Assembly: GCA_024405015.1 (NCBI GenBank)
Contig: JAKSPE010000010.1
Span: 1-64,000 of the forward strand
Direction: 5' to 3'
DNA length: 64,000 bases
Source of the DNA: Sphaerochaetaceae bacterium
GTDB lineage: Bacteria; Spirochaetota; Spirochaetia; Sphaerochaetales; Sphaerochaetaceae
In this document: positions 1 to 64,000 of the stretch, one piece after another
Position numbering within the stretch: position 1 is the first letter of the stretch
Layout of the letters: the number at the start of each line of letters is the position of its first letter
Made by a program: the position numbers and the translations under genes
Notes under the pieces: model-generated
What the model saw: only the letters and a program-made list of their open reading frames with translations
What the model was told of the DNA's origin: nothing
The model's database searches: none

Positions 1-78
1 GGAACGCTCTTCTACCTCCGTGATGGCAATATAAGTGAAGTTTGGGGCAGAAATGGTGAAATTGTTGATTTAATCTAA
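1..78 (+). CDS. 3' end of an unidentified protein (partial)
   Basis: An open frame runs from the first base to a TAA at 76-78 and encodes 25 residues ending in GEIVDLI. The gene starts outside the window and the fragment is too short to assign. It is followed by a long AT-rich gap before the hydrogenase operon, so it probably belongs to a separate transcript. Confidence 0.45.
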   Translation, partial: GTLFYLRDGNISEVWGRNGEIVDLI

Positions 79-181
79 CTATTAAGAATATTAAATTGAC
101 ATAATCTTTCTAAAACGTACAAGCAGATAATTATCTCTTTGGTAAAAATATGCATATATGTATATTACTTTGCGCTTTTGC

Positions 182-251
182 TTGATTTTTCCCAGCAACT
201 AATATATTACTTGAAAATGGCTGCATGCTCGACATACAGCCGTTTTTGGAG
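182..251 (+). promoter_or_regulatory. Candidate promoter and leader hairpin of the hydrogenase operon
   Basis: TTGATT at 182-187 and TATTAC at 205-210 are 17 bp apart, predicting a transcript start near 217. A hairpin follows at once: GGCTG (219-223) pairs with CAGCC (237-241), trailed by a T run. The Shine-Dalgarno GGAG is at 248-251. The -35 is imperfect, so the assignment is tentative. The hairpin plus T run could also act as a weak attenuator. Confidence 0.35.
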
Positions 252-260
252 AAAAACAAA

Positions 261-737
261 ATGGAAATTAACTATGCTATCGTGGATGAGATCCTTACTG
301 CCTACAATTACAAGCAGCAGTACATCATCGCAATCCTCCAGAAGATCCAGGAACATTATCGATATCTTCCGAAAGAGGTCTTCCCTTATCTTGCACAGGA
401 GCTTGGCATGAGTGAGGCTCGCATCTTCAGCGTCGCCACATTCTATGAGAACTTCTCCCTTGAACCAAAGGGAAAGTATGAAATCAAGTGCTGTAACGGA
501 ACAGCCTGCCATGTCAGAAATTCAATCCCAATTCTTGAGAGGATCAGAGCGGAACTCGGACTTGAAGAAGGTCAGAAGACAACTGCTGACGGTCTTTTCA
601 CTGTTGAGACTGTCTCCTGTCTCGGAGCCTGTGGTCTTGCCCCTGTCATGATGGTCAATGGCGAGGTCAATCCATCCATGACACCTGAGAAGGCTGTCGA
701 GGTCATCAATGGTCTCAAGCGCAAAGAGGAGGCCTGA
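261..737 (+). CDS. hydC: Bifurcating [FeFe]-hydrogenase, NuoE-like subunit (HydC)
   Basis: 158-residue thioredoxin-fold [2Fe-2S] protein of the NuoE/HydC family, the small electron-transfer subunit of NADH/ferredoxin-linked [FeFe]-hydrogenases. The four cluster cysteines are visible: the CNGTAC pair near residues 88-93 and the CLGAC pair near 130-134. The N-terminal helical part (ILQKIQEHYRYLPKEV) is typical. ATG at 261 is chosen because GGAG lies 9 bases upstream and the protein then has normal family length; an in-frame upstream ATG at 225 has no such site. It is first in a tight three-gene operon, with hydB starting one base after its stop. A NuoE of a respiratory complex is excluded by the adjacent hydrogenase gene. 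Confidence 0.93.
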   Translation: MEINYAIVDEILTAYNYKQQYIIAILQKIQEHYRYLPKEVFPYLAQELGMSEARIFSVATFYENFSLEPKGKYEIKCCNGTACHVRNSIPILERIRAELGLEEGQKTTADGLFTVETVSCLGACGLAPVMMVNGEVNPSMTPEKAVEVINGLKRKEEA

Positions 738-738
738 A

Positions 739-2613
739 ATGCTCAAGAACAGAAAAGATTTTGATAAGCTGGTAAAGAGTCTGTCCGAATCCTACAAGGA
801 AGTGACAAACCGCATTGTCGTCTGCTGCGGAACAGGTTGTGTCGCAGGCGGATCCATGAAGGTCTATGAGAAGCTGCAGGAAATCCTCAAGAGCAAGGGC
901 ATCGGCGTGGTGCTTGAGCTTGAGAAGGAGCACTTTGAAGGCGATATGAACGTCACAAAGAGCGGATGTGTCGGCTTCTGTGAAATGGGACCACTGGTAA
1001 GAATCGAGCCTCAGGGTTGGCTTTACACAAAGGTCAAGGTTGAGGATTGTGAGGAGATCGTTGAGAAGACCGTTCTCAAGGGTGAGCACATCGAGCGCCT
1101 TGCCTATAGCATGGCCGGCAAGATGTTCGCCAAGCAGAATGAGATCCCATTCTATAAGAAACAGACAAGAATCCTGTTTGACCTCAATGGTGTCATCAAT
1201 GCTGAGTCCATCAAGGAATACATTGCCGTTGGTGGATACAGCGCATTCGTGAAAGCCCTCTTTGAGATGGATCCGGATGTCGTTGTTGACGAGATCGTCA
1301 AGTCCGGTCTTCGCGGACGTGGCGGTGGCGGATTCCCAACTGGCAAGAAGTGGCAGCAGGTAAGAGCCGCAAAGGCTGACCAGAAATATGTCGTCTGTAA
1401 TGGAGACGAGGGCGACCCAGGTGCCTTCATGGATGAAGGTGTCATGGAAGGCGTTCCACACAAGCTCCTTGAAGGTATGATGATTGCCGCTCTTGCAGTC
1501 GGTGCCTCCGAAGGTTACATCTACGTTCGTGCAGAGTATCCTCTTGCCGTCCATAGACTTCAGATTGCCATCGCCAAGGCTGAGGAACTCGGACTTCTCG
1601 GAAAGAACATCCTCGGTTCCGGATTCGATTTCAAGCTTTCCATCTGCCGTGGTGCAGGTGCATTCGTCTGTGGTGAGGGTAGTGCACTTACCGCTTCCAT
1701 CGAAGGAAAGAGAGGTTTCCCTCGTGTTAAGCCACCAAGAACTACCGAACACGGACTGTTTGATAAGCCGACTGTTCTCAATAACGTTGAGACATTCGCC
1801 AACGTTCCGGCCATCATCAACAAGGGCTCTGCCTGGTATGCCTCCATTGGAACACCAACCAGCTCCGGAACAAAGGCTTTCGCCGTCACAGGAAACATCC
1901 GCAATACAGGCCTCATCGAGGTTCCAATGGGAACCACTCTCAAGGAGATCATCTATGATATCGGTGGTGGCATGAGAGGAGATACTGAGTTCAAGGCTGT
2001 CCAGATCGGTGGACCATCCGGTGCATGTCTGACCAAGGAGCATATGGACCTTCCACTTGACTTTGATAACCTCAAGAAGGTCGGTGCCATGATCGGTTCC
2101 GGCGGACTTGTCGTGATGGACGAGAAGACCTGTATGGTAGAGGTTGCACGATTCTTCATGAACTTCACCCAGAACGAGTCCTGTGGAAAGTGCGTTCCAT
2201 GTCGTGAAGGTACCAAGCGCATGCTCGAGGTTCTGCAGAGAATCGTCGATGGCCAGGGAAAGGACGGAGACATTGAGCTTCTCGAGGAGATTGCGGATAC
2301 CGTCAAGTCCTGTGCACTGTGCGGACTTGGAAAGAGTGCTCCGAACCCGGTTCTCAGCACCATCAAGAATTTCCGCAACGAGTATGAGGCCCATATCTAT
2401 GATAAGAAGTGTCCTGCTGGCGCATGTCAGAGACTCAAGCACTATGTGATTGACCCAGCCATCTGTAAGGGTTGTTCCAAGTGTGCCAGAAACTGTCCTG
2501 CAGATGCCATCTCCGGAACCATCAGATCACCTTTCACCATTGATGAGAACAAGTGTATCAAGTGTGGAAGTTGTGTAAGCGGCTGTGCATTCGGCGCAAT
2601 CAAGGAGGTATGA
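739..2613 (+). CDS. hydB: Bifurcating [FeFe]-hydrogenase, NuoF-like flavin subunit (HydB)
   Basis: 624-residue NADH-binding flavoprotein subunit. Order of parts: an N-terminal thioredoxin-like [2Fe-2S] domain (CCGTGCVAGG near residue 30), the NuoF core with the glycine-rich nucleotide/FMN loop GRGGGGFPTGKKW near 190, an SLBB region, the [4Fe-4S] motif ESCGKCVPCREG near 480, and two C-terminal ferredoxin [4Fe-4S] motifs (CKGCSKCARNCP and CIKCGSCVSGC). The extra ferredoxin tail separates HydB from plain NuoF. In this family FMN is the proposed bifurcation site linking NADH, ferredoxin and the H-cluster subunit. ATG at 739 follows AGAGGAGG, which lies in the end of hydC. The loop usually written CGEETAL reads CGEGSAL here. 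Confidence 0.94.
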   Translation: MLKNRKDFDKLVKSLSESYKEVTNRIVVCCGTGCVAGGSMKVYEKLQEILKSKGIGVVLELEKEHFEGDMNVTKSGCVGFCEMGPLVRIEPQGWLYTKVKVEDCEEIVEKTVLKGEHIERLAYSMAGKMFAKQNEIPFYKKQTRILFDLNGVINAESIKEYIAVGGYSAFVKALFEMDPDVVVDEIVKSGLRGRGGGGFPTGKKWQQVRAAKADQKYVVCNGDEGDPGAFMDEGVMEGVPHKLLEGMMIAALAVGASEGYIYVRAEYPLAVHRLQIAIAKAEELGLLGKNILGSGFDFKLSICRGAGAFVCGEGSALTASIEGKRGFPRVKPPRTTEHGLFDKPTVLNNVETFANVPAIINKGSAWYASIGTPTSSGTKAFAVTGNIRNTGLIEVPMGTTLKEIIYDIGGGMRGDTEFKAVQIGGPSGACLTKEHMDLPLDFDNLKKVGAMIGSGGLVVMDEKTCMVEVARFFMNFTQNESCGKCVPCREGTKRMLEVLQRIVDGQGKDGDIELLEEIADTVKSCALCGLGKSAPNPVLSTIKNFRNEYEAHIYDKKCPAGACQRLKHYVIDPAICKGCSKCARNCPADAISGTIRSPFTIDENKCIKCGSCVSGCAFGAIKEV

Positions 2614-2614
2614 C

Positions 2615-4312
2615 ATGGCAGACAAGCAGTATATGACCATTGACGGTATTCTCACCGAAATCAATGGAGAGAAGAACCTTCTTGAGGTCATCCGAAAAAC
2701 AGGAATCAAGATGCCTACCTTCTGCTACTACACCGAACTTTCCGTTTATGGTGCCTGCAGAATGTGTATGGTCGAAACCGATAGAGGCAGCCTCGAGGCT
2801 GCATGTTCCACTCCTCCAAAAGCAGGAATGAACATCAAGACAAACACAGAGAGACTCAGAAAGTACCGAAAGAACATTCTGGAGCTGATTCTCGCTAACC
2901 ACTGCACCGACTGTAACACCTGCCAGAAGAACAAGAGCTGTAAGCTGCAGGACCTTGCCATGAGATTTGACCTCAAGGATGTCAGATTCCCGAATACAAG
3001 TGCCAAGAAGAAGTATACAGACAATTCCTCCAAGTGCATCACCATCAACAGAGACAAGTGCATCCTCTGTGGTGACTGTGTCAGAATGTGTAACGAGATT
3101 CAGGGAGTCGGAGCCATTGATTTTGCATTCCGCGGTTCCAACATGATGATCAGCACATCCTTCTCAAAGCCTCTTGCCGAGTCCCCATGTGTCGGATGCG
3201 GACAGTGTGCCGCTGTCTGTCCAACCGGTGCCATCGTCGTCAAGAACGATGTCGACAAGCTGTGGGCTGCCCTTGATGATCCAAACGTCAGAACAACCAT
3301 CCAGATTGCTCCAGCCGTTCGTGTCGCCATCGGACAGGAACTGAGAATGCATGTCGGAGACAACGTCATGAACAGCATCGTCGCATCCCTGCGAAGAATG
3401 GGATTCGATGAGGTCTATGACACAACACTCGGTGCTGACCTGACAGTCTTCGAGGAGACTGCTGAGTTCATCAAGCGTCTGAAAAGTGGCGAGAACCTTC
3501 CACTGATCACATCCTGCTGTCCAGGTTGGATCCAGTATGCCGAAAAGCGTCACCCAGAGCTCCTCAAGAACATCTCAACCTGCAAATCTCCAATGGAGAT
3601 GTTCGCAGCCATCCAGAAGCAGAAGGCAAAGGACGAAGGCCGCAAGGTGTTCCATGCAGCAGTCATGCCATGTACAGCCAAGAAGTTCGAGGCCGCAAGA
3701 CCTGAGTTCCAGGTGGACGGTGAGCCTGATGTCGATGCTGTCATCACAACCAAGGAACTGATTCGCATGATCAAGGAATCCGGTGTCCAGTTCGATGAGA
3801 TCGAGCCGGATACAGTCGATGCCCCAACCAACGTCGCCTCCGGAGCCGGTGTCATCTTCGGCACAACCGGTGGTGTCTGTGAGGCCGTTCTCAGACACGT
3901 TGTCACAGACAAGTCCAAGACAGCACTCATCAACATCGCAGAGATGGGAGAGCGTGGTCGCGAGGGAATCAAGAAGTTCGATGTCACACTCGGAGACAAG
4001 ACTCTCAAGCTGGCTGTCGTCAGTGGCCTTGGAAATGCCGAGAAGGTCATCCAGCAGCTTCAGGCCGGAGAGCATTTTGACTTCATTGAGATCATGGCCT
4101 GCCCAGGTGGTTGTGTCCATGGTGGTGGTCAGCCATATGCCAAGAGCGAGCCTAAGGCTCAGCGCACAACAGGTCTCTATCGAACCGACAAGACTCTTGC
4201 TGTCAGACGAAGTGAGGAGAACCCTTACATTCAGGTCCTTTACAATGGAATCCTGAAGAATCGTGAGCATAAGCTTCTGCATGTTGACTACGTCAAGGAA
4301 GAGAAGAAATGA
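2615..4312 (+). CDS. hydA: [FeFe]-hydrogenase catalytic subunit (HydA, bifurcating type)
   Basis: 565-residue catalytic subunit. An N-terminal [2Fe-2S] domain is followed by the His-ligated [4Fe-4S] motif (NHCTDCNTCQKNKSC, near residue 105), two [4Fe-4S] ferredoxin motifs (CILCGDCVRMC and CVGCGQCAAVCP) and the H-cluster domain. All three H-cluster signatures are intact: TSCCPGW near 298, MPCTAKKFE near 351 and EIMACPGGCVHGGGQP near 491. It lacks the extra C-terminal [2Fe-2S] extension of the longest family members. ATG at 2615 follows AAGGAGG and starts one base after the hydB stop. With hydB and hydC it should reversibly couple NADH plus reduced ferredoxin to hydrogen. The maturases HydEFG are not in this window. 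Confidence 0.96.
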   Translation: MADKQYMTIDGILTEINGEKNLLEVIRKTGIKMPTFCYYTELSVYGACRMCMVETDRGSLEAACSTPPKAGMNIKTNTERLRKYRKNILELILANHCTDCNTCQKNKSCKLQDLAMRFDLKDVRFPNTSAKKKYTDNSSKCITINRDKCILCGDCVRMCNEIQGVGAIDFAFRGSNMMISTSFSKPLAESPCVGCGQCAAVCPTGAIVVKNDVDKLWAALDDPNVRTTIQIAPAVRVAIGQELRMHVGDNVMNSIVASLRRMGFDEVYDTTLGADLTVFEETAEFIKRLKSGENLPLITSCCPGWIQYAEKRHPELLKNISTCKSPMEMFAAIQKQKAKDEGRKVFHAAVMPCTAKKFEAARPEFQVDGEPDVDAVITTKELIRMIKESGVQFDEIEPDTVDAPTNVASGAGVIFGTTGGVCEAVLRHVVTDKSKTALINIAEMGERGREGIKKFDVTLGDKTLKLAVVSGLGNAEKVIQQLQAGEHFDFIEIMACPGGCVHGGGQPYAKSEPKAQRTTGLYRTDKTLAVRRSEENPYIQVLYNGILKNREHKLLHVDYVKEEKK

Positions 4313-4343
4313 TCCGGTTCGATTGGAACTGAATACTCACAAG

Positions 4344-4370
4344 CCGCACCTTCGGGTGCGGTTCTTTTGT
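4344..4370 (+). terminator. Rho-independent terminator after hydA
   Basis: CCGCACC (4344-4350), a TTCG tetraloop and GGTGCGG (4355-4361) form a perfect 7-bp stem followed by TTCTTTTGT. It closes the hydCBA operon. Confidence 0.9.
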
Positions 4371-4417
4371 CTGTGCCCCAATGGATTAAAATCCGGATTT
4401 GGGCAATACTAAGAAGT

Positions 4418-5764
4418 ATGGCTAGCAAAAGCAGTACATTGGATTTCACAGAGGGTAGTCTCAGCAAGAAGATTATCGCATTTTCCCTTCCTCTGTTTCT
4501 GGGAAACCTTTTCCAGCAGCTTTACAACGCAGCAGACTCTCTGATTGTCGGCAATACCCTGGGTTCCCAGGCCTTGGCCAGCGTATCGTCCTCCGGAAGC
4601 CTCATCTTCATGATGGTCGGATTCTTCAACGGTGTGGCCATGGGTGCCGGTGTCGTCATATCCAAGTACTTCGGGGCTCGTGACTACGAGCGCATGGAGA
4701 AGGCTATCCATACAGATCTTGCCTTCGGTCTTGTCTCTGGCGTTTTCCTGACCATCTTCGGTGTTCTGTTCACCCCAACGATCCTTGCTTGGATGCGCAC
4801 GCCTGCCGACATCATGGAAGGGTCCATCACATACTTCAGAATCTACTCCTACGGTATCCTGTTCTGCATCATGTACAACATCACGATGGGTATCATGAAT
4901 GCCACCGGCGATTCCACCCATCCGCTTGAGTATCTGATCATCTCCTCGATCGCAAACATCATTCTGGACCTGTTCTTCATCAAGGTGCTTCACATGGGAG
5001 TTGGAGGAGCCGCTGCCGCGACTACTATCGGTCAGGGACTGTCCTTTGTGCTTTGTCTGATTCGGCTCATCCGAACCGATGACGTCTACAAGGTCCATCT
5101 GAACCGGATCCGCTTTGATATGTCGCTTCTCAAAGAGATTGTCCGCTACGGTCTTCCGAGTGGTATCCAGAACTCCGTCATTGCAATTGCCAACGTGTTT
5201 GTGCAGTCCAACTACAACACCTTCTCCTCCACAGCGGTTGCAGGATGCGGATCATATTCCAAGATCGAAGGCTTTGCGTTCATTCCAATCACCGCATTTG
5301 CACAGGCCCTGTCCACCTGCATCAGCCAGAACCTCGGAGCCGGAAATCATGAGAGGGCAAAGCTGGGTTCACGCTTTGGCATCATTGCCTGCCTGGTGCT
5401 CTCCGAACTGATTGGCCTTGTGGAGCTGCTGTTCGCACCAATGCTGATCGGCCTGTTCAACAGTGATCCGGAAGTCATCGCCTATGGCGTGCGACAGATC
5501 CATGTGGAAGCTCTGTTCTACTTCCTTCTGGCTCTGTCCCATAGCATTGCCGGCGTACTGCGCGGTGCGGGAAAAGCAAAGGTCCCGATGTTCGTCATGC
5601 TGTTTGTCTGGTGCATCTTCCGCGTCTCTTACATCACGGTTGCCATGAACATCTCCCATACCATTGAGCTGGTGTTCGCCGCCTATCCGATCACATGGGC
5701 CATCTCATCGGTCATTTTCCTCATCTACCTCAAGAGATCCGATTGGGTCCATGGCTTGGAGTGA
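4418..5764 (+). CDS. MATE-family multidrug/sodium exporter
   Basis: 448-residue integral membrane protein with about 12 hydrophobic segments and the N-terminal MATE signature (SLPLFLGNLFQQLYNAADSLIVG). The family exports cationic drugs or metabolites in exchange for Na+ or H+; the substrate cannot be read from sequence. ATG at 4418 is preferred over an in-frame ATG at 4367 that lies in the hydA terminator; the MASKSSTLDFTEGSLSKK start resembles other MATE N-termini. Only a weak AAGAAG precedes it. A TGGATT (4382) -17- AATACT (4405) pair ends 7 bases before ATG, so a leaderless start is possible but weak. This is one of three MATE genes in the window. Confidence 0.88.
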   Translation: MASKSSTLDFTEGSLSKKIIAFSLPLFLGNLFQQLYNAADSLIVGNTLGSQALASVSSSGSLIFMMVGFFNGVAMGAGVVISKYFGARDYERMEKAIHTDLAFGLVSGVFLTIFGVLFTPTILAWMRTPADIMEGSITYFRIYSYGILFCIMYNITMGIMNATGDSTHPLEYLIISSIANIILDLFFIKVLHMGVGGAAAATTIGQGLSFVLCLIRLIRTDDVYKVHLNRIRFDMSLLKEIVRYGLPSGIQNSVIAIANVFVQSNYNTFSSTAVAGCGSYSKIEGFAFIPITAFAQALSTCISQNLGAGNHERAKLGSRFGIIACLVLSELIGLVELLFAPMLIGLFNSDPEVIAYGVRQIHVEALFYFLLALSHSIAGVLRGAGKAKVPMFVMLFVWCIFRVSYITVAMNISHTIELVFAAYPITWAISSVIFLIYLKRSDWVHGLE

Positions 5765-5771
5765 TGCTCGA

Positions 5772-5801
5772 TTGACATCAGCCCTTGCCTTTGGGTAGAT
5801 T
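5772..5801 (+). promoter_or_regulatory. Promoter of the NUDIX gene, predicting a leaderless mRNA
   Basis: TTGACA (5772-5777), an 18-bp spacer and TAGATT (5796-5801) are followed by just seven bases before ATG at 5809. The usual 7-8 base distance puts transcription start at or next to the initiation codon. No Shine-Dalgarno site is present. Confidence 0.6.
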
Positions 5802-5808
5802 GCTACAT

Positions 5809-6384
5809 ATGGAAAACAGCAACAAGGATTTTTTCAAGACCATGGATCTGGCGGAGAAGCAGCTGGATTCATCACTTGTCTATGAAGGTAGACTACTGAA
5901 GGTCTACAAGGATAACATCGTTCTTCCCAATGGCCACAAGACAACCCGCGAATACATCAAGCACATTGGTGCCGTTGCCATTGTGGCAATGGACGACAAG
6001 GGGAGGGTTGCGGTGGAGCATCAGTTCCGCTATCCCTTCGGATGCGAACTTCTGGAGATCCCTGCCGGTAAACTGGACTATGTCGGCGAAGATCCGCTGA
6101 GCGCCGCACAGAGAGAACTGCGCGAGGAGACTGGAATCGTTGCCGGATGCTACGAGTACCTTGGCCCGTTCTATCCGACTGTCGCATACTCCACGGAGGT
6201 CATCCACCTTTACCTTGCAACAGAACTCTCCTTTGGAGAGCGTGAGCTGGATGATGACGAGAACATCAATGTGGAGATGGTGGATCTGAAGCTTCTGGTG
6301 AAGCAGATTCTGGAAGGAAAAGTTCCTGATGCCAAGACACAGGCTGCACTTCTGAACGTCTGGGCAAGAAATTGTTCCAAATAA
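5809..6384 (+). CDS. NUDIX hydrolase, ADP-ribose pyrophosphatase type
   Basis: 191-residue NUDIX protein resembling ADP-ribose/ADP-sugar pyrophosphatases (NudF type), which hydrolyse ADP-ribose to AMP and ribose 5-phosphate. The family lead-in EIPAGKLD and the core RELREETG of the Nudix box are present near residues 80-108. The spacing between the box's first Gly and first Glu is six residues (G-KLDYVG-E) rather than the usual five, a one-residue insertion. ATG at 5809 is chosen because the promoter leaves only seven bases before it. An in-frame TTG at 5785 lies inside the promoter spacer. The gene is monocistronic. Confidence 0.88.
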   Translation: MENSNKDFFKTMDLAEKQLDSSLVYEGRLLKVYKDNIVLPNGHKTTREYIKHIGAVAIVAMDDKGRVAVEHQFRYPFGCELLEIPAGKLDYVGEDPLSAAQRELREETGIVAGCYEYLGPFYPTVAYSTEVIHLYLATELSFGERELDDDENINVEMVDLKLLVKQILEGKVPDAKTQAALLNVWARNCSK

Positions 6385-6449
6385 TCGCAAAAAAGAGAAA
6401 TAATAGGATGTAAAGTCGTTTTGCTCTGTTATATAGATACTTTTTAGGG

Positions 6450-6486
6450 TAGAATGCAACAAGGGGAGAACGAAACCAAGGTTTCG
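6450..6486 (+). promoter_or_regulatory. Candidate -10 and leader palindrome upstream of malic enzyme
   Basis: TAGAAT at 6450-6455 is a good -10 but the -35 17 bp upstream (TGTTAT) is poor. In the predicted leader, CGAAACC (6471-6477) and GGTTTCG (6480-6486) form a nearly perfect 16-base palindrome. It could be an operator or an RNA hairpin. Confidence 0.35.
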
Positions 6487-6523
6487 CCTGAATATCGGAA
6501 TCACATTAGAAAAGGATATAAAA

Positions 6524-7696
6524 ATGGATTACGCAAAAGAATCACTTAGACTTCATGCTGAATGGAAGGGTAAGATTGAGGTCGTCTCAACTGTCCCTGT
6601 CGCAACAAAGGACGATCTGTCACTCGCATACACTCCAGGTGTAGCACAGCCATGTCTCGAGATCCAGAAGGATGTCGACAAGAGCTATGAGCTGACAAGA
6701 AGACACAACATGTGTGCTGTCATCACAGATGGTACAGCAGTTCTCGGACTTGGTGACATCGGACCAGAAGCCGGTATGCCTGTCATGGAAGGAAAGTGTG
6801 TTCTTTTCAAGTCCTTCGGTGATGTTGATGCATTCCCACTCTGCGTCAAGACAAAGGATGTAGATGAGTTCGTCAACACAGTCTACAACATCTCCGGTTC
6901 CTTCGGTGGTATCAACCTCGAGGACATTTCCGCACCAAGATGCTTTGAGATTGAGAGAAAACTCAAAGAGAAGTGTGACATCCCTATCTTCCACGATGAC
7001 CAGCACGGTACAGCCGTCATCACACTTGCAGGTCTCACAAACGCTCTCAAGGTTGTCAACAAGACAAAGGAAGAGGTCAAGATCGTCACATCCGGTGCTG
7101 GTGCAGCTGCTATCGCTATCGTAAAGCTCCTGCTTTCCGCTGGTTTCAAGAATGTTACCATGTGTGACAGAAAGGGTGCCATCTACGAGGGTAGAGAGGG
7201 ACTCAACTGGATCAAGGAAGAGATGGCAAAGCAGACAAACCTCGACAAGAAGGCTGGATCTCTTGCTGACATGCTCGTTGGCGCTGATGTCTTCATTGGT
7301 GTTTCCGCTCCTGGTCAGGTCACAACAGAGATGGTCAAGACCATGAACAGAGATGCTATCATCTTCGCTTGCGCAAACCCAACTCCAGAGATCTTCCCAG
7401 ATGATGCTAAGGCTGGTGGAGCAAAGGTCATCTCCACAGGTAGAAGTGACTATCCAAACCAGATCAACAACGTCCTTGCATTCCCTGGAATCTTCCGCGG
7501 AACATTCGATGTCAGAGCTTCTGAGATCAATGAGGAAATGAAGATGGCTGCTGCTAATGCTCTTGCAAACCTCGTCAGTGACGAAGAGCTCAACGCAGAC
7601 TACATCATTCCAAAAGCATTCGACCCAAGAGTTGGAAAGGCTGTTGCAGCAGCAGTTGCAGAGGCAGCAAGAAAGACTGGTGTCGCAAGAATCTAA
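6524..7696 (+). CDS. Malic enzyme (oxaloacetate-decarboxylating, short bacterial type)
   Basis: 390-residue malic enzyme of the compact form without the phosphotransacetylase-like tail of MaeB. It oxidatively decarboxylates malate to pyruvate with NAD(P)+. Visible signatures: YTPGVAQPCLEI near residue 40, TDGTAVLGLGDIGPEAG near 75, the acidic metal-site DDQHGTA near 155, and a Rossmann stretch (GAGAAAIAI) near 193. The start follows AAAAGGATATAAA. It is monocistronic with its own terminator. Cofactor preference (NAD or NADP) cannot be decided by eye. It probably supplies pyruvate and reducing equivalents in fermentation. Confidence 0.93.
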   Translation: MDYAKESLRLHAEWKGKIEVVSTVPVATKDDLSLAYTPGVAQPCLEIQKDVDKSYELTRRHNMCAVITDGTAVLGLGDIGPEAGMPVMEGKCVLFKSFGDVDAFPLCVKTKDVDEFVNTVYNISGSFGGINLEDISAPRCFEIERKLKEKCDIPIFHDDQHGTAVITLAGLTNALKVVNKTKEEVKIVTSGAGAAAIAIVKLLLSAGFKNVTMCDRKGAIYEGREGLNWIKEEMAKQTNLDKKAGSLADMLVGADVFIGVSAPGQVTTEMVKTMNRDAIIFACANPTPEIFPDDAKAGGAKVISTGRSDYPNQINNVLAFPGIFRGTFDVRASEINEEMKMAAANALANLVSDEELNADYIIPKAFDPRVGKAVAAAVAEAARKTGVARI

Positions 7697-7718
7697 GTCT
7701 GGAATCTTGTTTGATAGG

Positions 7719-7745
7719 GGACGACCTTCACGGGTCGTCCTTTTT
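7719..7745 (+). terminator. Terminator after malic enzyme
   Basis: GGACGACC (7719-7726) pairs perfectly with GGTCGTCC (7733-7740) around a six-base loop and is followed by TTTTTG. Confidence 0.92.
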
Positions 7746-7777
7746 GTTTGTCCATGCATGGAGTCTTCTGTGAAATA

Positions 7778-7813
7778 TGACACCATTGACACCAATGACA
7801 CCATATGATACTA
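7778..7813 (+). repeat. Three tandem 9-bp repeats upstream of the AlbA_2 regulator
   Basis: TGACACCA occurs at 7778-7785, 7787-7794 and 7796-7803, an exact 9-bp period, followed by a degenerate fourth unit TGATACTA at 7806-7813. The array ends 31 bp before the start of the DNA-binding-type gene at 7845, so an autoregulatory operator is the simplest reading. Confidence 0.6.
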
Positions 7814-7844
7814 TTCATCTGTTGTCAGAAAGGAGGGCTGCTAG

Positions 7845-9218
7845 ATGGAATATTCCAGGATGTTCGAGAATGAGAATCTTGAATTCAAGGAGATGGTCCC
7901 TGAGGATTCCTTGAAATACACAAAGACTGTTGTGGGTTTTGCCAATGGCAATGGTGGACTTCTGGTTTTCGGCATTCGCGATTCTGACCACGCTGTCATT
8001 GGAATTCCAGACGACCAGCTGTTCGTCACAATCGATCGGATTACAAATGCCATATCGGACAGTATTGAGCCTCTACCGGATTTCTCCGTATCGATTATGC
8101 AGGAAAACGACAGAAATCTCATTGCTGTAGAGACTCGAGGTGGTTCCGGTAGACCATATCACATCAGATCCATGGGCTATGAGAATGGCACTTTCATCCG
8201 TATCGGGGGAACAACAAAACTCGCAGAAAAGGAACTTGTATCCGAATGGTATTTTGAAAAGCGCAATGTCAGTTGGGACTCTCTGGAGTATCCTGCTCAT
8301 GAAATTGGGAAGTCTGAGATGCAAGCCTTCCAAAAGGCCTGCGGGAACACGATTTCTGATTCTATGATGAGGTCTTGGAGCCTTGCCATAGAACATGATG
8401 GCAAACGATTTGCCTCCAATGCATTCGCATTGCTCTGCGGCTTTTATGAAGGGGCTCCTATGGTCCATTGCGCTGTATTCCGTGGGAAGACAAGAGGGGA
8501 GTTCCTTGATAAGAAGATTCTGGAGGGCTCCTTACTAGACGTCTATGATCAGGCTGTGAAGTTCCTCAAGGCTAATACACGCATGACGGCAAAAATCTCT
8601 GGTCAGCTACGCGTTGAAACCCCTGAGATTCCAGATTCCGTTTTGAGGGAACTGGTTGTCAATGCTGTTGTTCATAGAAGCTATCTCAGTTGGCAGGCCT
8701 CATACATCGCCATCTACAGCGACAGAATTGAGGTGATTACACCTGGTGGACTTCCTGGTAGGCTCACGGTTGAGAAGGTTAAGCAGGGATTCTCAAAAAT
8801 CCGAAACAGGACGCTTGCAAGGGTCTTCATGCATCTGAACCTCATGGATGGTTATGGTATGGGAATTCCTGCGATGATTGCGGATCTGAAGAAAAACGGA
8901 ATGCGGGAACCTCTGATTGAAGAGCTTGAAGACAGCCTCAGAATCACAATTTACCGAAAAGGTCTCTATGACGAGGCTTCTTCCAATGATTTTTCCATGG
9001 CCTGTGAATCGAAATGCCTGTATATGACAAGTAAAGACTATGCCAAGGTGATTCTCCAGTTCATTGATGCAAGCCCTGAAATCACAACATCAGAGCTCTC
9101 TCAAAAGACAGGACTTTCTTTGAGCACTATAAAAAGGGAGGTCTCGAAACTGCAGTCCTCTGGGGCACTTGTCCGAATTGGCAATAACCGTCGTGGAATC
9201 TGGAAAGTTGAAAAATGA
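7845..9218 (+). CDS. AlbA_2 (Schlafen-like) transcriptional regulator with ATPase and winged-helix domains
   Basis: 457-residue protein of the group often labelled RecG-like or 'ATP-binding protein'. The N-terminal AlbA_2 domain (ENLEFKEM near residue 7; FANGNGGLLVFGI near 32) is followed by a HATPase_c_4-like domain (LRELVVNAVVHRSY near 265; ITPGGLPG near 300). A C-terminal winged helix reads TTSELSQKTGLSLSTIKREV near 410. There are no helicase motifs. A strong AAAGGAGGG precedes ATG 7845. Such proteins are thought to act as regulators or stress-defence factors, but no target is established here. It stands alone between two terminators, behind 9-bp direct repeats that may be its operator. 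Confidence 0.8.
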   Translation: MEYSRMFENENLEFKEMVPEDSLKYTKTVVGFANGNGGLLVFGIRDSDHAVIGIPDDQLFVTIDRITNAISDSIEPLPDFSVSIMQENDRNLIAVETRGGSGRPYHIRSMGYENGTFIRIGGTTKLAEKELVSEWYFEKRNVSWDSLEYPAHEIGKSEMQAFQKACGNTISDSMMRSWSLAIEHDGKRFASNAFALLCGFYEGAPMVHCAVFRGKTRGEFLDKKILEGSLLDVYDQAVKFLKANTRMTAKISGQLRVETPEIPDSVLRELVVNAVVHRSYLSWQASYIAIYSDRIEVITPGGLPGRLTVEKVKQGFSKIRNRTLARVFMHLNLMDGYGMGIPAMIADLKKNGMREPLIEELEDSLRITIYRKGLYDEASSNDFSMACESKCLYMTSKDYAKVILQFIDASPEITTSELSQKTGLSLSTIKREVSKLQSSGALVRIGNNRRGIWKVEK

Positions 9219-9245
9219 AAAAGCTCCAAGCCTAAGCCTGGAGCT
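9211..9245 (-). terminator. Terminator of the minus-strand aminotransferase operon
   Basis: AGCTCCA (9222-9228) and TGGAGCT (9239-9245) form a 7-bp stem. Read on the minus strand it runs into TTTTTCATTTTT. It lies between two convergent genes and overlaps the stop region of the plus-strand regulator. Confidence 0.75.
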
Positions 9246-9267
9246 CTGAAGTTGACAATTCTTGCAA

Positions 9268-10437
9268 TCAGCACATCTTCTTCTTGATGTCTGCAAGACG
9301 ATTCAGTGCATCGTAGAGAGTCTCGTCCTTCTTTGCGAAGTGGATTCTGACGATGTTTCTGACATCCTCACGGAAGAAGGAGGAACCTGGGACACAGGCG
9401 ACACCGACTTTGCGGATGAGCTCTTCACAGAACTCGGTATCGGTCTGACCCTTCTTCATGAATGGACCGATGTCTGCAAGGATGAAGTAGGTACCCTGAG
9501 GATCGGTGAATGGAATTCCGATATCCTTAAGACCGTCGGTGAAGATCTTCTTCATATGAGCATAGTGGTCACCGAATTCCTTGTAGTAGCTGTCTGGCAT
9601 CTCAAGTCCAACGACAGCGGCTTCCATCAGTGGAGCAGGAGCACCGACAGCGTTGAAGTCGTGGTACTGCTTGACGCGCTTCATCAGTGGCTCTGGAGCA
9701 ATGGCATAACCCAGTCTCCAACCGGTGATGGAATAGGTCTTGGAAAGGCTGGAGAGGCTGACTGTCCTTTCCCACATGCCAGGAAGGCTGTTCATGTAGA
9801 TATGCTTGTGGCCTTCGTAGACGATGTGCTCATAAGGCTCATCGGTGATGACAAAGACATCGTACTTCTTGCACAGATCTGCAATGATGGTGAGCTCCTG
9901 CATGGTGAAGACCTTACCGCTTGGGTTGGATGGGTTGCACAGAATCAGTGCCTTGGTCTCCGGCATCCTGAGGGCATCCTCGAGAACATTTGGGTCAAAG
10001 TTGTACTGTGGTGGTACGAGAGGCACGAAAACAGGCTCACAACCTGCCATGAGAGTCTGAGCATAGTAGTTCTCAAAGTAAGGGGAGAACATGACAATCT
10101 TGTCCCCAGGGTTTGTAAGGGCGAAGATGGTGTCTACCATAGCCTCAGTAGAACCGATTGTAACGACTTCCTCTGTCTCCGGATCGATCTCCCTTCCCAT
10201 GAAGTGTCCGCACTTCTTGGCAAGAGCACGTCTGAAGTTTGGAGCTCCCATTGTGATAGGGTACTGGTGAGGGCCAATGGCGCTGATCTCTGCCAGACGG
10301 TCTGTAATGGCTTTCGGTGGGTCAAAATCAGGGTATCCCTGGGAGAGGTTGATTGCATTGTTTGCCAATGCAATACGGGTCATTCTTCTGATGACGGAAT
10401 CCGTGAAATACTGGTTCTTTCTGCTCATTTCTTTCAT
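9268..10437 (-). CDS. Class I/II PLP-dependent aminotransferase (aromatic amino acid type likely)
   Basis: 389-residue fold-type I aminotransferase. Visible landmarks are the N-terminal INLSQGYPDFDPP, the PLP-site CNPSNPSGK, DEPYEHIVY (pyridine-N Asp and Tyr) and the Schiff-base lysine in SLSKTYSITGWRLGY. ATG at 10437 has GAGG seven bases upstream. It is the last gene of a four-gene minus-strand operon with CoA ligase, iorA and iorB. That context suggests it interconverts arylpyruvates with tyrosine, phenylalanine or tryptophan. Sequence alone cannot exclude an aspartate or alanine aminotransferase. The 43-bp gap to iorB shows no terminator. Confidence 0.85.
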   Translation of the reverse strand: MKEMSRKNQYFTDSVIRRMTRIALANNAINLSQGYPDFDPPKAITDRLAEISAIGPHQYPITMGAPNFRRALAKKCGHFMGREIDPETEEVVTIGSTEAMVDTIFALTNPGDKIVMFSPYFENYYAQTLMAGCEPVFVPLVPPQYNFDPNVLEDALRMPETKALILCNPSNPSGKVFTMQELTIIADLCKKYDVFVITDEPYEHIVYEGHKHIYMNSLPGMWERTVSLSSLSKTYSITGWRLGYAIAPEPLMKRVKQYHDFNAVGAPAPLMEAAVVGLEMPDSYYKEFGDHYAHMKKIFTDGLKDIGIPFTDPQGTYFILADIGPFMKKGQTDTEFCEELIRKVGVACVPGSSFFREDVRNIVRIHFAKKDETLYDALNRLADIKKKMC

Positions 10438-10480
10438 TGTTTTGCCTCTTATTTCCGTTTGATTGCGAATGATAAACCAA

Positions 10481-11050
10481 TTAAGCGTTTTTGCCCATAA
10501 GGAAAGCCTTTTTATTCATCTCCAAGAACTTCTCAGGGACGCTGGCTGCGATGGCATCCAGCCACTGCTGCTCTGTGAAGTCAAAGTGATGGGAAAGCTT
10601 TCCCAAAAGTGCAAGGTTCACAGCCTTGGTGCTTCCTGCCTGCTTGGCAATGGCCAATGCATCGAAAGCCTCAAGCTTGATGTTGAGCTTTCCGAGCTTT
10701 CCGATGATGTCCTCTGGATACTGGGCGGCTCCTGTGATGACAGGCATCGGATTGATCTGCTGTGTGTTTGTCACAAGGATTCCACCCTGTTTGAGGAACT
10801 CGACATAGCGGGCAGCCTCAAGAGCCTCGAAGGAGATGATGAAATCAGCCTGTCCCTTGTCGATGACAGGGGAGTAGACCTTCTCTCCATAGCGTACGTA
10901 GGTGACGACACTTCCGCCACGCTGGCTCATGCCGTGGACCTCACTGACTTTGACATCGTAACCCTTTTCCAAGAAGAGTCTTCCGAGAAGCTTGCTTGCA
11001 AGAAGTGTTCCCTGTCCGCCGACTCCGACGATCATAATGTTCTGTGTCAT
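10481..11050 (-). CDS. iorB: Indolepyruvate:ferredoxin oxidoreductase, beta subunit
   Basis: 189-residue gamma-domain-type subunit of 2-oxoacid:ferredoxin oxidoreductases, with the N-terminal IMIVGVGGQGTLLASKLLG signature and SEVHGMSQRGGSVVTYVR characteristic of IorB. With IorA it converts arylpyruvates plus CoA to arylacetyl-CoA, reducing ferredoxin, or runs in reverse. The start at 11050 is preceded by AGAAGGAGG located in the end of iorA. Upstream in-frame codons would extend it into iorA without homology to the family. The start lies two bases after the iorA stop, so the pair is translationally coupled. Confidence 0.93.
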   Translation of the reverse strand: MTQNIMIVGVGGQGTLLASKLLGRLFLEKGYDVKVSEVHGMSQRGGSVVTYVRYGEKVYSPVIDKGQADFIISFEALEAARYVEFLKQGGILVTNTQQINPMPVITGAAQYPEDIIGKLGKLNIKLEAFDALAIAKQAGSTKAVNLALLGKLSHHFDFTEQQWLDAIAASVPEKFLEMNKKAFLMGKNA

Positions 11051-11052
11051 GC

Positions 11053-12789
11053 TCAAGCCTCCTTCTTTCCGATGGCGCCCATTCTGCAGAGCTGGCTGCA
11101 GACGGTACAACCTGTACACTGTGTGGCGTCAATGACGGCTTTCTTTTCTACGATGCTGATGGCAGGACAGCCGATTTTCATACAGGCGGTACAGCCAATG
11201 CACTTGCTCTGGTCGACGCTGATAGGACCTGGATGCTTGACGGTCTTAAGCAGTGCACATGGACGGCGGGAAATGATGACGGAAGGCTCATCGCAGGAGG
11301 TCTCCTCCTTGATGGCTTCATCACAGGCTTTGATGTCATATGGGTCAACGACTCTGACGCGCTTGATGCCGATGGCTCTGCAAAGGGCCTCGAGGTCGAT
11401 CTTGGCGCAAGGGTCACCCTTGAGGTTGAAACCTGTGGTTGGGTTCTGCTGGTGGCCAGTCATTCCAGTGGTTGAGTTGTCCAGAATGATGACGGTGGAG
11501 GCGCTTTCGTTGTAGGCGACGTTGATCAGGCCTGTGACACCACTGTGCATGAAGGTGGAGTCACCAATGACAGCTGCGGTCTTGAGACCTCCGGCGGCAC
11601 CGGCTTTGTTGAAGCCGTGAAGACCTGAGATGGAGGCACCCATACAGATGGTTGAATCTGTTGCCTTCAGTGGGGCAGTGGCTCCGAGGGTGTAACATCC
11701 GATATCACCAAGGACGGTGATGTTGTTCTTCTTGAGTGTGTAGTAAAGTCCTCTGTGAGGGCAGCCGGCACACATGACCGGTGGTCTTCCAGGAATCGGC
11801 TCGTCCAGACACTCGCCTGTGTTGAACGGCAGACCGAGTTTCTGGGCCACGAGGTTTGGTGAGAACTCACCCATGTTGCTGAAAAGCTCCTTGCCTGTGA
11901 CTTTGACGCCGATGCTGTTACAGTGGGACTCGATGATACCGTCAAGCTCCTCGACCACGACAACCTTCTGGACCTTTGCGGCAAAGTCCTGGATGAGCTT
12001 GACTGGAAGTGGGTTCACCATACCGAGCTTGAGAACAGGGAAGCGGTCACCACAGACCTCCTTGACGTACTCGTAGCTGGACGATGATGTGATGATGCCC
12101 ATGGAGGTGTCACAACCGGATTCGACGCGGTTGATGCTACAGGTCTCCGCCCACAGGGAGAGGTCCTTGGTTCTCTGCTCCACGATCGGGTGGCGTCTTC
12201 TTGCCATGCCCGGCATCATGATGTATTTGTCTACGTTCTTCTCATATGGCTTTACTGGAAGCTCTGTGCGGTCGGTCAGTTCGACAGCGCTCTGGCAATG
12301 TGCGATTCTTGTGCACATCTTCATGATGACCGGTGTATCGAACTTCTCGGAAAGCTCATAGGCGAGCTTTGTGAACTCCAGTGCCTCTGCCGAGTCGGAT
12401 GGCTCGAGCATCGGGATCTTTGCGGCAATGGCGTAGTGGCGAGAATCCTGCTCGTTCTGGGAGGAGTGCATGCCAGGGTCATCGGCGACGGCAATGACCA
12501 TACCGGCATTGACACCCGTGTAGGAGATGGTGAAAAGAGGGTCGGCGGCCACGTTCATACCAACGTGCTTCATGCCGCAGAAACTTCTCTTTCCGGCAAG
12601 GCTTGCGCCAAAGGCAGCCTCCATGGCGACCTTCTCATTCGGTGCCCATTCGGCATAGATCTCCGGATACTTTGCTGCAAACTCCGTGATCTCCGTACTT
12701 GGAGTTCCCGGGTAGCTTGATACGAAGCAGCAACCTGCTTCATAAAGGCCTCTTGCAAAGGCCTCGTTTCCTAACATCAGTTTCTTCAT
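11053..12789 (-). CDS. iorA: Indolepyruvate:ferredoxin oxidoreductase, alpha subunit
   Basis: 578-residue TPP-dependent subunit. The N-terminal pyrimidine-binding domain starts MLGNEAFARGLYEAGC and includes SSYPGTPSTEI. The central TPP/metal region contains CAGCPHRGLYY and GDIGCYTLG, with a later GDSTFMHSG. The C-terminus carries two [4Fe-4S] motifs (CIGCTACMKIGCP and CTGCTVCSQLC). The second motif has the altered spacing typical of IorA ferredoxin tails. It forms the oxygen-sensitive enzyme with IorB. It lies 12 bases downstream of the CoA-ligase gene. Direction of the reaction in the cell is inferred in the operon finding. Confidence 0.94.
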   Translation of the reverse strand: MKKLMLGNEAFARGLYEAGCCFVSSYPGTPSTEITEFAAKYPEIYAEWAPNEKVAMEAAFGASLAGKRSFCGMKHVGMNVAADPLFTISYTGVNAGMVIAVADDPGMHSSQNEQDSRHYAIAAKIPMLEPSDSAEALEFTKLAYELSEKFDTPVIMKMCTRIAHCQSAVELTDRTELPVKPYEKNVDKYIMMPGMARRRHPIVEQRTKDLSLWAETCSINRVESGCDTSMGIITSSSSYEYVKEVCGDRFPVLKLGMVNPLPVKLIQDFAAKVQKVVVVEELDGIIESHCNSIGVKVTGKELFSNMGEFSPNLVAQKLGLPFNTGECLDEPIPGRPPVMCAGCPHRGLYYTLKKNNITVLGDIGCYTLGATAPLKATDSTICMGASISGLHGFNKAGAAGGLKTAAVIGDSTFMHSGVTGLINVAYNESASTVIILDNSTTGMTGHQQNPTTGFNLKGDPCAKIDLEALCRAIGIKRVRVVDPYDIKACDEAIKEETSCDEPSVIISRRPCALLKTVKHPGPISVDQSKCIGCTACMKIGCPAISIVEKKAVIDATQCTGCTVCSQLCRMGAIGKKEA

Positions 12790-12801
12790 TGTTACGTCCT
12801 G

Positions 12802-14445
12802 TTAACCTGTGATCTGCTGTTCGACAAGATGCTTGCCGCAGTACCTTTCCCTAAGAACCGGCTTTTCGATCTTTCCGGTTGGGTTTCTTGGTACATCTGC
12901 AAATATTACCTTTCTTGGGCGCTTGTATCTAGGGAGGTCCTGGCAGAAATCCTCAATCTCCTGCTCGGTACAGGTCATGCCGTCCTTGATGGAGATGATG
13001 GCTGCGGCGATCTCGCCCAGTCTCTGGTCCGGAAGACCAATGACGGCGACGTCCTTGATCTTGTCGAATTTTCGGAGGTAGTCCTCGATCTGAACAGGGT
13101 AGAGGTTCTCACCACCGGTGATGACGACATCCTTCTTTCTGTCGACAAGGTAGATGAAGCCGTCGGCATCGTACTTGGCCATGTCACCGGTCAGAAGCCA
13201 TTCACCCTTGAGAATCTCGTCGGTGGCCTCCTGGTTCTTGTAATAGCAGGTCATGACGCCAGGGCCCTTGACGGCAAGCTCTCCGACCTCTTCGCCTTCG
13301 ACTTCCTCAAGCTGGTCGTTCTTGACGATCTTGCACTCCCAAAGGTAGCCCGGGATTCCGATGGCTCCGACCTTGTTGACGTTCTCGACTCCAAGGTGTA
13401 CGCAGCCAGGTCCGATGGATTCGGAAAGGCCATAGTTGGTGTCGTACTGGTGGTGTGGGAACACCTTGAGCCAACGCTTGATGAGACTTGGTGGAACAGG
13501 CTGTGCGCCGATATGCATGAGACGCCACTGGGACAGAAGGTAATCGTCAAGATTGATTCTGCCGCTGTCGATGGCATCCAGAATGTCCTGTACCCATGGT
13601 ACCAGGAGCCAGACGATGGTACATTTCTCTTCGGTGACGGTTCTGAGAATCCATTCTGGTTTGATGCCGCGAAGAATGACAGCCTTGGAACCTGCCATGA
13701 GGCTTCCGAACCAGTGCATCTTGGCACCTGTATGATAAAGAGGTGGAATGCAGAGGAACACATCATCTCTGCTCTGGCTGTGGTGGTTCTGCTCGGTCAG
13801 ACAGGAGCTGTAGAGGGCTCTGTGCTTATGCAAAATGGCCTTTGGGAAACCTGTTGTACCGGAGGAGAAGTAGATGGCGGCATAGTCGTCCTGGGTGAGG
13901 GCAATCGGTGGCTGATTGGAGGATGCGAACTGGATGACCCTAAGGCAGTTCTCGCAATAGGAAGGTACATCGGCTTCCTTTCCGACGAAGAACATGGTGT
14001 GGACCTTTGGAATCTCTGTGGAGATGGCATCCATTCTTGCAATGAACTCCGGTCCGAAGAGCAGAATCTCGATATCGGCAAGGTCCAGACAATATTTGAT
14101 TTCGTCGCTGGAGTAGCGGTAGTTCAATGGTACGGCAAGGCAGCCTGCCTTGAGGATTCCGAAGTACAGAGGAAGGAACTCGATGCAGTTCATCATGAGG
14201 ATACCAACTTTGGTGCCTCTTGGGGTCTCTCGGCTGAGAAGCAGGTTGGCAAAGCGGTTTGCCATGTTGTCGAAATCGCGCCAGGTAATCTCCCTTCTGT
14301 ATGGGGAGTCTGTTGTGCTTTCAATGAGCTTGGCCTCGCGCCAAGTGACAGCCTTGTCACGTTTCTCGGATGGGCTCACTTCCACAAGGGCGATCTCTGA
14401 GCCGTAAAGTCTTGCATTCCTCTCAAGGAAATCGGTAATGACCAT
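12802..14445 (-). CDS. AMP-forming acyl/aryl-CoA ligase
   Basis: 547-residue member of the ANL adenylate-forming superfamily. Motifs in order: the phosphate loop YFSSGTTGFPKAILHKH near residue 185, NYGLSESIGPG near 330, the hinge/ATP motif TGDMAKYDADGFIYLVDRKKD near 420, and the catalytic lysine motif NPTGKIEK near 525. It should activate a carboxylic acid to its CoA thioester with ATP. Position as first gene before iorAB and an aminotransferase suggests phenylacetate or indoleacetate as substrate; other acyl acids cannot be excluded. ATG at 14445 is chosen because AGGAGGAGAG lies just upstream. A longer upstream frame lacks family similarity. Confidence 0.85.
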   Translation of the reverse strand: MVITDFLERNARLYGSEIALVEVSPSEKRDKAVTWREAKLIESTTDSPYRREITWRDFDNMANRFANLLLSRETPRGTKVGILMMNCIEFLPLYFGILKAGCLAVPLNYRYSSDEIKYCLDLADIEILLFGPEFIARMDAISTEIPKVHTMFFVGKEADVPSYCENCLRVIQFASSNQPPIALTQDDYAAIYFSSGTTGFPKAILHKHRALYSSCLTEQNHHSQSRDDVFLCIPPLYHTGAKMHWFGSLMAGSKAVILRGIKPEWILRTVTEEKCTIVWLLVPWVQDILDAIDSGRINLDDYLLSQWRLMHIGAQPVPPSLIKRWLKVFPHHQYDTNYGLSESIGPGCVHLGVENVNKVGAIGIPGYLWECKIVKNDQLEEVEGEEVGELAVKGPGVMTCYYKNQEATDEILKGEWLLTGDMAKYDADGFIYLVDRKKDVVITGGENLYPVQIEDYLRKFDKIKDVAVIGLPDQRLGEIAAAIISIKDGMTCTEQEIEDFCQDLPRYKRPRKVIFADVPRNPTGKIEKPVLRERYCGKHLVEQQITG

Positions 14446-14514
14446 GTATCTCTCCTCCTGTCCAAGACAGAATTGTTTCCCAGTAAAATCGTGTTTAGAT
14501 TTGTACAATTTGTA

Positions 14515-14548
14515 ATTATATTAACGCACTGAAGTGCACGAGGGTCAA
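14515..14548 (-). promoter_or_regulatory. Promoter with internal palindrome for the CoA ligase-ior operon
   Basis: On the minus strand TTGACC (14548-14543) and GTTAAT (14525-14520) are 17 bp apart; an overlapping TATAAT sits at 14520-14515. The spacer holds a 12-bp perfect palindrome GCACTTCAGTGC (14526-14537), a position where a bound repressor would block RNA polymerase. Confidence 0.45.
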
Positions 14549-14617
14549 CCAAAACCACCGATATGGCTTTATCAAACCCCATGTTTTTCACTAAAATGTT
14601 AAATAAGGAACAAACGT

Positions 14618-15958
14618 ATGAACAAAGGAAATCTGACAGAAGGGCCAATTGCAAAACCGCTTGTGGTTTTCATGTTGCCGCTTCTTCTGAGCAACATCCT
14701 CCAGCAGCTGTACAACATGGCCGATACCATCATCGTGGGACGGTTTGCAGGCATTGAGGCCCTCGCTGGCGTCGGTGCAGGGTACTCGCTTTCCAACGTC
14801 TACATCACCGTTGCACTGGGCCTAGGAATTGGTGCCTCGGTTCTTGCCGGACAGTATTTCGGAGCAGGTCGCTACGATGACATGAAGCGCACCATCAGCA
14901 CGTCGCTTCTGACCTTTGTCCTTTCCGCGGTCGTTCTCATGACGCTGTCCCTTGTCTTTCTGAGACAGATCCTGACAGCCCTGCGCGTTCCTTCCGATGC
15001 TTTTGAAAGTGCCTACGACTACATGAAGATCATTTTGCTGGGGCTTCCGTTCGTGTTTGCCTACAACGACATCGCATCCACCTTCAATGCCTTGGGAAAG
15101 TCCAAATACCCATTGGCTTTCCTGGTGGTCTCCGTGTTCTTCAACGTCATTCTGGACCTGCTGTTCGTCGTCCGCTTCTCCATGGGGGCTTTCGGAGCCG
15201 CTCTTGCCACCGTCATTGCGCAGGGCATTTCGGCAGCGCTGTCCTTCGTGCTTCTGCTGGTTGAACTTGCCCATTATCAGGGGCAGGGTAGGACAAGGAT
15301 CTTTGATGCAAGCCTGGTCAGGAAGATTCTGAACCTTGCCATCCCATCCATGGTGTGCAACACCGTCATCTCATTTGGCATGATGGTGGTTCAGGCTGCC
15401 GTCAACGTGTTCGGCTCCGAATACCTGGCAGGCTATGCTGCGGCAATGCGAATCGATGGCATTACCGCCGCTCCTTATGTGGCAATCAGCTCCGCTCTGT
15501 CCGCTTTCGTGGCTCAGAACATCGGGGCAAAGAAATATGATAGGATTCCAAAGGCCCTGCATATTTCCACCGCAATCATGGTGGGCTTCACCGTCGTTCT
15601 GGGTGGCTCGGTGATCCTGTTCAAGCGACAGATGATTGGAGCTTTCCTTGGCGGCACAGTATCGGAGATTGCCATGTTCGTCGGTTGCGGCTATGCTGGA
15701 TTCTGCTCGTGGTTCTTCGTTCTTCTGGGACTGAAGATCGTCTTTGACGGCATTCTCAGAGGGGCAGGTGATATGAAACTGTTCATGATTGCGAATGTGG
15801 TGAACCTTGCCATCCGAATCAGTGTATCCTATGCACTGTCACCAATCTATGGTGTTCAGGTCATCTGGTATGCCGTTCCGATCGGATGGGCGGCCTGTGT
15901 CATCATGGAGGGCATTCGGGTTGCCTCTGGAAAATGGAAGACCATCAAGGCGATGTGA
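14618..15958 (+). CDS. MATE-family exporter
   Basis: 446-residue multi-span membrane protein with the MATE N-terminal signature (FMLPLLLSNILQQLYNMADT) and about 12 hydrophobic segments. The start follows TAAGGA with proper spacing. It is transcribed divergently from the CoA ligase-ior operon across a 172-bp gap. The next gene starts 9 bp downstream behind a GAGGAG site, so the two, and probably the GNAT gene, form one operon. The exported substrate is unknown. Confidence 0.88.
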   Translation: MNKGNLTEGPIAKPLVVFMLPLLLSNILQQLYNMADTIIVGRFAGIEALAGVGAGYSLSNVYITVALGLGIGASVLAGQYFGAGRYDDMKRTISTSLLTFVLSAVVLMTLSLVFLRQILTALRVPSDAFESAYDYMKIILLGLPFVFAYNDIASTFNALGKSKYPLAFLVVSVFFNVILDLLFVVRFSMGAFGAALATVIAQGISAALSFVLLLVELAHYQGQGRTRIFDASLVRKILNLAIPSMVCNTVISFGMMVVQAAVNVFGSEYLAGYAAAMRIDGITAAPYVAISSALSAFVAQNIGAKKYDRIPKALHISTAIMVGFTVVLGGSVILFKRQMIGAFLGGTVSEIAMFVGCGYAGFCSWFFVLLGLKIVFDGILRGAGDMKLFMIANVVNLAIRISVSYALSPIYGVQVIWYAVPIGWAACVIMEGIRVASGKWKTIKAM

Positions 15959-15967
15959 GGAGATTAT

Positions 15968-16555
15968 ATGAAGGTTTATTTCATCAGACATGGTCAGAGC
16001 ATGACCAACATGCAAAAGCGATGTGGAGGGTGGACACAGTGTCCGCTTTCAGACCTTGGAATGGAGCAGGCAAAGAGCCTTGCACCGGTTCTCAAGGATA
16101 TCCATTTTGACAGAATTTACAGCAGTGACCTTCTCAGAACCGTCCAGACTGCTAAGAATGCCATTCCTGGCTGTGAACCTGAGCAGCGCTGGGAACTTCG
16201 TGAAATCGGTGTTGGAAGCACCCAGGAGGTCCTTCATACGGAACTTCGTGAGAAATATGGACAAGCATTCACCGATGCGGTCAAGAATCACGACTACACA
16301 CCTTTTGGCGGTGAGAACGACCAGATGATCCGTGAGCGCGTGCATTCGTTCATGCGGGAGCTTGAGACCGTCCAGGCCGAGAACATCGCCGTTGTCGGTA
16401 GCGAGGGAACCATCCTTCATATGATGACCTATGTGCTTCAGGCAAACTTCAACATCCATAGCCTTCGCATCAAGAACTGCTCAATCTCTGTTCTTGCCTT
16501 TGAGAACGGTGCCTGGAAACTTGAGCGCTTTGCCTACACACCAGCTCTTGTCTGA
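15968..16555 (+). CDS. Histidine phosphatase-fold protein lacking the second catalytic histidine
   Basis: 195-residue phosphoglycerate-mutase-like protein. The N-terminal FIRHGQSMTN carries the phosphorylated histidine, and YSSDLLRTVQTA and ELREIGVG match further family blocks. The second active-site histidine, normally in a S-H-G motif near the C-terminus, is replaced: the segment reads VVGSEGTILHMM, with Glu (GAG codon) in place of His. Activity may be lost or altered. GAGGAG precedes ATG 15968. It lies between a MATE and a GNAT gene; no substrate is suggested by context. Confidence 0.8.
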   Translation: MKVYFIRHGQSMTNMQKRCGGWTQCPLSDLGMEQAKSLAPVLKDIHFDRIYSSDLLRTVQTAKNAIPGCEPEQRWELREIGVGSTQEVLHTELREKYGQAFTDAVKNHDYTPFGGENDQMIRERVHSFMRELETVQAENIAVVGSEGTILHMMTYVLQANFNIHSLRIKNCSISVLAFENGAWKLERFAYTPALV

Positions 16556-16578
16556 GTTTTGTTTGAAAGGATTGGAAA

Positions 16579-17082
16579 ATGGGTGGGTTTACAATCAGAC
16601 ATGCAGAACCGAGGGATCTTGAGAGAATCCTACAGATCTATGAATATGCAAGGGCCTTTATGACGGCACATGGCAACGAGCGCCAGTGGGCTCGCCGTGG
16701 ATGGCCACCAGAGAGCGTTGTACGCAATGATATTGCGCAGAAGCTCAACTATGTGGTGGAACATGAAAACGTCGTTGTTGGGGTTTTTGTGTACCTGCAG
16801 GGCGAGGATATCGATCCGACCTATCGCAGAATCGACGATGGCGCTTGGATTGGAAGCGGCGAGTACGGGGTGATTCACCGTATCGCATCCTCCGGTGATG
16901 TGAAGGGTGTGGGGCGTTTTGTGATGGATTGGGCCTATTCCCAGTGTCCACACCTCAGGGTCGATACCCATGCGGACAACACCGTCATGCAGAACCTTCT
17001 TCTGTCATGCGGTTTCAAACGCTGTGGCATCATCTATGTGCAAGAGGACACCGACCCGAGAATCGCATTCGAGAAAGTGTAA
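16579..17082 (+). CDS. GNAT-family N-acetyltransferase
   Basis: 167-residue protein with GNAT organisation: a first strand and helix (IRHAEPRDLERILQIYEYAR), a central antiparallel sheet, an acetyl-CoA-loop-like GVGRFVMDW near residue 114, and C-terminal VDTHADNTVMQNLLLSCGFKRCG, a typical motif B for small-molecule acetyltransferases. GAAAGGA precedes ATG 16579. It lies 23 bp after the phosphatase-like gene and ends at a bidirectional terminator. The substrate is unknown. Confidence 0.82.
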   Translation: MGGFTIRHAEPRDLERILQIYEYARAFMTAHGNERQWARRGWPPESVVRNDIAQKLNYVVEHENVVVGVFVYLQGEDIDPTYRRIDDGAWIGSGEYGVIHRIASSGDVKGVGRFVMDWAYSQCPHLRVDTHADNTVMQNLLLSCGFKRCGIIYVQEDTDPRIAFEKV

Positions 17083-17098
17083 GTGCTACAAAAATTGA

Positions 17099-17131
17099 CG
17101 AGGCTGTGAGTTCAATGGATTCACAGCCTCG
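17099..17131. terminator. Bidirectional terminator between convergent genes
   Basis: CGAGGCTGTGA (17099-17109) and TCACAGCCTCG (17121-17131) form an 11-bp perfect stem. The minus-strand exit reads TCAATTTTTG and the plus-strand exit ATTCGTTTTG, so both the GNAT operon and the glycosyltransferase operon can end here. Confidence 0.85.
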
Positions 17132-17143
17132 ATTCGTTTTGTC

Positions 17144-18916
17144 TCAGTCCAGCTGAGGAACGGTGATGTAGGAGAGCTCTGTCTGGTACTCTCTCTCGTA
17201 GACCTCTTTCCAGACTTCGAAGTTTCTCTGCTTGAGGTCCTCGATTCGATCGCGGTAGCCCAGCTCTGCATTCGGATAGATCGGCTTTTCGATGTGGATG
17301 GTGTATTCCTGAATCGGGAAGCCTGCCTCATCGATGTACTCGGAGTCCTTCATGGTGATGAAGCATGGGAGAACCGGAACATTGGCCTTGCATGCGAATA
17401 CGTAGGCGCCCCTTTTCAGAGGTTTTGGCTTTCGGTAGTTCCACCACATGCTCTGCTCTGGATACACGAGAACAAAGTGTCCGTCCTTCAGAAGCTTGAC
17501 TGCAGCCTCCTGGAACTTTTTCATCGTCTCAAGGTTGGAGGACAGTGGCAGGGTGTTGCAGTTGCGCATCAGAAAACCGTAGAAGCCTGGGAAGTTGGTG
17601 TAGTTTCCTTCGCGGATGACACGGTAGAACTTTCTGCGTGGCTGGTCTGCTGCCTCATAGGCAAGCTGGATGGCAAAGCTGTCAAAGGCATTGAAATGGT
17701 TGCAGGTCACAAGGGCACCTTCCTGCATGTTCTTGAAATTCTCAAGACCCTTGATGTCCTTGATGATCAGCTGCTTGTCCTTGACCAGTCGGTCCACCAG
17801 CTTGTGTGCCATGCGGAAGGCCATTTTTGTCTTGATTCTTTCACGGATGGTATGGTTGAGGTAGTCAATGTCATCTGGCATCAGAACCGGTGCTGGTGGG
17901 TCGTCCTCGACATCCTTGTCAAAGATTCCTTCCTTCTCGTATGCTCGGATCTTCTGCAAGATGGCGATGCGGTCTGCAGCCTGTCTCTTTCGGATGACGT
18001 TCAGGTAAGTGTCGTCCTTGTTCGTCTCCTTGATGGCGAGGTTCAGAAGGTTCTCGTAGCCCTTTTTGTCACGCTCACGCTGCTCGTCGGTGTAGGAGTG
18101 CAGGTCCTCGAGAATCGACTCGTAGACCCATGTCTTTTTGGCATAGCTGTAGAAGATGTCGGCAAACGGACAGCTTTCATAATGCCATGGCTTGTTGAAC
18201 ATGATGTAATGGATGACCTTTGCTTCCTCAATCGGGTAAGAAAGGGTTCCGAAGACTTCGGTGTTCCATCTCTGGTCAATGAAGAGGGTGTGGTCCTTGC
18301 AAAGCAGGTTCAGATAGTCCTCGTCCTGTGTGACGACACAGTCATAGACCTGCAGGATGTTGATGAATCGGTCAAGGACGTTTCGTTCTCGGAAGGCAAC
18401 ACAGTTGATCAGAAGAAGACCGGCATTGAAATACAGGTTGCGGTCAAGACCAAGGCACTTTTCGACGTAGGTGCCGTATTCATCGACCTGGACCATGGCC
18501 TGCTCATGGCAAGCGCCCAGGACGTAGTCGGCAATGTCAATGTCAAAGAGGTCTGCCACATCACCCTGAATGATGGTGTCGCTGTCGATGTAGATGGCCT
18601 TGTCGAACTCCGGATGCATGTCGGCGATGAAGAGTCTGTAGTAGGTGGTCTTTGAATAGTAGTCTCGAAGTGGGAACTTGTGCTCAATGGACTTGAGGTA
18701 GTCGGACACGTCCTCGAAACTGATCTCAAAGCCGTCCCTTTCCAGGGTTTTGACCTTTGCCTGGCTTTCCGGAAGGACATCGGAATGCAAGAAGTGGATC
18801 TTGTAAAGGACATCGTCCCTTTTGGCGTTCTCACGCATGGAGTAGAGGGAGACGATTCCGTATTTGAGAAAACGCTCATCAAGAGCAAAGAATACTGGTA
18901 CTATCTTTCTGTTCAT
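17144..18916 (-). CDS. Fused GT8 glycosyltransferase and PlsC-type acyltransferase
   Basis: 590-residue two-domain protein. Residues 1 to about 270 are a family 8 glycosyltransferase with the metal-binding DSD at 111-113 (IYIDSDTIIQGD), FNAGLLLINC and the C-terminal HYIMFNKPWHY. After a charged linker, residues from about 380 form a lysophosphatidate-acyltransferase-like domain with the HX4D motif NHFNAFD at 406-412 and YPEQSMWWNYRKPKPLKRGA, the PEG-type block. No membrane helix is obvious. The ATG overlaps the stop of the preceding GT8 gene (TAATG), indicating coupling. The likely role is sequential glycosylation and acylation of a lipid or envelope glycan; no precise product can be named. 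Confidence 0.85.
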   Translation of the reverse strand: MNRKIVPVFFALDERFLKYGIVSLYSMRENAKRDDVLYKIHFLHSDVLPESQAKVKTLERDGFEISFEDVSDYLKSIEHKFPLRDYYSKTTYYRLFIADMHPEFDKAIYIDSDTIIQGDVADLFDIDIADYVLGACHEQAMVQVDEYGTYVEKCLGLDRNLYFNAGLLLINCVAFRERNVLDRFINILQVYDCVVTQDEDYLNLLCKDHTLFIDQRWNTEVFGTLSYPIEEAKVIHYIMFNKPWHYESCPFADIFYSYAKKTWVYESILEDLHSYTDEQRERDKKGYENLLNLAIKETNKDDTYLNVIRKRQAADRIAILQKIRAYEKEGIFDKDVEDDPPAPVLMPDDIDYLNHTIRERIKTKMAFRMAHKLVDRLVKDKQLIIKDIKGLENFKNMQEGALVTCNHFNAFDSFAIQLAYEAADQPRRKFYRVIREGNYTNFPGFYGFLMRNCNTLPLSSNLETMKKFQEAAVKLLKDGHFVLVYPEQSMWWNYRKPKPLKRGAYVFACKANVPVLPCFITMKDSEYIDEAGFPIQEYTIHIEKPIYPNAELGYRDRIEDLKQRNFEVWKEVYEREYQTELSYITVPQLD

Positions 18917-19749
18917 TATCTGTTCCCCTTGTTGAATTCTGCTTTCAGTCTGCTGTACTCACTGAGAATGTCGTCAAACTGTGTGTAATGGAACACTTTG
19001 TGCATCTTCTCGACATGCCACTGCTTGATGTTGTCGGTGTGCGGGTATGGCAAGTAGAAGAGGCGCTTTGAGAAATGTCTGACGACGGTGTGCTTGTGCA
19101 GAAACTTCTGGTCGTTGAACCTCTGTGGAAGCAGTTTCTTTCTTGTGGTTGATCGGATCAGTGCGCTCTGGTCTGCGAAGGTGAGTTTCTTCTTGCAAAT
19201 CCATTCCCTTGCTTTCTGGAACAGACCTGTTTCACGACATCGCTTCATGTTGAAGAGAATCACACCTGCATTGATGTAGCGTGGGTTGATCAGATATTTT
19301 CCGTAATGGTCGTTTGCAGCTGCATATTCATAATCGGTTACGTCAATGTCGTACAGCAGATGGATATCACGGTTGAACATGATATCGGCATCCAGGTACA
19401 GAAGCTTGTCCGGCATGTCCGGTACAAGGTCTGCAAACAGTCGGATCAGGGTGTAAGGGGAGCAGTAGGCGCTCTCGTTCGGGCATCCTGAGAAATGCTT
19501 CATGTACAGGTCTGTGACATCATACTTTCTGACGCTGTTGTCTTTGTTGTAGACCTTGACGACCTTGTCGAAGAAGATGATCTGCTCTTCTGTGATAGGA
19601 ACGTAGTTCTCCTTCAGATGTGAGACATCCATGGTGAAAAGATGGAAGCTGAATGGCTCCTGGGAGTCTGTACGCTTGAGTATGGATAGGGCGGATGTCA
19701 TAAAGCCGTCAAACACGGCTTCGTTTCCGCAATAAAGGACGTTAACCAT
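18916..19749 (-). CDS. Family 8 glycosyltransferase
   Basis: 277-residue GT8 protein. The DXD motif is in LLYLDADIMFNRD, followed by the family block RYINAGVILFNMKRC. GT8 enzymes transfer galactose or glucose from UDP-sugars with retention, often onto lipid-linked acceptors. Its ATG overlaps the last 8 bases of the upstream acyltransferase gene, and its stop overlaps the ATG of the downstream fusion, so the three genes are translationally coupled. Acceptor and sugar are unknown. Confidence 0.88.
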   Translation of the reverse strand: MVNVLYCGNEAVFDGFMTSALSILKRTDSQEPFSFHLFTMDVSHLKENYVPITEEQIIFFDKVVKVYNKDNSVRKYDVTDLYMKHFSGCPNESAYCSPYTLIRLFADLVPDMPDKLLYLDADIMFNRDIHLLYDIDVTDYEYAAANDHYGKYLINPRYINAGVILFNMKRCRETGLFQKAREWICKKKLTFADQSALIRSTTRKKLLPQRFNDQKFLHKHTVVRHFSKRLFYLPYPHTDNIKQWHVEKMHKVFHYTQFDDILSEYSRLKAEFNKGNR

Positions 19750-20539
19750 TGGAATCTCCTTTGTCTGTTTCCTTCTTGATGTATTTCACGTATTCCACAT
19801 CCGAATGCTGGGACAGCTGTACCATCTGGTTGTACACGAGATCACGCAGCTGCTTTCGCTGCTCCTTTGCCGTCAGATTCTCATCCGGGAAGAAAGGCCC
19901 TTTGATGTAGGTCACAATCTGCGGTCTTCTGCCTTTGCCTCTGTCCTTGTAGGTGTTGACGAAGCAGAAGGTCGGTGCCTTCATCTGAACCGGATAGGCG
20001 AAAGACGTCTCTGCAAAAGGTCTGATGTGGGTGTAGTAAGGCCAGATATGGGCCTCTGGGTAGATGACTACCGGATTGCCACGTCGGATTCTTTTTTCAA
20101 TCGCATTTCGGAAGTTGCGGTAGGCGGACACGCCATCTGGAATCGGAAGTCCTCCAAGGGCAGGAACCATCTTGCCGAACACCGGAACATTCAGGTTGTT
20201 CGGATGGATGATGACATAGTTGAGCCTTGGATAGGTCAGACATGCCTGCATGAGGGCATCGCCCATAGGCTGGGTATGGTTTCCGAAAAGGAAGATTCCC
20301 TGCTTGCGATAAGGCTTGAGCAGGTCTGCACCGACCACCTTTCTGTGAAATACTAATTTTGTGTACAGGTAAGCGAAAGGGTACATGACGATTCTGTAAC
20401 AGAAGAACCTACGGACCTTCTTGCCAAAGGAGGAATCATCGTAGTCGTAGGATGCATCGATTGCCCTTGGTGTGGTTTTGAAGGTTGAGAATTCTTCGTT
20501 CAGTTCGTCTGTGTAATAGATTACCTGTTGTTCTTTCAT
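19742..20539 (-). CDS. PlsC-like 1-acylglycerol-3-phosphate acyltransferase family protein
   Basis: 265-residue acyltransferase. The substrate-site block VIYPEAHIWPYYTHIRPF is clear. The catalytic motif reads GNHTQPMGDAL, with five residues between His and Asp rather than the canonical four. A hydrophobic stretch near residue 45 (RIVMYPFAYLYTKLVF) may anchor it to the membrane. No Shine-Dalgarno precedes ATG 20539. It is first of three overlapping genes, with two GT8 proteins behind it, so a glycolipid or lipoglycan role is inferred. Confidence 0.82.
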   Translation of the reverse strand: MKEQQVIYYTDELNEEFSTFKTTPRAIDASYDYDDSSFGKKVRRFFCYRIVMYPFAYLYTKLVFHRKVVGADLLKPYRKQGIFLFGNHTQPMGDALMQACLTYPRLNYVIIHPNNLNVPVFGKMVPALGGLPIPDGVSAYRNFRNAIEKRIRRGNPVVIYPEAHIWPYYTHIRPFAETSFAYPVQMKAPTFCFVNTYKDRGKGRRPQIVTYIKGPFFPDENLTAKEQRKQLRDLVYNQMVQLSQHSDVEYVKYIKKETDKGDSNG

Positions 20540-20766
20540 TGCAAAGCAGTAATATCATATTTACTAAGGTATGAATATAGTAATGTGTTGCCATTTTCCG
20601 CCGTGGGTGGTTGTAACTAGGTGAAATCTGCGAAAAACGCAGCTGTATGCATGATTAAAGCGTGTTTTAGTGTATATTAACTATTTCAATTCCTGGGGTG
20701 TTTTCACTACAGAAAACGCATTTCCATTGTGCAAAATCTCCGATTTGCGGCCGTGGAAATCCTAGG

Positions 20767-21768
20767 TTACATTTCTCCTCGCAAGCTGATTTCCATTTGT
20801 CTGCAGATGGTATCGGTGTCGTAGTTCTTGCTGAAAAGGTAGTAGAGTTTTGCAACGGCAGCCTCTGTGGTCATGTCCTTTCCGCTTACCGCGCCAGCTG
20901 TCTTGAGGGCGTTGCTGGTCTCATAGGTTCCCAGATGGACGGTACCTTGTGGACACTGTGTACAGACTGTTACAACCGTACCGTTGTCAAATGCGGTCTT
21001 GATGATTGGAAGCAGATTCTTTGCGTTGCTAGGGATGTTTCCCGCTCCGAATGTCTCTATCACAACGCCTTTGAGGCTTTGGGTCATGATGCCGCGGAAC
21101 AGGTCGAACTGGATTCCCGGAAAGACCTTGATGACGCCGATTGGGATGTTCTTGAGGCTTTGGAAACGGAAATTGCTTTCTGGCTTCGGAAGCAGTGCAC
21201 TTTCATTGAAATTGATATCGATTCCAGCTTCGGCCAGCGGTGGATAGTTCGGGCTCTTGAATGCCATAAGACCATCTGCGGAGTATTTGATGGCTCTGTT
21301 TCCTCGCAGTAGTTCGCCACGGAAATAGATGCAGACTTCATTGACTTTCTGGCTGCCTGCGACCAGCAAGGCGGCAATCAGGTTGTCTTTTCCGTCACTG
21401 CGAATCTCGAAAATTGGAATCTGAGATCCAGTAATGATGACAGGCTTGTTCAGGTTCTCCAGCATGAAGGAGAGGGCAGATGCTGTGTATGCCATGGTGT
21501 CTGTGCCATGCAGAATGACAAAACCGTCATAGTTTTGGTAGTTGTCCGCCACAATCTGCCCGATGCTGTTCCAGTCTTCGACTGTCATGTTTGAGGAGTC
21601 CAGCAGTGGATCCATATCCACAATATCCCACTTCGGCATCTTGTCAGAGGACATTTCCGGCATCTTCATCAGCTGTGCATGGAATCTGTCCTGATTCGGC
21701 ACATAGCCGTTTTCAGTCAGTGTCATGCCGATGGTTCCGCCTGTGTATATGATCAATACTCTGCTCAT
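20767..21768 (-). CDS. ansA: Type I (cytoplasmic) L-asparaginase
   Basis: 333-residue asparaginase converting L-asparagine to aspartate and ammonia. Both active-site blocks are present: YTGGTIGM at residues 7-14, with the catalytic Thr, and HGTDTMAYTASALSFML near 95. No signal peptide is seen, consistent with the cytoplasmic class. ATG at 21768 is chosen because GAGGAGG lies upstream and the TGGTIG block then sits at the normal position; an upstream in-frame ATG would add 19 unlike residues. It stands alone and diverges from an SGNH lipoprotein gene. A 227-bp gap to the glycosyltransferase operon shows no gene. Confidence 0.93.
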   Translation of the reverse strand: MSRVLIIYTGGTIGMTLTENGYVPNQDRFHAQLMKMPEMSSDKMPKWDIVDMDPLLDSSNMTVEDWNSIGQIVADNYQNYDGFVILHGTDTMAYTASALSFMLENLNKPVIITGSQIPIFEIRSDGKDNLIAALLVAGSQKVNEVCIYFRGELLRGNRAIKYSADGLMAFKSPNYPPLAEAGIDINFNESALLPKPESNFRFQSLKNIPIGVIKVFPGIQFDLFRGIMTQSLKGVVIETFGAGNIPSNAKNLLPIIKTAFDNGTVVTVCTQCPQGTVHLGTYETSNALKTAGAVSGKDMTTEAAVAKLYYLFSKNYDTDTICRQMEISLRGEM

Positions 21769-21910
21769 GGGATCCTCCTCAGTTGTACAGTAAGTAAAAT
21801 ATGGGATTTTGCGGAAAAAGGCCATGTTTTCTTTTTATGATTTTAGCACTATTTTGTATCTGCATTTCCATGTCGCGATCAAGGGTTTGAGAGCGGATTT
21901 CCGTAGTTTG

Positions 21911-21919
21911 TGCTATAAT
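21911..21919 (+). promoter_or_regulatory. Extended -10 promoter of the SGNH lipoprotein gene
   Basis: A perfect TATAAT at 21914-21919 is preceded directly by TGC (extended -10 form). The best -35-like sequence, TTGAGA, is 21 bp upstream, too far for normal spacing, so the extended -10 probably carries recognition. Confidence 0.5.
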
Positions 21920-21938
21920 GCAGAAAAGGGATGATACG

Positions 21939-22631
21939 ATGAAGAAGAGAATTCTTTGCCGATTGATGGTTTTGACGTTTGCAGCTCTGCTGCTAGTATC
22001 CTGTGACGCGGATAGGCTGCCGAAGAAACTGCGCTATGCTGGTGACTACAGTTCTGTGAAGGTGTCATTTCTGGGCGATAGCATTACGCATGGCATCGAT
22101 GTTGAGCATCCCTATCCGGAGCTTGTGAAGGCACTTCTAGGCCTCCAGGACGCTGTGAATCTGGGAATCCCAGGTTCCACAGTCTCTAACCTTGCCGGCA
22201 AGTCCTTTTACCCTTATGTGGAGCGCTATGAAGCTATTGATGAGGACTCTGATATCGTTGTCATCCAGATACAGGGCAATGATGGAAGCTACAGGGTTCC
22301 GATTGGGGAGGACTCCGATGTTGGTACCGATACCTTTAAGGGGGCTTTGAACTATCTGATTCATGCAGTGCAAACCCGATGCCCTGACGCCTACATTTTT
22401 CTCATAGGCCCAAATCGGGTCGCCAGTGAGGCTGCCCTTGCTCCATATGCCAATGCCATTGCCGATGTGGCAAAGCAAAATAGCATTGATTATCTGAACC
22501 TGTTTTATGAAAGTGCCTCCTATGATTGGCGAAAGGATACTTCCGACGGCGTGCACCACACCCAGCGATATCTTTCCGAGGTTCTGGCTCCGAGAATTGC
22601 GAACTACATCATCGATCATTATCGCCGCTAG
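21939..22631 (+). CDS. SGNH/GDSL-type hydrolase, lipoprotein
   Basis: 230-residue predicted lipoprotein. The signal peptide (MKKRILCRLMVLTFAALLL) ends in the lipobox VSC, so the mature protein is lipid-anchored. SGNH blocks are all visible: FLGDSITHG (nucleophile Ser), LGIPGST (Gly), IQGND (Asn) and SDGVHH (Asp/His). Likely activity is esterase or acetyl-esterase on a carbohydrate or lipid. ATG at 21939 is preferred over the in-frame ATG at 21918 because AAAAGGG lies upstream of it and it begins a proper lipoprotein signal. Confidence 0.87.
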   Translation: MKKRILCRLMVLTFAALLLVSCDADRLPKKLRYAGDYSSVKVSFLGDSITHGIDVEHPYPELVKALLGLQDAVNLGIPGSTVSNLAGKSFYPYVERYEAIDEDSDIVVIQIQGNDGSYRVPIGEDSDVGTDTFKGALNYLIHAVQTRCPDAYIFLIGPNRVASEAALAPYANAIADVAKQNSIDYLNLFYESASYDWRKDTSDGVHHTQRYLSEVLAPRIANYIIDHYRR

Positions 22632-22714
22632 GTTGCATTTTTTTCCATTCACAAAATGGTTTCTGCAGTTCACTGGTATATGTAGGTGTGACTATCGCAG
22701 AATTACGTTTGACT

Positions 22715-23476
22715 ATGTCTGCTTATAAGCAGAGTTTGGAGGCTTTTGTCCTGGAACTTCAGGGAAAAGATCGAATTGAGGGAAGACTTGGGATAAAAGT
22801 CCAAAGCGGAACGGCCAGGTACTTCCACGTGGTGAATGGATTGCGTCTTTATCTTCCCAAATCTGAGATGAAGAAGATAACGGCTTTGGCCCAACAGGAT
22901 TATGAACTTGAGTTAATTAAGGCGTGCAAAGAAACCATTAGGATTCTTGAGCGGTGTCTTGATTTCTTATCGGGATGTAAGGATCCTGATGAGGTTTACA
23001 ACGAGCTTTCTCCTGCTATTAAGAAGCATGTGAAATGGGTCCGTTTCAAAAGAGTGAATAGCAACAAGTGGATGAATCGACATTATCCTTCTAGGCTCGG
23101 TTTTGGGAGGAATGAACCTGTTATCCATGCCAGAAACGGTCTGCGCGTGAGATCGAAGACGGAAGAAATCATCGTGAATCTGTTTCTGGATTATGGGATT
23201 CCGTTTCTGTATGAGTATCCGATGCTTGCCGATGGAGAACTCGTATTTCCGGATTTCAGGGTTTTGAATGTGAGAACCGGCAAGGAATACATCTATGAGC
23301 ACTTCGGTAGGATGGATGATCCGAGATATGTGGAGTCAAATATGATGCGTAAGCTTAGTCTGTACCAAAAGGAGGGGATTTTTATGGGTGACAAGCTTCT
23401 TGCAACTTTTGAGACTCTGAAAACTCCTATGGATGAGTTGTATTTGGTGGAATTCATCAAACATTTCTTTTTGTAA
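22715..23476 (+). CDS. PDDEXK-nuclease-like protein of unknown function
   Basis: 253-residue protein. The C-terminal half has the layout of a PDDEXK fold: a helical RSKTEEIIVNLFLDYGIPF lead-in, then FPDFRVL with the metal-binding Asp, and YIYEHFGRMDDPRY with the Glu of the E-x-K position, which is His-Phe-Gly-flanked here as in several phage and helicase-associated nucleases. A helical N-terminal region precedes it. No Shine-Dalgarno is evident; an in-frame GTG at 22688 is an alternative start. Neighbours give no functional clue, and a plain housekeeping role cannot be excluded. Confidence 0.6.
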   Translation: MSAYKQSLEAFVLELQGKDRIEGRLGIKVQSGTARYFHVVNGLRLYLPKSEMKKITALAQQDYELELIKACKETIRILERCLDFLSGCKDPDEVYNELSPAIKKHVKWVRFKRVNSNKWMNRHYPSRLGFGRNEPVIHARNGLRVRSKTEEIIVNLFLDYGIPFLYEYPMLADGELVFPDFRVLNVRTGKEYIYEHFGRMDDPRYVESNMMRKLSLYQKEGIFMGDKLLATFETLKTPMDELYLVEFIKHFFL

Positions 23477-23589
23477 TGAATCTTGTTTGCCATTTTTGCC
23501 GAAAATAGAGTCGATTGGGAGAAATTTTATTCCAAATGGGTTCTAAATGTTTGTTTTGGAACAAATGCCAGTTTGCTCATGTGTATAGG

Positions 23590-23865
23590 ATGTGCATAGC
23601 CTGATGGATACCCCTTTCAGGACGCAGCCAGCCAACATGCGCAGGGCTATCCTGCCCGCTTTGTGGCTACGGCTACTGGAATCCACAGGCTTTGCGACAA
23701 CCAATCCACAATCGCAGTTCCCGATTGTTCGGATGCGGTGTGATGTCTGTGCATTCCAGCCTCCAGAGGGCAAGCGGCCCCTAGGCCTGGCGAAGCCGTT
23801 CTGGATGGCGGCCGCAGGTGGCATGCATCAGACCTTATACGGCATAGGAACATGAGGGGAAGTAG
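23590..23865. other. Stem-rich non-coding island (possible structured RNA or repeat element)
   Basis: The 450-bp gap between the PDDEXK-like gene and tRNA-Leu is AT-rich at both ends but contains this distinctly GC-richer block. Five hairpins follow one another: 23600-23621 (CCTGA/TCAGG), 23641-23655 (GCAGG/CCTGC), 23662-23687 (TGTGG/CCACA), 23708-23728 (ACAATCG/CGATTGT, seven perfect pairs) and 23763-23804 (CCAGA/TCTGG). Open frames exist on both strands (for example 23592-23855) but lack ribosome sites and protein-like composition. Strand and function are unknown. Confidence 0.4.
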
Positions 23866-23900
23866 AAACAGATTTGATGGAACTTGTCGTGAAAATATAA

Positions 23901-23933
23901 AAGAAAAGGACCTAGTTTTTAACTAGGTCCTTT
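23901..23933 (-). terminator. Terminator abutting tRNA-Leu
   Basis: AAAGGACCTAGTT (23905-23917) and AACTAGGTCCTTT (23921-23933) form a perfect 13-bp stem with a TTT loop, followed on the minus strand by TTCTTTT. Its 5' arm begins at the tRNA discriminator base, so there is no trailer between the tRNA and the terminator. Confidence 0.92.
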
Positions 23934-24017
23934 GCGGACGACTGGACTTGAACCAGCACAAGATTTCTCCCACTAGCACCTCAAGCTAGCGTGTCTACCA
24001 AATTCCACCACATCCGC
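23933..24017 (-). tRNA. tRNA-Leu (GAG)
   Basis: 85-nt type II tRNA. Acceptor arms GCGGATG and CGTCCGC pair; the anticodon loop is CTTGAGG (anticodon GAG); a long variable arm (TGGGAGAAATCTTGTG) and the T loop GGTTCAAGTCC are present. The discriminator is A. CCA is not encoded. Confidence 0.96.
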
Positions 24018-24021
24018 AGTA

Positions 24022-24069
24022 GTTCGGTTGAACAATACCGAACATACACTTTATGGCAGATTTAGTCAA
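24022..24069 (-). promoter_or_regulatory. Promoter of tRNA-Leu
   Basis: On the minus strand TTGACT (24069-24064) and TATGTT (24046-24041) are separated by 17 bp, with transcription start near 24034. A perfect inverted repeat GTTCGGT/ACCGAAC (24022-24043) overlaps the -10 and ends 4 bases before the mature tRNA 5' end. Confidence 0.55.
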
Positions 24070-24117
24070 TACACTTTTTCAAGGTTAGTGAAAAATCCTC
24101 CAATCACTGTGCTGTCA

Positions 24118-25899
24118 TCAGCCGATGAGCTTTTCGAACTCGTCGAGGAGGGCAGCGAACTTCTTGGTTGCAGCCTCGACAGGAGCCTGTGTTGACATAT
24201 CAACACCAGCACCCTTGAGAGTGTCGATTGGGAACTTGGATCCACCAGACTTCAGGAAGCCAAGGTAATCCTCAAGTTCTGCCTTGCCACCATTGAGAAC
24301 TCTCTCGGAGAGGGCAATGGCTGCGGAGATACCTGTGGAATACTTGTAGACGTAGTAGGCATTGTAGAAGTGTGGTATTCTGAGTCCTTCCATATCGGAG
24401 TTCTCCTCGAACTTCATCTCTGGTCCGAAGTAAGCCTCAAGCAGACCTCTGTAGGTCTTTCTCATGGTGGAAGCGGTCAGTGGCTGCCCGTTTTCCTGCT
24501 GTGTGTGGCACAGAAGCTCGAACTCTGCGAACATGGTCTGTCTGAAGAGGGTAGCGATGATGTCGTCGATCTGCTTTGCGATGATGTAGGTCTTCATCTC
24601 CTTGCTTTCTGCATGGTCGATGAAGTAGCGTGCGACAAGCTGCTCGTTGAAGGTGGAAGCAACCTCAGCCTCGAAGATGGTGTAATCGTAGCAAAGGTAT
24701 GGGTTGTTTCTCTTGGAGTAGTAGCTGTGCATGCTGTGGCCACCCTCGTGTGCGAGAGTGAAGACATCGCCAAGAACATCCTCTTTGTAGTTCATGAGAA
24801 TGTAAGGGGCCCCGATGAATCCGCCGCTGGAGAAGGCGCCGCTTCTCTTTCCCTTGTTCTCGTATCGGTCAACCCAACGGTCTGTGGTAAGACCCTTGTA
24901 GATTGTCTTGACGTATTCCTCTCCAAGTGGGGCAAGAGCTTCTCGGATGATTTCTGTTGCCTCTTCGTAGGTCTTGTGTGTCTTGATGGAACTTACCAGT
25001 GGAACATAGACATCATAATGTCTGAGCTCGTCGACTCCCATGATCTTCTTGCGCAGTGCATAGTATCTGTGCAGAGCAGGGAATGCCTTGTGGACAGCTT
25101 CGATGAGACCTGTGTAGACGCTCTTTGGAACATCGTCGCGATACAGTGCTGCATCAAGGGCGGTGTCAAAACCACGGATGCGTGCGTTGAAGATGTCCTG
25201 CTTGACGGAACCTGCATAAAGGGTTGCGATTGTCTGCTCGTGCTTCTCATAGGTCTTGTAGAACTGCTCATAGGCGCGGCGTCTGACATCTCTGTCCGGA
25301 TTGATCATGAAAGAACCCCATGTGCCCTGGGACAGTGGAGCGTCATCGATCTTGCCGAAATCAAGGTCAACGTTAGTGAGCATGCCGAAAGCTCTCTGAG
25401 GAGTGCCCTGGAGCTCGGACTGCTTTGCGAGAATCTCTTCCTCTTTTGGGGAGAGTGTGTGGTCCTTCTGGCGGAGGATCTTCTTCAGATAGATGCGGCT
25501 CTCGTCAAACTCCTTTGCCTGGATCCATTTCTCAATGTTCTTGATTTCGAGGATTTCTGGGTCCATGTAGCTGACAGATGCGACAAGATCTGTATAGACC
25601 TGGGAGATGACTCCCATCTTTCTCTGGTTCTCTGGGTCGTTGGACTCTGCACTGGACTTCAGTGATGCATAGACGTAGACCTGCTCTGCAAGCATGAATG
25701 CATCGCTGATCCACTTCATTGCCTCCAGTAGGTTCTCTGGACTCTTGCCGAGAGTTCCCTGGAACTTGCCGGCTTCTGTGATTTTCTTCTGAAGCTTTGC
25801 AAGGTCTGTCTCCCAAGCTTCATCACATGGATAGAGGCTGGTGAGGTCCCACTTGTCTGATTCCTGTACCTGACTTCTCAAAGGTATTTCGTTTGCCAT
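24118..25899 (-). CDS. pepF: Oligoendopeptidase F (M3B zinc peptidase)
   Basis: 593-residue cytoplasmic metallopeptidase that degrades oligopeptides. The zinc motif HEGGH is in TLAHEGGHSMHSYYS near residue 383, and the third ligand Glu lies in DYTIFEAEVASTFNE about 25 residues later. N-terminal SDKWDLTSLYPCDEAWE is typical of PepF. Start 25899 follows AAAAGGGAG. It is the last gene of a minus-strand cluster (sigma-like protein, rdgB, pepF), 16 bp after rdgB. Confidence 0.95.
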   Translation of the reverse strand: MANEIPLRSQVQESDKWDLTSLYPCDEAWETDLAKLQKKITEAGKFQGTLGKSPENLLEAMKWISDAFMLAEQVYVYASLKSSAESNDPENQRKMGVISQVYTDLVASVSYMDPEILEIKNIEKWIQAKEFDESRIYLKKILRQKDHTLSPKEEEILAKQSELQGTPQRAFGMLTNVDLDFGKIDDAPLSQGTWGSFMINPDRDVRRRAYEQFYKTYEKHEQTIATLYAGSVKQDIFNARIRGFDTALDAALYRDDVPKSVYTGLIEAVHKAFPALHRYYALRKKIMGVDELRHYDVYVPLVSSIKTHKTYEEATEIIREALAPLGEEYVKTIYKGLTTDRWVDRYENKGKRSGAFSSGGFIGAPYILMNYKEDVLGDVFTLAHEGGHSMHSYYSKRNNPYLCYDYTIFEAEVASTFNEQLVARYFIDHAESKEMKTYIIAKQIDDIIATLFRQTMFAEFELLCHTQQENGQPLTASTMRKTYRGLLEAYFGPEMKFEENSDMEGLRIPHFYNAYYVYKYSTGISAAIALSERVLNGGKAELEDYLGFLKSGGSKFPIDTLKGAGVDMSTQAPVEAATKKFAALLDEFEKLIG

Positions 25900-25915
25900 A
25901 TTGTATACTCCCTTT

Positions 25916-26515
25916 TCAATTTCCGAAAATCTTAGCGATGCTTCTGGCAGCCTTGCCTCGGTGGCTGTAGAGGTTCTTCTCCTCTTCGCTCAGAAGACCC
26001 ATTGGGCTGTTGCCTTCATCGCAGTAGAATACCGGGTCATAACCGAACCCATGCTCTCCGACTTCGCTTTCCAGGATTCTTCCGCTTGTGGATTCCACTG
26101 CAGAGTATGTGTTGTATTCGTTGACGACAACAAAGATGGCACATACGAAGAAAGCCTTTCTCTCACTTTCCGGTTTGCCCTTCAGCATGGACAGCAGAAG
26201 CATGTTCTTCTCGTGTGCAGACAGCTGTGGACCGCCATCCTCCGCACCGAATCGTGCGGTCTTGACGCCAAGACGACCAGGAAGAGCCTCGACGATGAGG
26301 CCAGAATCATCTGCAATGACAGGGATGCCAAGACCCTTTGCTTTTTCATAGAGCGCAAAGGCCTTCTGACGTGCATTTTCAAGAAAGGTGTCACCATCTT
26401 CGGCACAGTCGAAACTCAGTCCCAAATCGGCTGGAAGGAGGATTTCGTGGGCAGGGAAGAGCTGTGACAGCTCATGTCTTTTGTGCTCGTTGGAGCTTGC
26501 TAATAGTATTCTCAT
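25916..26515 (-). CDS. rdgB: Non-canonical purine NTP pyrophosphatase (RdgB/HAM1)
   Basis: 199-residue ITP/XTP pyrophosphatase that removes deaminated purine nucleotides. Family landmarks: LLASSNEHKRHEL at the N-terminus, GDTFLENARQKA, IADDSGLIVEALPG with the catalytic acidic residues, VGEHGFGYDPVFY, and the C-terminal SHRGKAAR. No Shine-Dalgarno is visible; instead TTGAAC-17-TATCCT ends seven bases before ATG, predicting a leaderless transcript that starts inside the end of the upstream gene. It may also be read through from upstream. Confidence 0.94.
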   Translation of the reverse strand: MRILLASSNEHKRHELSQLFPAHEILLPADLGLSFDCAEDGDTFLENARQKAFALYEKAKGLGIPVIADDSGLIVEALPGRLGVKTARFGAEDGGPQLSAHEKNMLLLSMLKGKPESERKAFFVCAIFVVVNEYNTYSAVESTSGRILESEVGEHGFGYDPVFYCDEGNSPMGLLSEEEKNLYSHRGKAARSIAKIFGN

Positions 26516-26522
26516 GAAACTG

Positions 26523-26551
26523 AGGATAAATCATTTGAAGCAAGTGTTCAA
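26523..26551 (-). promoter_or_regulatory. Promoter of rdgB, predicting a leaderless mRNA
   Basis: TTGAAC (26551-26546), a 17-bp spacer and TATCCT (26528-26523), then CAGTTTC and ATG at 26515. Most of it lies inside the last codons of the preceding gene. Confidence 0.55.
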
Positions 26552-27613
26552 CCTTGGAGCCTTGACTATTTCCTGGTCGATTCCGAACTCTTTGAAAGGC
26601 TCGAAAGGGTAGGCCTTTACGGTTTTGATGCTGTTATCCATGCTCTCAAAGAGCTTTCCTAGACATTCGTCATTCACCGAGTCACTATCCAGCGCGAGTT
26701 GTAGAAGTTTGCGGGTTTCATAGACGGCTGTGGCAATGGTTGACTCCTTGAGGTGCAGTGTCTTTCCCAGCTGTGGGTAGCTGACACGCTTTTTCATGGT
26801 GGCTGCCAACTCGCGTGTTTTCTGCATCATGGCTCGGTTGTAGGAGAGCATCTGCTGCAGCGATGCGCTGCTTCCTCCCATGCGTATGGCATTCTCCAGT
26901 TCCACGGACCGGATCCAAAAATGGTTGTAGCGGATTTCCATGTATCGTCTGTTGTTGCGCTTCTGCTGATTTGCTTCCGTGATGCCGAACAGATAGTCGG
27001 CTATCATGTGCGTCTGCGAGATGTCAAAGTTCAGCAGGGTGCATATGGCATCTATCGTCTCGGTGGAGAGGTAGGGGAGCATTGTGCATAGGAAGATGAA
27101 GGTGTATCGCTGACGAGCTGGGCGCACAGAGCAGACATAGCGAAGCTTGTCGGTTGGGCACAGCTCCTCCAGGGAATAGGAGAAATCGTCCTTGAGCATC
27201 AGGTAGTCCTCAGGACTCGGCTCTTCGGCGACCGTTGTGCCTTCGTAGGGAAGGTAATGGGTGGTGTAGCAGGCGTCGAACTGGGTCTTTCGTCGAAGCT
27301 CCATCATGTAGGTGGCCGCTTTGCTTTCGACTGCGCGCCTGATGTAGGTGCCAAACGAAGCCTTTGTGCTGTCGAACTTGTTGATGATGGGGCGCAGCCT
27401 CTTGTCCATGTAAAGGATGAAGCCGGACATCTCATCATCAGAGATGATGGCTCTGACATGCTTCATGAAGTAGATCTCCACAACAAGAAGATCCTTGAGT
27501 GTCGAGAAGGCCCTGTCTGCCGTGTCACGGTCACAGTTGATGTCCCTTGCAAGGGCAAGGTAACGGTTCAGATGCTCGTCTATGATTCGAATACTGCTGT
27601 TTTCATCTTCCAT
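26531..27613 (-). CDS. Sigma-factor-like protein, lineage-specific
   Basis: 360-residue protein that I cannot match to a named family. The segment FDSTKASFGTYIRRAVESKAATYMMELRR (about residues 75-103) resembles region 2 of sigma-70-type proteins. The C-terminal YPQLGKTLHLKESTIATAVYETRKLLQ (about 290-316) resembles a region 4 helix-turn-helix. The 160 residues between them are longer than in ECF sigmas. There is no membrane segment. ATG at 27613 has AGAAAGGGG upstream; an extra 28 upstream residues would be hydrophobic and unlike the rest. It heads a cluster with rdgB and pepF. A DNA-binding regulator is the inference, not a demonstrated function. Confidence 0.55.
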   Translation of the reverse strand: MEDENSSIRIIDEHLNRYLALARDINCDRDTADRAFSTLKDLLVVEIYFMKHVRAIISDDEMSGFILYMDKRLRPIINKFDSTKASFGTYIRRAVESKAATYMMELRRKTQFDACYTTHYLPYEGTTVAEEPSPEDYLMLKDDFSYSLEELCPTDKLRYVCSVRPARQRYTFIFLCTMLPYLSTETIDAICTLLNFDISQTHMIADYLFGITEANQQKRNNRRYMEIRYNHFWIRSVELENAIRMGGSSASLQQMLSYNRAMMQKTRELAATMKKRVSYPQLGKTLHLKESTIATAVYETRKLLQLALDSDSVNDECLGKLFESMDNSIKTVKAYPFEPFKEFGIDQEIVKAPRLNTCFK

Positions 27614-27775
27614 GAATACCCCTTTCTCAAATCCCACTAGAAAGGGTAACAACGGGAAAACGGAAAGATAAAGAGTTGATTTTTCGCAAAAGGCCAAAAT
27701 CCGTGCTAGATTGTGTGGTTTTTTTCGAAATGAAGCGGATTTTTGAAGAAATCCATAAAAGATAAGAAATTATTT

Positions 27776-27812
27776 TTTTAAAAAGAAAAAGCCACAGCGT
27801 TTGCCGTGGCTT
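27776..27812 (-). terminator. Terminator of the infC-rpmI-rplT-zapB-like operon
   Basis: AAGCCAC (27789-27795) pairs with GTGGCTT (27806-27812) and is followed on the minus strand by TTTCTTTTT. It ends the ribosomal-protein operon just before the sigma-like gene's upstream region. Confidence 0.88.
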
Positions 27813-27832
27813 CTTTCACTTGGATACAGGCC

Positions 27833-28183
27833 TTAGAGTTCGATGTCGAAATCTGCTGCGATATCAACAACATCTCCACCGATGGCAGAGAACTCCTCAG
27901 CTGTCTCAAGATCAGCATCACTAAGATCCAGGTTGTCCAGTCCAACTTCGTTGAGACTCTCAAGTGAAGCTTCGATGCTGCTGTTGAGGCGCTCCTCGTC
28001 TTCCTTGTAGGTGTCTACATAATCCTGAAGTTCCTGGTTATGTGCAGTTATGAGCTTGATGTCTCTTTCGAGCTTCTCAATCTCTTCTTTGAGTGCTGCG
28101 TTATCTGCTCTGAGCTTAGTGATGTAAGCTGATGCTTTCTTAACTCTCTCCTCAAGAAGCTTCATGTTTTCATAAACTGTCAT
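27833..28183 (-). CDS. Small coiled-coil protein, ZapB-like
   Basis: 116-residue acidic protein whose first 75 residues form a continuous heptad-type coiled coil (for example LEERVKKASAYITKLRADN), followed by an acidic tail rich in Asp, Glu and Leu. This is the general build of the cell-division protein ZapB, which bundles with ZapA and FtsZ, but the similarity is low-complexity and not decisive. AGGGG precedes ATG 28183. It is fourth in the infC-rpmI-rplT operon, an arrangement I believe also occurs in treponemes. Confidence 0.6.
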   Translation of the reverse strand: MTVYENMKLLEERVKKASAYITKLRADNAALKEEIEKLERDIKLITAHNQELQDYVDTYKEDEERLNSSIEASLESLNEVGLDNLDLSDADLETAEEFSAIGGDVVDIAADFDIEL

Positions 28184-28235
28184 AATTCAACCCCTATCTA
28201 AAATGCTGGCCTGCAAGTTGCAGGCCATTCTTCGG

Positions 28236-28595
28236 TCAAGCCTCAAGTGCCTTCTTAGCTGTTGCAACAAGAGCGCTGAATGCAGCCTTGTCTTCAATAG
28301 CCATGTTAGAAAGTGCCTTTCTGTTAAGCTCGATGTTGGAAATCTTGAGTGCATGCATGAACTGTGAATAGCTGAGACCTTCAGCTCTTACTGCAGCAGA
28401 GATTCTAGCGATCCAGAGCTGTCTGAAATCTCTCTTCTTCTCTTTTCTTCCGCGGTAAGCATATACGCCAGCCTTAGCGATTGCGTCCTTTGCGATGCGG
28501 TTATTGGTGCTTCTGCGACCATAATAACCCTTAGCAAGATTCATAATCTTCTTGCGTCTGTCCTTGTGTTTGGTTCCGTCTACTGCTCTTGGCAT
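28236..28595 (-). CDS. rplT: Ribosomal protein bL20
   Basis: 119-residue bL20, an early 23S rRNA-binding assembly protein of the large subunit and, in other bacteria, an autoregulator of its own operon. The basic N-terminus (RAVDGTKHKDRRKKIMNLAKG) and FRQLWIARISAAVRAEGLSY are characteristic. Length is normal. It lies 19 bp after rpmI in the usual infC-rpmI-rplT order. Confidence 0.98.
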   Translation of the reverse strand: MPRAVDGTKHKDRRKKIMNLAKGYYGRRSTNNRIAKDAIAKAGVYAYRGRKEKKRDFRQLWIARISAAVRAEGLSYSQFMHALKISNIELNRKALSNMAIEDKAAFSALVATAKKALEA

Positions 28596-28614
28596 AATTC
28601 ACACCCTCCCTAAA

Positions 28615-28812
28615 TTAAGCGTAAGGAAGCATGACTTTTGCTTTCTTTGCTTCCACTTCGGAAAGAACACCAGCATGGCGAAGATTTCTCTTACGCTTTG
28701 TGGTCTTCTTGGTGAGAATATGGCGAAGTCCCTGCTTCTTGAACATGACCTTGCCAGATCCGGTGACCTTGTAGCGCTTTGCAGCACTCTTTCTTGTTTT
28801 CATCTTAGGCAT
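28615..28812 (-). CDS. rpmI: Ribosomal protein bL35
   Basis: 65-residue basic protein with the bL35 pattern [20 protein letters not shown] at the start and [19 protein letters not shown] in the centre. The family's usual length is 64-66. It lies between infC (72 bp upstream) and rplT (19 bp downstream). The infC-rpmI gap is long enough for a regulatory RNA element but I see no clear hairpin. Confidence 0.97.
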
Positions 28813-28884
28813 ATTGTACCTCTTTATAGCGCCCTGAGGAACAAGAACCCCTCAGCGGCAGCTTTTTTAATCTCCATACGGAGA

Positions 28885-29430
28885 CTATTTGCTCTGTTTC
28901 TTTGATCCTGCCTTTGCTGGGCTCAGAAGCATGGACATGTTTCTTCCTTCCATCATCGGCTGTGAATCAACATTGTATATTATCTCTTTTTCAGTAAGGA
29001 TTTCAAGTATCTTAAGCAGGACTTCCTTTCCGAGCTCTGTATGAGCCAGCTCTCTGCCGTGGAATCGGATTGTTACCTTACACTTGTCTCCACCTGCGAG
29101 GAACTCTGCGATAGCCTTTGACTTGACCTCGAGGTCATGTGTATCGATCTTAGGCTGCATTCTGATCTCGCGCATCTTGACGATGGTCTGATTCTTCTTG
29201 GCTTCCTTCTGCTTCTTCTCCTGCTCGTATCTGAACTTGCCGTAGTCAATGATCTTACATACTGGAGGCTCTGCATTTGGAGAGATTTCGACAAGATCCA
29301 ATCCTGCCTCTTCTGCCAATGCCAAAGCATCGAAGAAATTCATGATTCCTCTTTTCTGGTTCTGATCGTCAATGACGAAGACTTCTCTTGCGCGGATCTG
29401 TCTGTTGATCCTAAGTTCCTTTGTAGCCAA
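28885..29430 (-). CDS. infC: Translation initiation factor IF-3
   Basis: 181-residue IF-3. It has the N-domain start LRINRQIRAREVFVIDDQNQ, the linker lysine-rich helix FRYEQEKKQKEAKKNQ, and the C-domain with MREIRMQPKIDTHDLEVK and TIRFHGRELAHTELG. It prevents premature subunit joining and checks start codons. The likely start is TTG at 29430, with AGAGG five bases upstream; no ATG lies near the family N-terminus. A non-ATG start is common for infC and allows IF-3 to limit its own synthesis. It leads the infC-rpmI-rplT-coiled-coil operon. Confidence 0.95.
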   Translation of the reverse strand: MATKELRINRQIRAREVFVIDDQNQKRGIMNFFDALALAEEAGLDLVEISPNAEPPVCKIIDYGKFRYEQEKKQKEAKKNQTIVKMREIRMQPKIDTHDLEVKSKAIAEFLAGGDKCKVTIRFHGRELAHTELGKEVLLKILEILTEKEIIYNVDSQPMMEGRNMSMLLSPAKAGSKKQSK

Positions 29431-29469
29431 GCGTACCTCTATGTTTCAATAAACGTTAGATGAAGAATA

Positions 29470-29523
29470 GCTGAACCTCATGTTCAGCGAACAAAATATA
29501 TCATAAGCAAATAGCACTGTCAA
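29470..29523 (-). promoter_or_regulatory. infC operon promoter with 5'-terminal hairpin
   Basis: A near-consensus promoter: TTGACA (29523-29518), a 17-bp spacer and TATATT (29500-29495). Transcription should begin near 29488, exactly where a perfect hairpin GCTGAAC (29488-29482), ATGAG loop, GTTCAGC (29476-29470) starts. The mRNA would therefore have a base-paired 5' end, which usually protects against decay. Confidence 0.75.
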
Positions 29524-29557
29524 ATATATAGTATGGCTGAACTTGCCGTTTGGGCAG

Positions 29558-29583
29558 AAAAAAAGCCGTCCATGTAGGACGGC
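29558..29583 (-). terminator. Terminator of fba
   Basis: GCCGTCC (29583-29577 read on the minus strand), a five-base loop and GGACGGC (29571-29565) are followed by a run of seven T. Confidence 0.95.
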
Positions 29584-29606
29584 CATTGAACTTCAGTGTT
29601 GTACGA

Positions 29607-30599
29607 TCAAGCCTGACCAGCTGAACCGAGAACGTCGATGTTCTTGTGCTTGTACATCTCCTTGAGAGCCTCACGAGCTGGAGCGAAGTACTTTCTTGGA
29701 TCGAAGTACTCTGGATGCTCGTCAAAGACCTTTCTGATTGTACCTGTCATAGCAAGTCTTCCATCGCTGTCGATGTTGATCTTGCAGACTGCACTCTTGG
29801 AAGCCTGTCTGAGCTGCTCCTCTGGGATACCGACGCTGTCCTTGAGCTTTCCACCGTGCTCGTTGATCATCTTGACATATTCCTGTGGAACAGAGGATGA
29901 ACCGTGGAGAACGATTGGGAAACCTGGGAGCTGCTTCTCGATCTCAGCGAGGATGTCGAAACGAAGTGGAGGTGGGATAAGGATGCCGTCAGCGTTTCTT
30001 GTGCACTGCTCTGGCTTGAACTTGTTAGCGCCGTGGCTTGTTCCGATGGAGATTGCGAGAGAATCAACACCTGTCTTGGAGACGAAGTCGATGACCTCAG
30101 ATGGCTGTGTGTAGTGGGACTCTTCTGCTGCAACATCATCCTCGATACCAGCGAGAACTCCGAGCTCACCCTCGACTGTGACGTCGTGCTGGTGTGCATA
30201 CTCGACAACCTTTCTTGTGACTTCAATGTTCTTCTCATATGGGAGTGAGGAACCATCGATCATGACGGAAGAGAATCCGTTGTCGATACAGTCCTTACAT
30301 GTCTCAAATGAATCGCCGTGGTCAAGGTGGAGAACGATTGGGATGTCATAACCGAGCTCGTGTGCATACTCTGTAGCTCCTCTAGCCATGTTTCTGAGGA
30401 GGTTGATGTTTGCATAGTCTCTTGCACCCTTGGAAACCTGAAGAATAACAGGTGACTTTGTCTCTACACAAGCCATGATGATAGCCTGCAGCTGCTCCAT
30501 GTTGTTGAAGTTGTATGCAGGAATTGCATATCCGCCCTTAACTGCCTTGGCGAACATTTCTCTGGTGTTAACCAGACCCAGTTCTTTGTATGATGTCAT
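29607..30599 (-). CDS. fba: Class II fructose-1,6-bisphosphate aldolase
   Basis: 330-residue zinc aldolase of glycolysis and gluconeogenesis. Zinc and substrate motifs are visible: VLHLDHGDSFETCKDCI near residue 88, GELGVLAGIEDDV near 148, AISIGTSHGANKF near 188 and VLHGSSSVP near 238. It starts with TSYKELGLVNTREMFAKA, a pattern of the type B class II group. AGGAG precedes ATG 30599. It is monocistronic, with its own promoter and strong terminator. Confidence 0.97.
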   Translation of the reverse strand: MTSYKELGLVNTREMFAKAVKGGYAIPAYNFNNMEQLQAIIMACVETKSPVILQVSKGARDYANINLLRNMARGATEYAHELGYDIPIVLHLDHGDSFETCKDCIDNGFSSVMIDGSSLPYEKNIEVTRKVVEYAHQHDVTVEGELGVLAGIEDDVAAEESHYTQPSEVIDFVSKTGVDSLAISIGTSHGANKFKPEQCTRNADGILIPPPLRFDILAEIEKQLPGFPIVLHGSSSVPQEYVKMINEHGGKLKDSVGIPEEQLRQASKSAVCKINIDSDGRLAMTGTIRKVFDEHPEYFDPRKYFAPAREALKEMYKHKNIDVLGSAGQA

Positions 30600-30623
30600 T
30601 TAGGTTTTCTCCTATTCGCAACT

Positions 30624-30652
30624 ATACTAATCAAATAGACATAAATCGTCAA
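30624..30652 (-). promoter_or_regulatory. fba promoter
   Basis: TTGACG (30652-30647), 17 bp, TAGTAT (30629-30624) on the minus strand; an overlapping TATAGT lies three bases further. The leader is about 20 nt and includes the AGGAG site. Confidence 0.65.
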
Positions 30653-30667
30653 TAAAACTGCGTTTGC

Positions 30668-30696
30668 TTGACGTTAAAACCCATCATTGCTAATCT
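30668..30696 (+). promoter_or_regulatory. Promoter of the membrane-anchored protein gene, predicting a leaderless mRNA
   Basis: TTGACG (30668-30673), 17 bp, TAATCT (30691-30696), six bases, then ATG at 30703. There is no Shine-Dalgarno site. Confidence 0.65.
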
Positions 30697-30702
30697 TTTC
30701 GC

Positions 30703-31560
30703 ATGGGAAAGAGGAAACGTGCCATTACAATCATCATGGTCTTGATCTTGGCTGTCGTGTTGGCGGCTGTCTCTTTCTATTTCCTTGTACTTCCAACCTT
30801 TGCAATCGTCTCAGATGAGGCCTGGAGTACCTGTTTCTCGACAAGCCAGATGCTCGGACTTCGCGCTTCCTATGCGCTGGACGGATACCGCCTGAAGGTT
30901 GTGAAGCTCGGCTCTTCGGATATGTATAACCCGGAGGTGTTCCGAAATGCGCTTTCCAAACTCAAAAGTGACTATGTTGTGCTGGGTCCTGTGGCAAGTG
31001 CCTATGCTGTGCAGAACAAGCTGGACGTCAGTTTCATGTTGGAGAACAGTGTGGTTTTGGCCATAGGGGCCGAAGGATCTGACCTGTTTGACTGCCTTCT
31101 GCTTTCTGATGAGCGCTCCGGTTGGCTTTCCGCCTCAAAGTCTATCGCACAGCAGACCTCCGCTTCCTCGAAGAATGTCGCACTTGTCTATGAGTCCGAT
31201 GTCATTTCCTATGCCAATGACATCACAAGCCTTTTCCCCTCCGGTGGTGTCAGTGCGTTTGACAAGTCAAAAAACGGAAACGTGTTCTATCGCAACACCC
31301 TGCAGGAGATGGACCGCCTTGGCATCGTGATTGCCTTGTGCCCATATGTCTCCGGCATGGGTAATTTCTTTGACGAGTCCGGTACGGTGTCCTGGATTGT
31401 GGATTACCGCTTCCGCTCCGCCATTCCTGCTGCTAACCTCTATGGAACCGTAGGACCGGATCTCAAGAACGTTCTTGCCATCGCAAAAGATGTTGAGAAG
31501 GGTAGCTGCACGACACACAATTGGGAGTTCGTCTATGAAAAGGTCCGAAGAGTACTTTGA
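30703..31560 (+). CDS. Membrane-anchored extracytoplasmic protein of unknown function
   Basis: 285-residue protein with a basic start (MGKRKRAITII) and one N-terminal hydrophobic segment (MVLILAVVLAAVSFYFLVLP) that is a signal anchor or uncleaved leader; no lipobox. The rest is soluble alpha/beta in character with two lobes, including NVALVYESDVISYANDITSLF and IVIALCPYVSGMGNFFD. This faintly recalls periplasmic binding proteins or LacI-type sensors, but I cannot assign a family. The last 26 bases overlap nth, which is translated from within it, so the two form an operon. Confidence 0.72.
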   Translation: MGKRKRAITIIMVLILAVVLAAVSFYFLVLPTFAIVSDEAWSTCFSTSQMLGLRASYALDGYRLKVVKLGSSDMYNPEVFRNALSKLKSDYVVLGPVASAYAVQNKLDVSFMLENSVVLAIGAEGSDLFDCLLLSDERSGWLSASKSIAQQTSASSKNVALVYESDVISYANDITSLFPSGGVSAFDKSKNGNVFYRNTLQEMDRLGIVIALCPYVSGMGNFFDESGTVSWIVDYRFRSAIPAANLYGTVGPDLKNVLAIAKDVEKGSCTTHNWEFVYEKVRRVL

Positions 31561-32203
31561 CAGGATATTCGGGGAGTTCCAGCAGGTCCTTGCTGCAATG
31601 GGTAGGGCCCTTCCATCGGTGTCCCAGGTTGCTGTCGAAAAGCAGGATCCTTTCAGTGTCCTGGTTTCTACGTTGATCTCTCTTCGCACCAAGGACGATG
31701 TTACCATCAAGTCCTCCTTAAGGCTTCTGGACAAGGCCCCTGATGCCAAAACCATGCTGACACTTTCCGAAGAGGAGATTGCAACTCTGATTTTCCCGGC
31801 AGGTTTCTACAAGAGAAAAGCCCATCAGATTCTGGAGATCTCCCGCATTCTCATGGACAAGTACAACGGCCAGGTTCCAGCGGATGCTGAGCTTCTGATG
31901 CAGCTTCCAGGGGTCGGAATCAAGACGGCAAACCTGACGCTGAACCTTGGCTTTGCCATTGATGCCATTTGCGTGGACTGCCACGTACACCAGATCTCCA
32001 ACCGAATGGGATGGATTGACACCAAGACGCCGGAGGAGAGTGAGAAGGCTCTTCAGAAAATCATGCCAAGGCGTTTCTGGATTCCGTTGAATGAGCTTCT
32101 TGTCACATATGGTCAGGAGATCTGCACGAGCGTAAGTCCAAAATGTTCCCAGTGTCCAGAGTGTGGGAACTGCCCGAAGCACGGTGTTTCAAGAAGCCGT
32201 TAA
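31535..32203 (+). CDS. nth: Endonuclease III (DNA glycosylase/AP lyase)
   Basis: 222-residue base-excision-repair enzyme for oxidised pyrimidines. The helix-hairpin-helix LPGVGIKTAN carries the catalytic Lys, VDCHVHQISNRMGW the catalytic Asp, and the C-terminus has the [4Fe-4S] pattern C-x6-C-x2-C-x5-C (CTSVSPKCSQCPECGNC). ATG at 31535 has GGGAG seven bases upstream inside the preceding gene, which it overlaps by 26 bp. Its end overlaps the convergent tatD gene by 4 bp. Confidence 0.96.
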   Translation: MKRSEEYFDRIFGEFQQVLAAMGRALPSVSQVAVEKQDPFSVLVSTLISLRTKDDVTIKSSLRLLDKAPDAKTMLTLSEEEIATLIFPAGFYKRKAHQILEISRILMDKYNGQVPADAELLMQLPGVGIKTANLTLNLGFAIDAICVDCHVHQISNRMGWIDTKTPEESEKALQKIMPRRFWIPLNELLVTYGQEICTSVSPKCSQCPECGNCPKHGVSRSR

Positions 32204-33045
32204 CGGCTACATAACTGCTTGTAATTCAAAGAGATGTGCTCAGTAAGTTCTTCCAGTGGCATACCCAGAGTTTGTGCTGCACATGCAAAGGTGTGGATCA
32301 CATAGGCTGGGCTGTTGTCCTTGCCCCGAAACGGCACGGGTGTGAGGTAAGGGGAGTCGGTTTCCAGAAGAAGACGATCTAGTGGAACCTTCTTGAGAAG
32401 CTCTCTGAGATTCTCATTTTTCTTGAAGGTCAGGTTTCCTGCGAAGCTGATGAAATAGTTGTGCTCCAGGGCTGTCGTCATGAGAGCTTCGCATCCGTTG
32501 AAGCAGTGGATGACACCTCCCTTGGAAGGGCCAAGGCGCCTAATGACATCGATGGTGTCGTCATCGGCATCGCGGTCGTGGATGAGAACGCACTTTCCCA
32601 TTTCGCTTGCCCATTTCATCTGAGTTTCGAAAATCAGATGCTGCTTCTCATGTGTGCCATAGTCCCAATAGTAGTCAAGGCCGATCTCGCCGATGAAGGC
32701 GGCGTTGTAACGGATGAGGTTTGCCTTGAGAATCTCGAGTTCTTCCTCAATCTGTGAAATGCTTTTGACGTTTTGGATGCCAAGTTCCGGCTCGGTTGGT
32801 TTTGTTTCACTCACACCTGCCTCCCAAGGTCCCATAGCGCCGGAAAGGAGGATTTGCGGGTAGTCTTTGAGAAGTTCATAACGCTCTGGAAGGTCATGGT
32901 GGTTGCATCCAATGTCGATGCCCCCGATAAAACCTTCAGAAAAGAGCATATTATATATAGAAAATACGTCCATGCCTCTCTGAAGCATGGACTGTGTATG
33001 AAAATGTGAGTCTAGAATTCTGTGGAATCTGCCGAAATCAGACAT
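32200..33045 (-). CDS. tatD: TatD-family metal-dependent hydrolase (DNase-like)
   Basis: 281-residue TIM-barrel hydrolase. The metal-binding blocks are present: DSHFH at the N-terminus, GEIGLDYYW near residue 117, IHDRDADDD near 152, GVIHCFNG near 175 and LETDSPYL near 225. The family includes 3'-5' DNases and related phosphoesterases; exact substrates are often unknown. Its ATG shares a base with the clpX stop (TGATG), so it is the coupled fourth gene of the tig-clpP-clpX operon. Confidence 0.9.
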   Translation of the reverse strand: MSDFGRFHRILDSHFHTQSMLQRGMDVFSIYNMLFSEGFIGGIDIGCNHHDLPERYELLKDYPQILLSGAMGPWEAGVSETKPTEPELGIQNVKSISQIEEELEILKANLIRYNAAFIGEIGLDYYWDYGTHEKQHLIFETQMKWASEMGKCVLIHDRDADDDTIDVIRRLGPSKGGVIHCFNGCEALMTTALEHNYFISFAGNLTFKKNENLRELLKKVPLDRLLLETDSPYLTPVPFRGKDNSPAYVIHTFACAAQTLGMPLEELTEHISLNYKQLCSR

Positions 33046-34316
33046 CAGACAAGAAGCTTCTGGTCAATGACCGCGCCATCGGCGGAAAGAAGAACCGGTT
33101 TTGTCTTCTCGGTGATGGTTCTGCCTTCGATCAGGATCTTGGCCACATTGCTGTAGGACGGAACATCGTACATGATATCGGTCATGATCTGCTCAACGAT
33201 GCTGCGAAGTCCTCGGGCTCCTGTCTTCTGGTCGTAGGCTGTCTGTGCGATGCTGTGGATGGCCTCCGGGGTGAACTCAAGCTGGACGTTGTCCAGTTTC
33301 ATGGTTGCGGTGTACTGTCGGATGATGGAGTTCTTAGGCTCTGTGAGAATTCTCTCCAGATCCTCAACCTTCAGATCGTTCAGTGCTACATGAATCGGAA
33401 GTCTTCCGATGAACTCCGGGATGAGACCGAACTTGATCAGGTCATCTGGAAGGACGTTGTCATAGAGGGTAGCCAGGTCCTTGTCCCTGGTATCCACGAT
33501 GTCCTTTCCGAATCCCATGGAGGATTTGTCGACTCTCTTCTCAATGATCTTGTCCAGACCTACGAATGCACCACCGCAAATGAAGAGGATGTTGCGTGTG
33601 TCGATTCTGAGCATCTCCTGGTTCGGGTGCTTTCTGCCACCCTGTGGAGGTACGCTTGCCACTGTGCCTTCGATGATCTTGAGAAGTGCCTGCTGTACAC
33701 CTTCACCTGAGACGTCTCGTGTGATGGAGACGTTCTCGCCTTTCTTTGCAATCTTGTCCACCTCGTCCAGGAAAATGATTCCGTGCTCGGCGGCTGAGAT
33801 GTCATCATCGGCTGCCTGAATGAGTTTGAGAAGAATGTTCTCGACATCCTCTCCAACATATCCGGCTTCGGTGATTGTTGTCGCATCGGCGATTGCGAAT
33901 GGTACGCTAAGGCGCTTTGCGAGTGTTCTTGCAAGCAGGGTCTTTCCGGTTCCGGTAGGTCCCATGATGAGGATGTTGGACTTGTCCAGCTCAACGTTCT
34001 CCTTGTCTGCAAGGTCCTTTTCGTACTTGATTCTCTTATAATGGTTATAGACTGCGACGCTGAGGATCTTCTTTGCCTGATGCTGACCGATGACGAACTG
34101 GTCAAGATATTCCTTCAGTTCGTGTGGGGTAGGGAGCTTGTCCGGCAGTCCATGGCTGGTTGGCGCCTTGTCCTGCGAACCGTCGTCCTCGTGGAGAATT
34201 GATCTGCACTTGTCCACGCAGTTTTCACAGATTGTCACGCCACCTGGGCCTGTGACCATTCTGTTGTTTGCGCTTCCGCAGAAGGAACAGTATTTGTTGT
34301 TCTTGCCAAATGCCAT
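33045..34316 (-). CDS. clpX: ClpX ATPase, unfoldase subunit of ClpXP
   Basis: 423-residue AAA+ unfoldase. It has the N-terminal zinc-binding domain [11 protein letters not shown] with ICENCVDKC, Walker A GPTGTGKT near residue 115, Walker [10 protein letters not shown] near 175, and the pore-loop region [14 protein letters not shown]. It recognises tagged substrates and feeds them to ClpP. The start lies two bases after the clpP stop; the AAAGGAAA Shine-Dalgarno is inside the clpP end. Confidence 0.98.
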
Positions 34317-34317
34317 A

Positions 34318-34920
34318 TCAGTTTTCCTTTCGGTTCAGAATTGCATCCACGATGTGATAGGACAGAGCCTCATCAGCGGTCATGAAGTGGTCTCTCTCGA
34401 TGTCGGAAGCGACAGTCTTAGGGTCCTGCTTTGTGTGTCTTGCCAAATAGTCGATGGACAGTTTCTTGAGTCGGATGATCTCCTTGGCATGGATGGCGAC
34501 GTCAGAGGCCTGGCCCTGGACACCGCCCCATGGCTGGTGGATCATGACTCTGGCTGATGGAAGAATCAGTCTCTTTCCTTCCGTACCACCAGCAAGGATC
34601 AGAGCTGCCATGGAGGCTGCCTGACCCATGCAGATTGTGGATACGTCTGGTCTGAGATACTGCATGGTATCATAGATGGCAAGTCCTGCTGTGACGCTTC
34701 CGCCAGGAGAGTTGATGTAGAGGCTGATATCCTTCTTGGAATCCTCGGACTCCAGGAACAGAAGCTGTGCCACTACAAGGTCTGCCTTTGCGTCGTCAAT
34801 TTCGCCGTCAAGGAAAATGATGCGCTCTTTGAGAAGTCTACTATAGATGTCGTAGGCCCTTTCATTGATGCCGTTGCTGTCAATGACGGTAGGTACCAGA
34901 TATGATGCCGGTTCTCTCAT
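34318..34920 (-). CDS. clpP: ClpP serine protease subunit
   Basis: 200-residue ClpP. Catalytic Ser103 is in [10 protein letters not shown], His128 in VMIHQPWGG and Asp177 in ERDHFM; the N-terminal axial-loop region is short and there is no long propeptide. It forms the tetradecameric chamber that degrades proteins unfolded by ClpX. It lies 5 bp after tig, giving the classical tig-clpP-clpX order. Confidence 0.98.
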
Positions 34921-34925
34921 TCAGT

Positions 34926-36239
34926 TCAGTCCTCTTTCTTTGCTGCTGCCTTGAATGTGTTGCTCTCAAGCAGAAGATCTCTTGCCTTGGCGAACTTTAC
35001 ATCATCCTCAGCGTAGATCTTGAAGGATTCGTAGTTTGGGTTGTCCTTTGTGATGTCGCTGCCGTACTTGGAAAGCTCTTCCTCGAGTTCCTTCTCAGAA
35101 ACTTCGTACTTCTGCTCTTCCTTGACCTGCTCGATGATGAGCTGTGCCTTGATGTTCTTCTCTGTGTCAGCTCTTCTGCTGTCAAGGAACTCAGCCTTGG
35201 AACCACCGTTGGCACCCATGATCTTCATGACCTCTTCTTCAGCCATGCCGAATCTCTGGATGAAGTTCTGCCAATCCTGCTCGAGCTGTGCCTCGATCAT
35301 GCTCTTTGGAACAGCAATCTCTGTCTTCTCGAGAAGAGCGTTGACAACTGCATCAAGCTTAGCAGCCTTGTTGCTTTCCTCTGCAGCATCCTTGAGGTTC
35401 TTCTCTGTGGCTGCCTTGAGGTCTGCGACTGTCTTGTACTCGTCCTTGACGTCCTGAGCGAAATCATCGTCGAGCTCTGGAACTTCCTTGACCTTGACGT
35501 CCTTGACTGCAACCTTGATCTTGACTGTCTTGCCAAGGTAGTCAGTACCCATTCCGCTGTCGTCGCCGTATGTCTTCTCGATGACTGTCTCGTCACCCTT
35601 GTTCATGCCGACGATGTCCTTGTCGAGCTTGTAGAAGTTGTAGCCCTGACCGACTGTGAATGTGAAGTTGTCACGCTTGTTAGCCTCGATCTCCTTGCCC
35701 TCTGCATCGAGCTCGGCGTAGTCGAGTGTTACGATGTCGCCTTCAGCGATTGCACCGTTCTTGGCGATGACCATAGCGTTCTGCTGGCGGAGTCTCTCGA
35801 TCTCTGCATCAACGTCTGCCTCTGTAACCTCGGAAGCTGCGTACTCAACCTCGAGTCCCTTGTACTCTGGAAGCTTGACTTCTGGGAGAACATCATAGAC
35901 AACGCTGTATGTGACGTCTGTGTTTGGCTTGAATGGGAGAAGTGACTCCTCGTTCTGAAGCTCAGGTGTGCTGTATGGGAGTGGGCGATCCTTTGCGTCC
36001 ATGTCCTTGTAGGAGTCTGTGAGGTTCTCCTCCATGAGCTTGAATGTGATCTCTTCGCGGATAGCTGCACCATACTTGCTTTCAATAAGTGATACAGGAG
36101 CCTTTCCTGGTCTGAATCCTTTCATTGTGAGCTTCTTGGCGTAGTCCTTGATGCTCTTTGTGTATTCCTCTTCGATCTTTGCTGCGGAAAGTGTCAGTGT
36201 AAGTTCTACAGAAGAATTCTCAAGTTTCTTGATCTCCAT
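34926..36239 (-). CDS. tig: Trigger factor (ribosome-bound chaperone)
   Basis: 437-residue trigger factor. The ribosome-docking signature is GFRPGKAPVSLIESKYG near residue 43, the FKBP-type PPIase domain covers about 150-240, and a long helical C-terminal domain follows. It chaperones nascent chains and, in many bacteria, heads the clpPX operon as here. GAGAGGA precedes ATG 36239. The upstream gap is AT-rich, with several possible -10 sequences but no clear -35; an 18-bp palindrome lies 125 bp upstream. Confidence 0.97.
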   Translation of the reverse strand: MEIKKLENSSVELTLTLSAAKIEEEYTKSIKDYAKKLTMKGFRPGKAPVSLIESKYGAAIREEITFKLMEENLTDSYKDMDAKDRPLPYSTPELQNEESLLPFKPNTDVTYSVVYDVLPEVKLPEYKGLEVEYAASEVTEADVDAEIERLRQQNAMVIAKNGAIAEGDIVTLDYAELDAEGKEIEANKRDNFTFTVGQGYNFYKLDKDIVGMNKGDETVIEKTYGDDSGMGTDYLGKTVKIKVAVKDVKVKEVPELDDDFAQDVKDEYKTVADLKAATEKNLKDAAEESNKAAKLDAVVNALLEKTEIAVPKSMIEAQLEQDWQNFIQRFGMAEEEVMKIMGANGGSKAEFLDSRRADTEKNIKAQLIIEQVKEEQKYEVSEKELEEELSKYGSDITKDNPNYESFKIYAEDDVKFAKARDLLLESNTFKAAAKKED

Positions 36240-36363
36240 TTTATTCCTCTCAAAAAATGATAGTAAAATTTGTTGCTAGGATAATATATATAAAACTTGC
36301 AAAGAAATCTACTATGCGACATGTATTTTTGACATATGTGTTTAGGACAGTGGCATTCTTGTC

Positions 36364-36381
36364 GTCAAATCGGGATTTGAC
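36364..36381. repeat. 18-bp palindrome between cupin gene and tig
   Basis: GTCAAATC (36364-36371) and GATTTGAC (36374-36381) are perfect arms with a GG centre. It may be a repressor site for tig or part of a transcript end. No other copy was noticed. Confidence 0.4.
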
Positions 36382-36393
36382 AGAGCCTGAACG

Positions 36394-36425
36394 CAAAAAA
36401 AGCCCGCCACATGATGTAGCAGGCT
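36394..36425 (-). terminator. Terminator of the cupin gene
   Basis: On the minus strand AGCCTGC (36425-36419) pairs with GCGGGCT (36407-36401), with one G-T pair, followed by TTTTTTT. Confidence 0.88.
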
Positions 36426-36451
36426 TTCCACTGGACTGTGGGGTGGAAGAA

Positions 36452-37171
36452 TTACTCCCACTCAGCTGTCTTGTGCTCGAACCAGATGTAGTAGCATGTC
36501 TTGTCTGGGCCGTTTGGAATGAGGCTGTGGTCTGGACCAGCATAGATGTAGCTGATCTCGCCAGCAACGTGGTGAACCTTCTCGCCATCGACGTCCATGA
36601 GAATGTCAGAACCCTCGAGGATGACGTTCCACTGGTCAACAGATGGGTGACCCTTTTCGACTGTACCTTCGCCAGCACCAACTCCCTTGACGACACCGCA
36701 GAGGAATCTACCAGCCTGGCCTGCGCTCATGATGGACCAGCTCATTGTGTTAGGACCCTTACAGGACTGTGTGTATGGCTGACCGTTTGAAGCTGCCTTG
36801 AAGAATGGCAGGATGGAGTGTGTCTCCTCATAGTGCTTCCAGTCGGACTCGACCATTGCGGAAACGAACTTGACATACTTCATGTCTGTTGCTGCGTAGA
36901 TGCCGTAGCTGTCGTTGGCCCAGTCTGGGCAGAAGAAAGAGAGTTCCTTGATGTTGAAAGCTTCTTTCTTTGTTGTGATGTAACCTGTTCCCTCTACGAA
37001 GCAGTAGAAGACGCCGCAATCTGCGAAGAGCTGTGGATGGACTGTTGTACCAGCCTTGATCTCACCCTTGAAGCAGCGAACAAGCTTGTGTGTTCCCTTG
37101 AGAACCTCGATCTCTCCAAATCCGTTTTCAATAACAGGACGCTCATCATTCTTAACTACAGGAACTGCCAT
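36452..37171 (-). CDS. Cupin-domain protein of unknown function
   Basis: 239-residue predicted bicupin without signal peptide. The first barrel contains TTVHPQLFADCGVFYCFVEG; the second contains GHPSVDQWNVILEG followed by AGPDHSLIPNG, the usual G-x5-H and P-x-G-x-H-like pieces with some metal ligands. Cupins of this type are dioxygenases, isomerases or sugar-binding proteins; none can be chosen here. AGGAGG precedes ATG 37171. It has its own terminator, and the gene upstream is separated by a likely terminator, so it appears monocistronic. Confidence 0.75.
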   Translation of the reverse strand: MAVPVVKNDERPVIENGFGEIEVLKGTHKLVRCFKGEIKAGTTVHPQLFADCGVFYCFVEGTGYITTKKEAFNIKELSFFCPDWANDSYGIYAATDMKYVKFVSAMVESDWKHYEETHSILPFFKAASNGQPYTQSCKGPNTMSWSIMSAGQAGRFLCGVVKGVGAGEGTVEKGHPSVDQWNVILEGSDILMDVDGEKVHHVAGEISYIYAGPDHSLIPNGPDKTCYYIWFEHKTAEWE

Positions 37172-37252
37172 ATTATCCTCCTAGGCAATGTGTGTTTTTA
37201 TCAAATGGAAAACCGTCGTCGCAGGACATCTATCCCCAACAAAAAGTAATCC

Positions 37253-37296
37253 AGAAAAATTATTCCATGATTGATTTGAAAATACAAACGGAATAA
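37253..37296 (-). terminator. Probable terminator of the MATE/NhaC operon
   Basis: TTATTCC (37296-37290 on the minus strand) and GGAATAA (37266-37260) enclose an inner TTTG/CAAA hairpin and are followed by TTTTTCTGG. It is AT-rich, so efficiency is uncertain. Confidence 0.5.
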
Positions 37297-37308
37297 CTTG
37301 CCATTATT

Positions 37309-38670
37309 TTAAATGTTTTGCTTTGCCGCTTCCATTTGTGCCTTTCGTTCATCGAACTTCTTGCGCCACTTTCCGGTGACGAAATAGGAATTGGTGAAGA
37401 ACATGGCAACAAACCATCCGGTTGGGATGCTCATCCAGACACCCTTTGCACCCAAGTAGTGGGAAAGGATCTTTGCTGCTGGGATTCTGACGACCCACAT
37501 GGCTGTGATGGTGGAAATCATGAGAAGCAGTGTGTTTCCGGTACCGACGGACAGGCCCTGGATGACCTCCTGGAGGGAGTAGATGACATAGAACAGGGAA
37601 ACGATTCTCAGGTACTCGATACCAAGGGCAATGACCTCTTCGTCGTTTGTGAACAGCATGATGATCGGTCTTGCGAAGGTGAAGAGGATGATGGTAAGAA
37701 GGACCGACACAAATACACCGAACCAGACACTGGCACGGATGGCCTTTCGCACGCGCTCAGGTTTCACGGCACCCAGGTTCTGGCCGACAAAGGAAGCCAG
37801 TCCGTTTCCAAGGCTGGAGATCGGGGTCTGCACGAAGCCATCGATTTTGGATGCGACACCGAATGCTGCGATGGTGGCCTGTCCGAAGACGTTGACGGTG
37901 GAGGTGATGATGGTGTAACCGCCCCAGTAGAAGGTTGCCTTGAGGCCCGATGGCATACCGATCTTCAGGCTCTTCTTGAGGGACTGGCTGTCGAATTTCA
38001 GATGTCGGATGTCGGTTCTGAAATGTGGATACTTGATCTGGAACACGGCATAGGAGACCAGGAACGAGATGCCTTGTGCCGTCAGGGTTGCCCAGGCGGT
38101 TCCCTCAACACCAAGACCAATGAATCGGATGAAGACGTAATCCAGAAGAATGTTCAGCAAGGTGGAGATCACCAGGATGATCAGTGGCATGGTGGAGTTT
38201 CCGATTCCACGGTAGATGGAGTTCGAGACGTTGTAGCCGACAAGGAACAGTGTTGCAAGGAAGGTGACGCGAAGGTACTTGATGGCATCGCCCATGATGG
38301 TTGCCGGAACGCGGATCCAGCGGAGAAAGGTTGGGGTCATCACGAATCCGAAGATGGACAGGATGACGGAGAACAGCATGAAGAAGCAGTAACCGGAATC
38401 AATGGCCTTGATGACCTCTTCATTGTTGTGGGTTCCAAAGCTCTGGGAAATGACAACGGAAAGTCCCAAGGTGATTCCTGTGAACAGTGAAATCGAAAGC
38501 TTTACGACCGGCATTGTGGCACCGACCGCCGCAAGTGCCTCGGATCCCAGGAGATTTCCGACGATGATCGAGTCTGTGATGCTGTAGATCTGCTGGAACA
38601 TGTTTCCCAGCATGAGAGGAAGAGAGAACAGGATGATCTGTCTTCCGACCTTTCCTTCTGTCAGGTCCAT
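37309..38670 (-). CDS. MATE-family exporter
   Basis: 453-residue membrane protein with the N-terminal MATE pattern SLPLMLGNMFQQIYSITDSI and about 12 membrane segments. ATG at 38670 is chosen because GGAAGGAG lies upstream and the MDLTEGKVGRQI start matches other family members. It overlaps the end of the antiporter gene by 10 bp, so translation is coupled. The pairing with an NhaC-type antiporter may suggest sodium-driven export, but this is inference. Confidence 0.88.
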   Translation of the reverse strand: MDLTEGKVGRQIILFSLPLMLGNMFQQIYSITDSIIVGNLLGSEALAAVGATMPVVKLSISLFTGITLGLSVVISQSFGTHNNEEVIKAIDSGYCFFMLFSVILSIFGFVMTPTFLRWIRVPATIMGDAIKYLRVTFLATLFLVGYNVSNSIYRGIGNSTMPLIILVISTLLNILLDYVFIRFIGLGVEGTAWATLTAQGISFLVSYAVFQIKYPHFRTDIRHLKFDSQSLKKSLKIGMPSGLKATFYWGGYTIITSTVNVFGQATIAAFGVASKIDGFVQTPISSLGNGLASFVGQNLGAVKPERVRKAIRASVWFGVFVSVLLTIILFTFARPIIMLFTNDEEVIALGIEYLRIVSLFYVIYSLQEVIQGLSVGTGNTLLLMISTITAMWVVRIPAAKILSHYLGAKGVWMSIPTGWFVAMFFTNSYFVTGKWRKKFDERKAQMEAAKQNI

Positions 38671-39983
38671 TTTGAACTCCTTCCCTTGATGAGGGCTACT
38701 AAAAGGTTCCAAAGAGGAATCAGGATGATGCTGAATGAGAAGAGCACGCTATGAAATGGTGCTCCCAAGATGCCGAACTGTACGGATGCCGCGATGGACC
38801 ATGGCACGAATGCCGGCATCTCAATGGCGCTGTTGCCGATGTGGCAGGCAAGCTTCCGTTTGTCCGAGACGATGGAATCGGAAAGCTGATGGGTCAGAAT
38901 CACAGAGAGGGTCTGACTGCATGAGACGATGGAAACCAGGGTGGAGATCAGAAGAACCGCCGGGAATTCCCCGATGCGCTGTCCGAGTTTTCCGGTCTTG
39001 GTTGCCACCTTGTCAATGAATCCCATCTCCTTAAGGATGCCTGAGCAGCAGGAGGAGAAGGCGACGGTCAGAAAGGATCCCACCATGGATACCATGCCGC
39101 CTCCGCTCATGACGAGGGCAAGTTCGCCTTCTGGATGGAAGCCTTTGACGGAGATTGCGGCGATCTGGAGAACTGGAATTCCCTGCACGAAGAATGTCAC
39201 CAATATGGCAAGGACTGTGCCGATGATCAGGGCTGTGAAAAACGGGATTCTCACAAGGATCATCGCAATCATGGCAACGATTGGAATCGCATCCAGTGCC
39301 GAAAGGTTGTAGCTCTGCTGCAGAAGATAGCGCAGCGATGGGTCATAGGCAGCCGTTTTGTTGCCGATTCCCAGAAGGACGCAGATTCCCGTACTGATGA
39401 GCACCGGAACGGCCATGGTACGGAACATGTCCTTGGAATAGTCGCTGAACTTGGTGTGGGTCAATTCGGTGATGAGGATGGCGCTTGAGGACAGTGGGGA
39501 GCAACGGTCGCCGATGAAATCTCCAGCGACTACAGCACCGGCAATGAGTGCGGTAGGGAATCCGATGCCCGATGCAATGGCCATGCACACAATGCCGACG
39601 GTAGCAGAGGTTCCACTTGAGGTTCCTGTACAATAGCAGACAAGGGCGCTGAGGAGGAACGTGCAGACCAGAATCGACTTCGGGCTGAGAAAGCGTATAG
39701 CATGATAGACGATGAAGGCTGTGCTGCCACAGGCTCTCCAAAGTCCTGTCAGAATGCCGATGAAGACGAACAGAAGCAACACTTTCCTGACGGTCTTCAG
39801 ACCGCGCAGAGACATGGCCACCGTCTCCTTGAGGGACTTTCCCTTTACCAGGGCATAGACGAACAGCTCCAGGAAGATGACTGCAAGTCCATAATGGATT
39901 TTCAGCCCCGTCACGGAACATACGACAAGAGGAAGGATTCCCATAAGTGTGAATAAAATCGTAAACGCCACGAGTGGCATCAT
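38661..39983 (-). CDS. NhaC-type Na+/H+ antiporter
   Basis: 440-residue protein with about 11-12 hydrophobic segments and the NhaC-family signature GDRCSPLSSSAIL near residue 165, where the family has GDxxSPLS. YCTGTSSGTSATVGI before it is also typical. Likely role: sodium/proton or organic-acid/sodium antiport. The start is unsure: ATG 39983, ATG 39980 and TTG 39989 are in frame and only a weak TTTGGA precedes them. It diverges from the methyltransferase cluster. Confidence 0.82.
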   Translation of the reverse strand: MMPLVAFTILFTLMGILPLVVCSVTGLKIHYGLAVIFLELFVYALVKGKSLKETVAMSLRGLKTVRKVLLLFVFIGILTGLWRACGSTAFIVYHAIRFLSPKSILVCTFLLSALVCYCTGTSSGTSATVGIVCMAIASGIGFPTALIAGAVVAGDFIGDRCSPLSSSAILITELTHTKFSDYSKDMFRTMAVPVLISTGICVLLGIGNKTAAYDPSLRYLLQQSYNLSALDAIPIVAMIAMILVRIPFFTALIIGTVLAILVTFFVQGIPVLQIAAISVKGFHPEGELALVMSGGGMVSMVGSFLTVAFSSCCSGILKEMGFIDKVATKTGKLGQRIGEFPAVLLISTLVSIVSCSQTLSVILTHQLSDSIVSDKRKLACHIGNSAIEMPAFVPWSIAASVQFGILGAPFHSVLFSFSIILIPLWNLLVALIKGRSSKWT

Positions 39984-40020
39984 ATCCAAAGTTGTGAGTG
40001 GCTAGAACATCGCAATGGGT

Positions 40021-40080
40021 GTTTTGCAAAACATCGCTATAAATGGTAAAATTTTACAAAAATCATATGTAAAATAATGA
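40021..40080 (+). promoter_or_regulatory. Promoter with paired palindromes in front of the methyltransferase cluster
   Basis: Two 12-bp perfect palindromes, GTTTTGCAAAAC (40021-40032) and GTAAAATTTTAC (40046-40057), have centres 25 bp apart. GTAAAAT recurs directly at 40069-40075. TTTACA (40053-40058) and TAATGA (40075-40080) give a promoter with a 16-bp spacer overlapping the second palindrome. The PocR/AraC-type regulator encoded at 47773 is a candidate ligand-dependent binder. Confidence 0.45.
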
Positions 40081-40123
40081 GATATTCTGCAATAGATGAT
40101 TTGAAAATTATTTTGGAGGTCTT

Positions 40124-41230
40124 ATGACATCTAGAGAAAGAGTTATGGCAGCTTGCCACCATCAGACACCAGACAGAGTCCCTTGCGATACATGGTTCAG
40201 AGATGACGTTCGTGAGAAGTTCATGGCTTGGCTTGGAATCGAGACAGAAGAGGAGCTGAACAAGTTCATCGGTTCTGACCTCAGAACAATCGGTTGCAAA
40301 TGGAACAATCCGGAATACGACGCAAAGTGCAATGGAATCCTGGGAGACCATGTTGAGCTTACCGGCGGAAAGTTCATTTTCCACGAAGACGGCATTTTCG
40401 AGGATATGTGGGGAGTTCTTCAGCGAAACGGTAAGGACGGCCTTTACACAGAGTGGGTCGGCGGACCTTTCACAGAGATTGAGGATGTCGAGGAACTTGA
40501 CGACTTCAACTGGCCAAAGATGGAATACATCGAGTCACAGGAGTCTGTGAACAAGAGAGTCCAGGCACTCAGAGCCCTTGGTGACTATGCCATCCAGGGA
40601 AGTGTCTCAAACCCATACAAGCAGTGTTGGCACATGAGAGGAATGGAGAATTTCCTCTGCGATACATTGGTCAACGAAGAGCTCGCCATTGAGATGATGC
40701 AGCGCCTTGGCAAGTACTACAAGGAAATGGGCTGCCGTCTTGTCCGAGCCGGTGTCGATATCATGAGAATCGTCGGTGATATCGCAACACAGAACTCCCT
40801 TCTGTTCTCACTGGATGTCTACCGCAAGGTCATGAAGCCTGTTCTTCAGGATATGATCCAGGCTTTCAAGGCAATCAATCCGGATCTTCTGATCTTCTTC
40901 CACAGTGATGGATGTCTGGACATGGTCATGGATGAGCTTATCGATACAGGATTTGACATCATCAACCCAATCCAGCCGGAGTGTATGGATGTCTTTGCAG
41001 TCAAGGACAAGTATGGTGACAAGATCACAATGCACGGAACAGTCTCCATCCAGGAGCTTCTGCCACACGGAAGCGTAGAGGATGTCCATAGAGAAGTCCG
41101 AAAGATCATCGATTACTGCGGAAAGGGCGGCGGACTGATCATCTGTCCTGCAAACCTGATCCAGAACGATACTCCAATGGAGAACATTCTTGCTTTGTAT
41201 GAGGAAGTCAACGGACATCCTCTGAGATAA
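40124..41230 (+). CDS. UroD-fold methyltransferase (corrinoid-dependent, substrate-side candidate)
   Basis: 368-residue protein of the uroporphyrinogen decarboxylase-fold methyltransferase superfamily. N-terminal MTSRERVMAACHHQTPDRVPCD is typical. Where MtaA/MtbA-type enzymes have a zinc-binding His-x-Cys, this one reads FFHSDGCLDM, so the Cys two positions after His is absent. It later has INPIQPECMDV and MHGTVSIQELL. It is therefore probably not the thiol-activating enzyme but the one demethylating the primary substrate. Genuine haem synthesis is unlikely given the context and lack of other hem genes. GGAGG precedes ATG 40124. It starts the cluster and is followed 6 bp later by the activation-domain gene. 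Confidence 0.8.
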   Translation: MTSRERVMAACHHQTPDRVPCDTWFRDDVREKFMAWLGIETEEELNKFIGSDLRTIGCKWNNPEYDAKCNGILGDHVELTGGKFIFHEDGIFEDMWGVLQRNGKDGLYTEWVGGPFTEIEDVEELDDFNWPKMEYIESQESVNKRVQALRALGDYAIQGSVSNPYKQCWHMRGMENFLCDTLVNEELAIEMMQRLGKYYKEMGCRLVRAGVDIMRIVGDIATQNSLLFSLDVYRKVMKPVLQDMIQAFKAINPDLLIFFHSDGCLDMVMDELIDTGFDIINPIQPECMDVFAVKDKYGDKITMHGTVSIQELLPHGSVEDVHREVRKIIDYCGKGGGLIICPANLIQNDTPMENILALYEEVNGHPLR

Positions 41231-41236
41231 ACAGAT

Positions 41237-41911
41237 ATGGATAACGTTCATTTTGAATACATGGATTTTGAACCGGATGTGGATCTCTTCAAGGAGGAGA
41301 TCCACTTTGATATTCTGGAGGATGAAGCCGTCGAGCAGGTGGAGTATCTCATTTCCTATGCTCGTGAGCACCTGAAGCCGTCATTCGGAGGCATTTACCT
41401 TACTGTTGATGATTACAAGGACCTCGCCGAAGGCGCTTCTGTGACCTTCGGTGGCAAGACCTTGGAAGGTCTTCCTGTCGCAAAACTCAAGGGTGCTTGC
41501 CATGTGGCTCCTTATTTTGTCACCTGCGGAACGCAGCTTGAGGACATGGATGCCTCCTCGATGGATTTCATGGCTCCATTTTGGATTGATGTTCTGAAAA
41601 GACAGTCCTTGTTCTTTGCCAGAAAGAAAGCTTTTGACTATTACCGCGAGGTTCTTGGCTCCAAAGTCATCTCCAGCATCAATCCGGGCTCCGGAAACGT
41701 CGGATACTGGCCGGTAGACCATCTGAAACCTCTGTTTGAGCTGTTCGATGAATATGGCTGCAGAACCGATGTCTCATTATCTCCTAATATGTATATGATG
41801 CCGAACAAGAGCGTCTGTGGAATCTTCTATGCTTCCGAGAAGGAGATTTACACCTGCTCAGAGTGCAGGCGTCAGAACTGTCCGTCAAGAAGGGCTCCCT
41901 TCGCCGGATGA
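41237..41911 (+). CDS. MetH-activation-domain-like protein
   Basis: 224-residue stand-alone protein resembling the C-terminal reactivation domain of cobalamin-dependent methionine synthase. Landmarks are INPGSGNVGYWPVDHLKPLF, SLSPNMYMMPNKSVCGIFYA and the C-terminal cysteines CSECRRQNCPSRRAPF. In MetH this domain binds AdoMet and remethylates oxidised cobalamin. As a separate protein it occurs near corrinoid methyltransferase genes. It follows the UroD-fold gene by 6 bp. Its 3' end overlaps the convergent EamA gene by 27 bp. Confidence 0.78.
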   Translation: MDNVHFEYMDFEPDVDLFKEEIHFDILEDEAVEQVEYLISYAREHLKPSFGGIYLTVDDYKDLAEGASVTFGGKTLEGLPVAKLKGACHVAPYFVTCGTQLEDMDASSMDFMAPFWIDVLKRQSLFFARKKAFDYYREVLGSKVISSINPGSGNVGYWPVDHLKPLFELFDEYGCRTDVSLSPNMYMMPNKSVCGIFYASEKEIYTCSECRRQNCPSRRAPFAG

Positions 41912-42775
41912 CTTTTTGAAGGACATGATGATTGTCGCTGCCAGGACCAGTGCGATTCCCACATAGATCAGGGATGGTGATTTCTCACCCAAGAAAAGGA
42001 TACCGACAACGACAGCTGTGATAGGCTCGAAAGCACTGATGATACTTGCGATTGGGCCTCCCACATCTTCTGTTCCGAATGTGAAGGAATAGAAGGCAAG
42101 GGCTGAGATGAGTGGGAAGATCACAAAGGCCCAGATTGGTGGCTTTGCCATTGCGATCGGTTTTCCGAAACCGTTGATCAGACACAAGGTCAGTGCGAAC
42201 ATCACGGAAATCACACACTTCCAGAAAACAAGTACAGTAACAGGAATTTTCGAAACGCTCTTGGTGTTCAGCACAAAGATGTGGCTGGCAAACATGCAGG
42301 CGGACAGAACGGCAAGAACAATGCCCAGTGTGCTGGTTTTGCCTGAGATGTTTGATGTGACCAGGACGACTCCCACGAAGGAGAGGATGATGCACAGAAT
42401 CAGTTTGAAGGAAAGCTTCGTCCTTCCGGTGATGGAGTAGGATAGGGTGACGAAGATTGGGTAGGTGAAGTGCAGAACCGTTGAGAGGCCTGACGGGATG
42501 TAATTGTAGGAAGAGCTGAGAAGCAGGGCAGTACAAGCGCTGGTGGCACCGACGAGGAAAGTGTCCAGGACCATTCTTCGGTCCTTGAAGATGGACATGA
42601 CGCTTTTCAGCTTCCCATCAAATGCCATGATGATGAGAATGACGATTCCGGCTCCTCCAAAACGGACGATGTTAGAAGTGAAAACCGAAAAGCCATAGCC
42701 TGTGATGGCGTATGTGAAAAGTGGTGAAAGACCGAATAGAAGCGCTGAAAGTATAGTAAAGAAGAAACCAACCAT
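41885..42775 (-). CDS. EamA/DMT-family transporter
   Basis: 296-residue ten-helix transporter of the drug/metabolite superfamily with two EamA repeats (start MVGFFFTILSALLFGLSPLF; second repeat from about residue 155). ATG at 42775 is selected because TTGACG-17-TACTAT ends six bases before it, implying a leaderless mRNA, and because the homologous first helix begins here. Longer frames (ATG 42862, GTG 42889) would place a promoter inside the gene. It sits antisense inside the methyltransferase cluster, so a role in moving a related metabolite or amino acid is possible but unproven. Confidence 0.84.
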   Translation of the reverse strand: MVGFFFTILSALLFGLSPLFTYAITGYGFSVFTSNIVRFGGAGIVILIIMAFDGKLKSVMSIFKDRRMVLDTFLVGATSACTALLLSSSYNYIPSGLSTVLHFTYPIFVTLSYSITGRTKLSFKLILCIILSFVGVVLVTSNISGKTSTLGIVLAVLSACMFASHIFVLNTKSVSKIPVTVLVFWKCVISVMFALTLCLINGFGKPIAMAKPPIWAFVIFPLISALAFYSFTFGTEDVGGPIASIISAFEPITAVVVGILFLGEKSPSLIYVGIALVLAATIIMSFKKSSGEGSPS

Positions 42776-42781
42776 GGCCAA

Positions 42782-42810
42782 ATAGTAGGTCTCGAAATGC
42801 CATGCGTCAA
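42782..42810 (-). promoter_or_regulatory. Promoter of the EamA transporter gene, predicting a leaderless mRNA
   Basis: TTGACG (42810-42805), 17 bp, TACTAT (42787-42782), then TTGGCC and ATG at 42775 on the minus strand. The same TTGGCC-ATG junction occurs at 62168-62176. Confidence 0.65.
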
Positions 42811-42861
42811 TTGAAAACCCACACACGATAAGAATTGAAAAAAAAGAGCAAGTATTTTGCA

Positions 42862-42925
42862 TTGACGGTAAAAAAAGTGACAAATACACTCAAAAAGTAA
42901 TGTGTACCTTTGTAAAGGTACGCAT
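42862..42925 (+). promoter_or_regulatory. Promoter and 5'-terminal hairpin of the ABC binding-protein gene
   Basis: TTGACG (42862-42867), 17 bp, TACACT (42885-42890), start near 42897. The leader opens with a 12-bp hairpin, ATGTGTACCTTT (42900-42911) with AAAGGTACGCAT (42914-42925), containing one T-G pair. AGGAGG follows before ATG 42950. Confidence 0.7.
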
Positions 42926-42949
42926 CAAAACCCACTTAGGAGGAAAATT

Positions 42950-44284
42950 ATGAAGAAATTTTTTCTTGTTCTTCTGGTTGCAATGACCGCTTTCTTCGCT
43001 TTCGCTAATGGTGGAAACGAGGCAGCAACAACTGCACCTAAGGCAGAGAGATCCAATTCTCCTGTCACATTGACACTGTGGAACAGCTCACAGACAATGG
43101 TCGATTTCTATGAGGCTATCTTCCCAGAGTTCCAGAAGCTCTATCCGGAAGTTGAGAAGCTCGACATCCTTTACATGCCAATCGCTGACTTCGTTAAGAA
43201 GCTTGCTGTTGTCCTTCCAGCTGGTGATGTACCAGATATCATGGAAATCGAGGACAGCTGGGCAACACAGTATGTCACAGCCGGTTACTTCGATCCTAAC
43301 ACAGACGAGCTCAACGCTATCGTTGATCAGATGCAGCCAGCTTTCAAGGGCTGTCTCACTTACAACGGACAGATGTGGGGTGTTCCAAGTGCTCCATTCA
43401 ACGAGATCATGTTCTACAACCTCGACATGATGGCTGAGGCTGGAATCGATCACCTTCCAGAGACCTATGAAGAGCTCATCGAAGATGCTATCAAGATGAC
43501 AAAGAAGAACGCTGACGGCAGCATCGACGTTTCTGGTTTCTCCATGAGACTCGGTGGAAACCCATCCGGTACAACACAGAAGTTCTGGGTTCTCGGCCTC
43601 CTCGCAAACGGTGTTGACATCTATGAGGAAAGCAAGACACAGCCAGGCAAGTACCACTGTGGTTTCGACAACGAAGGCGGTTTCAACGCTCTCAAGCTTT
43701 ACATTGACATGCTCTACAAGTACCAGGTAGATGATTCTGCTAGCCTTAAGGACACAGCAGCATTCTCCGCTGGTAAGACAGCTATCAACATGAGAGAGCC
43801 ATCCTCTTCTGTCAGCATCCAGAAGAACGGTCCAGATATCAATTGGACAACTGGTCCAATGCCAAAGGGACCTGCCGCTCACCAGACATTCCTTATCACA
43901 CTCAACCTCTACATCCCAAGAGATGGTCAGAACAAGTTCTATGCTAGAGAGTTCGTCAAGTTCGCAACATCAAGAGAGAACTTCGAGAAGCAGGTTCGTG
44001 AGAGAGGCGGTATGAGCCCATACGTTGACTGTGGTCTCACAGGTGGTGTTGAAGTTGATCCAAGAATGGTCGGCGCATACACAATCCCAGAGGGCATGAC
44101 TCTCAAGTCAGTTCCAGTTCAGAACGCATATGACCAGGTTCAGATCAGAATCGGTGAGATGCTCCCTGAGATCTTCGCAGACAAGTCTCTTGCTGGCAAC
44201 GACGAAGCTATCTGGGCAAAGCTCCATGAGATGGCTAAGGTCGTCAACGATGCTTACAAAGAGTACGACGAGTACGCTGAGTGA
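42950..44284 (+). CDS. ABC transporter substrate-binding protein, carbohydrate type (family 1)
   Basis: 444-residue extracytoplasmic binding protein. A signal peptide (MKKFFLVLLVAMTAFFAFA) is followed by NGGNEAATTAPKAE, a low-complexity linker typical of spirochaete binding proteins. The body shows family 1 landmarks (VTLTLWNSS, PEFQKLYPEVE, GDVPDIMEIEDSW, GKTAINM). It should deliver a sugar, glycoside or polyol to the two permeases downstream. A hairpin terminator after it probably makes it more abundant than the permeases. No ATPase gene is in the cluster. Given the flanking demethylation genes, a methylated or methoxylated ligand is suspected. Confidence 0.92.
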   Translation: MKKFFLVLLVAMTAFFAFANGGNEAATTAPKAERSNSPVTLTLWNSSQTMVDFYEAIFPEFQKLYPEVEKLDILYMPIADFVKKLAVVLPAGDVPDIMEIEDSWATQYVTAGYFDPNTDELNAIVDQMQPAFKGCLTYNGQMWGVPSAPFNEIMFYNLDMMAEAGIDHLPETYEELIEDAIKMTKKNADGSIDVSGFSMRLGGNPSGTTQKFWVLGLLANGVDIYEESKTQPGKYHCGFDNEGGFNALKLYIDMLYKYQVDDSASLKDTAAFSAGKTAINMREPSSSVSIQKNGPDINWTTGPMPKGPAAHQTFLITLNLYIPRDGQNKFYAREFVKFATSRENFEKQVRERGGMSPYVDCGLTGGVEVDPRMVGAYTIPEGMTLKSVPVQNAYDQVQIRIGEMLPEIFADKSLAGNDEAIWAKLHEMAKVVNDAYKEYDEYAE

Positions 44285-44300
44285 TAATCGGCTAATGGTT

Positions 44301-44389
44301 GGTGCCTTTGCATTCTTGAGGATGCAAGGGCATCGCCTTTTTTAATTTTAAAGATTTTGATAATCGGAAGCGAAGACCTCTGTGGTCTT
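44301..44389 (+). terminator. Intra-operon terminator plus second hairpin between binding protein and permeases
   Basis: An imperfect long stem (44301-44337, built on GGTGCCTTTGCAT and ATGCAAGGGCA) followed by seven T forms a terminator. A second hairpin AAGACC/GGTCTT (44373-44389) follows, with GGTTTT behind it. Partial read-through would give high binding-protein and low permease expression. Confidence 0.75.
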
Positions 44390-44416
44390 GGTTTTGCGAA
44401 TTAGAGGAGTTTTCAA

Positions 44417-45307
44417 TTGAAACAACTCAACAAACAGAAAACACAGAACTACATCTTTGCATACAGCATTCTGATTCCTATCATGGCGCTGTTTACAATC
44501 ATTAGATTCTATCCGATCATTTCCACTTTCATTACCAGTTTCTATAAGAAAAGTATGATTCGTCCAGGTCAGACATTCATCGGCCTCGAGAATTATATCT
44601 ACGTCCTCAAGGACCCTGAGTTCCTGAAGGCTTTCGGCAATACCGCATTCATTGCCTTCTTCTCCGTTGTTCTCAGCGTCATTTTCGGACTGTTCCTTGC
44701 TGTCAAAGTTAATGGGAAATCAATCAAGGGAATGTCCATCTTCCAGACACTCCTGTTCCTGCCTGTCATCGTATCAATGGTTCCTGCTACACTCATGTGG
44801 CAGCTTCTGTTCGATTTCAATGTCGGAGCTATAAATTACATCCTCAAGGCTATGAGCCTTAAGCCAGTCAACTGGATCAACGATATCCGAATCGTTCGTT
44901 GGCCAATTATCATCATCTCTGTTTGGAAGGAAATGGGTTACAACATGATGATCTTCTATGTTGGTCTCAAGGCTATCAACAAGGAGCTCTATGAATCAGC
45001 TGACATGGATGGTGCAAACGGATGGCAGAAGTTCAGATACATCACAGTTCCACAGCTCAAGCCTGTCACACTGTTCGTCTCTGTCATTTCCATCATCAAG
45101 TTCGTTAAGGTCTTCACTCAGGCAATCGTTCTTACCTCTGGAAGCCAGAGTGCAGGTAACATCCTGAAGACTGCCGTCTATTACATCTATCAGCAGGGCT
45201 TCGCTCTCCATTCCATGGGTAGAGCTTCCGCTGCTTCAATCATTCTTCTTGTCATCGTCCTCGTCCTGACATGGTTGCAGATGATGATCAGTAAGGAAAA
45301 GGATTGA
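44417..45307 (+). CDS. ABC sugar-type permease (MalF/UgpA-like)
   Basis: 296-residue six-helix permease. The EAA loop reads ESADMDGANGWQKFRYITVPQLKP, which docks the ATPase. The start codon is TTG at 44417, with GAGGAG eight bases upstream; no ATG fits the family N-terminus (KQLNKQKTQNYIFAYSILIP). It pairs with the permease 15 bp downstream and uses the binding protein encoded before it. The ATPase must be supplied from elsewhere, as with shared MsmK-type ATPases. Confidence 0.93.
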   Translation: MKQLNKQKTQNYIFAYSILIPIMALFTIIRFYPIISTFITSFYKKSMIRPGQTFIGLENYIYVLKDPEFLKAFGNTAFIAFFSVVLSVIFGLFLAVKVNGKSIKGMSIFQTLLFLPVIVSMVPATLMWQLLFDFNVGAINYILKAMSLKPVNWINDIRIVRWPIIIISVWKEMGYNMMIFYVGLKAINKELYESADMDGANGWQKFRYITVPQLKPVTLFVSVISIIKFVKVFTQAIVLTSGSQSAGNILKTAVYYIYQQGFALHSMGRASAASIILLVIVLVLTWLQMMISKEKD

Positions 45308-45322
45308 GAGGGGAGGTAGAAT

Positions 45323-46165
45323 ATGGCAAAACAACTTAAAGTCAAGAGACTGCATGCTAGTGATTACATCACACTTGCATTGTTCTTCATTCTTCTGTTC
45401 ATTACTATCTTCCCACTTCTGTGGATGTTCCTCACAAGTATGAAGAGTTCAGCAGAGATCAACCTGCCAAAGCCAACCTTCTTCCCGAAGCAGTTCTATG
45501 GTGAGAACTACCACAAGATCTTCACTGACAAGTACTTCCTTGGTTATTTCAAGAACAGTGTCATCGTCGCAGTCAGTGTTACCATCATTGCTGTTGCCGG
45601 TTCCATGCTCATGGGTTATGTGTTCGCAAAGTTCAAGTTCCCGTTCAAGAGCCTGTTCTTCTACATGATCCTTCTGACTATCATGATTCCTTCTGAGTCC
45701 ACAATCGTACCTCTGTACACATTGGCCCGAAACCTGAAGCTGCTCAATACATATCGTGGTATGATGCTTCCGAGTATCATCAGTAGCTTTGGTATCTTCT
45801 ACATGAAGCAGAATATGGAACAGATTCCAGACTCCCTCATTGAGGCAGCCAGAATCGACGGTGCAGGAAACCTTTACATCTTCCTGAAGATCATCGTTCC
45901 ACTTTCAACTTCTGCTATGTCAGTCCTTTCACTGCTTCTGTTCCTGACAGAGTGGAGTGCATACCTCTGGCCACTGATCATGGCATCCAAGAAGGAGATG
46001 TTCCTCCTCGAGATCGGTCTTACCTATCTCCAGGACGAGTACATCATTGACTATGGTATGATGATGGCCGGTTGTGTCGTCGCTCTCGTACCAGCTCTGA
46101 TTCTGTACATCTTCTTCAGAAACAACATCATGGAAGGTGTTGCTTCCTCCGGTATCAAGGGTTGA
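45323..46165 (+). CDS. ABC sugar-type permease (MalG/UgpE-like)
   Basis: 280-residue six-helix permease, second half of the channel. The EAA loop reads EAARIDGAGNLYIFLKIIVPLS. The N-terminus YITLALFFILLFITIFPLLWM is the usual first helix of this family. GGGGAGG precedes ATG 45323. It is followed by a strong terminator, which ends the transporter operon. Confidence 0.93.
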   Translation: MAKQLKVKRLHASDYITLALFFILLFITIFPLLWMFLTSMKSSAEINLPKPTFFPKQFYGENYHKIFTDKYFLGYFKNSVIVAVSVTIIAVAGSMLMGYVFAKFKFPFKSLFFYMILLTIMIPSESTIVPLYTLARNLKLLNTYRGMMLPSIISSFGIFYMKQNMEQIPDSLIEAARIDGAGNLYIFLKIIVPLSTSAMSVLSLLLFLTEWSAYLWPLIMASKKEMFLLEIGLTYLQDEYIIDYGMMMAGCVVALVPALILYIFFRNNIMEGVASSGIKG

Positions 46166-46186
46166 GTTAAACCAAAACAAACGATT

Positions 46187-46224
46187 AAAGATGGGAAATT
46201 TTTGGATTTCCCATCTTTTTTTTG
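46187..46224 (+). terminator. Terminator of the ABC transporter operon
   Basis: AAAGATGGGAAA (46187-46198) and TTTCCCATCTTT (46207-46218) form a 12-bp perfect stem followed by more T residues. Confidence 0.95.
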
Positions 46225-46279
46225 TCCTTATTGTAATTTTTTGCTGAATGTGTTTAAATTTTTGCTGGGGACGGGACTG

Positions 46280-47770
46280 ATGAAACTGATTATTGGTAAT
46301 GATTGCAAAAACATTCCTCTAGAGAACGATCAGAGCATTCTTGATGTCTTGAAGCTCACCTATGGCATTACCTGTCCATGTGGCGGAAACGGCAAATGCG
46401 GAAAGTGCAAGGTCAAGGTCCTCGAGAAGGAAGGCGATACGCAGTGGAAAACCGTCCTCTCCTGTATGACAGGTGACGTGTATGCCGCGGATGCCAGTGC
46501 TCTTATCGCAAATGCTTCTGCTTCTGCCACAGTGCAGGAAACGTTTACCTCTGAAGGGGTCTCCTTTGCCAAGGACCTGCCTTGGAGCGGCTATTCGATT
46601 GCCGTTGATGTTGGTACCACAACACTTGCCATGTATGTCATTGATGGCAAAAGCGGTAAGGTCGTCAGCCGAATCTCCGCCCTCAATCCGCAAAGTTCCT
46701 TTGGAAGCGACGTCATCTCAAGAATTCTCTATTCCTATTCCCAACCAGGTTCCGACAAGATCATCCAGAAAGTGTTATCGGATAAGCTGGCACAAATGAT
46801 CCGGACAACGATGGGGACCCTTTCCGAGAATTGGACAATCGATGGTATTCAGATTGTCGGAAACCCGGCAATGGTGTATCTGCTTGCTGGAATCGATGCC
46901 CATGAATTGGGTGTTGCCCCATACAAATTGAGCGTGAAAGAACCTTTTGTGAAGGATTCCAAAGAAATTGGCATGGACCTGGACCCCTCAGTGCCTGTCT
47001 ATTTTCCAGGTTCTGTTTCTGCGTTTTTCGGCTCGGACCTCACATGTGGCATGGCTGCCACAATTGATTTTGCAAAGGGTGAGAGTTTCATCTACACCGA
47101 CCTCGGTACCAATGGTGAAATCGCCGTTTCGGACGGAAAGCGCATTCTGTGCTGTTCCACGGCGGCAGGCCCTGCCTTTGAAGGTTCCAACATCAGCTGT
47201 GGAATCGGTGCCGTAGAAGGTGCGTTGTGTAGCGTAGAGCTCAAAGACGGTGCCTATGTCACAAAGACCATTGGAGGGAAGGCTCCGATTGGAATCTGTG
47301 GAAGCGGTATTGTCGATGCCATGGCCGTTCTTTTGGAAGACGAAACCGTAGACATCACCGGAAGGATGGAAGGGGATTCTGTCTCGTTGGCACAAGGTGT
47401 TCAGTTCACCCAGAAGGATGTCCGTGAAATCCAGCTTGCAAAGTCTGCCATCCGTGCAGGAATTGAGGTTCTTTTGGAAATGCTGTCCTTATCCTATGAG
47501 GATGTGGACAAGGTTTATATCGCAGGTGGTTTTGGCAGTTACATCCGTATCGAAAACTGCATGAAAATCGGTATGCTTCCTGAAATGGACATGTCAAAAG
47601 TCGTCACGTTGGGGAATGCTGCCGGTAAGGGTGCGGTTGCACTTGTCCATTCGACGGAGGCTCAGAATTCATCTGAGGATCTTCGCCTCAGAATGGAGTA
47701 TGTGGAACTGTTTGATTCAGCGTCATTTCAGGGTAAATATGTGGAGCACATGCTTTTCGGAGAGGAGTGA
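46280..47770 (+). CDS. Corrinoid activation protein (RACo-type ASKHA ATPase with ferredoxin domain)
   Basis: 496-residue reductive activator of corrinoid proteins. The N-terminal [2Fe-2S] domain has the cysteine pattern CPCGGNGKCGKCKVKV with a further Cys near residue 63 (LSCMTGD). The ASKHA/DUF4445 part has the ATP-site motifs YSIAVDVGTTTLAMYVID and YTDLGTNGEIAV, and the C-terminal YIAGGFGSYI. The family uses ATP to drive electron transfer to inactive Co(II) corrinoid, restoring Co(I). ATG at 46280 follows a GGGGACGGGA stretch; a longer upstream frame would begin in the terminator. It is coupled to the regulator gene two bases downstream. Confidence 0.9.
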   Translation: MKLIIGNDCKNIPLENDQSILDVLKLTYGITCPCGGNGKCGKCKVKVLEKEGDTQWKTVLSCMTGDVYAADASALIANASASATVQETFTSEGVSFAKDLPWSGYSIAVDVGTTTLAMYVIDGKSGKVVSRISALNPQSSFGSDVISRILYSYSQPGSDKIIQKVLSDKLAQMIRTTMGTLSENWTIDGIQIVGNPAMVYLLAGIDAHELGVAPYKLSVKEPFVKDSKEIGMDLDPSVPVYFPGSVSAFFGSDLTCGMAATIDFAKGESFIYTDLGTNGEIAVSDGKRILCCSTAAGPAFEGSNISCGIGAVEGALCSVELKDGAYVTKTIGGKAPIGICGSGIVDAMAVLLEDETVDITGRMEGDSVSLAQGVQFTQKDVREIQLAKSAIRAGIEVLLEMLSLSYEDVDKVYIAGGFGSYIRIENCMKIGMLPEMDMSKVVTLGNAAGKGAVALVHSTEAQNSSEDLRLRMEYVELFDSASFQGKYVEHMLFGEE

Positions 47771-47772
47771 TT

Positions 47773-48972
47773 ATGGATAATGATGTCATAGAGAAGCTTG
47801 AGAAGATTGCGTTCCATTATGAGAAATCCACGGGAGTCCGCTGTCGCTTTGTCCAGGATCTGGACAACGTGATGAAGAGGATGCCGATGGAATGTGCTGA
47901 TATGGAAGGGTGTAAAGCCTGTCATCTCAAGGCAATGAATCATTCCGAGGTGTTCGGAGGCAGCTACATTTACCTTTGTCCAAAGGATCTCATGTTCTGG
48001 GCAAGTCCCGTTCTGAAGAATGGGGTGAATATCGGTTCCTTCATTGCTGGACCTGTCATCTCCGTAGATCCGGAAGAGCTGGAGATCTATGATAAAATCA
48101 AGGATATGAACATCAAGGAGATTTCTCCTGATGTTGCTTACAGCTATTCCAGAATCCTTTTCATGTGCGCATCCTTCATGTTCTCAGATTTCAACCAACA
48201 ACTGATCAGCCACGAGTCTGGGTTTGATTTCCAGTCCAGAATTGTAGAGTCCCTCCGAGATCTCAAGGATAACAAGCTGGCAAATGGAGTGAGAAGTGCC
48301 ATGCTGTCTTTGGCCACTGCCATAAAGAGCGGCAACGAGAAAACCTCAAAAGACCGATTAAGTGACTGCATCTCCATCTGCATCTCCAATTTTGGTGTCA
48401 CATTGTCGGACATGAAGGGCTGGGCTCCGATTCTTGTCAGTGGCATGCTGATGGGTTCCTTCGAGGGAAATTCTGATGAGTCTTCCGCCTGCTCGGAGGC
48501 CCTTCATACCATCAAGGCTATCAATGACTCCAATAGCGATGAAGAGATTCTGGGTCTTCTGGATGTGCAACGTGGTAATTTCTGCAAGAGAATATCGTCG
48601 GATCTGATGGATCAGGGCCTGAATCCGCAGATCATCAAGGCCATCCATTACATGCAGAACAACCTGGCGAACCCAATCTCCGAATTCGATGTGGCCAAGC
48701 ATGTCCAGCTGAGCGTCAGCCATTTCAGCAGACTCTTCAACTCCACATGCAACATGTCTTTCTCCAAGTACCTGAACAAACTTAGAACCGAACGGGCTAA
48801 GGAGCTTCTGATTGCAACAGATATCTCCATTCTTGAAATCTGCGAACTGACAGGTTACGAGGACCAGAGCTATTTCACCCGTATCTTCAAAAAATATCAA
48901 GGTATGGCACCGAATGCTTTCCGAATCAAGACAGGTAAGTTCCCAAACCAGGATATTGAAATACACAATTGA
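47773..48972 (+). CDS. AraC-family regulator with PocR sensory domain
   Basis: 399-residue regulator. The N-terminal PocR domain (about 1-170) has CADMEGCKACH and YLCPKDLMFWASPVLKNG; it is a PAS-like sensor known to bind small hydrocarbon derivatives such as 1,2-propanediol in PocR. A helical middle region is followed by an AraC double helix-turn-helix (about 295-395) with VAKHVQLSVSHFSRLFN and ICELTGYEDQSYFTRIFKK. GAGAGGAG lies in the end of the activase gene; an in-frame GTG at 47767 is an alternative start. It most likely senses the methylated substrate or its product and controls the flanking operons. Confidence 0.9.
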   Translation: MDNDVIEKLEKIAFHYEKSTGVRCRFVQDLDNVMKRMPMECADMEGCKACHLKAMNHSEVFGGSYIYLCPKDLMFWASPVLKNGVNIGSFIAGPVISVDPEELEIYDKIKDMNIKEISPDVAYSYSRILFMCASFMFSDFNQQLISHESGFDFQSRIVESLRDLKDNKLANGVRSAMLSLATAIKSGNEKTSKDRLSDCISICISNFGVTLSDMKGWAPILVSGMLMGSFEGNSDESSACSEALHTIKAINDSNSDEEILGLLDVQRGNFCKRISSDLMDQGLNPQIIKAIHYMQNNLANPISEFDVAKHVQLSVSHFSRLFNSTCNMSFSKYLNKLRTERAKELLIATDISILEICELTGYEDQSYFTRIFKKYQGMAPNAFRIKTGKFPNQDIEIHN

Positions 48973-48984
48973 TGGAACGTGGGG

Positions 48985-49002
48985 AATGCACTGCATTTTT
49001 TT
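48985..49002 (+). terminator. Weak terminator after the PocR/AraC gene
   Basis: AATGC/GCATT with a three-base loop (48985-48997) is followed by TTTTTTC. The stem is only five pairs, so termination is probably partial. Confidence 0.4.
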
Positions 49003-49086
49003 CACATAAAAGGCATGTTTTTACAATCGTCAAGTATAACTCATGATGTAAACTTGATTTGCAATAGCAAAATAAGGAGTATCTAT

Positions 49087-49719
49087 ATGGCTAGTTTGGT
49101 TGAAGTTGGCACACTGGTTCAGTCCGGAAAGGCAAAACTTGTACGTCAGATGACAAATGAATTGCTTAGCAGTGGTTTTTCTCCAAAGCAGATCCTTGAG
49201 GAAGGATTCCTTCCTGCAATGGGTGTTGTTGGTGAGAAGTTTAAGAATAATGAGGTTTTCGTCCCTGAGGTTCTCATTGCCGCACGTGCAATGAATGCTG
49301 GCATGCAGGAACTGCAGCCATATCTTCAGGGTGGAGAGTCCATCGAGCGTGGTACTGTCGTTCTCGGAACCGTCAAGGGAGACCTTCACGATATCGGTAA
49401 GAACATTGTCGGCATGATGATGAAGGGCCGCGGTCTCAAGGTTGTCGATCTTGGTACAGACGTCTCTGCTGAGAGATTCATCGAAGCAGCAATCGAGAAC
49501 AACGCAAACATCATTGCCTGTTCATCCCTCCTCACCACAACCATGAAAGAGATGGAAGTTGTCGTCAAGGAAGCTGAGAAGGCCGGAATCCGCTCCAAGG
49601 TCAAGATCATGGTTGGTGGTGCTCCAGTTACACAGTCTTTCTGTGATGCAATTGGTGCTGACCGCTACACAGCTGATGCAGCATCTGCTGCTGAAGTCGC
49701 TGCTGCTTTCTGCGCATAA
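49087..49719 (+). CDS. Methyltransferase corrinoid protein
   Basis: 210-residue cobalamin-binding protein like MtaC/MtbC or the B12 module of MetH. The N-terminal helical cap is followed by GDLHDIGKNIV (the D-x-H-x-x-G lower-ligand motif, near residue 100), SSLLTTTMKEM and MVGGAPVTQ. It carries the methyl group between two methyltransferases. AAGGAG precedes ATG 49087. Nineteen bases later comes a UroD-fold methyltransferase, so they form an operon. The upstream gap has TTTTTACAA and TTTGCAA elements resembling those in front of the first methyltransferase. Confidence 0.95.
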   Translation: MASLVEVGTLVQSGKAKLVRQMTNELLSSGFSPKQILEEGFLPAMGVVGEKFKNNEVFVPEVLIAARAMNAGMQELQPYLQGGESIERGTVVLGTVKGDLHDIGKNIVGMMMKGRGLKVVDLGTDVSAERFIEAAIENNANIIACSSLLTTTMKEMEVVVKEAEKAGIRSKVKIMVGGAPVTQSFCDAIGADRYTADAASAAEVAAAFCA

Positions 49720-49738
49720 TCAACGATAGGTATCTCTT

Positions 49739-50743
49739 ATGAATATGAATGAATGGTTGAACGGTCTCCGTGAGCCAGGTGTCTATAAATGCATGCCGAT
49801 TCTCACTTTCCCAAGTGTGAGTCTTCTTGGTTGTAGCGTTAAGGATATTGTCACAAACTCTGATCTTCAGGCCCAGGGCATGAAAGCCATCTCCGATCGG
49901 GTAAAGGCTTCTGCTTGTGTCAGTTTCATGGATCTTTCTGTGGAGGCTGAGGCATTTGGTTCTGAAATTCGATTTGCAGACAATGAAGTTCCAGTTGTCA
50001 CCAAGCCACTTGTGACAACTGTCGAAGAGGCAGAAGCTCTGACCGTTCCGCAGGTTGGTGCAGGACGTACTGGCCTTTATGTGGATTCAATCGCAAAGGC
50101 CAGAAAGCTGATCAATGATCGTCCTCTGCTTGCTGGAGCCATTGGACCATTCTCCTTGGCTGGCCGTCTGAATGACGTCTCTGAGATTCTGATGAACTGC
50201 TACGATGACGAGGATCTTGTGCATGCTCTGATGAAGAAGGTGACTCCGTTCATCATCGATTACATCAAGGCTTTCAAAGCTGTTGGTGCCGATGGAGTCC
50301 TTCTGGCTGAGCCTCTGACAGGTCTTATGTCTGCCGATATGGCAGCAGAGTTCTCTGAGCCATATGTGAAGCAGATTGCCGATGCTGTGATTGATGATTC
50401 CTTTGCACTGATCTACCACAACTGTGGAAACAATGCTGGTGGAATGCTTGATTCCATCCTCAGAACTGGATGTTCCGCTTATCACTTCGGTAATGCCGTA
50501 GACATGAGAAAGGTCATCGCTGAGGTTCCTGCCGACGTAATTGTCATGGGTAACGTAGACCCAGCTTCCCAGTTCTGCAATGGAACACCGGATTCTATCC
50601 GTAAGGCAACACTTGATCTTCTTGCCGATTGTGGAGCTCATGCAAACTATGTCCCATCTTCAGGATGTGACATTCCTCCACATTCTCCATGGGAGAACAT
50701 CGATTCCTTCTTTGGCGCTGTCGCTGATTACTATGCAAAGTGA
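49739..50743 (+). CDS. MtaA/MtbA-like UroD-fold methyltransferase with zinc motif
   Basis: 334-residue UroD-superfamily methyltransferase. Unlike the paralogue at 40124 it has a complete zinc-ligand pattern: IYHNCGNN (His-x-Cys) near residue 223 and SSGCDIPP near 308. In MtaA and MtbA this zinc activates the thiol of coenzyme M. Here it may transfer methyl between the corrinoid protein and a thiol, or act on a substrate. A methanogen pathway is not indicated, as no other such genes are seen. AGG lies 8 bases before ATG 49739. It is the second gene of the corrinoid-protein operon. Confidence 0.87.
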   Translation: MNMNEWLNGLREPGVYKCMPILTFPSVSLLGCSVKDIVTNSDLQAQGMKAISDRVKASACVSFMDLSVEAEAFGSEIRFADNEVPVVTKPLVTTVEEAEALTVPQVGAGRTGLYVDSIAKARKLINDRPLLAGAIGPFSLAGRLNDVSEILMNCYDDEDLVHALMKKVTPFIIDYIKAFKAVGADGVLLAEPLTGLMSADMAAEFSEPYVKQIADAVIDDSFALIYHNCGNNAGGMLDSILRTGCSAYHFGNAVDMRKVIAEVPADVIVMGNVDPASQFCNGTPDSIRKATLDLLADCGAHANYVPSSGCDIPPHSPWENIDSFFGAVADYYAK

Positions 50744-50762
50744 TTGAGCCTAGAAGAAAGGA

Positions 50763-50794
50763 AAAGGCCACTGCATACGCGGTGGCCTTTTTTG
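50763..50794. terminator. Bidirectional terminator between methyltransferase genes
   Basis: AAAGGCCACTGC (50763-50774), an ATAC loop and GCGGTGGCCTTT (50779-50790) form a 12-bp stem with one wobble pair. T runs leave on the plus strand (TTTTTT) and, less strongly, on the minus strand (TTTTCCTTTC). Confidence 0.92.
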
Positions 50795-50811
50795 TGTCCT
50801 AAGAGTTTTTG

Positions 50812-51666
50812 TTAGGCGTTTGTCATCTGCTGCTTGAGTGTGCTGATGAAGCTGTCGTTACAGCCACAGCATCCGCCAATGTAGGAGACGAAGTCCAGAG
50901 CTGGAGCAACTTCCTGAGCGAACTGCTCTGCGGTGTAAGGGACGGTTCCTGTGATTCCCACGGAGATCGGCTTTCCTGCATTTGGCTTGAAAATGAGAGG
51001 AAGGTCTGTGTATTCGCGGAACTGCTTGATGATTGGTACGGCAGAAGCAGGTCCCAAAGAGCAGTTGAGTCCGATGGCATCTGGTTTCAGAGGGGAGAGA
51101 CCCTCGACGACATCCTTGACGGACTGTCCCATAATGGTCTTTCCGACTGGCTCGAAGGACATAGAGCAGAAAACAGGAACGTCATAGCTCTTGGCGACGC
51201 GAAGAGCGACCTTCATCATTTCCACATCGATGAATGTCTGAAGAAGGATCAGATCTGGTTTCTCTTCCATACCGGCACCGATCTGCTGTCTGTACTGGTC
51301 TTCGACCTCTTCCTCTTCCAGGTCTCCATATGGCTCCATCAGCTGGGAGAGCGGACCAACGGAAAGACAGACCTTGACGTCTGTGCCTTTCACGCTTTCT
51401 TTTGCGATTCTTACGCCGGCTTTCACGACTTCGGCGATATCGAGCTTGGATGCTCTTTTGACGGTGTCAGGGTTTGCACCAAAGGTATTGGACAGGATGA
51501 TCTTGGCTCCGGCCTCGATATATCTTTTATGTAACTGGCTGACAAATTCAGGATGCTCAATGTTGTAGATCCAGACAGGAACCTTTTCAACGCCGCAAGA
51601 ATCGGCGATTTCCCACAGGGTTGTTCCTACTGCACCATCCAAAAGGACTGGTTTATTTGTAGACAT
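50812..51666 (-). CDS. Homocysteine S-methyltransferase (MetH N-terminal module type)
   Basis: 284-residue homocysteine-binding barrel. LLDGAVGTTLWE starts the family fold, ILSNTFGANPDTVK is near residue 58, and the zinc ligands are in GLNCSLGP near 203 and GGCCGC near 268. It matches the homocysteine module of cobalamin-dependent MetH, without pterin, B12 or activation domains. With the separate corrinoid protein and activation-domain protein it would complete a split methionine synthase. GGAG precedes ATG 51666. It faces away from metK, with tRNA-Gly between. Confidence 0.92.
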   Translation of the reverse strand: MSTNKPVLLDGAVGTTLWEIADSCGVEKVPVWIYNIEHPEFVSQLHKRYIEAGAKIILSNTFGANPDTVKRASKLDIAEVVKAGVRIAKESVKGTDVKVCLSVGPLSQLMEPYGDLEEEEVEDQYRQQIGAGMEEKPDLILLQTFIDVEMMKVALRVAKSYDVPVFCSMSFEPVGKTIMGQSVKDVVEGLSPLKPDAIGLNCSLGPASAVPIIKQFREYTDLPLIFKPNAGKPISVGITGTVPYTAEQFAQEVAPALDFVSYIGGCCGCNDSFISTLKQQMTNA

Positions 51667-51760
51667 ATGTAATTCTCCTATTCCTATTATTTTACTGTAT
51701 GATATGGGTCGTCAATTACAATATTTTATCAATTTTGGTGCATTTTAGTAATCGATTGGA

Positions 51761-51797
51761 AATAAAAAACCGGAAAGAACTAGGTTCCTTCCGGTTT
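51761..51797 (-). terminator. Terminator abutting tRNA-Gly
   Basis: AAACCGGAA and TTCCGGTTT outer arms (51797-51767 on the minus strand) enclose an inner GAAC/GTTC stem and exit into TTTTTTATTT. The stem begins 4 bases after the tRNA 3' end, as for tRNA-Leu. Confidence 0.92.
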
Positions 51798-51800
51798 GGA

Positions 51801-51872
51801 AGCAGCAGACGAGGATCGAACTCGCGTAGGCCACCTTGGCAAGGTGGTGCGTAACCACTACGCTACTGCTGC
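51801..51872 (-). tRNA. tRNA-Gly (GCC)
   Basis: 72 nt. Acceptor arms GCAGCAG and CTGCTGC pair; the anticodon stem-loop is ACCTTGCCAAGGT with anticodon GCC; the T arm contains GAGTTCGATCCTC. The discriminator is T, usual for glycine. CCA is not encoded. Confidence 0.97.
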
Positions 51873-51884
51873 ATGACAAGAGTG

Positions 51885-51913
51885 TTTATAGCATTTTTGA
51901 CAAACTTGCGCAA
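51885..51913 (-). promoter_or_regulatory. Promoter of tRNA-Gly
   Basis: TTGCGC (51913-51908), 17 bp, TATAAA (51890-51885) on the minus strand; the mature 5' end is 13 bases further on. Confidence 0.6.
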
Positions 51914-51994
51914 TAGCTACCAATAATTTTTTTTGTGTTGTATGGAATTTTGGTTTTCTGCCCGAAAATCATCGTTGTCTCTCGGTGCTGTTGT

Positions 51995-52022
51995 TGTATA
52001 GTTTTTGTCTTTTTACTATACT
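51995..52022 (+). promoter_or_regulatory. metK promoter
   Basis: TTGTAT (51995-52000), 16 bp, TATACT (52017-52022), predicting a start near 52029, about 10 bases before the aptamer. The same bases form an inverted repeat GTATAGT/ACTATAC (51996-52021), so a DNA-binding repressor is also possible. Confidence 0.55.
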
Positions 52023-52038
52023 GTTGCCACAATCGAAT

Positions 52039-52091
52039 CGACGGGATTTAAGCTCTACTTGCTCCGTCCGTAAAGAAAAGCTAAAGGAGGC
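52039..52091 (+). promoter_or_regulatory. SAM-II-class riboswitch upstream of metK
   Basis: The leader follows the SAM-II pseudoknot plan. P1 is GACGG (52040-52044) with CCGTC (52064-52068). The loop begins GATTT and ends CTTGC; after P1 comes CGTAAA, then GCTAAA (52080-52085) directly before the Shine-Dalgarno. The loop segment GCTCT (52052-52056) can pair with GGAGGC (52086-52091), with one bulge, to form the P2 pseudoknot and hide the ribosome site. SAM binding would then lower MetK translation. The ordered match of all conserved pieces, plus metK downstream, is the evidence; P2 is short. SAM-V is a close structural alternative. Confidence 0.72.
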
Positions 52092-52097
52092 GAAAAC

Positions 52098-53141
52098 ATG
52101 ACTTTGTTTTCTACCGAAATGGTCAGTAAGTACCATCCAGACAAGTATGCAGATCAGATTTCTGATGCTGTTCTCACCACCATCCTGAAAGATGACCCAA
52201 AGGCCCATGTCGCATGTGAGTGCATGGTCAAGGACGATGTCGTCATTCTGGGAGGAGAAATCACCACAACTGCCACACCTGATTACTGGGAGATTGTGAA
52301 CTCTGTTGCCACAAAACTCGGCTACAGCGTCAAGGAGTTCAGAAACTACATCAACACACAGTCCCCACAGATCCAGAACGCTGTTGATTCAGATGAGAAC
52401 GTCGGTGCAGGCGACCAGGGAATGATGTTCGGCTATGCCACAAAGGGCGGCAAGTACTACCTCCCTTATGGTCAGGAAGTTGCCATCGATATCATCAAGG
52501 CCATTGAGGACGATATCCGCGACAATGCAGACTCCATTTTCCAGGGCGATGCCAAGACACAGGTCACAACAGATGTCAGTGTCCCAGGTTATGAGAAGCC
52601 AATTGATACTATTCTTGTTTCCGTTTGCCACAAGGAAGGTTACACCCTTGAGCAGGTTCAGGATTATGTGAAGGCACTTCTTGAGAAGAAGGGCATTCCA
52701 CAGGCCAAGAGACTTCTTCTCAATCCTGCAGGTATCTGGACCATCGGAGGCCCAACCGCTGACTGTGGTCTCACTGGAAGAAAGATCGTCTGTGACCAGT
52801 ATGGCGGTTACGCTCCAGTCGGTGGTGGTGCATTCAGCGGAAAGGACCCTTCCAAGGTTGATAGAAGCGCTTGCTACATGGCTAGAAAGATTGCTGTTGA
52901 GATGGTGAAGAAGTATGGCTTTGAGGAGTGCACCGTTCAGCTTGCCTATGCCATCGGCGTCAGCGAGCCTGTATCGGTTAGCGCCATCGGCACCAAGGCA
53001 GACAACACAACAGTTGATGTTGGTGAAGAGGTCAGATCTTCCTACAACCTCACACCAGGTGGAATCATCAAGACTCTTGGTCTGACAGAGCTTGACTATG
53101 CAACCATCGCTGGTGGAAACCACATGATCCAGTTCGTCTGA
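52098..53141 (+). CDS. metK: S-adenosylmethionine synthetase (short, divergent MetK)
   Basis: 347-residue SAM synthetase making AdoMet from ATP and methionine. Core motifs are present: YHPDKYADQISDA (the ATP-site His and Asp), GAGDQGMMFGYA, and GGGAFSGKDPSKVDRSA. It is about 35 residues shorter than common bacterial MetK. The opening block reads FSTEMVSKYHPDK instead of the usual T-S-E-S-V-x-E-G-HPDK, so it belongs to a divergent subgroup. AAAGGAGG precedes ATG 52098 and lies inside the predicted riboswitch. It completes the methyl-to-SAM route suggested by the upstream genes. Confidence 0.94.
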   Translation: MTLFSTEMVSKYHPDKYADQISDAVLTTILKDDPKAHVACECMVKDDVVILGGEITTTATPDYWEIVNSVATKLGYSVKEFRNYINTQSPQIQNAVDSDENVGAGDQGMMFGYATKGGKYYLPYGQEVAIDIIKAIEDDIRDNADSIFQGDAKTQVTTDVSVPGYEKPIDTILVSVCHKEGYTLEQVQDYVKALLEKKGIPQAKRLLLNPAGIWTIGGPTADCGLTGRKIVCDQYGGYAPVGGGAFSGKDPSKVDRSACYMARKIAVEMVKKYGFEECTVQLAYAIGVSEPVSVSAIGTKADNTTVDVGEEVRSSYNLTPGGIIKTLGLTELDYATIAGGNHMIQFV

Positions 53142-53474
53142 TCAGAGATCGGTATACTTTGTTGATTTGCCCCGTGCTTTGTCCACGGGGTATTTCTTTT
53201 CATTCTGGCGGATCTTTTCGAGAATGATTTCATCCAGATCCAGATGACATGCATCTGCCATCAGAATGCAGTAGTTGGCCACATCGGCAAGCTCTTCGCG
53301 AATCTTATCCATTCTGCTTTCTGCCGAGACGTCACTTCCGGACCACTGGAATACCTCCAAAAGCTCAGCTGCCTCAAGGCTGATGGAGATGGCAAGATCC
53401 TTTGGGTTGTGAAACTGCTTCCAGTCTCTGTCATCTCTGAATTTCAAAACGGCATCTCTGACATTCTTATCCAT
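53142..53474 (-). CDS. MazG-like nucleotide pyrophosphohydrolase
   Basis: 110-residue all-alpha NTP pyrophosphatase of the MazG/dCTPase type. The metal-binding acidic helices are ISLEAAELLEVFQW near residue 31 and REELADVANYCILMAD near 59. Enzymes of this size hydrolyse dCTP or modified dNTPs in nucleotide-pool cleaning. AAGGAG precedes ATG 53474. The stop directly abuts the convergent metK stop. Confidence 0.86.
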   Translation of the reverse strand: MDKNVRDAVLKFRDDRDWKQFHNPKDLAISISLEAAELLEVFQWSGSDVSAESRMDKIREELADVANYCILMADACHLDLDEIILEKIRQNEKKYPVDKARGKSTKYTDL

Positions 53475-53654
53475 GTGGTACTCCTTGGCCTGATTATAGC
53501 ATCACAAGGCATGTGTGGCTTATTCATTTTATGGTGAGTACCACAGAAATGAGTTTTTTTTCGTATTTTTGTCGTCTTTTTCGACAATTTCGGTTTTTTT
53601 GAGGGTTTTTTGTCGTGTTTTTCCTATGCCTTCTGTCCCTTTCCAAAACCATCT

Positions 53655-53683
53655 GACAAAGAAGAGGGGCCAGTTACGGCCCC
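53655..53683 (-). terminator. Likely terminator of adenine deaminase gene
   Basis: GGGGCC (53666-53671) and GGCCCC (53678-53683) make a 6-bp GC stem. The minus-strand exit is TCTTCTTTG. The 180 bp beyond it toward the MazG gene is T-rich on the plus strand with no gene. Confidence 0.65.
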
Positions 53684-53705
53684 AAAGCAATGAAAAAGAG
53701 GAAAA

Positions 53706-55448
53706 TCAAATGTCCAGCTCGACTGGAACAAAACCAAATTTGGCAAGATCGAACAGGCCCATGTCTGTGATCTTGATTTCCGGAATGACCGGAAGGGACA
53801 TGAAGCAGAGCGTCATGAACGGGTCAATGTCGTCATGGATGCCAAGCTTCTCTCTGGCCGTTTTCTGGATGCTGGCAAGTTTCTGTGCCACCACCTCACC
53901 AGGAAGGTCTGTCATAAGGCCTGCAATCTCGTGCTGAACCGATTCCAGAACCTTGCCGTCCTTGACTACCACCATGCCACCGCCCAGGCGAACAAGCTCG
54001 CCGACGGCAACTTCCATGTCCTTGTCGCTGTCACCGGCAACGATGACGTTATGGGAATCGTGGGCAACCGACGTGGCGACGGCTCCTCCCTTTAGGCCAA
54101 AGCCCTCAAGAAGTCCGATTCCGATGTTGCCGGTGCCATGATGGCGCTCGACCACCGAGATCTTGACGATATCATCGCCGTTTCTGTGCCAGATGCCGTT
54201 CTCATCCAATTGGACCTTTGCCTGTGACATGGCAGTGACGACAGACCCTGGAAGAATCTTCATGGTTCTCACGTTCTCGGACTTGAGTTTCAGGGCAAAG
54301 CGCTTTGCTTCATAGTCCTTGATGTTCATTTTTCCGCTTACGTTTTCAGGGGAGACATGCTGTGTCTGAACCAGGTATTTTTTGCTCGAGGCGACATGAC
54401 TTCCTGCGGTGTAGACATCCAGAACCTTCATGTCCTTGTCCAAGGAGGAGAGGAGCACGAAGTCCGCTCTGCGACCTGGGGCGATTGCGCCACGGTCAGA
54501 CAAGCCAAAGCATGTGGCTGCATTGATGGTTGCCATGCTGATTGCCACAATCGGGTCAACTCCCGCTGCAATTGCCATGCGGATGTTGTTGTCAATGTGA
54601 CCGATCTCCAACATGGTTTTTGCCTGACAGTCGTCGGTGCACATCAGACAGCGCTCTGCGTTTTTGCTATCCACTCCCTCGAGCAGGTTTAGAAGATCAT
54701 GACAGACGGTTCCCTGGCGCAGCAGCACATACATGCCGCGTCGAATTCTGGCGCGAAGGTCTTCAGCGGTAGCACATTCATGGTCGTTGGCGATACCTGC
54801 ACAGCTGTAGGCATCAAGGCCATGCAGAAGGCCAAGGTAATGGCCATCGATGACCTTTTTTGCATTCTTTGCGACCATGATCTTCTCAAGCACGGCATCG
54901 TCAGCGTTGCATACACCAACAAAATCCATGAGTTCTCCAAGTCCAAGAACCCTTGGATTGTCGATTCTGCTTGCGATGTCCGTTGCGGTAAGCTTGGCTC
55001 CAGCGTTCTCAAATGGGGTAGCCGGAACGCAGGAAGGGAATTGGAGGAACACCGAAAGGGGAAGTCCTTCAGAGGCCTTGAGCATGTAGTCAAGACCATC
55101 GACGCCACAGACGTTCACAATCTCATGTGGATCCGCAACGACGGTTGTGGTTCCGCATGGGATGACAAGACGGGAATACTCAGCCGGGGACAGGTGCGAT
55201 GACTCGATATGCAGATGGCTGTCGATGAAACCTGGAGCCATGTAGGCACCATTGGCATCTACCGTCTTGTAGGCTTCTGGAAAAAATGGTCCTCCAAAAC
55301 CTGCAAACATGCCGTCTGCGATATAGACTTCACCTTGGAACACTTCCTTGTTAAAGACATCAAGTATGTTGCAGTTCGTGATGCAGAGGTCTGCTGGGGC
55401 TCTTCCTGATGCTACTTCAATGAGATGTTTCAGCTGATTCTTGTCCAT
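53706..55448 (-). CDS. ade: Adenine deaminase
   Basis: 580-residue amidohydrolase that converts adenine to hypoxanthine. It has the metal-binding DSHLHIESSHL near residue 78, VADPHEIVNVCG near 108, GELMDFVGV near 172, MCTDDCQ near 270, and an intact C-terminal domain with VERHHGTGNIGIG near 415. AGGAG lies 8 bases before ATG 55448. It lies downstream of a purine permease on the same strand, separated by a strong hairpin, so expression may depend on read-through. Confidence 0.95.
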   Translation of the reverse strand: MDKNQLKHLIEVASGRAPADLCITNCNILDVFNKEVFQGEVYIADGMFAGFGGPFFPEAYKTVDANGAYMAPGFIDSHLHIESSHLSPAEYSRLVIPCGTTTVVADPHEIVNVCGVDGLDYMLKASEGLPLSVFLQFPSCVPATPFENAGAKLTATDIASRIDNPRVLGLGELMDFVGVCNADDAVLEKIMVAKNAKKVIDGHYLGLLHGLDAYSCAGIANDHECATAEDLRARIRRGMYVLLRQGTVCHDLLNLLEGVDSKNAERCLMCTDDCQAKTMLEIGHIDNNIRMAIAAGVDPIVAISMATINAATCFGLSDRGAIAPGRRADFVLLSSLDKDMKVLDVYTAGSHVASSKKYLVQTQHVSPENVSGKMNIKDYEAKRFALKLKSENVRTMKILPGSVVTAMSQAKVQLDENGIWHRNGDDIVKISVVERHHGTGNIGIGLLEGFGLKGGAVATSVAHDSHNVIVAGDSDKDMEVAVGELVRLGGGMVVVKDGKVLESVQHEIAGLMTDLPGEVVAQKLASIQKTAREKLGIHDDIDPFMTLCFMSLPVIPEIKITDMGLFDLAKFGFVPVELDI

Positions 55449-55469
55449 TTCATATCTCCTGATCTCTTT

Positions 55470-55500
55470 GAAAAACTGCCGCAGGCGAACCCGCGGCAGT
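55470..55500 (-). terminator. Terminator or attenuator between purine permease and ade
   Basis: ACTGCCGC (55500-55493 on the minus strand) and GCGGCAGT (55482-55475) form a perfect 8-bp stem followed by TTTTTC. It ends just 10 bases before the ade ribosome site, so ade translation requires read-through or a promoter inside the 78-bp gap. Confidence 0.88.
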
Positions 55501-55526
55501 GATCAACTCTTAAGGTTCAACATCCA

Positions 55527-56834
55527 TCAAAGGGTGTTTACGATGATTTTGACGATGAACAGTCCGAAGACAACCCATGTCATTGGGCTGATTTCTTTCA
55601 CCTTTCCACTGAATGCCTTGATGATGACAAAGAAGAGGATTCCGAACATGATACCGTTGGAGATGCTGTATGTGCAGACCATCATGAGGATACACATGAA
55701 TGCAGGAATTGCTTCTGTGAAGTCAGACCAGTCAACCTCTGTGACAGGAGTGATCATCATGACACCAACCAGAATCAGAGCTGGAGCTGTTGCGGCGCTT
55801 GGAATGGATCCGAACAGTGGCTCGAGGAAGAGTGAGAGGATGAAGAGGACTGCAACAGTGAGGGATGTCAGACCTGTTCTTCCACCTTCAGAAACACCAG
55901 AAGCGCTTTCAACGAAAGTTGTGACGGTTGATGTTCCGAGCATGGCACCGACGGTGGTTCCGACTGCATCGGCGAAAAGTGCTTCCTTGCAGTTTGGAAT
56001 GGTTCCATCAGCCTGGATCATGTTTGACTTTCCGGCACATCCGATGAGTGTTCCGACGGTGTCGAACATATCAACGAACAGGAAGGTGAACATGACGATG
56101 ATGAAATCGAATACGGATCTTCCGCTTGCAAAGATCTCCTTGAATGCGAATTCGCAGAAATATGGTGCGGATGGCAGGTAGGAGCCGCCAGCATAGGCTG
56201 TGACGCCGAATGGGATTCCAATGACGGTTGCGGCAATGATACCGATCAGAAGAGCTCCCTTGACCTTCTTGGCAAGGAGAATGCCTGTGATGATCAGGCC
56301 GAGGACTGTGACGATACAGGCTGGGCTCTTGATCCATTCTGGGTTGAGGTCAACAAGAGTTGCTCCACCAACGACAAGACCTGCATTCTGAAGTCCGATG
56401 AAGGCGATGAACAGTCCAATACCAGCACCGATAGCCTTCTTGAGGCCGGTTGGGATGCTGTTGACGATTGCCTCTCTGACGTTGCAGATGGTGAGAAGAA
56501 GGAAGATGATACCTTCAACAAAGATTGCTGTGAGAGCGAACTGCCAGCTGTAACCCATTCCAAGACATACGGTGTAGGTGAAGAATGCATTCAGTCCCAT
56601 GCCAGCGGAGAGTGCGAATGGCAGGTTTGCCAGAAGGCTCATGACCAGACAGGCGATAGCAGAAGCGATTGCGGTTGCTGCGAAGACCTTTCCGAATACC
56701 ATTCCGGTTCCAGTGGTCAGGATTCCTGGGTTTACGGCAAGGATGTAAGCCATTGTCATGAAGGTTGTGATACCAGCCATGATCTCGGTCTTGACATCTG
56801 TTCCTCTTTCCTTGAGTTTGAAGAATTTTTCCAT
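55527..56834 (-). CDS. NCS2/AzgA-type purine permease
   Basis: 435-residue permease for adenine, guanine or hypoxanthine. The start FKLKERGTDVKTEIMAGITTFMTMAYILAVNP is diagnostic of the PbuG/AzgA branch; FVDMFDTVGTLIG and SASGVSEGGRTGLTSL follow. About 12-14 membrane segments. ATG at 56834 has AAGGAG upstream. It supplies substrate for adenine deaminase encoded next. Confidence 0.93.
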   Translation of the reverse strand: MEKFFKLKERGTDVKTEIMAGITTFMTMAYILAVNPGILTTGTGMVFGKVFAATAIASAIACLVMSLLANLPFALSAGMGLNAFFTYTVCLGMGYSWQFALTAIFVEGIIFLLLTICNVREAIVNSIPTGLKKAIGAGIGLFIAFIGLQNAGLVVGGATLVDLNPEWIKSPACIVTVLGLIITGILLAKKVKGALLIGIIAATVIGIPFGVTAYAGGSYLPSAPYFCEFAFKEIFASGRSVFDFIIVMFTFLFVDMFDTVGTLIGCAGKSNMIQADGTIPNCKEALFADAVGTTVGAMLGTSTVTTFVESASGVSEGGRTGLTSLTVAVLFILSLFLEPLFGSIPSAATAPALILVGVMMITPVTEVDWSDFTEAIPAFMCILMMVCTYSISNGIMFGILFFVIIKAFSGKVKEISPMTWVVFGLFIVKIIVNTL

Positions 56835-56869
56835 GGTCAACTCCTTTATTGTGGTTATTTGACAATGCA

Positions 56870-56898
56870 ATTCTAGAACGGCATTTTTCAGTTGTAAA
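56870..56898 (-). promoter_or_regulatory. Purine permease promoter
   Basis: TTTACA (about 56898-56893), 17 bp, TAGAAT (about 56875-56870) on the minus strand; coordinates may be off by one. A CGCAATG/CATTGCG inverted repeat lies just upstream, around 56918-56942, and may be an operator. I see no purine riboswitch in the short leader. Confidence 0.6.
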
Positions 56899-56999
56899 GA
56901 AAAAAATGATTTAAATCGCAATGAAAAAGATGACCATTGCGGAAAACATAAATATAACAGATAAAAATTGAGTGAAATTTCTTTGTTGAACGTGAGTCG

Positions 57000-57054
57000 C
57001 CTTTGGGGCTATTATGAATTCATACAGGATGATTCCCAGATTCCGCCCCAAAGG
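57000..57054 (+). promoter_or_regulatory. Long-range hairpin sequestering a ribosome-binding site
   Basis: CCTTTGGGGC (57000-57009) is the exact complement of GCCCCAAAGG (57045-57054). The second arm includes the AAGG of the Shine-Dalgarno AAGGAAG used by ATG 57063. The 35-base loop holds an ATG (57014) that opens an 18-codon frame ending at 57073, just past the main start. Confidence 0.55.
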
Positions 57055-57062
57055 AAGATCCC

Positions 57063-57941
57063 ATGACTCATGACACTCTATTTCAATATTATATGAAGCG
57101 TAGGACTGTGTACGATCCAAATAACCGCCCTGATTACACAAAGAGAAGGACCTTCATCTCCGTTCCGGTTCCTGAGAATCTTGTGTTGGAAGAGATGCAG
57201 ATGGCAGGGGTGGACGGCGAGCTGATTCGCCACAAGAATGCTCCTTCCAAAAAGGTTGTCCTGTTCATTCATGGGGGATCTTTCACCAGCTGTGACAAGG
57301 GCAGCGACAGATCCGTCTGTTTCTATATTGTTCTGCATAGCGATCTTGATGTGTACAACACCAACTATGCTCTCGCACCGGAGCATCCGTTCCCACAGGG
57401 GCTTAATGATGTCTACAACGTGTATCTGAGCCTTGTTGCCGACTACGGCGCCAAGAACGTCATCGTCATGGGCGAAAGTGCTGGTGCGACCCTGGCTTTG
57501 GGGCTTTGCAACCGCGCCAAGGCAAACGGTGTGGCTCTTCCTGCCTGCATTGTCCTTTTATCTCCGCCGGTTCAGGCCGAAAAGTCTCTTCCAAGTTACA
57601 CGGCAAATTACGATACCGACTGCATGGTAAGCAATTTCCTGGAGGAAAGCTGGGCAGAGTATTTCCAGACAACCGATCCTGAGGTTCTCTCCAGTGCAGA
57701 GGCTAGCCCAATCAACGGAGATTTCACAGGCTTTCCACCGACGGTCGTCTTTGCCTCCGACAGCGAAATCCTTTTGGATGATGCCCGCATGCTGGAAAAG
57801 AAGATGACCGAGCAGGGTGCCTACTGCGCTCTCGAAATCGGACACAATCTCATACACGTCTATCCGATCTACGTAAACCTCCCAGAAGGGAAGCAGGCCA
57901 TGGATCGGGCGCTTGCCTTCATGACACGCGCCGTCCATTGA
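57063..57941 (+). CDS. Alpha/beta hydrolase (HSL-like esterase)
   Basis: 292-residue carboxylesterase-type enzyme. The oxyanion-hole motif FIHGGSFTS is near residue 71, the nucleophile elbow GESAGATLAL near 138, and the acid/His pair is in FASDSEILLDDARM and GHNLIHVYP. No signal peptide, so cytoplasmic. Substrate unknown. Its Shine-Dalgarno AAGGAAG lies in a 10-bp hairpin arm, so translation is probably conditional. It stands alone between the purine genes and the SPFH operon. Confidence 0.87.
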   Translation: MTHDTLFQYYMKRRTVYDPNNRPDYTKRRTFISVPVPENLVLEEMQMAGVDGELIRHKNAPSKKVVLFIHGGSFTSCDKGSDRSVCFYIVLHSDLDVYNTNYALAPEHPFPQGLNDVYNVYLSLVADYGAKNVIVMGESAGATLALGLCNRAKANGVALPACIVLLSPPVQAEKSLPSYTANYDTDCMVSNFLEESWAEYFQTTDPEVLSSAEASPINGDFTGFPPTVVFASDSEILLDDARMLEKKMTEQGAYCALEIGHNLIHVYPIYVNLPEGKQAMDRALAFMTRAVH

Positions 57942-57960
57942 CAGCAGAATTTCCTGATGC

Positions 57961-57999
57961 TTGACGATTTTTCACTTCGGTGATATCTTTTTGATATCA
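57961..57999 (+). promoter_or_regulatory. Promoter and palindrome of the SPFH gene
   Basis: TTGACG (57961-57966), 17 bp, TATCTT (57984-57989). The -10 lies inside an inverted repeat TGATATC (57981-57987)/GATATCA (57993-57999). The downstream gene for a ribbon-helix-helix protein makes autoregulation at this site plausible. Confidence 0.45.
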
Positions 58000-58018
58000 T
58001 GATGATAGGAGGTATCAC

Positions 58019-59026
58019 ATGGAAAACAGAAATATCCAGGAAAGAAGACTCAAGACTTTCAATGGTCTTGTTGCCCTCGTTTTGATCATCGCAGTCCTTG
58101 TCCTTTCCATTGCACTCTTCATTTGTGGAGCTGTTGCACTTGATGAAGGAAATTACGCAGGAGCTATCGCTCTTGTCGCATCCGCATTCCTTTTTATCGC
58201 ATCCCTGATCTCATTCAACGGCCTTAAGGTTCTCAAGCCAAATGAGGCTTTGGTCCTTTCCCTGTTCGGTAAATATCATGGCACCATCTATGAAGCAGGT
58301 TACCATTTCGTGAATCCGTTCTGCTCTCCAATCTATCCGAGAAACAGAGACGAGGAGGCTGCTGCCAAGATGGTTGAGGCTTCCAAGAATAACAAGAGCC
58401 AGACCATCACCGTTCCGAAGAAGGTTTCCACAAAACTTTCCACTTTTGTGAACGGAAACCAGAAGGTCAACGACAAGCTCGGAAACCCAGTCGAGGTCAG
58501 TGCCATCGTCATCTGGAAGGTCGTCGATGCCACAAAGGCCGTCATCAATGTCGACAACTACACCGAGTACCTGTCCAGCCAGACCGATTCCACCATCCGA
58601 AACGTCGCAAGACTGTATCCATATGATATTGTCAGCGATGGTGATGATGGCAATGCAGAGGCCGATGAGACAACCCTCAGAGGATCGGCTGTCAAAATTG
58701 CCAACGAGATGAAGGAAGAGCTTGAGAAGAGAGTGGAGAACGCCGGTATCGATATCATTGAGGTTCGCCTGAACCAGATCGCCTATGCCACCGAGATCGC
58801 AGCTGCCATGCTGCAGAGACAGCAGGCTGTCGCCATCATCGCTGCAAGAAAGAAAATCGTTGAAGGCGCCGTGTCTATGGTTGAAATGGCTCTTGAGAAG
58901 CTCAAGGAGGATGGTGTTGTTGACCTGGATGAGGAGCGCAAGGCTCAGATGGTCAGTAACCTGCTTGTTGTCCTTTGCGGAAACAAGGAAGCCAATCCTG
59001 TCCTGAACACCGGTTCCATCTATTAA
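58019..59026 (+). CDS. SPFH/Band 7 domain membrane protein
   Basis: 335-residue stomatin/flotillin-like protein. Two N-terminal hydrophobic segments (LVALVLIIAVLVLSIALFICGAV and AIALVASAFLFIASLI) precede the SPFH domain, which starts NEALVLSLFGKYHGTIYEAGYHFVNPF. A coiled helical C-terminal region (MLQRQQAVAIIAARKKIVEGA) probably drives oligomer formation. Such proteins organise membrane microdomains. TAGGAGG precedes ATG 58019. The next gene, 8 bp later, encodes a ribbon-helix-helix protein. Confidence 0.9.
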   Translation: MENRNIQERRLKTFNGLVALVLIIAVLVLSIALFICGAVALDEGNYAGAIALVASAFLFIASLISFNGLKVLKPNEALVLSLFGKYHGTIYEAGYHFVNPFCSPIYPRNRDEEAAAKMVEASKNNKSQTITVPKKVSTKLSTFVNGNQKVNDKLGNPVEVSAIVIWKVVDATKAVINVDNYTEYLSSQTDSTIRNVARLYPYDIVSDGDDGNAEADETTLRGSAVKIANEMKEELEKRVENAGIDIIEVRLNQIAYATEIAAAMLQRQQAVAIIAARKKIVEGAVSMVEMALEKLKEDGVVDLDEERKAQMVSNLLVVLCGNKEANPVLNTGSIY

Positions 59027-59034
59027 GGTACGCT

Positions 59035-59217
59035 ATGGCAGACAGCACTTCTTCCAAGAAACAGATTCCTCTGCGGCTTTCAGCCTCGTTGTACGATGAA
59101 CTTGCCCGATGGGCGGACGATGACTTTCGCAGCATCAACGGCCAGATCGAGTACCTTCTGACGCAGGCTGTGAAAGAGAGAAGGAAGAAGACTTTCAAAG
59201 AGAAAACAGATGACTGA
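59035..59217 (+). CDS. Small Arc-type ribbon-helix-helix protein
   Basis: 60-residue protein with IPLRLSASLYDELARWADDDF (the beta strand and first helix) and RSINGQIEYLLTQAVKERRK (second helix), the layout of Arc/MetJ-type DNA-binding dimers. The family is often found directly after SPFH genes. AAGG precedes ATG 59035, 8 bp after the SPFH stop. No toxin gene is seen, so an antitoxin role is unlikely; repressor of its own operon is the inference. Its end overlaps the convergent HAD gene by 23 bp. Confidence 0.8.
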   Translation: MADSTSSKKQIPLRLSASLYDELARWADDDFRSINGQIEYLLTQAVKERRKKTFKEKTDD

Positions 59218-60040
59218 TTGCAGTCGCGACCCCGTCCTCAGTGACGGGGTCTGTTATATAGTCGACCGTGTTCTTTACGCACTGTTCGGCATTTCCCATT
59301 CCAACGGAGAACCCTGCGGTCTTGAGCAGTTCCAAGTCGTTTGCACTGTCACCGAAGGCAATGATGTTCTCGGCTTTGCAGCCAAGGCTCTCACACAGTT
59401 CCAATAGTCCATGTGCCTTGGATACTCCCTTGTAAGAAATCTCCATGGAGGCATCCTCGAGCATGCAAGGGTTGACCGGAAGAGTCCTCTCCAGTTCTCT
59501 TGCGGCAGCTTCCTGATTGGCGTTGGACTTGAAGAAGCACTGGATCTTGTACACATCTTTTGCCTGACGGCGAACATACTGGTGGGAGAAGAATCGGATC
59601 TTTCCCTTGCGTACGGATTTTGTCGTTTTTCTGTGGGACTTGTTCAGGTAGTTGGTCCTCCTTAGAAGTCTCAGAAGAAAGGCTGGGGAGGCAAGCACGT
59701 AGCCGTTGTAGTATACAGCGGTTTTTGCCCCATGGCGCCTGACGGTGCACAGGGTGTCATAGGCAGTCTTTGCATCAATGGTGTGCTCGGAAAGCACATT
59801 GCCGGACTTGTCTGTCACAGAGGCGCCGTTTGTGGTGACCCGATATTGGAAGCAGTCCAGAACATTCAGGGGAATCTGGGAAATGTCACGTCCGGTTGCT
59901 ACCGTTACCGCGATGCCCATCTTTGCGAGAGTTCTGAGTGCTTTTTCGACAGCTGGAGACAGATAGCCATCCTGCAGGGTTGTACCATCCAGGTCAAAGG
60001 CTGCGATTCTGATGCTCTTTGGGTCAAAATTCTCAATCAT
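59195..60040 (-). CDS. HAD-superfamily Cof-type phosphatase
   Basis: 281-residue sugar-phosphate or nucleotide phosphatase of the Cof group. Motif I AAFDLDGTTL carries the nucleophile Asp, motif II is VTVATGRD, and motif IV is IIAFGDSANDLELL. The cap domain is the usual C2 type. It starts 8 bp after the EAL gene stop, so the two share a transcript; only a weak GAG site is seen. Substrate unknown. Confidence 0.88.
   Translation of the reverse strand: MIENFDPKSIRIAAFDLDGTTLQDGYLSPAVEKALRTLAKMGIAVTVATGRDISQIPLNVLDCFQYRVTTNGASVTDKSGNVLSEHTIDAKTAYDTLCTVRRHGAKTAVYYNGYVLASPAFLLRLLRRTNYLNKSHRKTTKSVRKGKIRFFSHQYVRRQAKDVYKIQCFFKSNANQEAAARELERTLPVNPCMLEDASMEISYKGVSKAHGLLELCESLGCKAENIIAFGDSANDLELLKTAGFSVGMGNAEQCVKNTVDYITDPVTEDGVATAISHLFSL
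59228..59255 (+). terminator. Plus-strand terminator embedded in the convergent HAD gene
   Basis: GACCCCGTC (59228-59236) and GACGGGGTC (59243-59251) form a 9-bp perfect stem with a CTCAGT loop, 10 bp past the ribbon-helix-helix stop. The T run is poor (TGTTATATAG). The bases also encode the HAD C-terminus (TDPVTED). Confidence 0.5.
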
Positions 60041-60048
60041 GCTTCGCT

Positions 60049-61959
60049 CTACTCGTTTCTGTTGTTGATGAATCGGATGTAGTCTGCTTCTACCAGAGGC
60101 GGAGAGAACAGAAAGCCCTGGATTGTGGTGGCTCCCAGATCGGTGACGACTTTCAGCTGCTCAGTGGTCTCGACACCTTCCACGACAGGAATGAATCCGA
60201 TTTGCAGGAACATCTTGATGGTTGATGCCAAAAAGGTTCTGCACTTCGCATTGTCGGCAAGAAGGCTCTTGTCGATCTTGATGTCTCTGAACGGAAGCTT
60301 CAGGACCTGAAGGACGTTGGCAAAACCTGTACCGTAGTCGTCGAGGGCAAAACGGAAGCCCTTGGCGTTCATCTCGGTCATGAAGTCCAGAAGAATCTCC
60401 GGATGGGTTGCCGCTGAGCTTTCGGTGATCTCCAGGCAGATTCTGCTAGGATCCACGTCGTAGGTCTCGACGATGGATGAAATCATCTGGGCTGGGTTGT
60501 GGTAGAACTCTGCGGCGGAGAGGTTGATGTGAAGCAGTTTCACCTCAGGGTGTCTGCAAAGGAATTTGCAGCCTTCGGTGATGACGTAGGTGTCGATGAA
60601 GGATGCCATGCCGCACTTTTCGACGATTGGGATGAACTCAACAGGGGAGACTGCACCAAGATTCGGGTCGTTGTAACGCAGAAGTGCTTCAGCAGCGATC
60701 AGGGACTTGTCTGTTGTACTGATGATTGGCTGGAAGCAAAGGTAAAGGCCTTCGCCTGTCTTGAAGGAGCGTCGGATGGACTCCTCGATGATGTGTCTTC
60801 TTCGCAGTCTGGCCAACAAGGTGGAGTCAATGACAAGGTGTGCCTTGTGGCCTCCTCTTGTGTTGTCGAGGGCGATGGTCTCGTCAATGAGAGCAATCAT
60901 CTCTGAACCTGAGAACTGGATGGAGGTGTTGGTCTCAACGCAGATGACTTTTGCAAGAAGGTCAATTGAGACATTGCCGACCTTCCACTTTTTCTTGAAG
61001 CGCTCGATGACTGCGTTGGAATGTCGCTCCAGCTCCTCCTTGTCCTTTGCAATAATGAAGAATCTGGATTTTGAGAGTCTGAATGCCCAGGTTCCTGTCT
61101 TGGAAAGCTTGAGCAGGAACTTTCCGACGGCAGCCTCCAAAATGGTGTCGGCTTTTGCCCCGCTTCCGCGGTCGAGTACATCAAGGCCATCGATGTCAAC
61201 GACGGTGAGCATAATCTGCTTGCCTCTGGAAAGTGATGCGTTCAGGAACACCTCAAGAGCGGAGCCGTTGAAGACTCTAGATGCGCTGTCGAGCATATCC
61301 TCTGGGTTCTGGAGAATCATATCCATAAGCATGATGGAGATGGTCATGGCCATTCCTGTGAGAAGCAGGTCGGTGCGGACCATCTGGAACAGCGATGCGG
61401 AAACGATGACGAAGACGAACAGCAAGATGGTTCCCTTCTGCTTGGCGGACAGACTGTTTCTGAAATAGATGACCAGTGCCACAACCACTGCGAGGTAGAA
61501 GAACTCACTGATGTAGAGTGTCATGAACAGGATGCCACGAGCATACTGCAGACTTCCGTCAATTTCTGTAATCTCAAAAATCAGGTGAGTGAACGGATTG
61601 ATGAACTGCAGACCCAAAAAGACTGCGGCAGGAATCAGAAGCGCGATGAGACCTGGTTTGGATGAATAGGACTGTCCGGCGACATGGATGACATAGGAAC
61701 ACATCAGAACAGGAATGATGATCTGGAAACAGAAGAACAGGTTGTTCACAGCATAGGTGATCCAGAGCGGAATCTCATTGACGTAGACCAGTGTGAAACA
61801 GCCCAGGACATCAAGTGCCATGTCCGCAATGCTGCAGAGCATGATTCCCGTAAACATACTGTTTGTTCTAGATGGGAACCTCCGCATCGTAAGGTATTGG
61901 ATGACCAAACAGGTCAATATAATCAGCGAGCAAAGCTCGTATTGGAATTGAAACGTCAT
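60049..61959 (-). CDS. Membrane-bound EAL phosphodiesterase with degenerate GGDEF domain
   Basis: 636-residue protein. Seven or so N-terminal membrane helices (to about residue 215) form a 7TM-type sensor. The GGDEF-like domain follows (VDIDGLDVLDRGSG), but its active-site loop reads RLSKSRF instead of GGDEF, so cyclase activity is unlikely. The EAL domain keeps the catalytic set: AAEALLR, LLHINLSA, CLEITESS, ALDDYGTG, IKIDKSLL and VEGVETTEQL. It should hydrolyse cyclic di-GMP. GAGGAG precedes ATG 61959. It is followed by the HAD gene. Confidence 0.92.
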   Translation of the reverse strand: MTFQFQYELCSLIILTCLVIQYLTMRRFPSRTNSMFTGIMLCSIADMALDVLGCFTLVYVNEIPLWITYAVNNLFFCFQIIIPVLMCSYVIHVAGQSYSSKPGLIALLIPAAVFLGLQFINPFTHLIFEITEIDGSLQYARGILFMTLYISEFFYLAVVVALVIYFRNSLSAKQKGTILLFVFVIVSASLFQMVRTDLLLTGMAMTISIMLMDMILQNPEDMLDSASRVFNGSALEVFLNASLSRGKQIMLTVVDIDGLDVLDRGSGAKADTILEAAVGKFLLKLSKTGTWAFRLSKSRFFIIAKDKEELERHSNAVIERFKKKWKVGNVSIDLLAKVICVETNTSIQFSGSEMIALIDETIALDNTRGGHKAHLVIDSTLLARLRRRHIIEESIRRSFKTGEGLYLCFQPIISTTDKSLIAAEALLRYNDPNLGAVSPVEFIPIVEKCGMASFIDTYVITEGCKFLCRHPEVKLLHINLSAAEFYHNPAQMISSIVETYDVDPSRICLEITESSAATHPEILLDFMTEMNAKGFRFALDDYGTGFANVLQVLKLPFRDIKIDKSLLADNAKCRTFLASTIKMFLQIGFIPVVEGVETTEQLKVVTDLGATTIQGFLFSPPLVEADYIRFINNRNE

Positions 61960-62138
61960 TTTTTCATATCTCCTCAAGTCTGCGTGTGGTTGAACAGACC
62001 GATTCAAATTAAATATATAATATATTTTTTAATATGTAAAACAAATATTTTCAAAAGCCATATAACATTAGCGTGGATAATGGCGGAAAATCCGAAAAAA
62101 CCGAGCCCATCTGGAATCTCCATGTGATTTGTTAAAGA

Positions 62139-62167
62139 TTGCCTAATGATGAATTCTGATGTATCAT
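62139..62167 (+). promoter_or_regulatory. Promoter of a small-protein gene, predicting a leaderless mRNA
   Basis: TTGCCT (62139-62144), 17 bp, TATCAT (62162-62167), then TTGGCC and ATG at 62174. There is no Shine-Dalgarno site. Confidence 0.6.
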
Positions 62168-62173
62168 TTGGCC

Positions 62174-62404
62174 ATGAAGAAAAGACAGATCAAGAAAATC
62201 ATCGGTACTTACTATTGGGATACTGACGAGGATATCATGCTTCCTCCATCAGTAATGAAGCAGGAATTCAAGGCTGAGGAAGTCTTCTACAGCAAGGCTT
62301 TCATCATCTCAAATCCTGAGAAGGCACTTGAGTTCCAGAAGGCCATCGAAGAGAGAATCAAGGCTGAGACTCAGAAGGCTCAGGAGCTTGCTGACCAGCA
62401 GTGA
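62174..62404 (+). CDS. Small protein of unknown function
   Basis: 76-residue charged protein (KKRQIKKIIGTYYWDTDEDI at the start) with a long helix (ALEFQKAIEERIKAETQKAQ) ending in ELADQQ. No family is recognised, and no signal or membrane segment is seen. The start is set by the promoter, which leaves just six bases before ATG; codon use resembles neighbouring genes, supporting that it is real. A terminator follows, before a membrane-protein operon. Confidence 0.65.
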   Translation: MKKRQIKKIIGTYYWDTDEDIMLPPSVMKQEFKAEEVFYSKAFIISNPEKALEFQKAIEERIKAETQKAQELADQQ

Positions 62405-62436
62405 ATCTCAGAAGATGAACAATCCATAAGGGGAGA

Positions 62437-62463
62437 GGGACCGCAGTAGCGGTTCCTTTTTTC
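62437..62463 (+). terminator. Terminator after the small-protein gene
   Basis: GGGACCGC (62437-62444), an AGTA loop and GCGGTTCC (62449-62456), one G-T pair, followed by TTTTTTT. It lies 18 bp before the next start, so it may also attenuate the downstream operon. Confidence 0.88.
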
Positions 62464-62479
62464 GCGAAGGGAGGAGAAA

Positions 62480-63019
62480 ATGAAAAAGACAAATCTTGAA
62501 GTCATACAGATCATTTCCAAGGTCCTTGGAATCATTGCCAAAGTTGCAATGATCCTGTGCCTTGTCGGCATCATCGCCTGCATTGTCGGTGCAACCGTTC
62601 TTGTCACCGTGAACATCGTCTCCACGTCTGCCGTGCAGCAGATTGAGCAGGAAAGCCACTACACCATGTTGGCCCTGATCGGCACCTGCCTCTGTGGCAT
62701 GTTCATGAGCCTCAGCGGTTTCCTCCTTTCCAGACTTTGCAGAAACTACTTCCTCATGGAGCAGCAGTCTGGCACTCCATTTACCGAAGAGGGTGCAAAG
62801 TCCTTCCGTAGCCTAGGAATTGCAAGTGTCGTCATTCCTATGGTGGCAGCTCTCATCTGTGCCATCGTTTCAGCCATTTTCAATTGCGATAATCTCATCA
62901 GCTATGACTTGAGCATCGGAACTGGAATCGTCATGATTCTCCTTTCTTTCGTCTTTGCCTACGGTGCGGAACTTGAGCAGGGAAAGGCTCAGGACAAGAA
63001 ACCTGAAATCGAAGGCTGA
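62480..63019 (+). CDS. Four-helix membrane protein of unknown function
   Basis: 179-residue protein with four hydrophobic segments (around residues 20-50, 62-85, 113-137 and 145-165) and a charged C-terminal tail. The arrangement recalls small DUF2975-type membrane proteins, but the match is not firm. GGGAGGAG precedes ATG 62480. It is followed two bases after its stop by a DUF4097-like gene, so the two likely form an envelope-linked pair. Confidence 0.72.
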   Translation: MKKTNLEVIQIISKVLGIIAKVAMILCLVGIIACIVGATVLVTVNIVSTSAVQQIEQESHYTMLALIGTCLCGMFMSLSGFLLSRLCRNYFLMEQQSGTPFTEEGAKSFRSLGIASVVIPMVAALICAIVSAIFNCDNLISYDLSIGTGIVMILLSFVFAYGAELEQGKAQDKKPEIEG

Positions 63020-63021
63020 CC

Positions 63022-63801
63022 ATGAAAAGACTGCTGCTTATCGTTGTTCTCATTCTGGCGTTCGTGGTTGCTCTTACGGCTGTCATCGTCTCCAGAAATC
63101 CAGGTTCCAACGGGGTGATGTCCCTGTATAAATATGACAATGCCTCCAAGTACACGGCAGGTCCAGGTTCTGTGGATGCCTCTAAGGTCAGTGACCTTCA
63201 TGTGGATTGGGTCTCCGGTTCTGTCACAATCGTGGAAGGGGATGTCTCTAGCGTTCGCTTCGATGAGTCTTGTAAGACAACTTTGGATGCCAAGACCTGT
63301 ATGTATTGGTATCTTGACGGATCCACACTTCGAATCAAATGGTGCAGAAGCGGTCTTTCCAAAGCAAGCCACCAGTCCTCCAAGGACCTTACAGTCGTTG
63401 TCCCAAGAGGGATGCTCCTGAATTCCCTTGAGGTAAGCAGCGTCTCTAGTTCTATCTTAAGCAAAGTTGATGCCCTAAATTGTAAGGTCAATGGGGTCTC
63501 CGGTCCGGTTAGCCTTGACGGCTCCTATGCCGATTCCGTGACGGTGAACAACGTAAGCGGATCGGTGAACCTTTGCTATGGCGTGTGCCCGAAGAAGGTC
63601 AGCATTGATGTCGTCTCAGGAAGTGCCGTTCTTGCCATCCCGGCCCAGAGTGGTTTCACCGCAACACTGCATAGTGTCAGCGGAAAGTTCTCCTGTGACA
63701 TTCCGACTTCCGTCAATTCCGGCAAGTATGTGGCAGGGGACGGCAAGGCCTCCATCAAAATGGACAGCGTCAGCGGATCTCTGAAAATCCAGGCAAACTG
63801 A
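63022..63801 (+). CDS. DUF4097-like beta-strand repeat protein, membrane-anchored
   Basis: 259-residue protein. An N-terminal hydrophobic anchor (LLLIVVLILAFVVALTAVIV) is followed by repeated short beta strands with a recurring V-S-G-S/P pattern (VSGSVTI, VSGPVSL, VSGSVNL, VSGSAVL, VSGKFS, VSGSLKI), the hallmark of DUF4097 beta-helix-like domains. Such proteins often accompany PspC or small membrane proteins in envelope stress loci; no PspC is seen here. It starts two bases after the upstream stop. Confidence 0.83.
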   Translation: MKRLLLIVVLILAFVVALTAVIVSRNPGSNGVMSLYKYDNASKYTAGPGSVDASKVSDLHVDWVSGSVTIVEGDVSSVRFDESCKTTLDAKTCMYWYLDGSTLRIKWCRSGLSKASHQSSKDLTVVVPRGMLLNSLEVSSVSSSILSKVDALNCKVNGVSGPVSLDGSYADSVTVNNVSGSVNLCYGVCPKKVSIDVVSGSAVLAIPAQSGFTATLHSVSGKFSCDIPTSVNSGKYVAGDGKASIKMDSVSGSLKIQAN

Positions 63802-63832
63802 GCAGTTTCACAGAAACATGCGCCAATTGATG

Positions 63833-63926
63833 TTTACAAAAGGCCCAGAAAGTGATATTGTTGATTTATCACTTTAGCACACTAAAGCAATGTAGTAAAA
63901 GTTGGAAAACAGCTGTGCATTGCACA
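63833..63926 (+). promoter_or_regulatory. Promoter region with three inverted repeats ahead of a secreted protein gene
   Basis: TTTACA (63833-63838), 17 bp, TATTGT (63856-63861). A perfect 9-bp inverted repeat AAAGTGATA/TATCACTTT (63849-63875) overlaps the -10. TTTAG/CTAAA (63873-63886) and TGTGC/GCACA (63914-63926) follow, the last just before the AAGGGG ribosome site. Confidence 0.5.
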
Positions 63927-63937
63927 AGGGGTATTCT

Positions 63938-64000
63938 ATGAAGAAACTTTTGGTTCTGACCGTCATTTGCCTCATGGCAATTTCAGGTCTCTTTGCCGCA
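63938..64000 (+). CDS. Start of a secreted protein (partial)
   Basis: The first 21 codons, to the window edge, encode MKKLLVLTVICLMAISGLFA followed by Ala, a standard signal peptide with a cleavable end and no visible lipobox yet. AAGGGG lies eight bases before ATG 63938. The rest is outside the window, so no function can be given. Confidence 0.75.
   Translation, partial: MKKLLVLTVICLMAISGLFAA

What the first reader, a model, noticed from the sequence alone, without database searches (positions are those of the whole stretch)
17144..20539. Overlapping acyltransferase/GT8 genes followed by a GT8-acyltransferase fusion
Three coupled genes encode PlsC, GT8 and a 590-residue protein carrying both activities. 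Having the same two activities once split and once fused suggests two consecutive rounds of sugar and acyl transfer onto one lipid or lipoglycan. I do not recognise this arrangement as a described pathway; it could make a spirochaete-type glycolipid.
Basis: partly seen in the sequence, partly recalled or inferred. Interest (0 to 1): 0.6.

Follow-up and report, generated by a model that had tools for sequence, protein, structure and literature searches.

The report
Four-enzyme sugar-and-acyl lipid gene module
Three neighbouring genes in a ruminant-gut spirochaete encode four enzyme activities, two that add sugars and two that add fatty acids, and the same set of four recurs in gut Clostridia and on the plasmids of beer-spoiling lactic acid bacteria, where its membrane product is still unknown.

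Summary
On the minus strand lie A (acyltransferase, 265 aa), G (GT8, 277 aa) and F (GT8-acyltransferase fusion, 590 aa), overlapping by 8 and 1 bp. It is not an assembly error: 70 of 80 loci kept from a genome scan carry A-G-F in that order.

The operon is one form of a four-activity module (A, G, GT8b, AT2). Elsewhere GT8b and AT2 are separate neighbouring genes; they fused at least twice (one fused clade rejected, p-AU 0.010 and 0.003). Gene order is shuffled freely, and in four Treponema-like genomes a GT2 with hydrophobic segments replaces GT8b.

Each part is orthologous to one of the four lipid/cell-wall genes that surround the hop-resistance gene horA on brewery plasmids. Papers list those genes as beer-spoiler-associated and highly transcribed in beer; I found no assigned product.

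Best reading: GT8b and AT2 act one after the other on a membrane lipid, and G and A add a second sugar and acyl chain, giving an acylated glycolipid. The two-round logic is partly supported, since A and G come and go together while GT8b-AT2 also occurs alone. 'Spirochaete-type' is wrong: kinship is with Clostridia. Acceptor, sugars and product remain inference.

The parts
19742..20539 (-). A (AT1): PlsC-like acyltransferase, 265 aa, with the variant motif NH-x5-D (NHTQPMGD) and YPEAHIWPYYT
   Evidence: PF01553 30.6 bits, cut-off 23; NH-x5-D in 101 of 103 and NH-x4-D in 0 of 103 A proteins; model pLDDT 87.1, best PDB match PlsC 5kym Z 16.2; ortholog in the P. claussenii horA region 37%, 6e-50
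18916..19749 (-). G (GT8a): stand-alone family 8 glycosyltransferase, 277 aa, DxD motif LYLDAD
   Evidence: PF01501 63.2 bits, cut-off 24.3; LY[LM]DxD in 103 of 104 G proteins; ortholog upstream of horA 32%, 9e-57
17144..18916 (-). F: fusion of GT8b (about residues 1-300) and acyltransferase AT2 (about 310-590), 590 aa
   Evidence: PF01501 150.9 bits and PF01553 50.1 bits; full-length model pLDDT 90.4, pTM 0.89; GT8b matches WbbM Z 30.6 and LgtC Z 26.9; NH-x4-D in 123 of 124 AT2 domains
17099..17131 (.). Hairpin (15 pairs) between the convergent genes, likely terminator
   Evidence: pattern match; 5 terminator-like sites found, 3.7 expected from shuffles, so weak on its own; supported by its place between convergent genes

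Best explanation
The operon encodes one pathway of four enzyme activities that builds an acylated glycolipid in the cytoplasmic leaflet of the membrane. GT8b of F moves a hexose from a nucleotide sugar, with retention (alpha link expected for GT8), onto a membrane lipid acceptor, most likely diacylglycerol or a simple glycerophospholipid. AT2, joined to it in one chain, then acylates that glycolipid. G adds a second sugar and A a second acyl chain. F alone would give a smaller product, which some genomes seem to stop at. Shown here: the four activities by family and conserved motif, their joint inheritance, the recurrent fusion of GT8b with AT2, and orthology to the horA-flanking genes. Inferred: membrane acceptor, order of steps, sugar identity, and a role in resisting membrane-active compounds.
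For: Families and motifs. Fusion as a functional link: GT8b and AT2 are separate neighbouring genes in Treponema-like genomes, Clostridia, Roseburia and lactic acid bacteria, often with a 4-bp overlap; all 36 fused rows as one clade is rejected (GT8b p-AU 0.0103, AT2 0.00264), and the L109 protein runs straight across the point where its near relative L112 has a stop, a ribosome-binding site and a new start. Two units: in 24 genomes that bear the GT8b-AT2 pair, A is in 13, G in the same 13, neither in 11. In 392 genomes of the phylum, the 31 with G are all among the 49 that match F (several of the 49 match only as generic GT8). In 295 genomes of a clostridial order, G is in 25, F in 34, both in 23. 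One module in many orders: A-G-F, F-A-G, GT-AT-A-G, A-G-GT-AT, G-GT-AT-A, G-GT-A-AT. Membrane acceptor: in L140-L143 the GT8b slot holds a 414-433 aa GT2 (PF13641, three of the four scanned) whose sequence shows long hydrophobic segments. Acylation of a glycolipid sugar has precedent in the same fold: PatA acylates the mannose of PIM (PMC4792965, abstract start), and A aligns with PatA at Z 11.3. Physiology: orthologs in P. claussenii are transcribed more than 3-fold above horA in beer (PMC3765258, passages).
Against: No lipid has been seen and no substrate tested. The best structural matches of GT8b (WbbM, LgtC, GlyE) act, as I recall, on carbohydrates or glycoproteins, not on diacylglycerol. 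A aligns better with PlsC (Z 16.2) and GPATs (12.8-14.4) than with PatA (11.3), so A could act on a glycerol phosphate. The two-unit rule has exceptions: A-G with an acyltransferase but no GT8b beside them (L152, L153, L155) and a lone distant G (L144). No lipid gene is conserved beside the cassette. In P. damnosus, horA, and with it probably this cluster, did not correlate with beer spoilage (8 of 13 false positives, PMC4814128).
Confidence: 0.55

Rival explanations
1. The pathway starts from a soluble acceptor: the GT8 enzymes build a glycosyl-glycerol or a disaccharide and the two acyltransferases add the two chains, so that the diacyl lipid is made last, not first.
For: Two GTs plus two acyltransferases is the minimal set for a diacylated diglycoside. 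GT8b resembles enzymes with sugar acceptors. A fits PlsC and GPAT best.
Against: In L140-L143 the GT8b slot holds a GT2 with long hydrophobic segments. The GT8b-AT2 unit on its own would then make a single-chain product.
Confidence: 0.2
2. The module decorates an existing polymer or lipoglycan (lipoteichoic acid, lipooligosaccharide or capsule anchor) with sugar and acyl groups instead of making a free glycolipid.
For: The NCBIfam match of both GT8 proteins is the LPS 3-alpha-galactosyltransferase model, far below its cut-off (79.2 and 27.5 against 461 bits). The brewery copies are annotated as LPS biosynthesis glycosyltransferases (PMC6533708).
Against: The same module occurs in organisms with and without an outer membrane (spirochaetes, Clostridia, lactobacilli), and no polymer gene is conserved next to it.
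Confidence: 0.15
3. Only one glycosyltransferase and one acyltransferase do chemistry; the other two are partners that regulate or stabilise the complex.
For: G lacks the KPW motif found in GT8b in all but 11 of 104 sequences, and A has NH-x5-D in place of NH-x4-D.
Against: DxD is kept in 103 of 104 G proteins (LY[LM]DxD), the spacing of NH-x5-D in 101 of 103 A proteins, and the YPEAH motif in 99 of 103; such conservation suggests activity.
Confidence: 0.1

Closest known systems
Gene cluster around horA on plasmids of beer-spoiling lactic acid bacteria (P. claussenii pPECL-8, L. brevis, P. damnosus and others)
   Same: All four activities, each orthologous to the matching part here and clearly closer to it than to its paralog: G 32%, A 37%, GT8b 32%, AT2 34%. 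A, GT8b and AT2 are contiguous on one strand.
   Different: GT8b and AT2 are separate genes; the ABC transporter taken to be horA lies between G and A; plasmid-borne. In the window they are fused and there is no ABC transporter beside them.
Four-gene operon on a Roseburia sp. 831b plasmid
   Same: Order A-G-GT8b-AT2, the order of the window; 36-47% identity for A, G and AT2, 32% for GT8b.
   Different: Not fused; 243-kb plasmid.
Mycobacterial PIM synthesis (PimA, PimB', PatA)
   Same: Logic only: sugars and acyl chains added in turn to one phospholipid; PatA has the fold of A.
   Different: The PIM glycosyltransferases are GT4 (recalled), not GT8; not fused; no orthology tested beyond fold.
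LPS alpha-galactosyltransferases of GT8 (LgtC) and WbbM
   Same: Fold and DxD motif of GT8b: Z 26.9 and 30.6.
   Different: They act on oligosaccharide acceptors and have no acyltransferase domain (both recalled).

Membership tests
Glycosyltransferase family 8 (PF01501) | Score above the curated cut-off | tested here: met
   F 150.9 and G 63.2 bits, cut-off 24.3
Glycosyltransferase family 8 (PF01501) | DxD metal-binding motif | tested here: met
   DxD in 119 of 119 GT8b domains (a loose pattern); LY[LM]DxD in 103 of 104 G proteins
Glycosyltransferase family 8 (PF01501) | Retaining transfer from a nucleotide sugar | not testable with these tools
   needs an assay
PlsC-type acyltransferase (PF01553) | Score above the curated cut-off | tested here: met
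   F 50.1 and A 30.6 bits, cut-off 23
PlsC-type acyltransferase (PF01553) | NH-x4-D catalytic motif (definition recalled), AT2 of F | tested here: met
   123 of 124
PlsC-type acyltransferase (PF01553) | NH-x4-D catalytic motif (definition recalled), A | tested here: not met
   0 of 103; NH-x5-D in 101 of 103. A is therefore called PlsC-like, a variant, not a standard member
1-acylglycerol-3-phosphate acyltransferase (TIGR00530) | Score above the curated cut-off | tested here: not met
   F 34.9, A 12.2 bits, cut-off 102.95
horA-flanking gene cluster | Orthologs of all four sugar/acyl genes | tested here: met
   each part matching its own counterpart best
horA-flanking gene cluster | Adjacent horA-type ABC transporter | tested here: not met
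   Window neighbours are an asparaginase, a GNAT and a histidine phosphatase
Lipoteichoic acid anchor glycosyltransferases (GT28 UgtP, GT4 LafA/LafB; families recalled) | Belong to GT28 or GT4 | tested here: not met
   Only GT8 (and in F a sub-cut-off PF18404) among the glycosyltransferase families listed
Spirochaete glycolipid synthesis | Product is a spirochaete glycolipid | not testable with these tools
   no lipid data

The most novel reading that the evidence does not exclude
A so far undescribed class of acylated glycolipid, made by two rounds of GT8 glycosylation and acylation, is shared by ruminant-gut Clostridia, spirochaetes and beer-spoiling lactobacilli. It protects membranes against amphiphiles, and the 'hop resistance' locus of brewery plasmids is at heart this lipid pathway, with HorA perhaps serving to flip its product.
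Probability: 0.25. Interest if true: 0.8.

Novelty: new variant of a known kind. Interest (0 to 1): 0.55.

Why it matters
It turns an isolated oddity into a defined, mobile four-activity module with a clear question: which lipid does it make? The brewery link gives a phenotype and genetically workable hosts; the fusion names two enzymes that probably act in sequence; and the wide spread in ruminant-gut bacteria suggests a membrane lipid that lipid surveys may have missed. It also gives the four unexplained genes around horA a testable role.

Tried and rejected
Assembly error as the cause of the fusion: rejected. One single fusion event: rejected. A mosaic history, in which Treponema-like genomes L103-L107 took F from Clostridia but kept their own A and G, looked likely from the trees but the tests do not support it (A p-AU 0.092, AT2 0.606, GT8b 0.199; the test on G did not finish). 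Transfer of the cassette from Clostridia into the window's genus: favoured by its absence from the rest of the family and by A (Clostridia alone as one clade rejected, p 0.0008), but not by AT2 (p 0.725) or GT8b (p 0.099); base composition says nothing (operon 0.494, window 0.491). Conserved neighbours that would name the product: none in 80 loci. Promoter-like sites: as many as chance (3 found, 3.4 expected). A phage origin: one 'Bacteriophage sp.' record from human faeces (MT836196, unverified, unannotated) holds A-G-F, but it looks like bacterial DNA in a virome, and nothing more was made of it. Structural comparison of F named only GT8 folds, since that domain fills the list; AT2 was not folded alone, so its nearest fold is untested. 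A first suspicion that the ABC transporter by the brewery cluster was bsrA was dropped on reading PMC3765258 and PMC4394401, which name horA.

The original horA sequencing papers were not seen in any listing and not read. Papers were read as passages (PMC6533708, PMC3765258, PMC4394401, PMC4814128, PMC9728350) or as abstract starts in listings (PMC4792965, PMC8168883); none in full.
Full report
What is there. On the minus strand of the window three genes follow one another without a gap: A (20539-19742, 265 aa), G (19749-18916, 277 aa) and F (18916-17144, 590 aa), with overlaps of 8 and 1 bp. Pfam puts an acyltransferase domain in A (30.6 bits, cut-off 23), a family 8 glycosyltransferase in G (63.2, cut-off 24.3), and both in F, at residues 8-246 and 388-520 (150.9 and 50.1 bits). 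Reader coordinates and domain calls are exact. Upstream lies an asparaginase gene, downstream and convergent a GNAT; none of them is a lipid gene. These are the only two GT8 matches in the held 2.03-Mb genome, estimated 84.9% complete.

The fusion is old and real. A scan of 84,980 species genomes found 493 stretches matching short patterns of F; 477 encode a relative and 80 were kept. Of these 80, 70 carry A, G and F in this order and on one strand, 4 carry G and F with A lost at a contig end, 1 is cut inside the cassette, and 5 carry F alone with room upstream. The records are mainly Clostridia from the guts of ruminants; the nearest (76% identity) are labelled Spirochaetales. No other gene is conserved beside the cassette.

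The ancestral parts are separate genes. In Treponema-like genomes of the same class, the two halves of F are found as two neighbouring genes, GT8b then AT2. Across the loci read, the orders A-G-F, F-A-G, GT-AT-A-G, A-G-GT-AT, G-GT-AT-A and G-GT-A-AT all occur. Trees of GT8b (66 rows) and AT2 (71 rows) each need three changes between fused and split, and a tree with all 36 fused rows in one clade is rejected (p-AU 0.0103 for GT8b, 0.00264 for AT2). The rows are a chosen part of what was held: 25 of the 77 clostridial loci that have F, plus the window, L003, L004 and L103-L146. The second fusion is visible in the DNA: L112 has a stop, a ribosome-binding site and a new start where its close relative L109 reads straight on. 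Repeated fusion of the same two neighbours is the usual sign of two enzymes that act in turn.

Two units. I chose 24 genomes that bear the GT8b-AT2 pair, among them those where A and G had not been seen next to it, so 24 is not a random sample. A was found in 13, G in the same 13, neither in 11. In 392 genomes of the phylum, all 31 with G are among the 49 that match F, though several of those 49 match only as generic GT8. In 295 genomes of one clostridial order, G is in 25, F in 34 and both in 23. Of the two with G and no F match, one (L152) has A-G and a diverged acyltransferase without GT8b, as do L153 and L155; the other (L144) is a lone distant G. So A and G travel as a pair and nearly always with an AT2-type acyltransferase, while GT8b-AT2 can stand alone. 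I read this as F first, A and G later; it is an inference from distribution.

A telling substitution. In four Treponema-like genomes (L140-L143) the slot of GT8b holds a GT2 of 414-433 aa (PF13641 in the three scanned; the fourth, in L143, looks alike in sequence) with long hydrophobic segments visible in its sequence (by eye, no membrane-segment program was run). An enzyme of that kind would be expected to work on a membrane acceptor. This is the best hint that the module's acceptor is a lipid.

Active sites. DxD is kept in 119 of 119 GT8b domains (a loose pattern) and LY[LM]DxD in 103 of 104 G proteins. AT2 has the standard NH-x4-D in 123 of 124. A never has it (0 of 103) and instead has NH-x5-D in 101 of 103; of the two misses L136 is a 103-aa fragment and L066 was not examined. 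The spacing is thus a fixed trait of the A family and survives in the Roseburia, lactic acid bacterial and Treponema-like copies. F was modelled whole at pLDDT 90.4 and its GT8b matches WbbM (Z 30.6, rmsd 2.2, 267 residues) and LgtC (Z 26.9). A was modelled at pLDDT 87.1 and matches PlsC (Z 16.2, rmsd 4.0, 192 residues), GPATs (12.8-14.4), PatA (11.3) and LpxM (10.1).

The brewery link. A protein search of 72,556 plasmids with F gave 20 records, 17 with at least 80% of F covered; 19 are from lactic acid bacteria, most from beer or breweries, and one is Roseburia. In P. claussenii pPECL-8, G's ortholog lies on one side of an ABC transporter, and A, GT8b and AT2 on the other. Orthology is one to one: 32% (9e-57), 37% (6e-50), 32% (1e-53) and 34% (3e-40), each far better than to the paralogous part. 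Four of the other brewery plasmids read (L125, L147, L148, L150) show the same layout; L149 does too, its G being unannotated, and in L151 an IS110 element splits A from GT8b-AT2. That the transporter is horA is taken from papers: five genes are consistently found around horA, four of them for phospholipid or cell wall synthesis, each transcribed more than 3-fold above horA in beer (PMC3765258, passages), and PMC4394401 describes the same genes in P. damnosus (passages). In L. brevis, two glycosyltransferases and two acyltransferases are on the plasmids of 6 of 7 beer spoilers with identical presence pattern (PMC6533708, Table 6, passages); that these four are the module is my inference, backed by strain TMW 1.2113, positive for all four there and carrying the module in L125. 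Against a simple role, horA did not correlate with spoilage in P. damnosus (PMC4814128). HorA is 53% identical to LmrA and transports amphiphiles (PMC9728350, passages).

Origin in the window. In the window's family F is in 5 of 139 genomes, all in its own genus, where 5 of 11 have it; several of these genomes are incomplete. Outside the genus the best identity is 64%, to Clostridia, against 53% to Treponema-like genomes. This points to acquisition from Clostridia, but only the A tree rejects the alternative (p 0.0008); AT2 (p 0.725) and GT8b (p 0.099) do not.

How it most likely works. GT8b transfers a hexose to a membrane lipid, AT2 acylates the result, G adds a second sugar and A a second acyl chain. 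Precedents for acylating the sugar of a glycolipid are PatA on PIM (PMC4792965, abstract start) and cholesteryl acyl-galactoside in Borrelia (PMC8168883, abstract start). Shown: parts, motifs, joint inheritance, recurrent fusion, orthology. Inferred: acceptor, sugars, order, function in protection.

Novelty. The families are known and the brewery copies are in print as a gene list. What I did not find in print, in ten searches of the held library, is a product, a GT8-acyltransferase fusion, or the link between the gut operon and the horA genes. Most subscription papers are not in that library.

Noticed in passing
L140:5451-6704, L141:5296-6597, L142:5622-6866, L143:5036-6310: A GT2 glycosyltransferase with hydrophobic segments takes the place of GT8b between G and AT2 in four Treponema-like genomes.
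   Followed up: partly
L152, L153, L155: Three clostridial loci have A, G and a diverged AT2 directly adjoining, with no GT8b beside them.
   Followed up: partly
L126 (MT836196.1) 45-3603: A record deposited as 'Bacteriophage sp.' from human faeces holds the whole A-G-F cassette; probably bacterial DNA in a virome.
   Followed up: partly
L131:6232-8035: Two tandem copies of G after GT8b-AT2-A in genome G282, 69% and 55% identical to the window's G.
   Followed up: no
L151:1343-2572: An IS110 element splits A from GT8b-AT2 on P. damnosus plasmid pL21535-2.
   Followed up: no
L149:1066-1872: An unannotated ORF on P. inopinatus plasmid pLDW-13 scores as G (320 bits), so the record's gene list misses it.
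   Followed up: no
L032:1358 onward: Eight related ORFs in tandem upstream of the cassette (cluster c3), a family found in this locus only.
   Followed up: no

Follow-up and report, generated by a model that had tools for sequence, protein, structure and literature searches.

The window, a stretch of 64 kb of DNA, contains a divergent S-adenosylmethionine (SAM) synthetase gene, metK, an assignment of the earlier note that is supported by three S-AdoMet_synt Pfam domains. Beside metK lies a corrinoid methyl-transfer cluster (46202-51666) encoding a RACo-type reactivator, a PocR/AraC regulator, a corrinoid protein, a URO-D-type methyltransferase and a homocysteine S-methyltransferase (-). MetK of the window genus is short (347 aa), at most 45% identical to other spirochaete MetKs, and its long branch attaches weakly to short MetKs of Bacillota (Streptococcus cristatus, Oribacterium, Clostridia). 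It is possible that metK was acquired, replaced the resident copy and took up the local aptamer. The proposed spirochaete host agrees with the distribution of FlaA (PF04620), which was found in 91/118 genomes of the class and in 0/14 controls and thereby identifies the class as Spirochaetia. Sphaerochaetaceae are non-motile, and the listed members of the window's own family lack FlaA, as expected of such bacteria.

Read on the + strand from 52040, the metK leader runs GACGG-GAUUUAA-G-CUCU-AC-UUGC-U-CCGUC-CGUAAAGAAAA-GCUAAA-GGAGG-CGAAAAC-AUG, where AUG is the metK start, on the same strand as the leader element and 7 nt past the Shine-Dalgarno (SD) sequence (Table 1). The earlier note had described this leader as a SAM-II-class riboswitch. 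All the pieces it named were found in place (GACGG, GATTT at 52045-52049, CTTGC at 52058-52062, CCGTC, GCTAAA, GGAGG and ATG) and the SAM-II plan was confirmed; missing from its description was the P2 core, UUGC (52059-52062) with GC(U)AA (52080-52084) and a single bulged U. A P2 core with a bulged U is also the pattern of SAM-V, whose structure is closely similar to that of SAM-II (PMC6061858). The third strand AUUU is located at 52046-52049. The P2 originally proposed, GCTCT with GGAGGC, consists of real pieces that are better read as a P2a helix of CUCU with GGAG.

Upstream of the element a promoter-like pair of hexamers can be read. It is absent from the consensus promoter scan, and its first hexamer has 3/6 matches; a GATATA-type box stands at about the same distance upstream in several genus-mates. 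Transcription would be expected to start at approximately 52028-52031, so that the leader would barely exceed the aptamer. Between the aptamer and the metK start codon the terminator scan listed no intrinsic terminator.

Table 1. Features of the metK leader in the window
Feature	Position	Strand	Basis or remark
Promoter-like pair, TTGTAT (51994-51999), 17 nt, TATACT (52017-52022)	51994-52022	+	Read from the sequence; putative
R1 covariance-model match, extent	52037-52102	+	35.3 bits, E 1.8e-7; R1 built without the window genus
P1 5' strand, GACGG	52040-52044	+	Sequence; pairing counted over elements
L1, GAUUUAA	52045-52051	+	Invariant across all genus leaders
UUU within L1	52047-52049	+	Matches the SAM-II/SAM-V major-groove third strand holding SAM (roles of the U's: PMC6061858)
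P2a 5' strand, CUCU, anti-SD	52053-52056	+	Best register; without covariation support
P2 core 5' strand, UUGC	52059-52062	+	Pairing as SAM-V U19/U20 with A49/A48 (PMC6061858)
P1 3' strand, CCGUC	52064-52068	+	Sequence; pairing counts
Joining loop, CGUAAAGAAAA	52069-52079	+	Long insertions here in two genus-mates (loops of 166 and 27 nt)
P2 core 3' strand, GC(U)AA plus A	52080-52085	+	Sequence, genus comparison
Equivalents of SAM-contacting U47 and A48-A50 of SAM-V	U52082, A52083-52085	+	By match to PMC6061858
Shine-Dalgarno, GGAGG	52086-52090	+	Sequence; directly 3' of GCUAAA
P2a 3' strand, GGAG, within SD	52086-52089	+	Best register
metK, S-adenosylmethionine synthetase, 347 aa, divergent	52098-53141	+	Pfam domains, tree

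At their own cut-offs, the Rfam models reported only tRNAs in the window and nothing at the metK leader. When the leader was scanned permissively, SAM_alpha (RF00521) ranked first with 15.8 bits (cut-off 36) and SAM-II (RF01726) second with 12.2 bits (cut-off 44). Over 395 genomes of the class, RF00521 matched in 58 at E 0.05 and passed its cut-off in 8. A lineage covariance model, R1, was built from 22 aligned spirochaete SAM-II elements, none of the window genus, with P1 only; its E-values are rough. The training set includes elements above the Rfam cut-off (L112, 49.5 bits; L116, 41.2 bits), and the window element is homologous to these Rfam-positive spirochaete SAM-II elements. Searched over the 64 kb, R1 gave the metK leader as its sole strong match, with 35.3 bits and the next at 10.3 bits; thus, in the covariance-model check suggested earlier, the Rfam models miss the site and the lineage model finds it. 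From shuffles, 0.03 occurrences of the spaced pattern GATTT..TTGC..GCTAAA would be expected in the window, which has one. R1 also detected the metK leaders in 9/9 genomes of the genus, seven of them at E <1e-6, with weaker matches in the two leaders that carry loop insertions. As no Rfam cut-off is reached, membership rests on the chain via relatives and on R1's rough E-values. An Rfam cut-off is a database threshold and not a structural trait, and the element is therefore treated, via its relatives, as a divergent member of SAM-II. The sequence comparison supports this placement, and Rfam alone would leave the site unannotated.

Conservation follows the outline of the aptamer. In all nine genus genomes with metK the hairpin and the GCUAAAGGAGG half are kept; compared with the window, the 29-nt hairpin shows 93-100% identity and the 12-nt 3' half AGCUAAAGGAGG no difference. 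Identity among these genomes is 0.69-0.74 over the first 300 nt of metK and 0.56-0.64 over the 80 nt upstream of the element, little or no better than shuffled. The U-rich third strand, UUGC and GCUAAA of the core are invariant across all genus leaders, including UUU, UU and UAAA, the equivalents of SAM-contacting positions (PMC6061858). The P1 helix is kept by paired changes: over 26 elements 95.2% of cells are paired vs 85.8% with partners shuffled, four of the five pairs changed on both sides, and 0/500 shuffles reach the observed pairing or two-sided change. P2a shows no measurable covariation by permutation (9.04 for its own pairings vs 9.07 for swapped partners) because its 3' strand, the ribosome site, is nearly constant; in five genus-mates with the loop CAUCU it is shortened to UCU/GGA. 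UUGC/GC(U)AA is invariant and hence uninformative on pairing by covariation. Plain secondary-structure folding gave z 0.44 for the window leader and no state that leaves the ribosome site free consistently between genus members or leader lengths, with P1 and site accessibility varying; as expected for a pseudoknot, such folding is uninformative on this leader. The earlier note had named the joint lack of a covariance match and of conserved helices in related leaders as grounds for giving up its reading; a match, from R1, and conservation of both halves in nine metK leaders were found, and together they support the assignment to the SAM-II/SAM-V family.

Two genus-mates carry insertions in the joining loop. 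In G006 the loop measures 166 nt (L005:1317-1483) vs 8 nt in most genus-mates, and the insert folds as a single long hairpin (leader fold z -5.5), with both flanking aptamer halves intact and unchanged. The loop of G008 is 27 nt at the same place and opens with the same AGGGAA. That the separated halves stay intact across the inserts argues for their joint working. A structured insert is geometrically plausible here, as the joining loop of an H-type pseudoknot would lie outside the SAM pocket, and the G006 leader represents a natural insertion experiment on such a pseudoknot. No known RNA is embedded in the G006 insert. A repeated mobile element was considered and rejected, since the insert is single-copy among eleven genus genomes.

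Beyond the window genus, R1 elements at E 1e-4 occur in 45/395 Spirochaetia genomes, partly those of its training set. Among the 47 elements listed for relatives, 26 lie immediately upstream of metK in the same orientation, and three more precede metK-like ORFs. In the window genus the R1 match ends between 5 nt inside metK and 2 nt before its start, and thus the ribosome site belongs to the aptamer. In other genera of the listing a gap of 46-202 nt separates the aptamer from metK, so that some other expression platform would be needed there. Across the family SAM-II is widespread on metK, and overlap with the metK SD is found mainly in the window genus.

Several observations were made at these other loci. 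The leaders L023, L025, L027 and L128-L133 are of the 46-202 nt type; in some of them a downstream CUCCUUCCC might either pair with GGGGAG of the aptamer or mask the AAGGAAGG ribosome site, which may amount to a three-way switch. L157 (G017) and L160 (G022) contain divergent metK-like ORFs of 262 and 359 aa with the HPDK motif kept and a SAM-II element directly upstream, over the ribosome site. Small ORFs of 64-200 aa without a Pfam match directly follow SAM-II elements in L112, L114, L115, L117, L138, L140, L152, L155 and L159. In L180 the ORF after the aptamer resembles the start of N-formylglutamate amidohydrolase (5.4e-6, below cut-off).

The metK aptamer of the genus is nearer to an element that we call type B (ACGGGAUUUA..CUUCUAC-UUGC..GCUAAAGGAAG) than to the classical form. 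Type B was found in 11 copies in 10/101 genomes searched; in G000, G002, G009, G018 and G367 a short terminator comes after it and then, on a small ORF's ribosome site, a classical aptamer. The window genome itself has a second SAM-II-like locus (L001/L154), which scores 55.2 bits with R1 and 27.1 bits with SAM_V (cut-off 41). This tandem cassette (L001:1512-1678, minus strand, equal to G000:C1 ~3493-3659; also in L140, L151, L152 and L159) is composed of a near-invariant type B aptamer, the terminator GGACC-UGAAAU-GGUC-U7 and a classical SAM-II/SAM-V aptamer, which in L001 overlies the ribosome site of an ORF of 284 aa. That ORF has no Pfam match and no homologue in 72 relatives, and the ORF following the cassette varies between genomes. 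For L001/L140, a tRNA or tmRNA end was considered as an alternative for the upstream type B element, but neither ARAGORN nor Rfam at gathering reported one. There is, in our estimate, an even chance that a genus subtype ACGGGAUUUA..UCUACUUGC..GCUAAAGGA exists that is common to the metK leaders and the first aptamer of the tandem cassette at another place in those genomes, tolerates a structured joining-loop insert and belongs to a wider spirochaete SAM-II regulon on small no-family proteins.

Altogether, we read the metK leader as a SAM-II-family riboswitch acting on translation, with a probability of roughly 0.88. By analogy with the solved SAM-II and SAM-V structures, SAM would be the ligand, held in a triplex, and binding would switch expression off; affinity and the direction of switching are likewise transferred from these relatives. 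The 29-nt P1 hairpin would form first. When SAM is plentiful, it would dock with the AUUU third strand on one side and the UUGC/GC(U)AA helix on the other and lock the H-type pseudoknot, upon which the SD GGAG would be drawn into a short helix with the hairpin-loop CUCU and metK initiation would be blocked. Scarcity of SAM would free the 3' half and allow metK to be translated. Direct occlusion of translation is the best reading because the aptamer includes the ribosome site and no terminator was listed, and it is the mode described for SAM-II/V (PMC10907184, PMC6061858). A feedback loop onto the neighbouring methyl-transfer genes had also been proposed. The R1 search detected no SAM-II element before the corrinoid cluster genes in the window and, since metK alone carries one, the feedback would close on SAM synthesis and not on the neighbouring methyltransferases.

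It is unlikely that the SAM-II fold serves a shifted ligand in this divergent subtype, such as SAH or another adenosyl compound. The subtype is indeed far from the Rfam consensus, and a spermidine class derived from a SAM aptamer variant provides a known precedent, as far as PMC10853860 outlines it; however, the positions corresponding to SAM contacts, among them the two U's that point O4 at the sulfonium (PMC6061858), are all invariant in nine genomes, and the gene under control makes SAM. We give only a slim chance to a conserved protein-binding leader, bound for example by MetK or a regulator on its own mRNA, that merely resembles SAM-II. P1 by itself is a stable hairpin adjoining the ribosome site and the missing covariation of P2a would fit such a site, but the same core precedes metK genes that differ considerably in sequence and many unrelated small ORFs, it passes the Rfam SAM-II cut-off in several genomes, and GATTT/TTGC/GCTAAA is not what a model of a protein site would predict. 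Another SAM pseudoknot on metK is highly improbable: the SAM/SAH riboswitch is an H-type pseudoknot also found on metK (PMC7367207, PMC2864571), but RF01727, SAM-III and SAM-VI were all missing at E up to 10 from the permissive leader scan, in which SAM_alpha and SAM-II were the two best, and the R1 match points the same way. Chance likeness or a decayed aptamer, to which the Rfam score under cut-off might point, can practically be dismissed given purifying selection on exactly the two aptamer halves vs unconserved flanks, the sole strong R1 match in 64 kb and the rarity of the core pattern.

With the SAM-II riboswitch reading, a small and well-studied class of RNAs reaches the spirochaetes, where it would widely control SAM synthesis in one bacterial family; its form in the window is divergent enough to escape Rfam. 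SAM-II has been described from alpha-proteobacteria, a few other proteobacteria and the Bacteroides group, with spirochaetes not reported (PMC1273637), and its long-loop form from Bacteroidetes and marine samples (Weinberg 2010, PMC2864571). A literature search found no work treating SAM-II riboswitches together with spirochaetes, which is weak evidence as many journals lie outside its coverage, and given the Rfam-level matches the databases probably already contain some spirochaete SAM-II. The 'new territory' of the earlier note therefore applies to the divergent window element, unflagged by Rfam, and less to the phylum, as RF00521 passes its cut-off in eight Spirochaetia genomes. Nor is the combination with this gene new: in Bacteroidales SAM-II already precedes metK, with three leaders above the RF01726 cut-off at 54-60 bits. 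The aptamers before many small no-family proteins make the SAM link of these proteins directly testable.

Among known systems, SAM-II RF00521 (Corbino 2005, PMC1273637) shares with the window element the P1 hairpin, the predicted pseudoknot, the GATTT..TTGC..GCTAAA core and the placement before a SAM or methionine gene, and relatives of the same family pass its cut-off; the window copy differs by CUCUAC in place of the CC-rich loop and its score of 15.8 of 36 bits. Compared with most spirochaete elements, in which the P1 closing pair is U-G, this pair is G-C in the window genus. The long-loop SAM-II RF01726 has the same core, but the window element scores just 12.2 of 44 bits. In tandem SAM-II/SAM-V and tandem SAM-II systems (PMC9481103, PMC11508383) a terminator-linked first aptamer precedes a ribosome-site-linked second one, a known arrangement (PMC9481103) that recurs in L001/L154, whereas metK in the window has one element by itself. 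The permissive scan, which went up to E 10, did not list SAM-V RF01826 (PMC6061858) for the window leader, and the P3 of SAM-V has no counterpart there, yet the window element would resemble SAM-V in occluding the ribosome site directly via a very short P2a.
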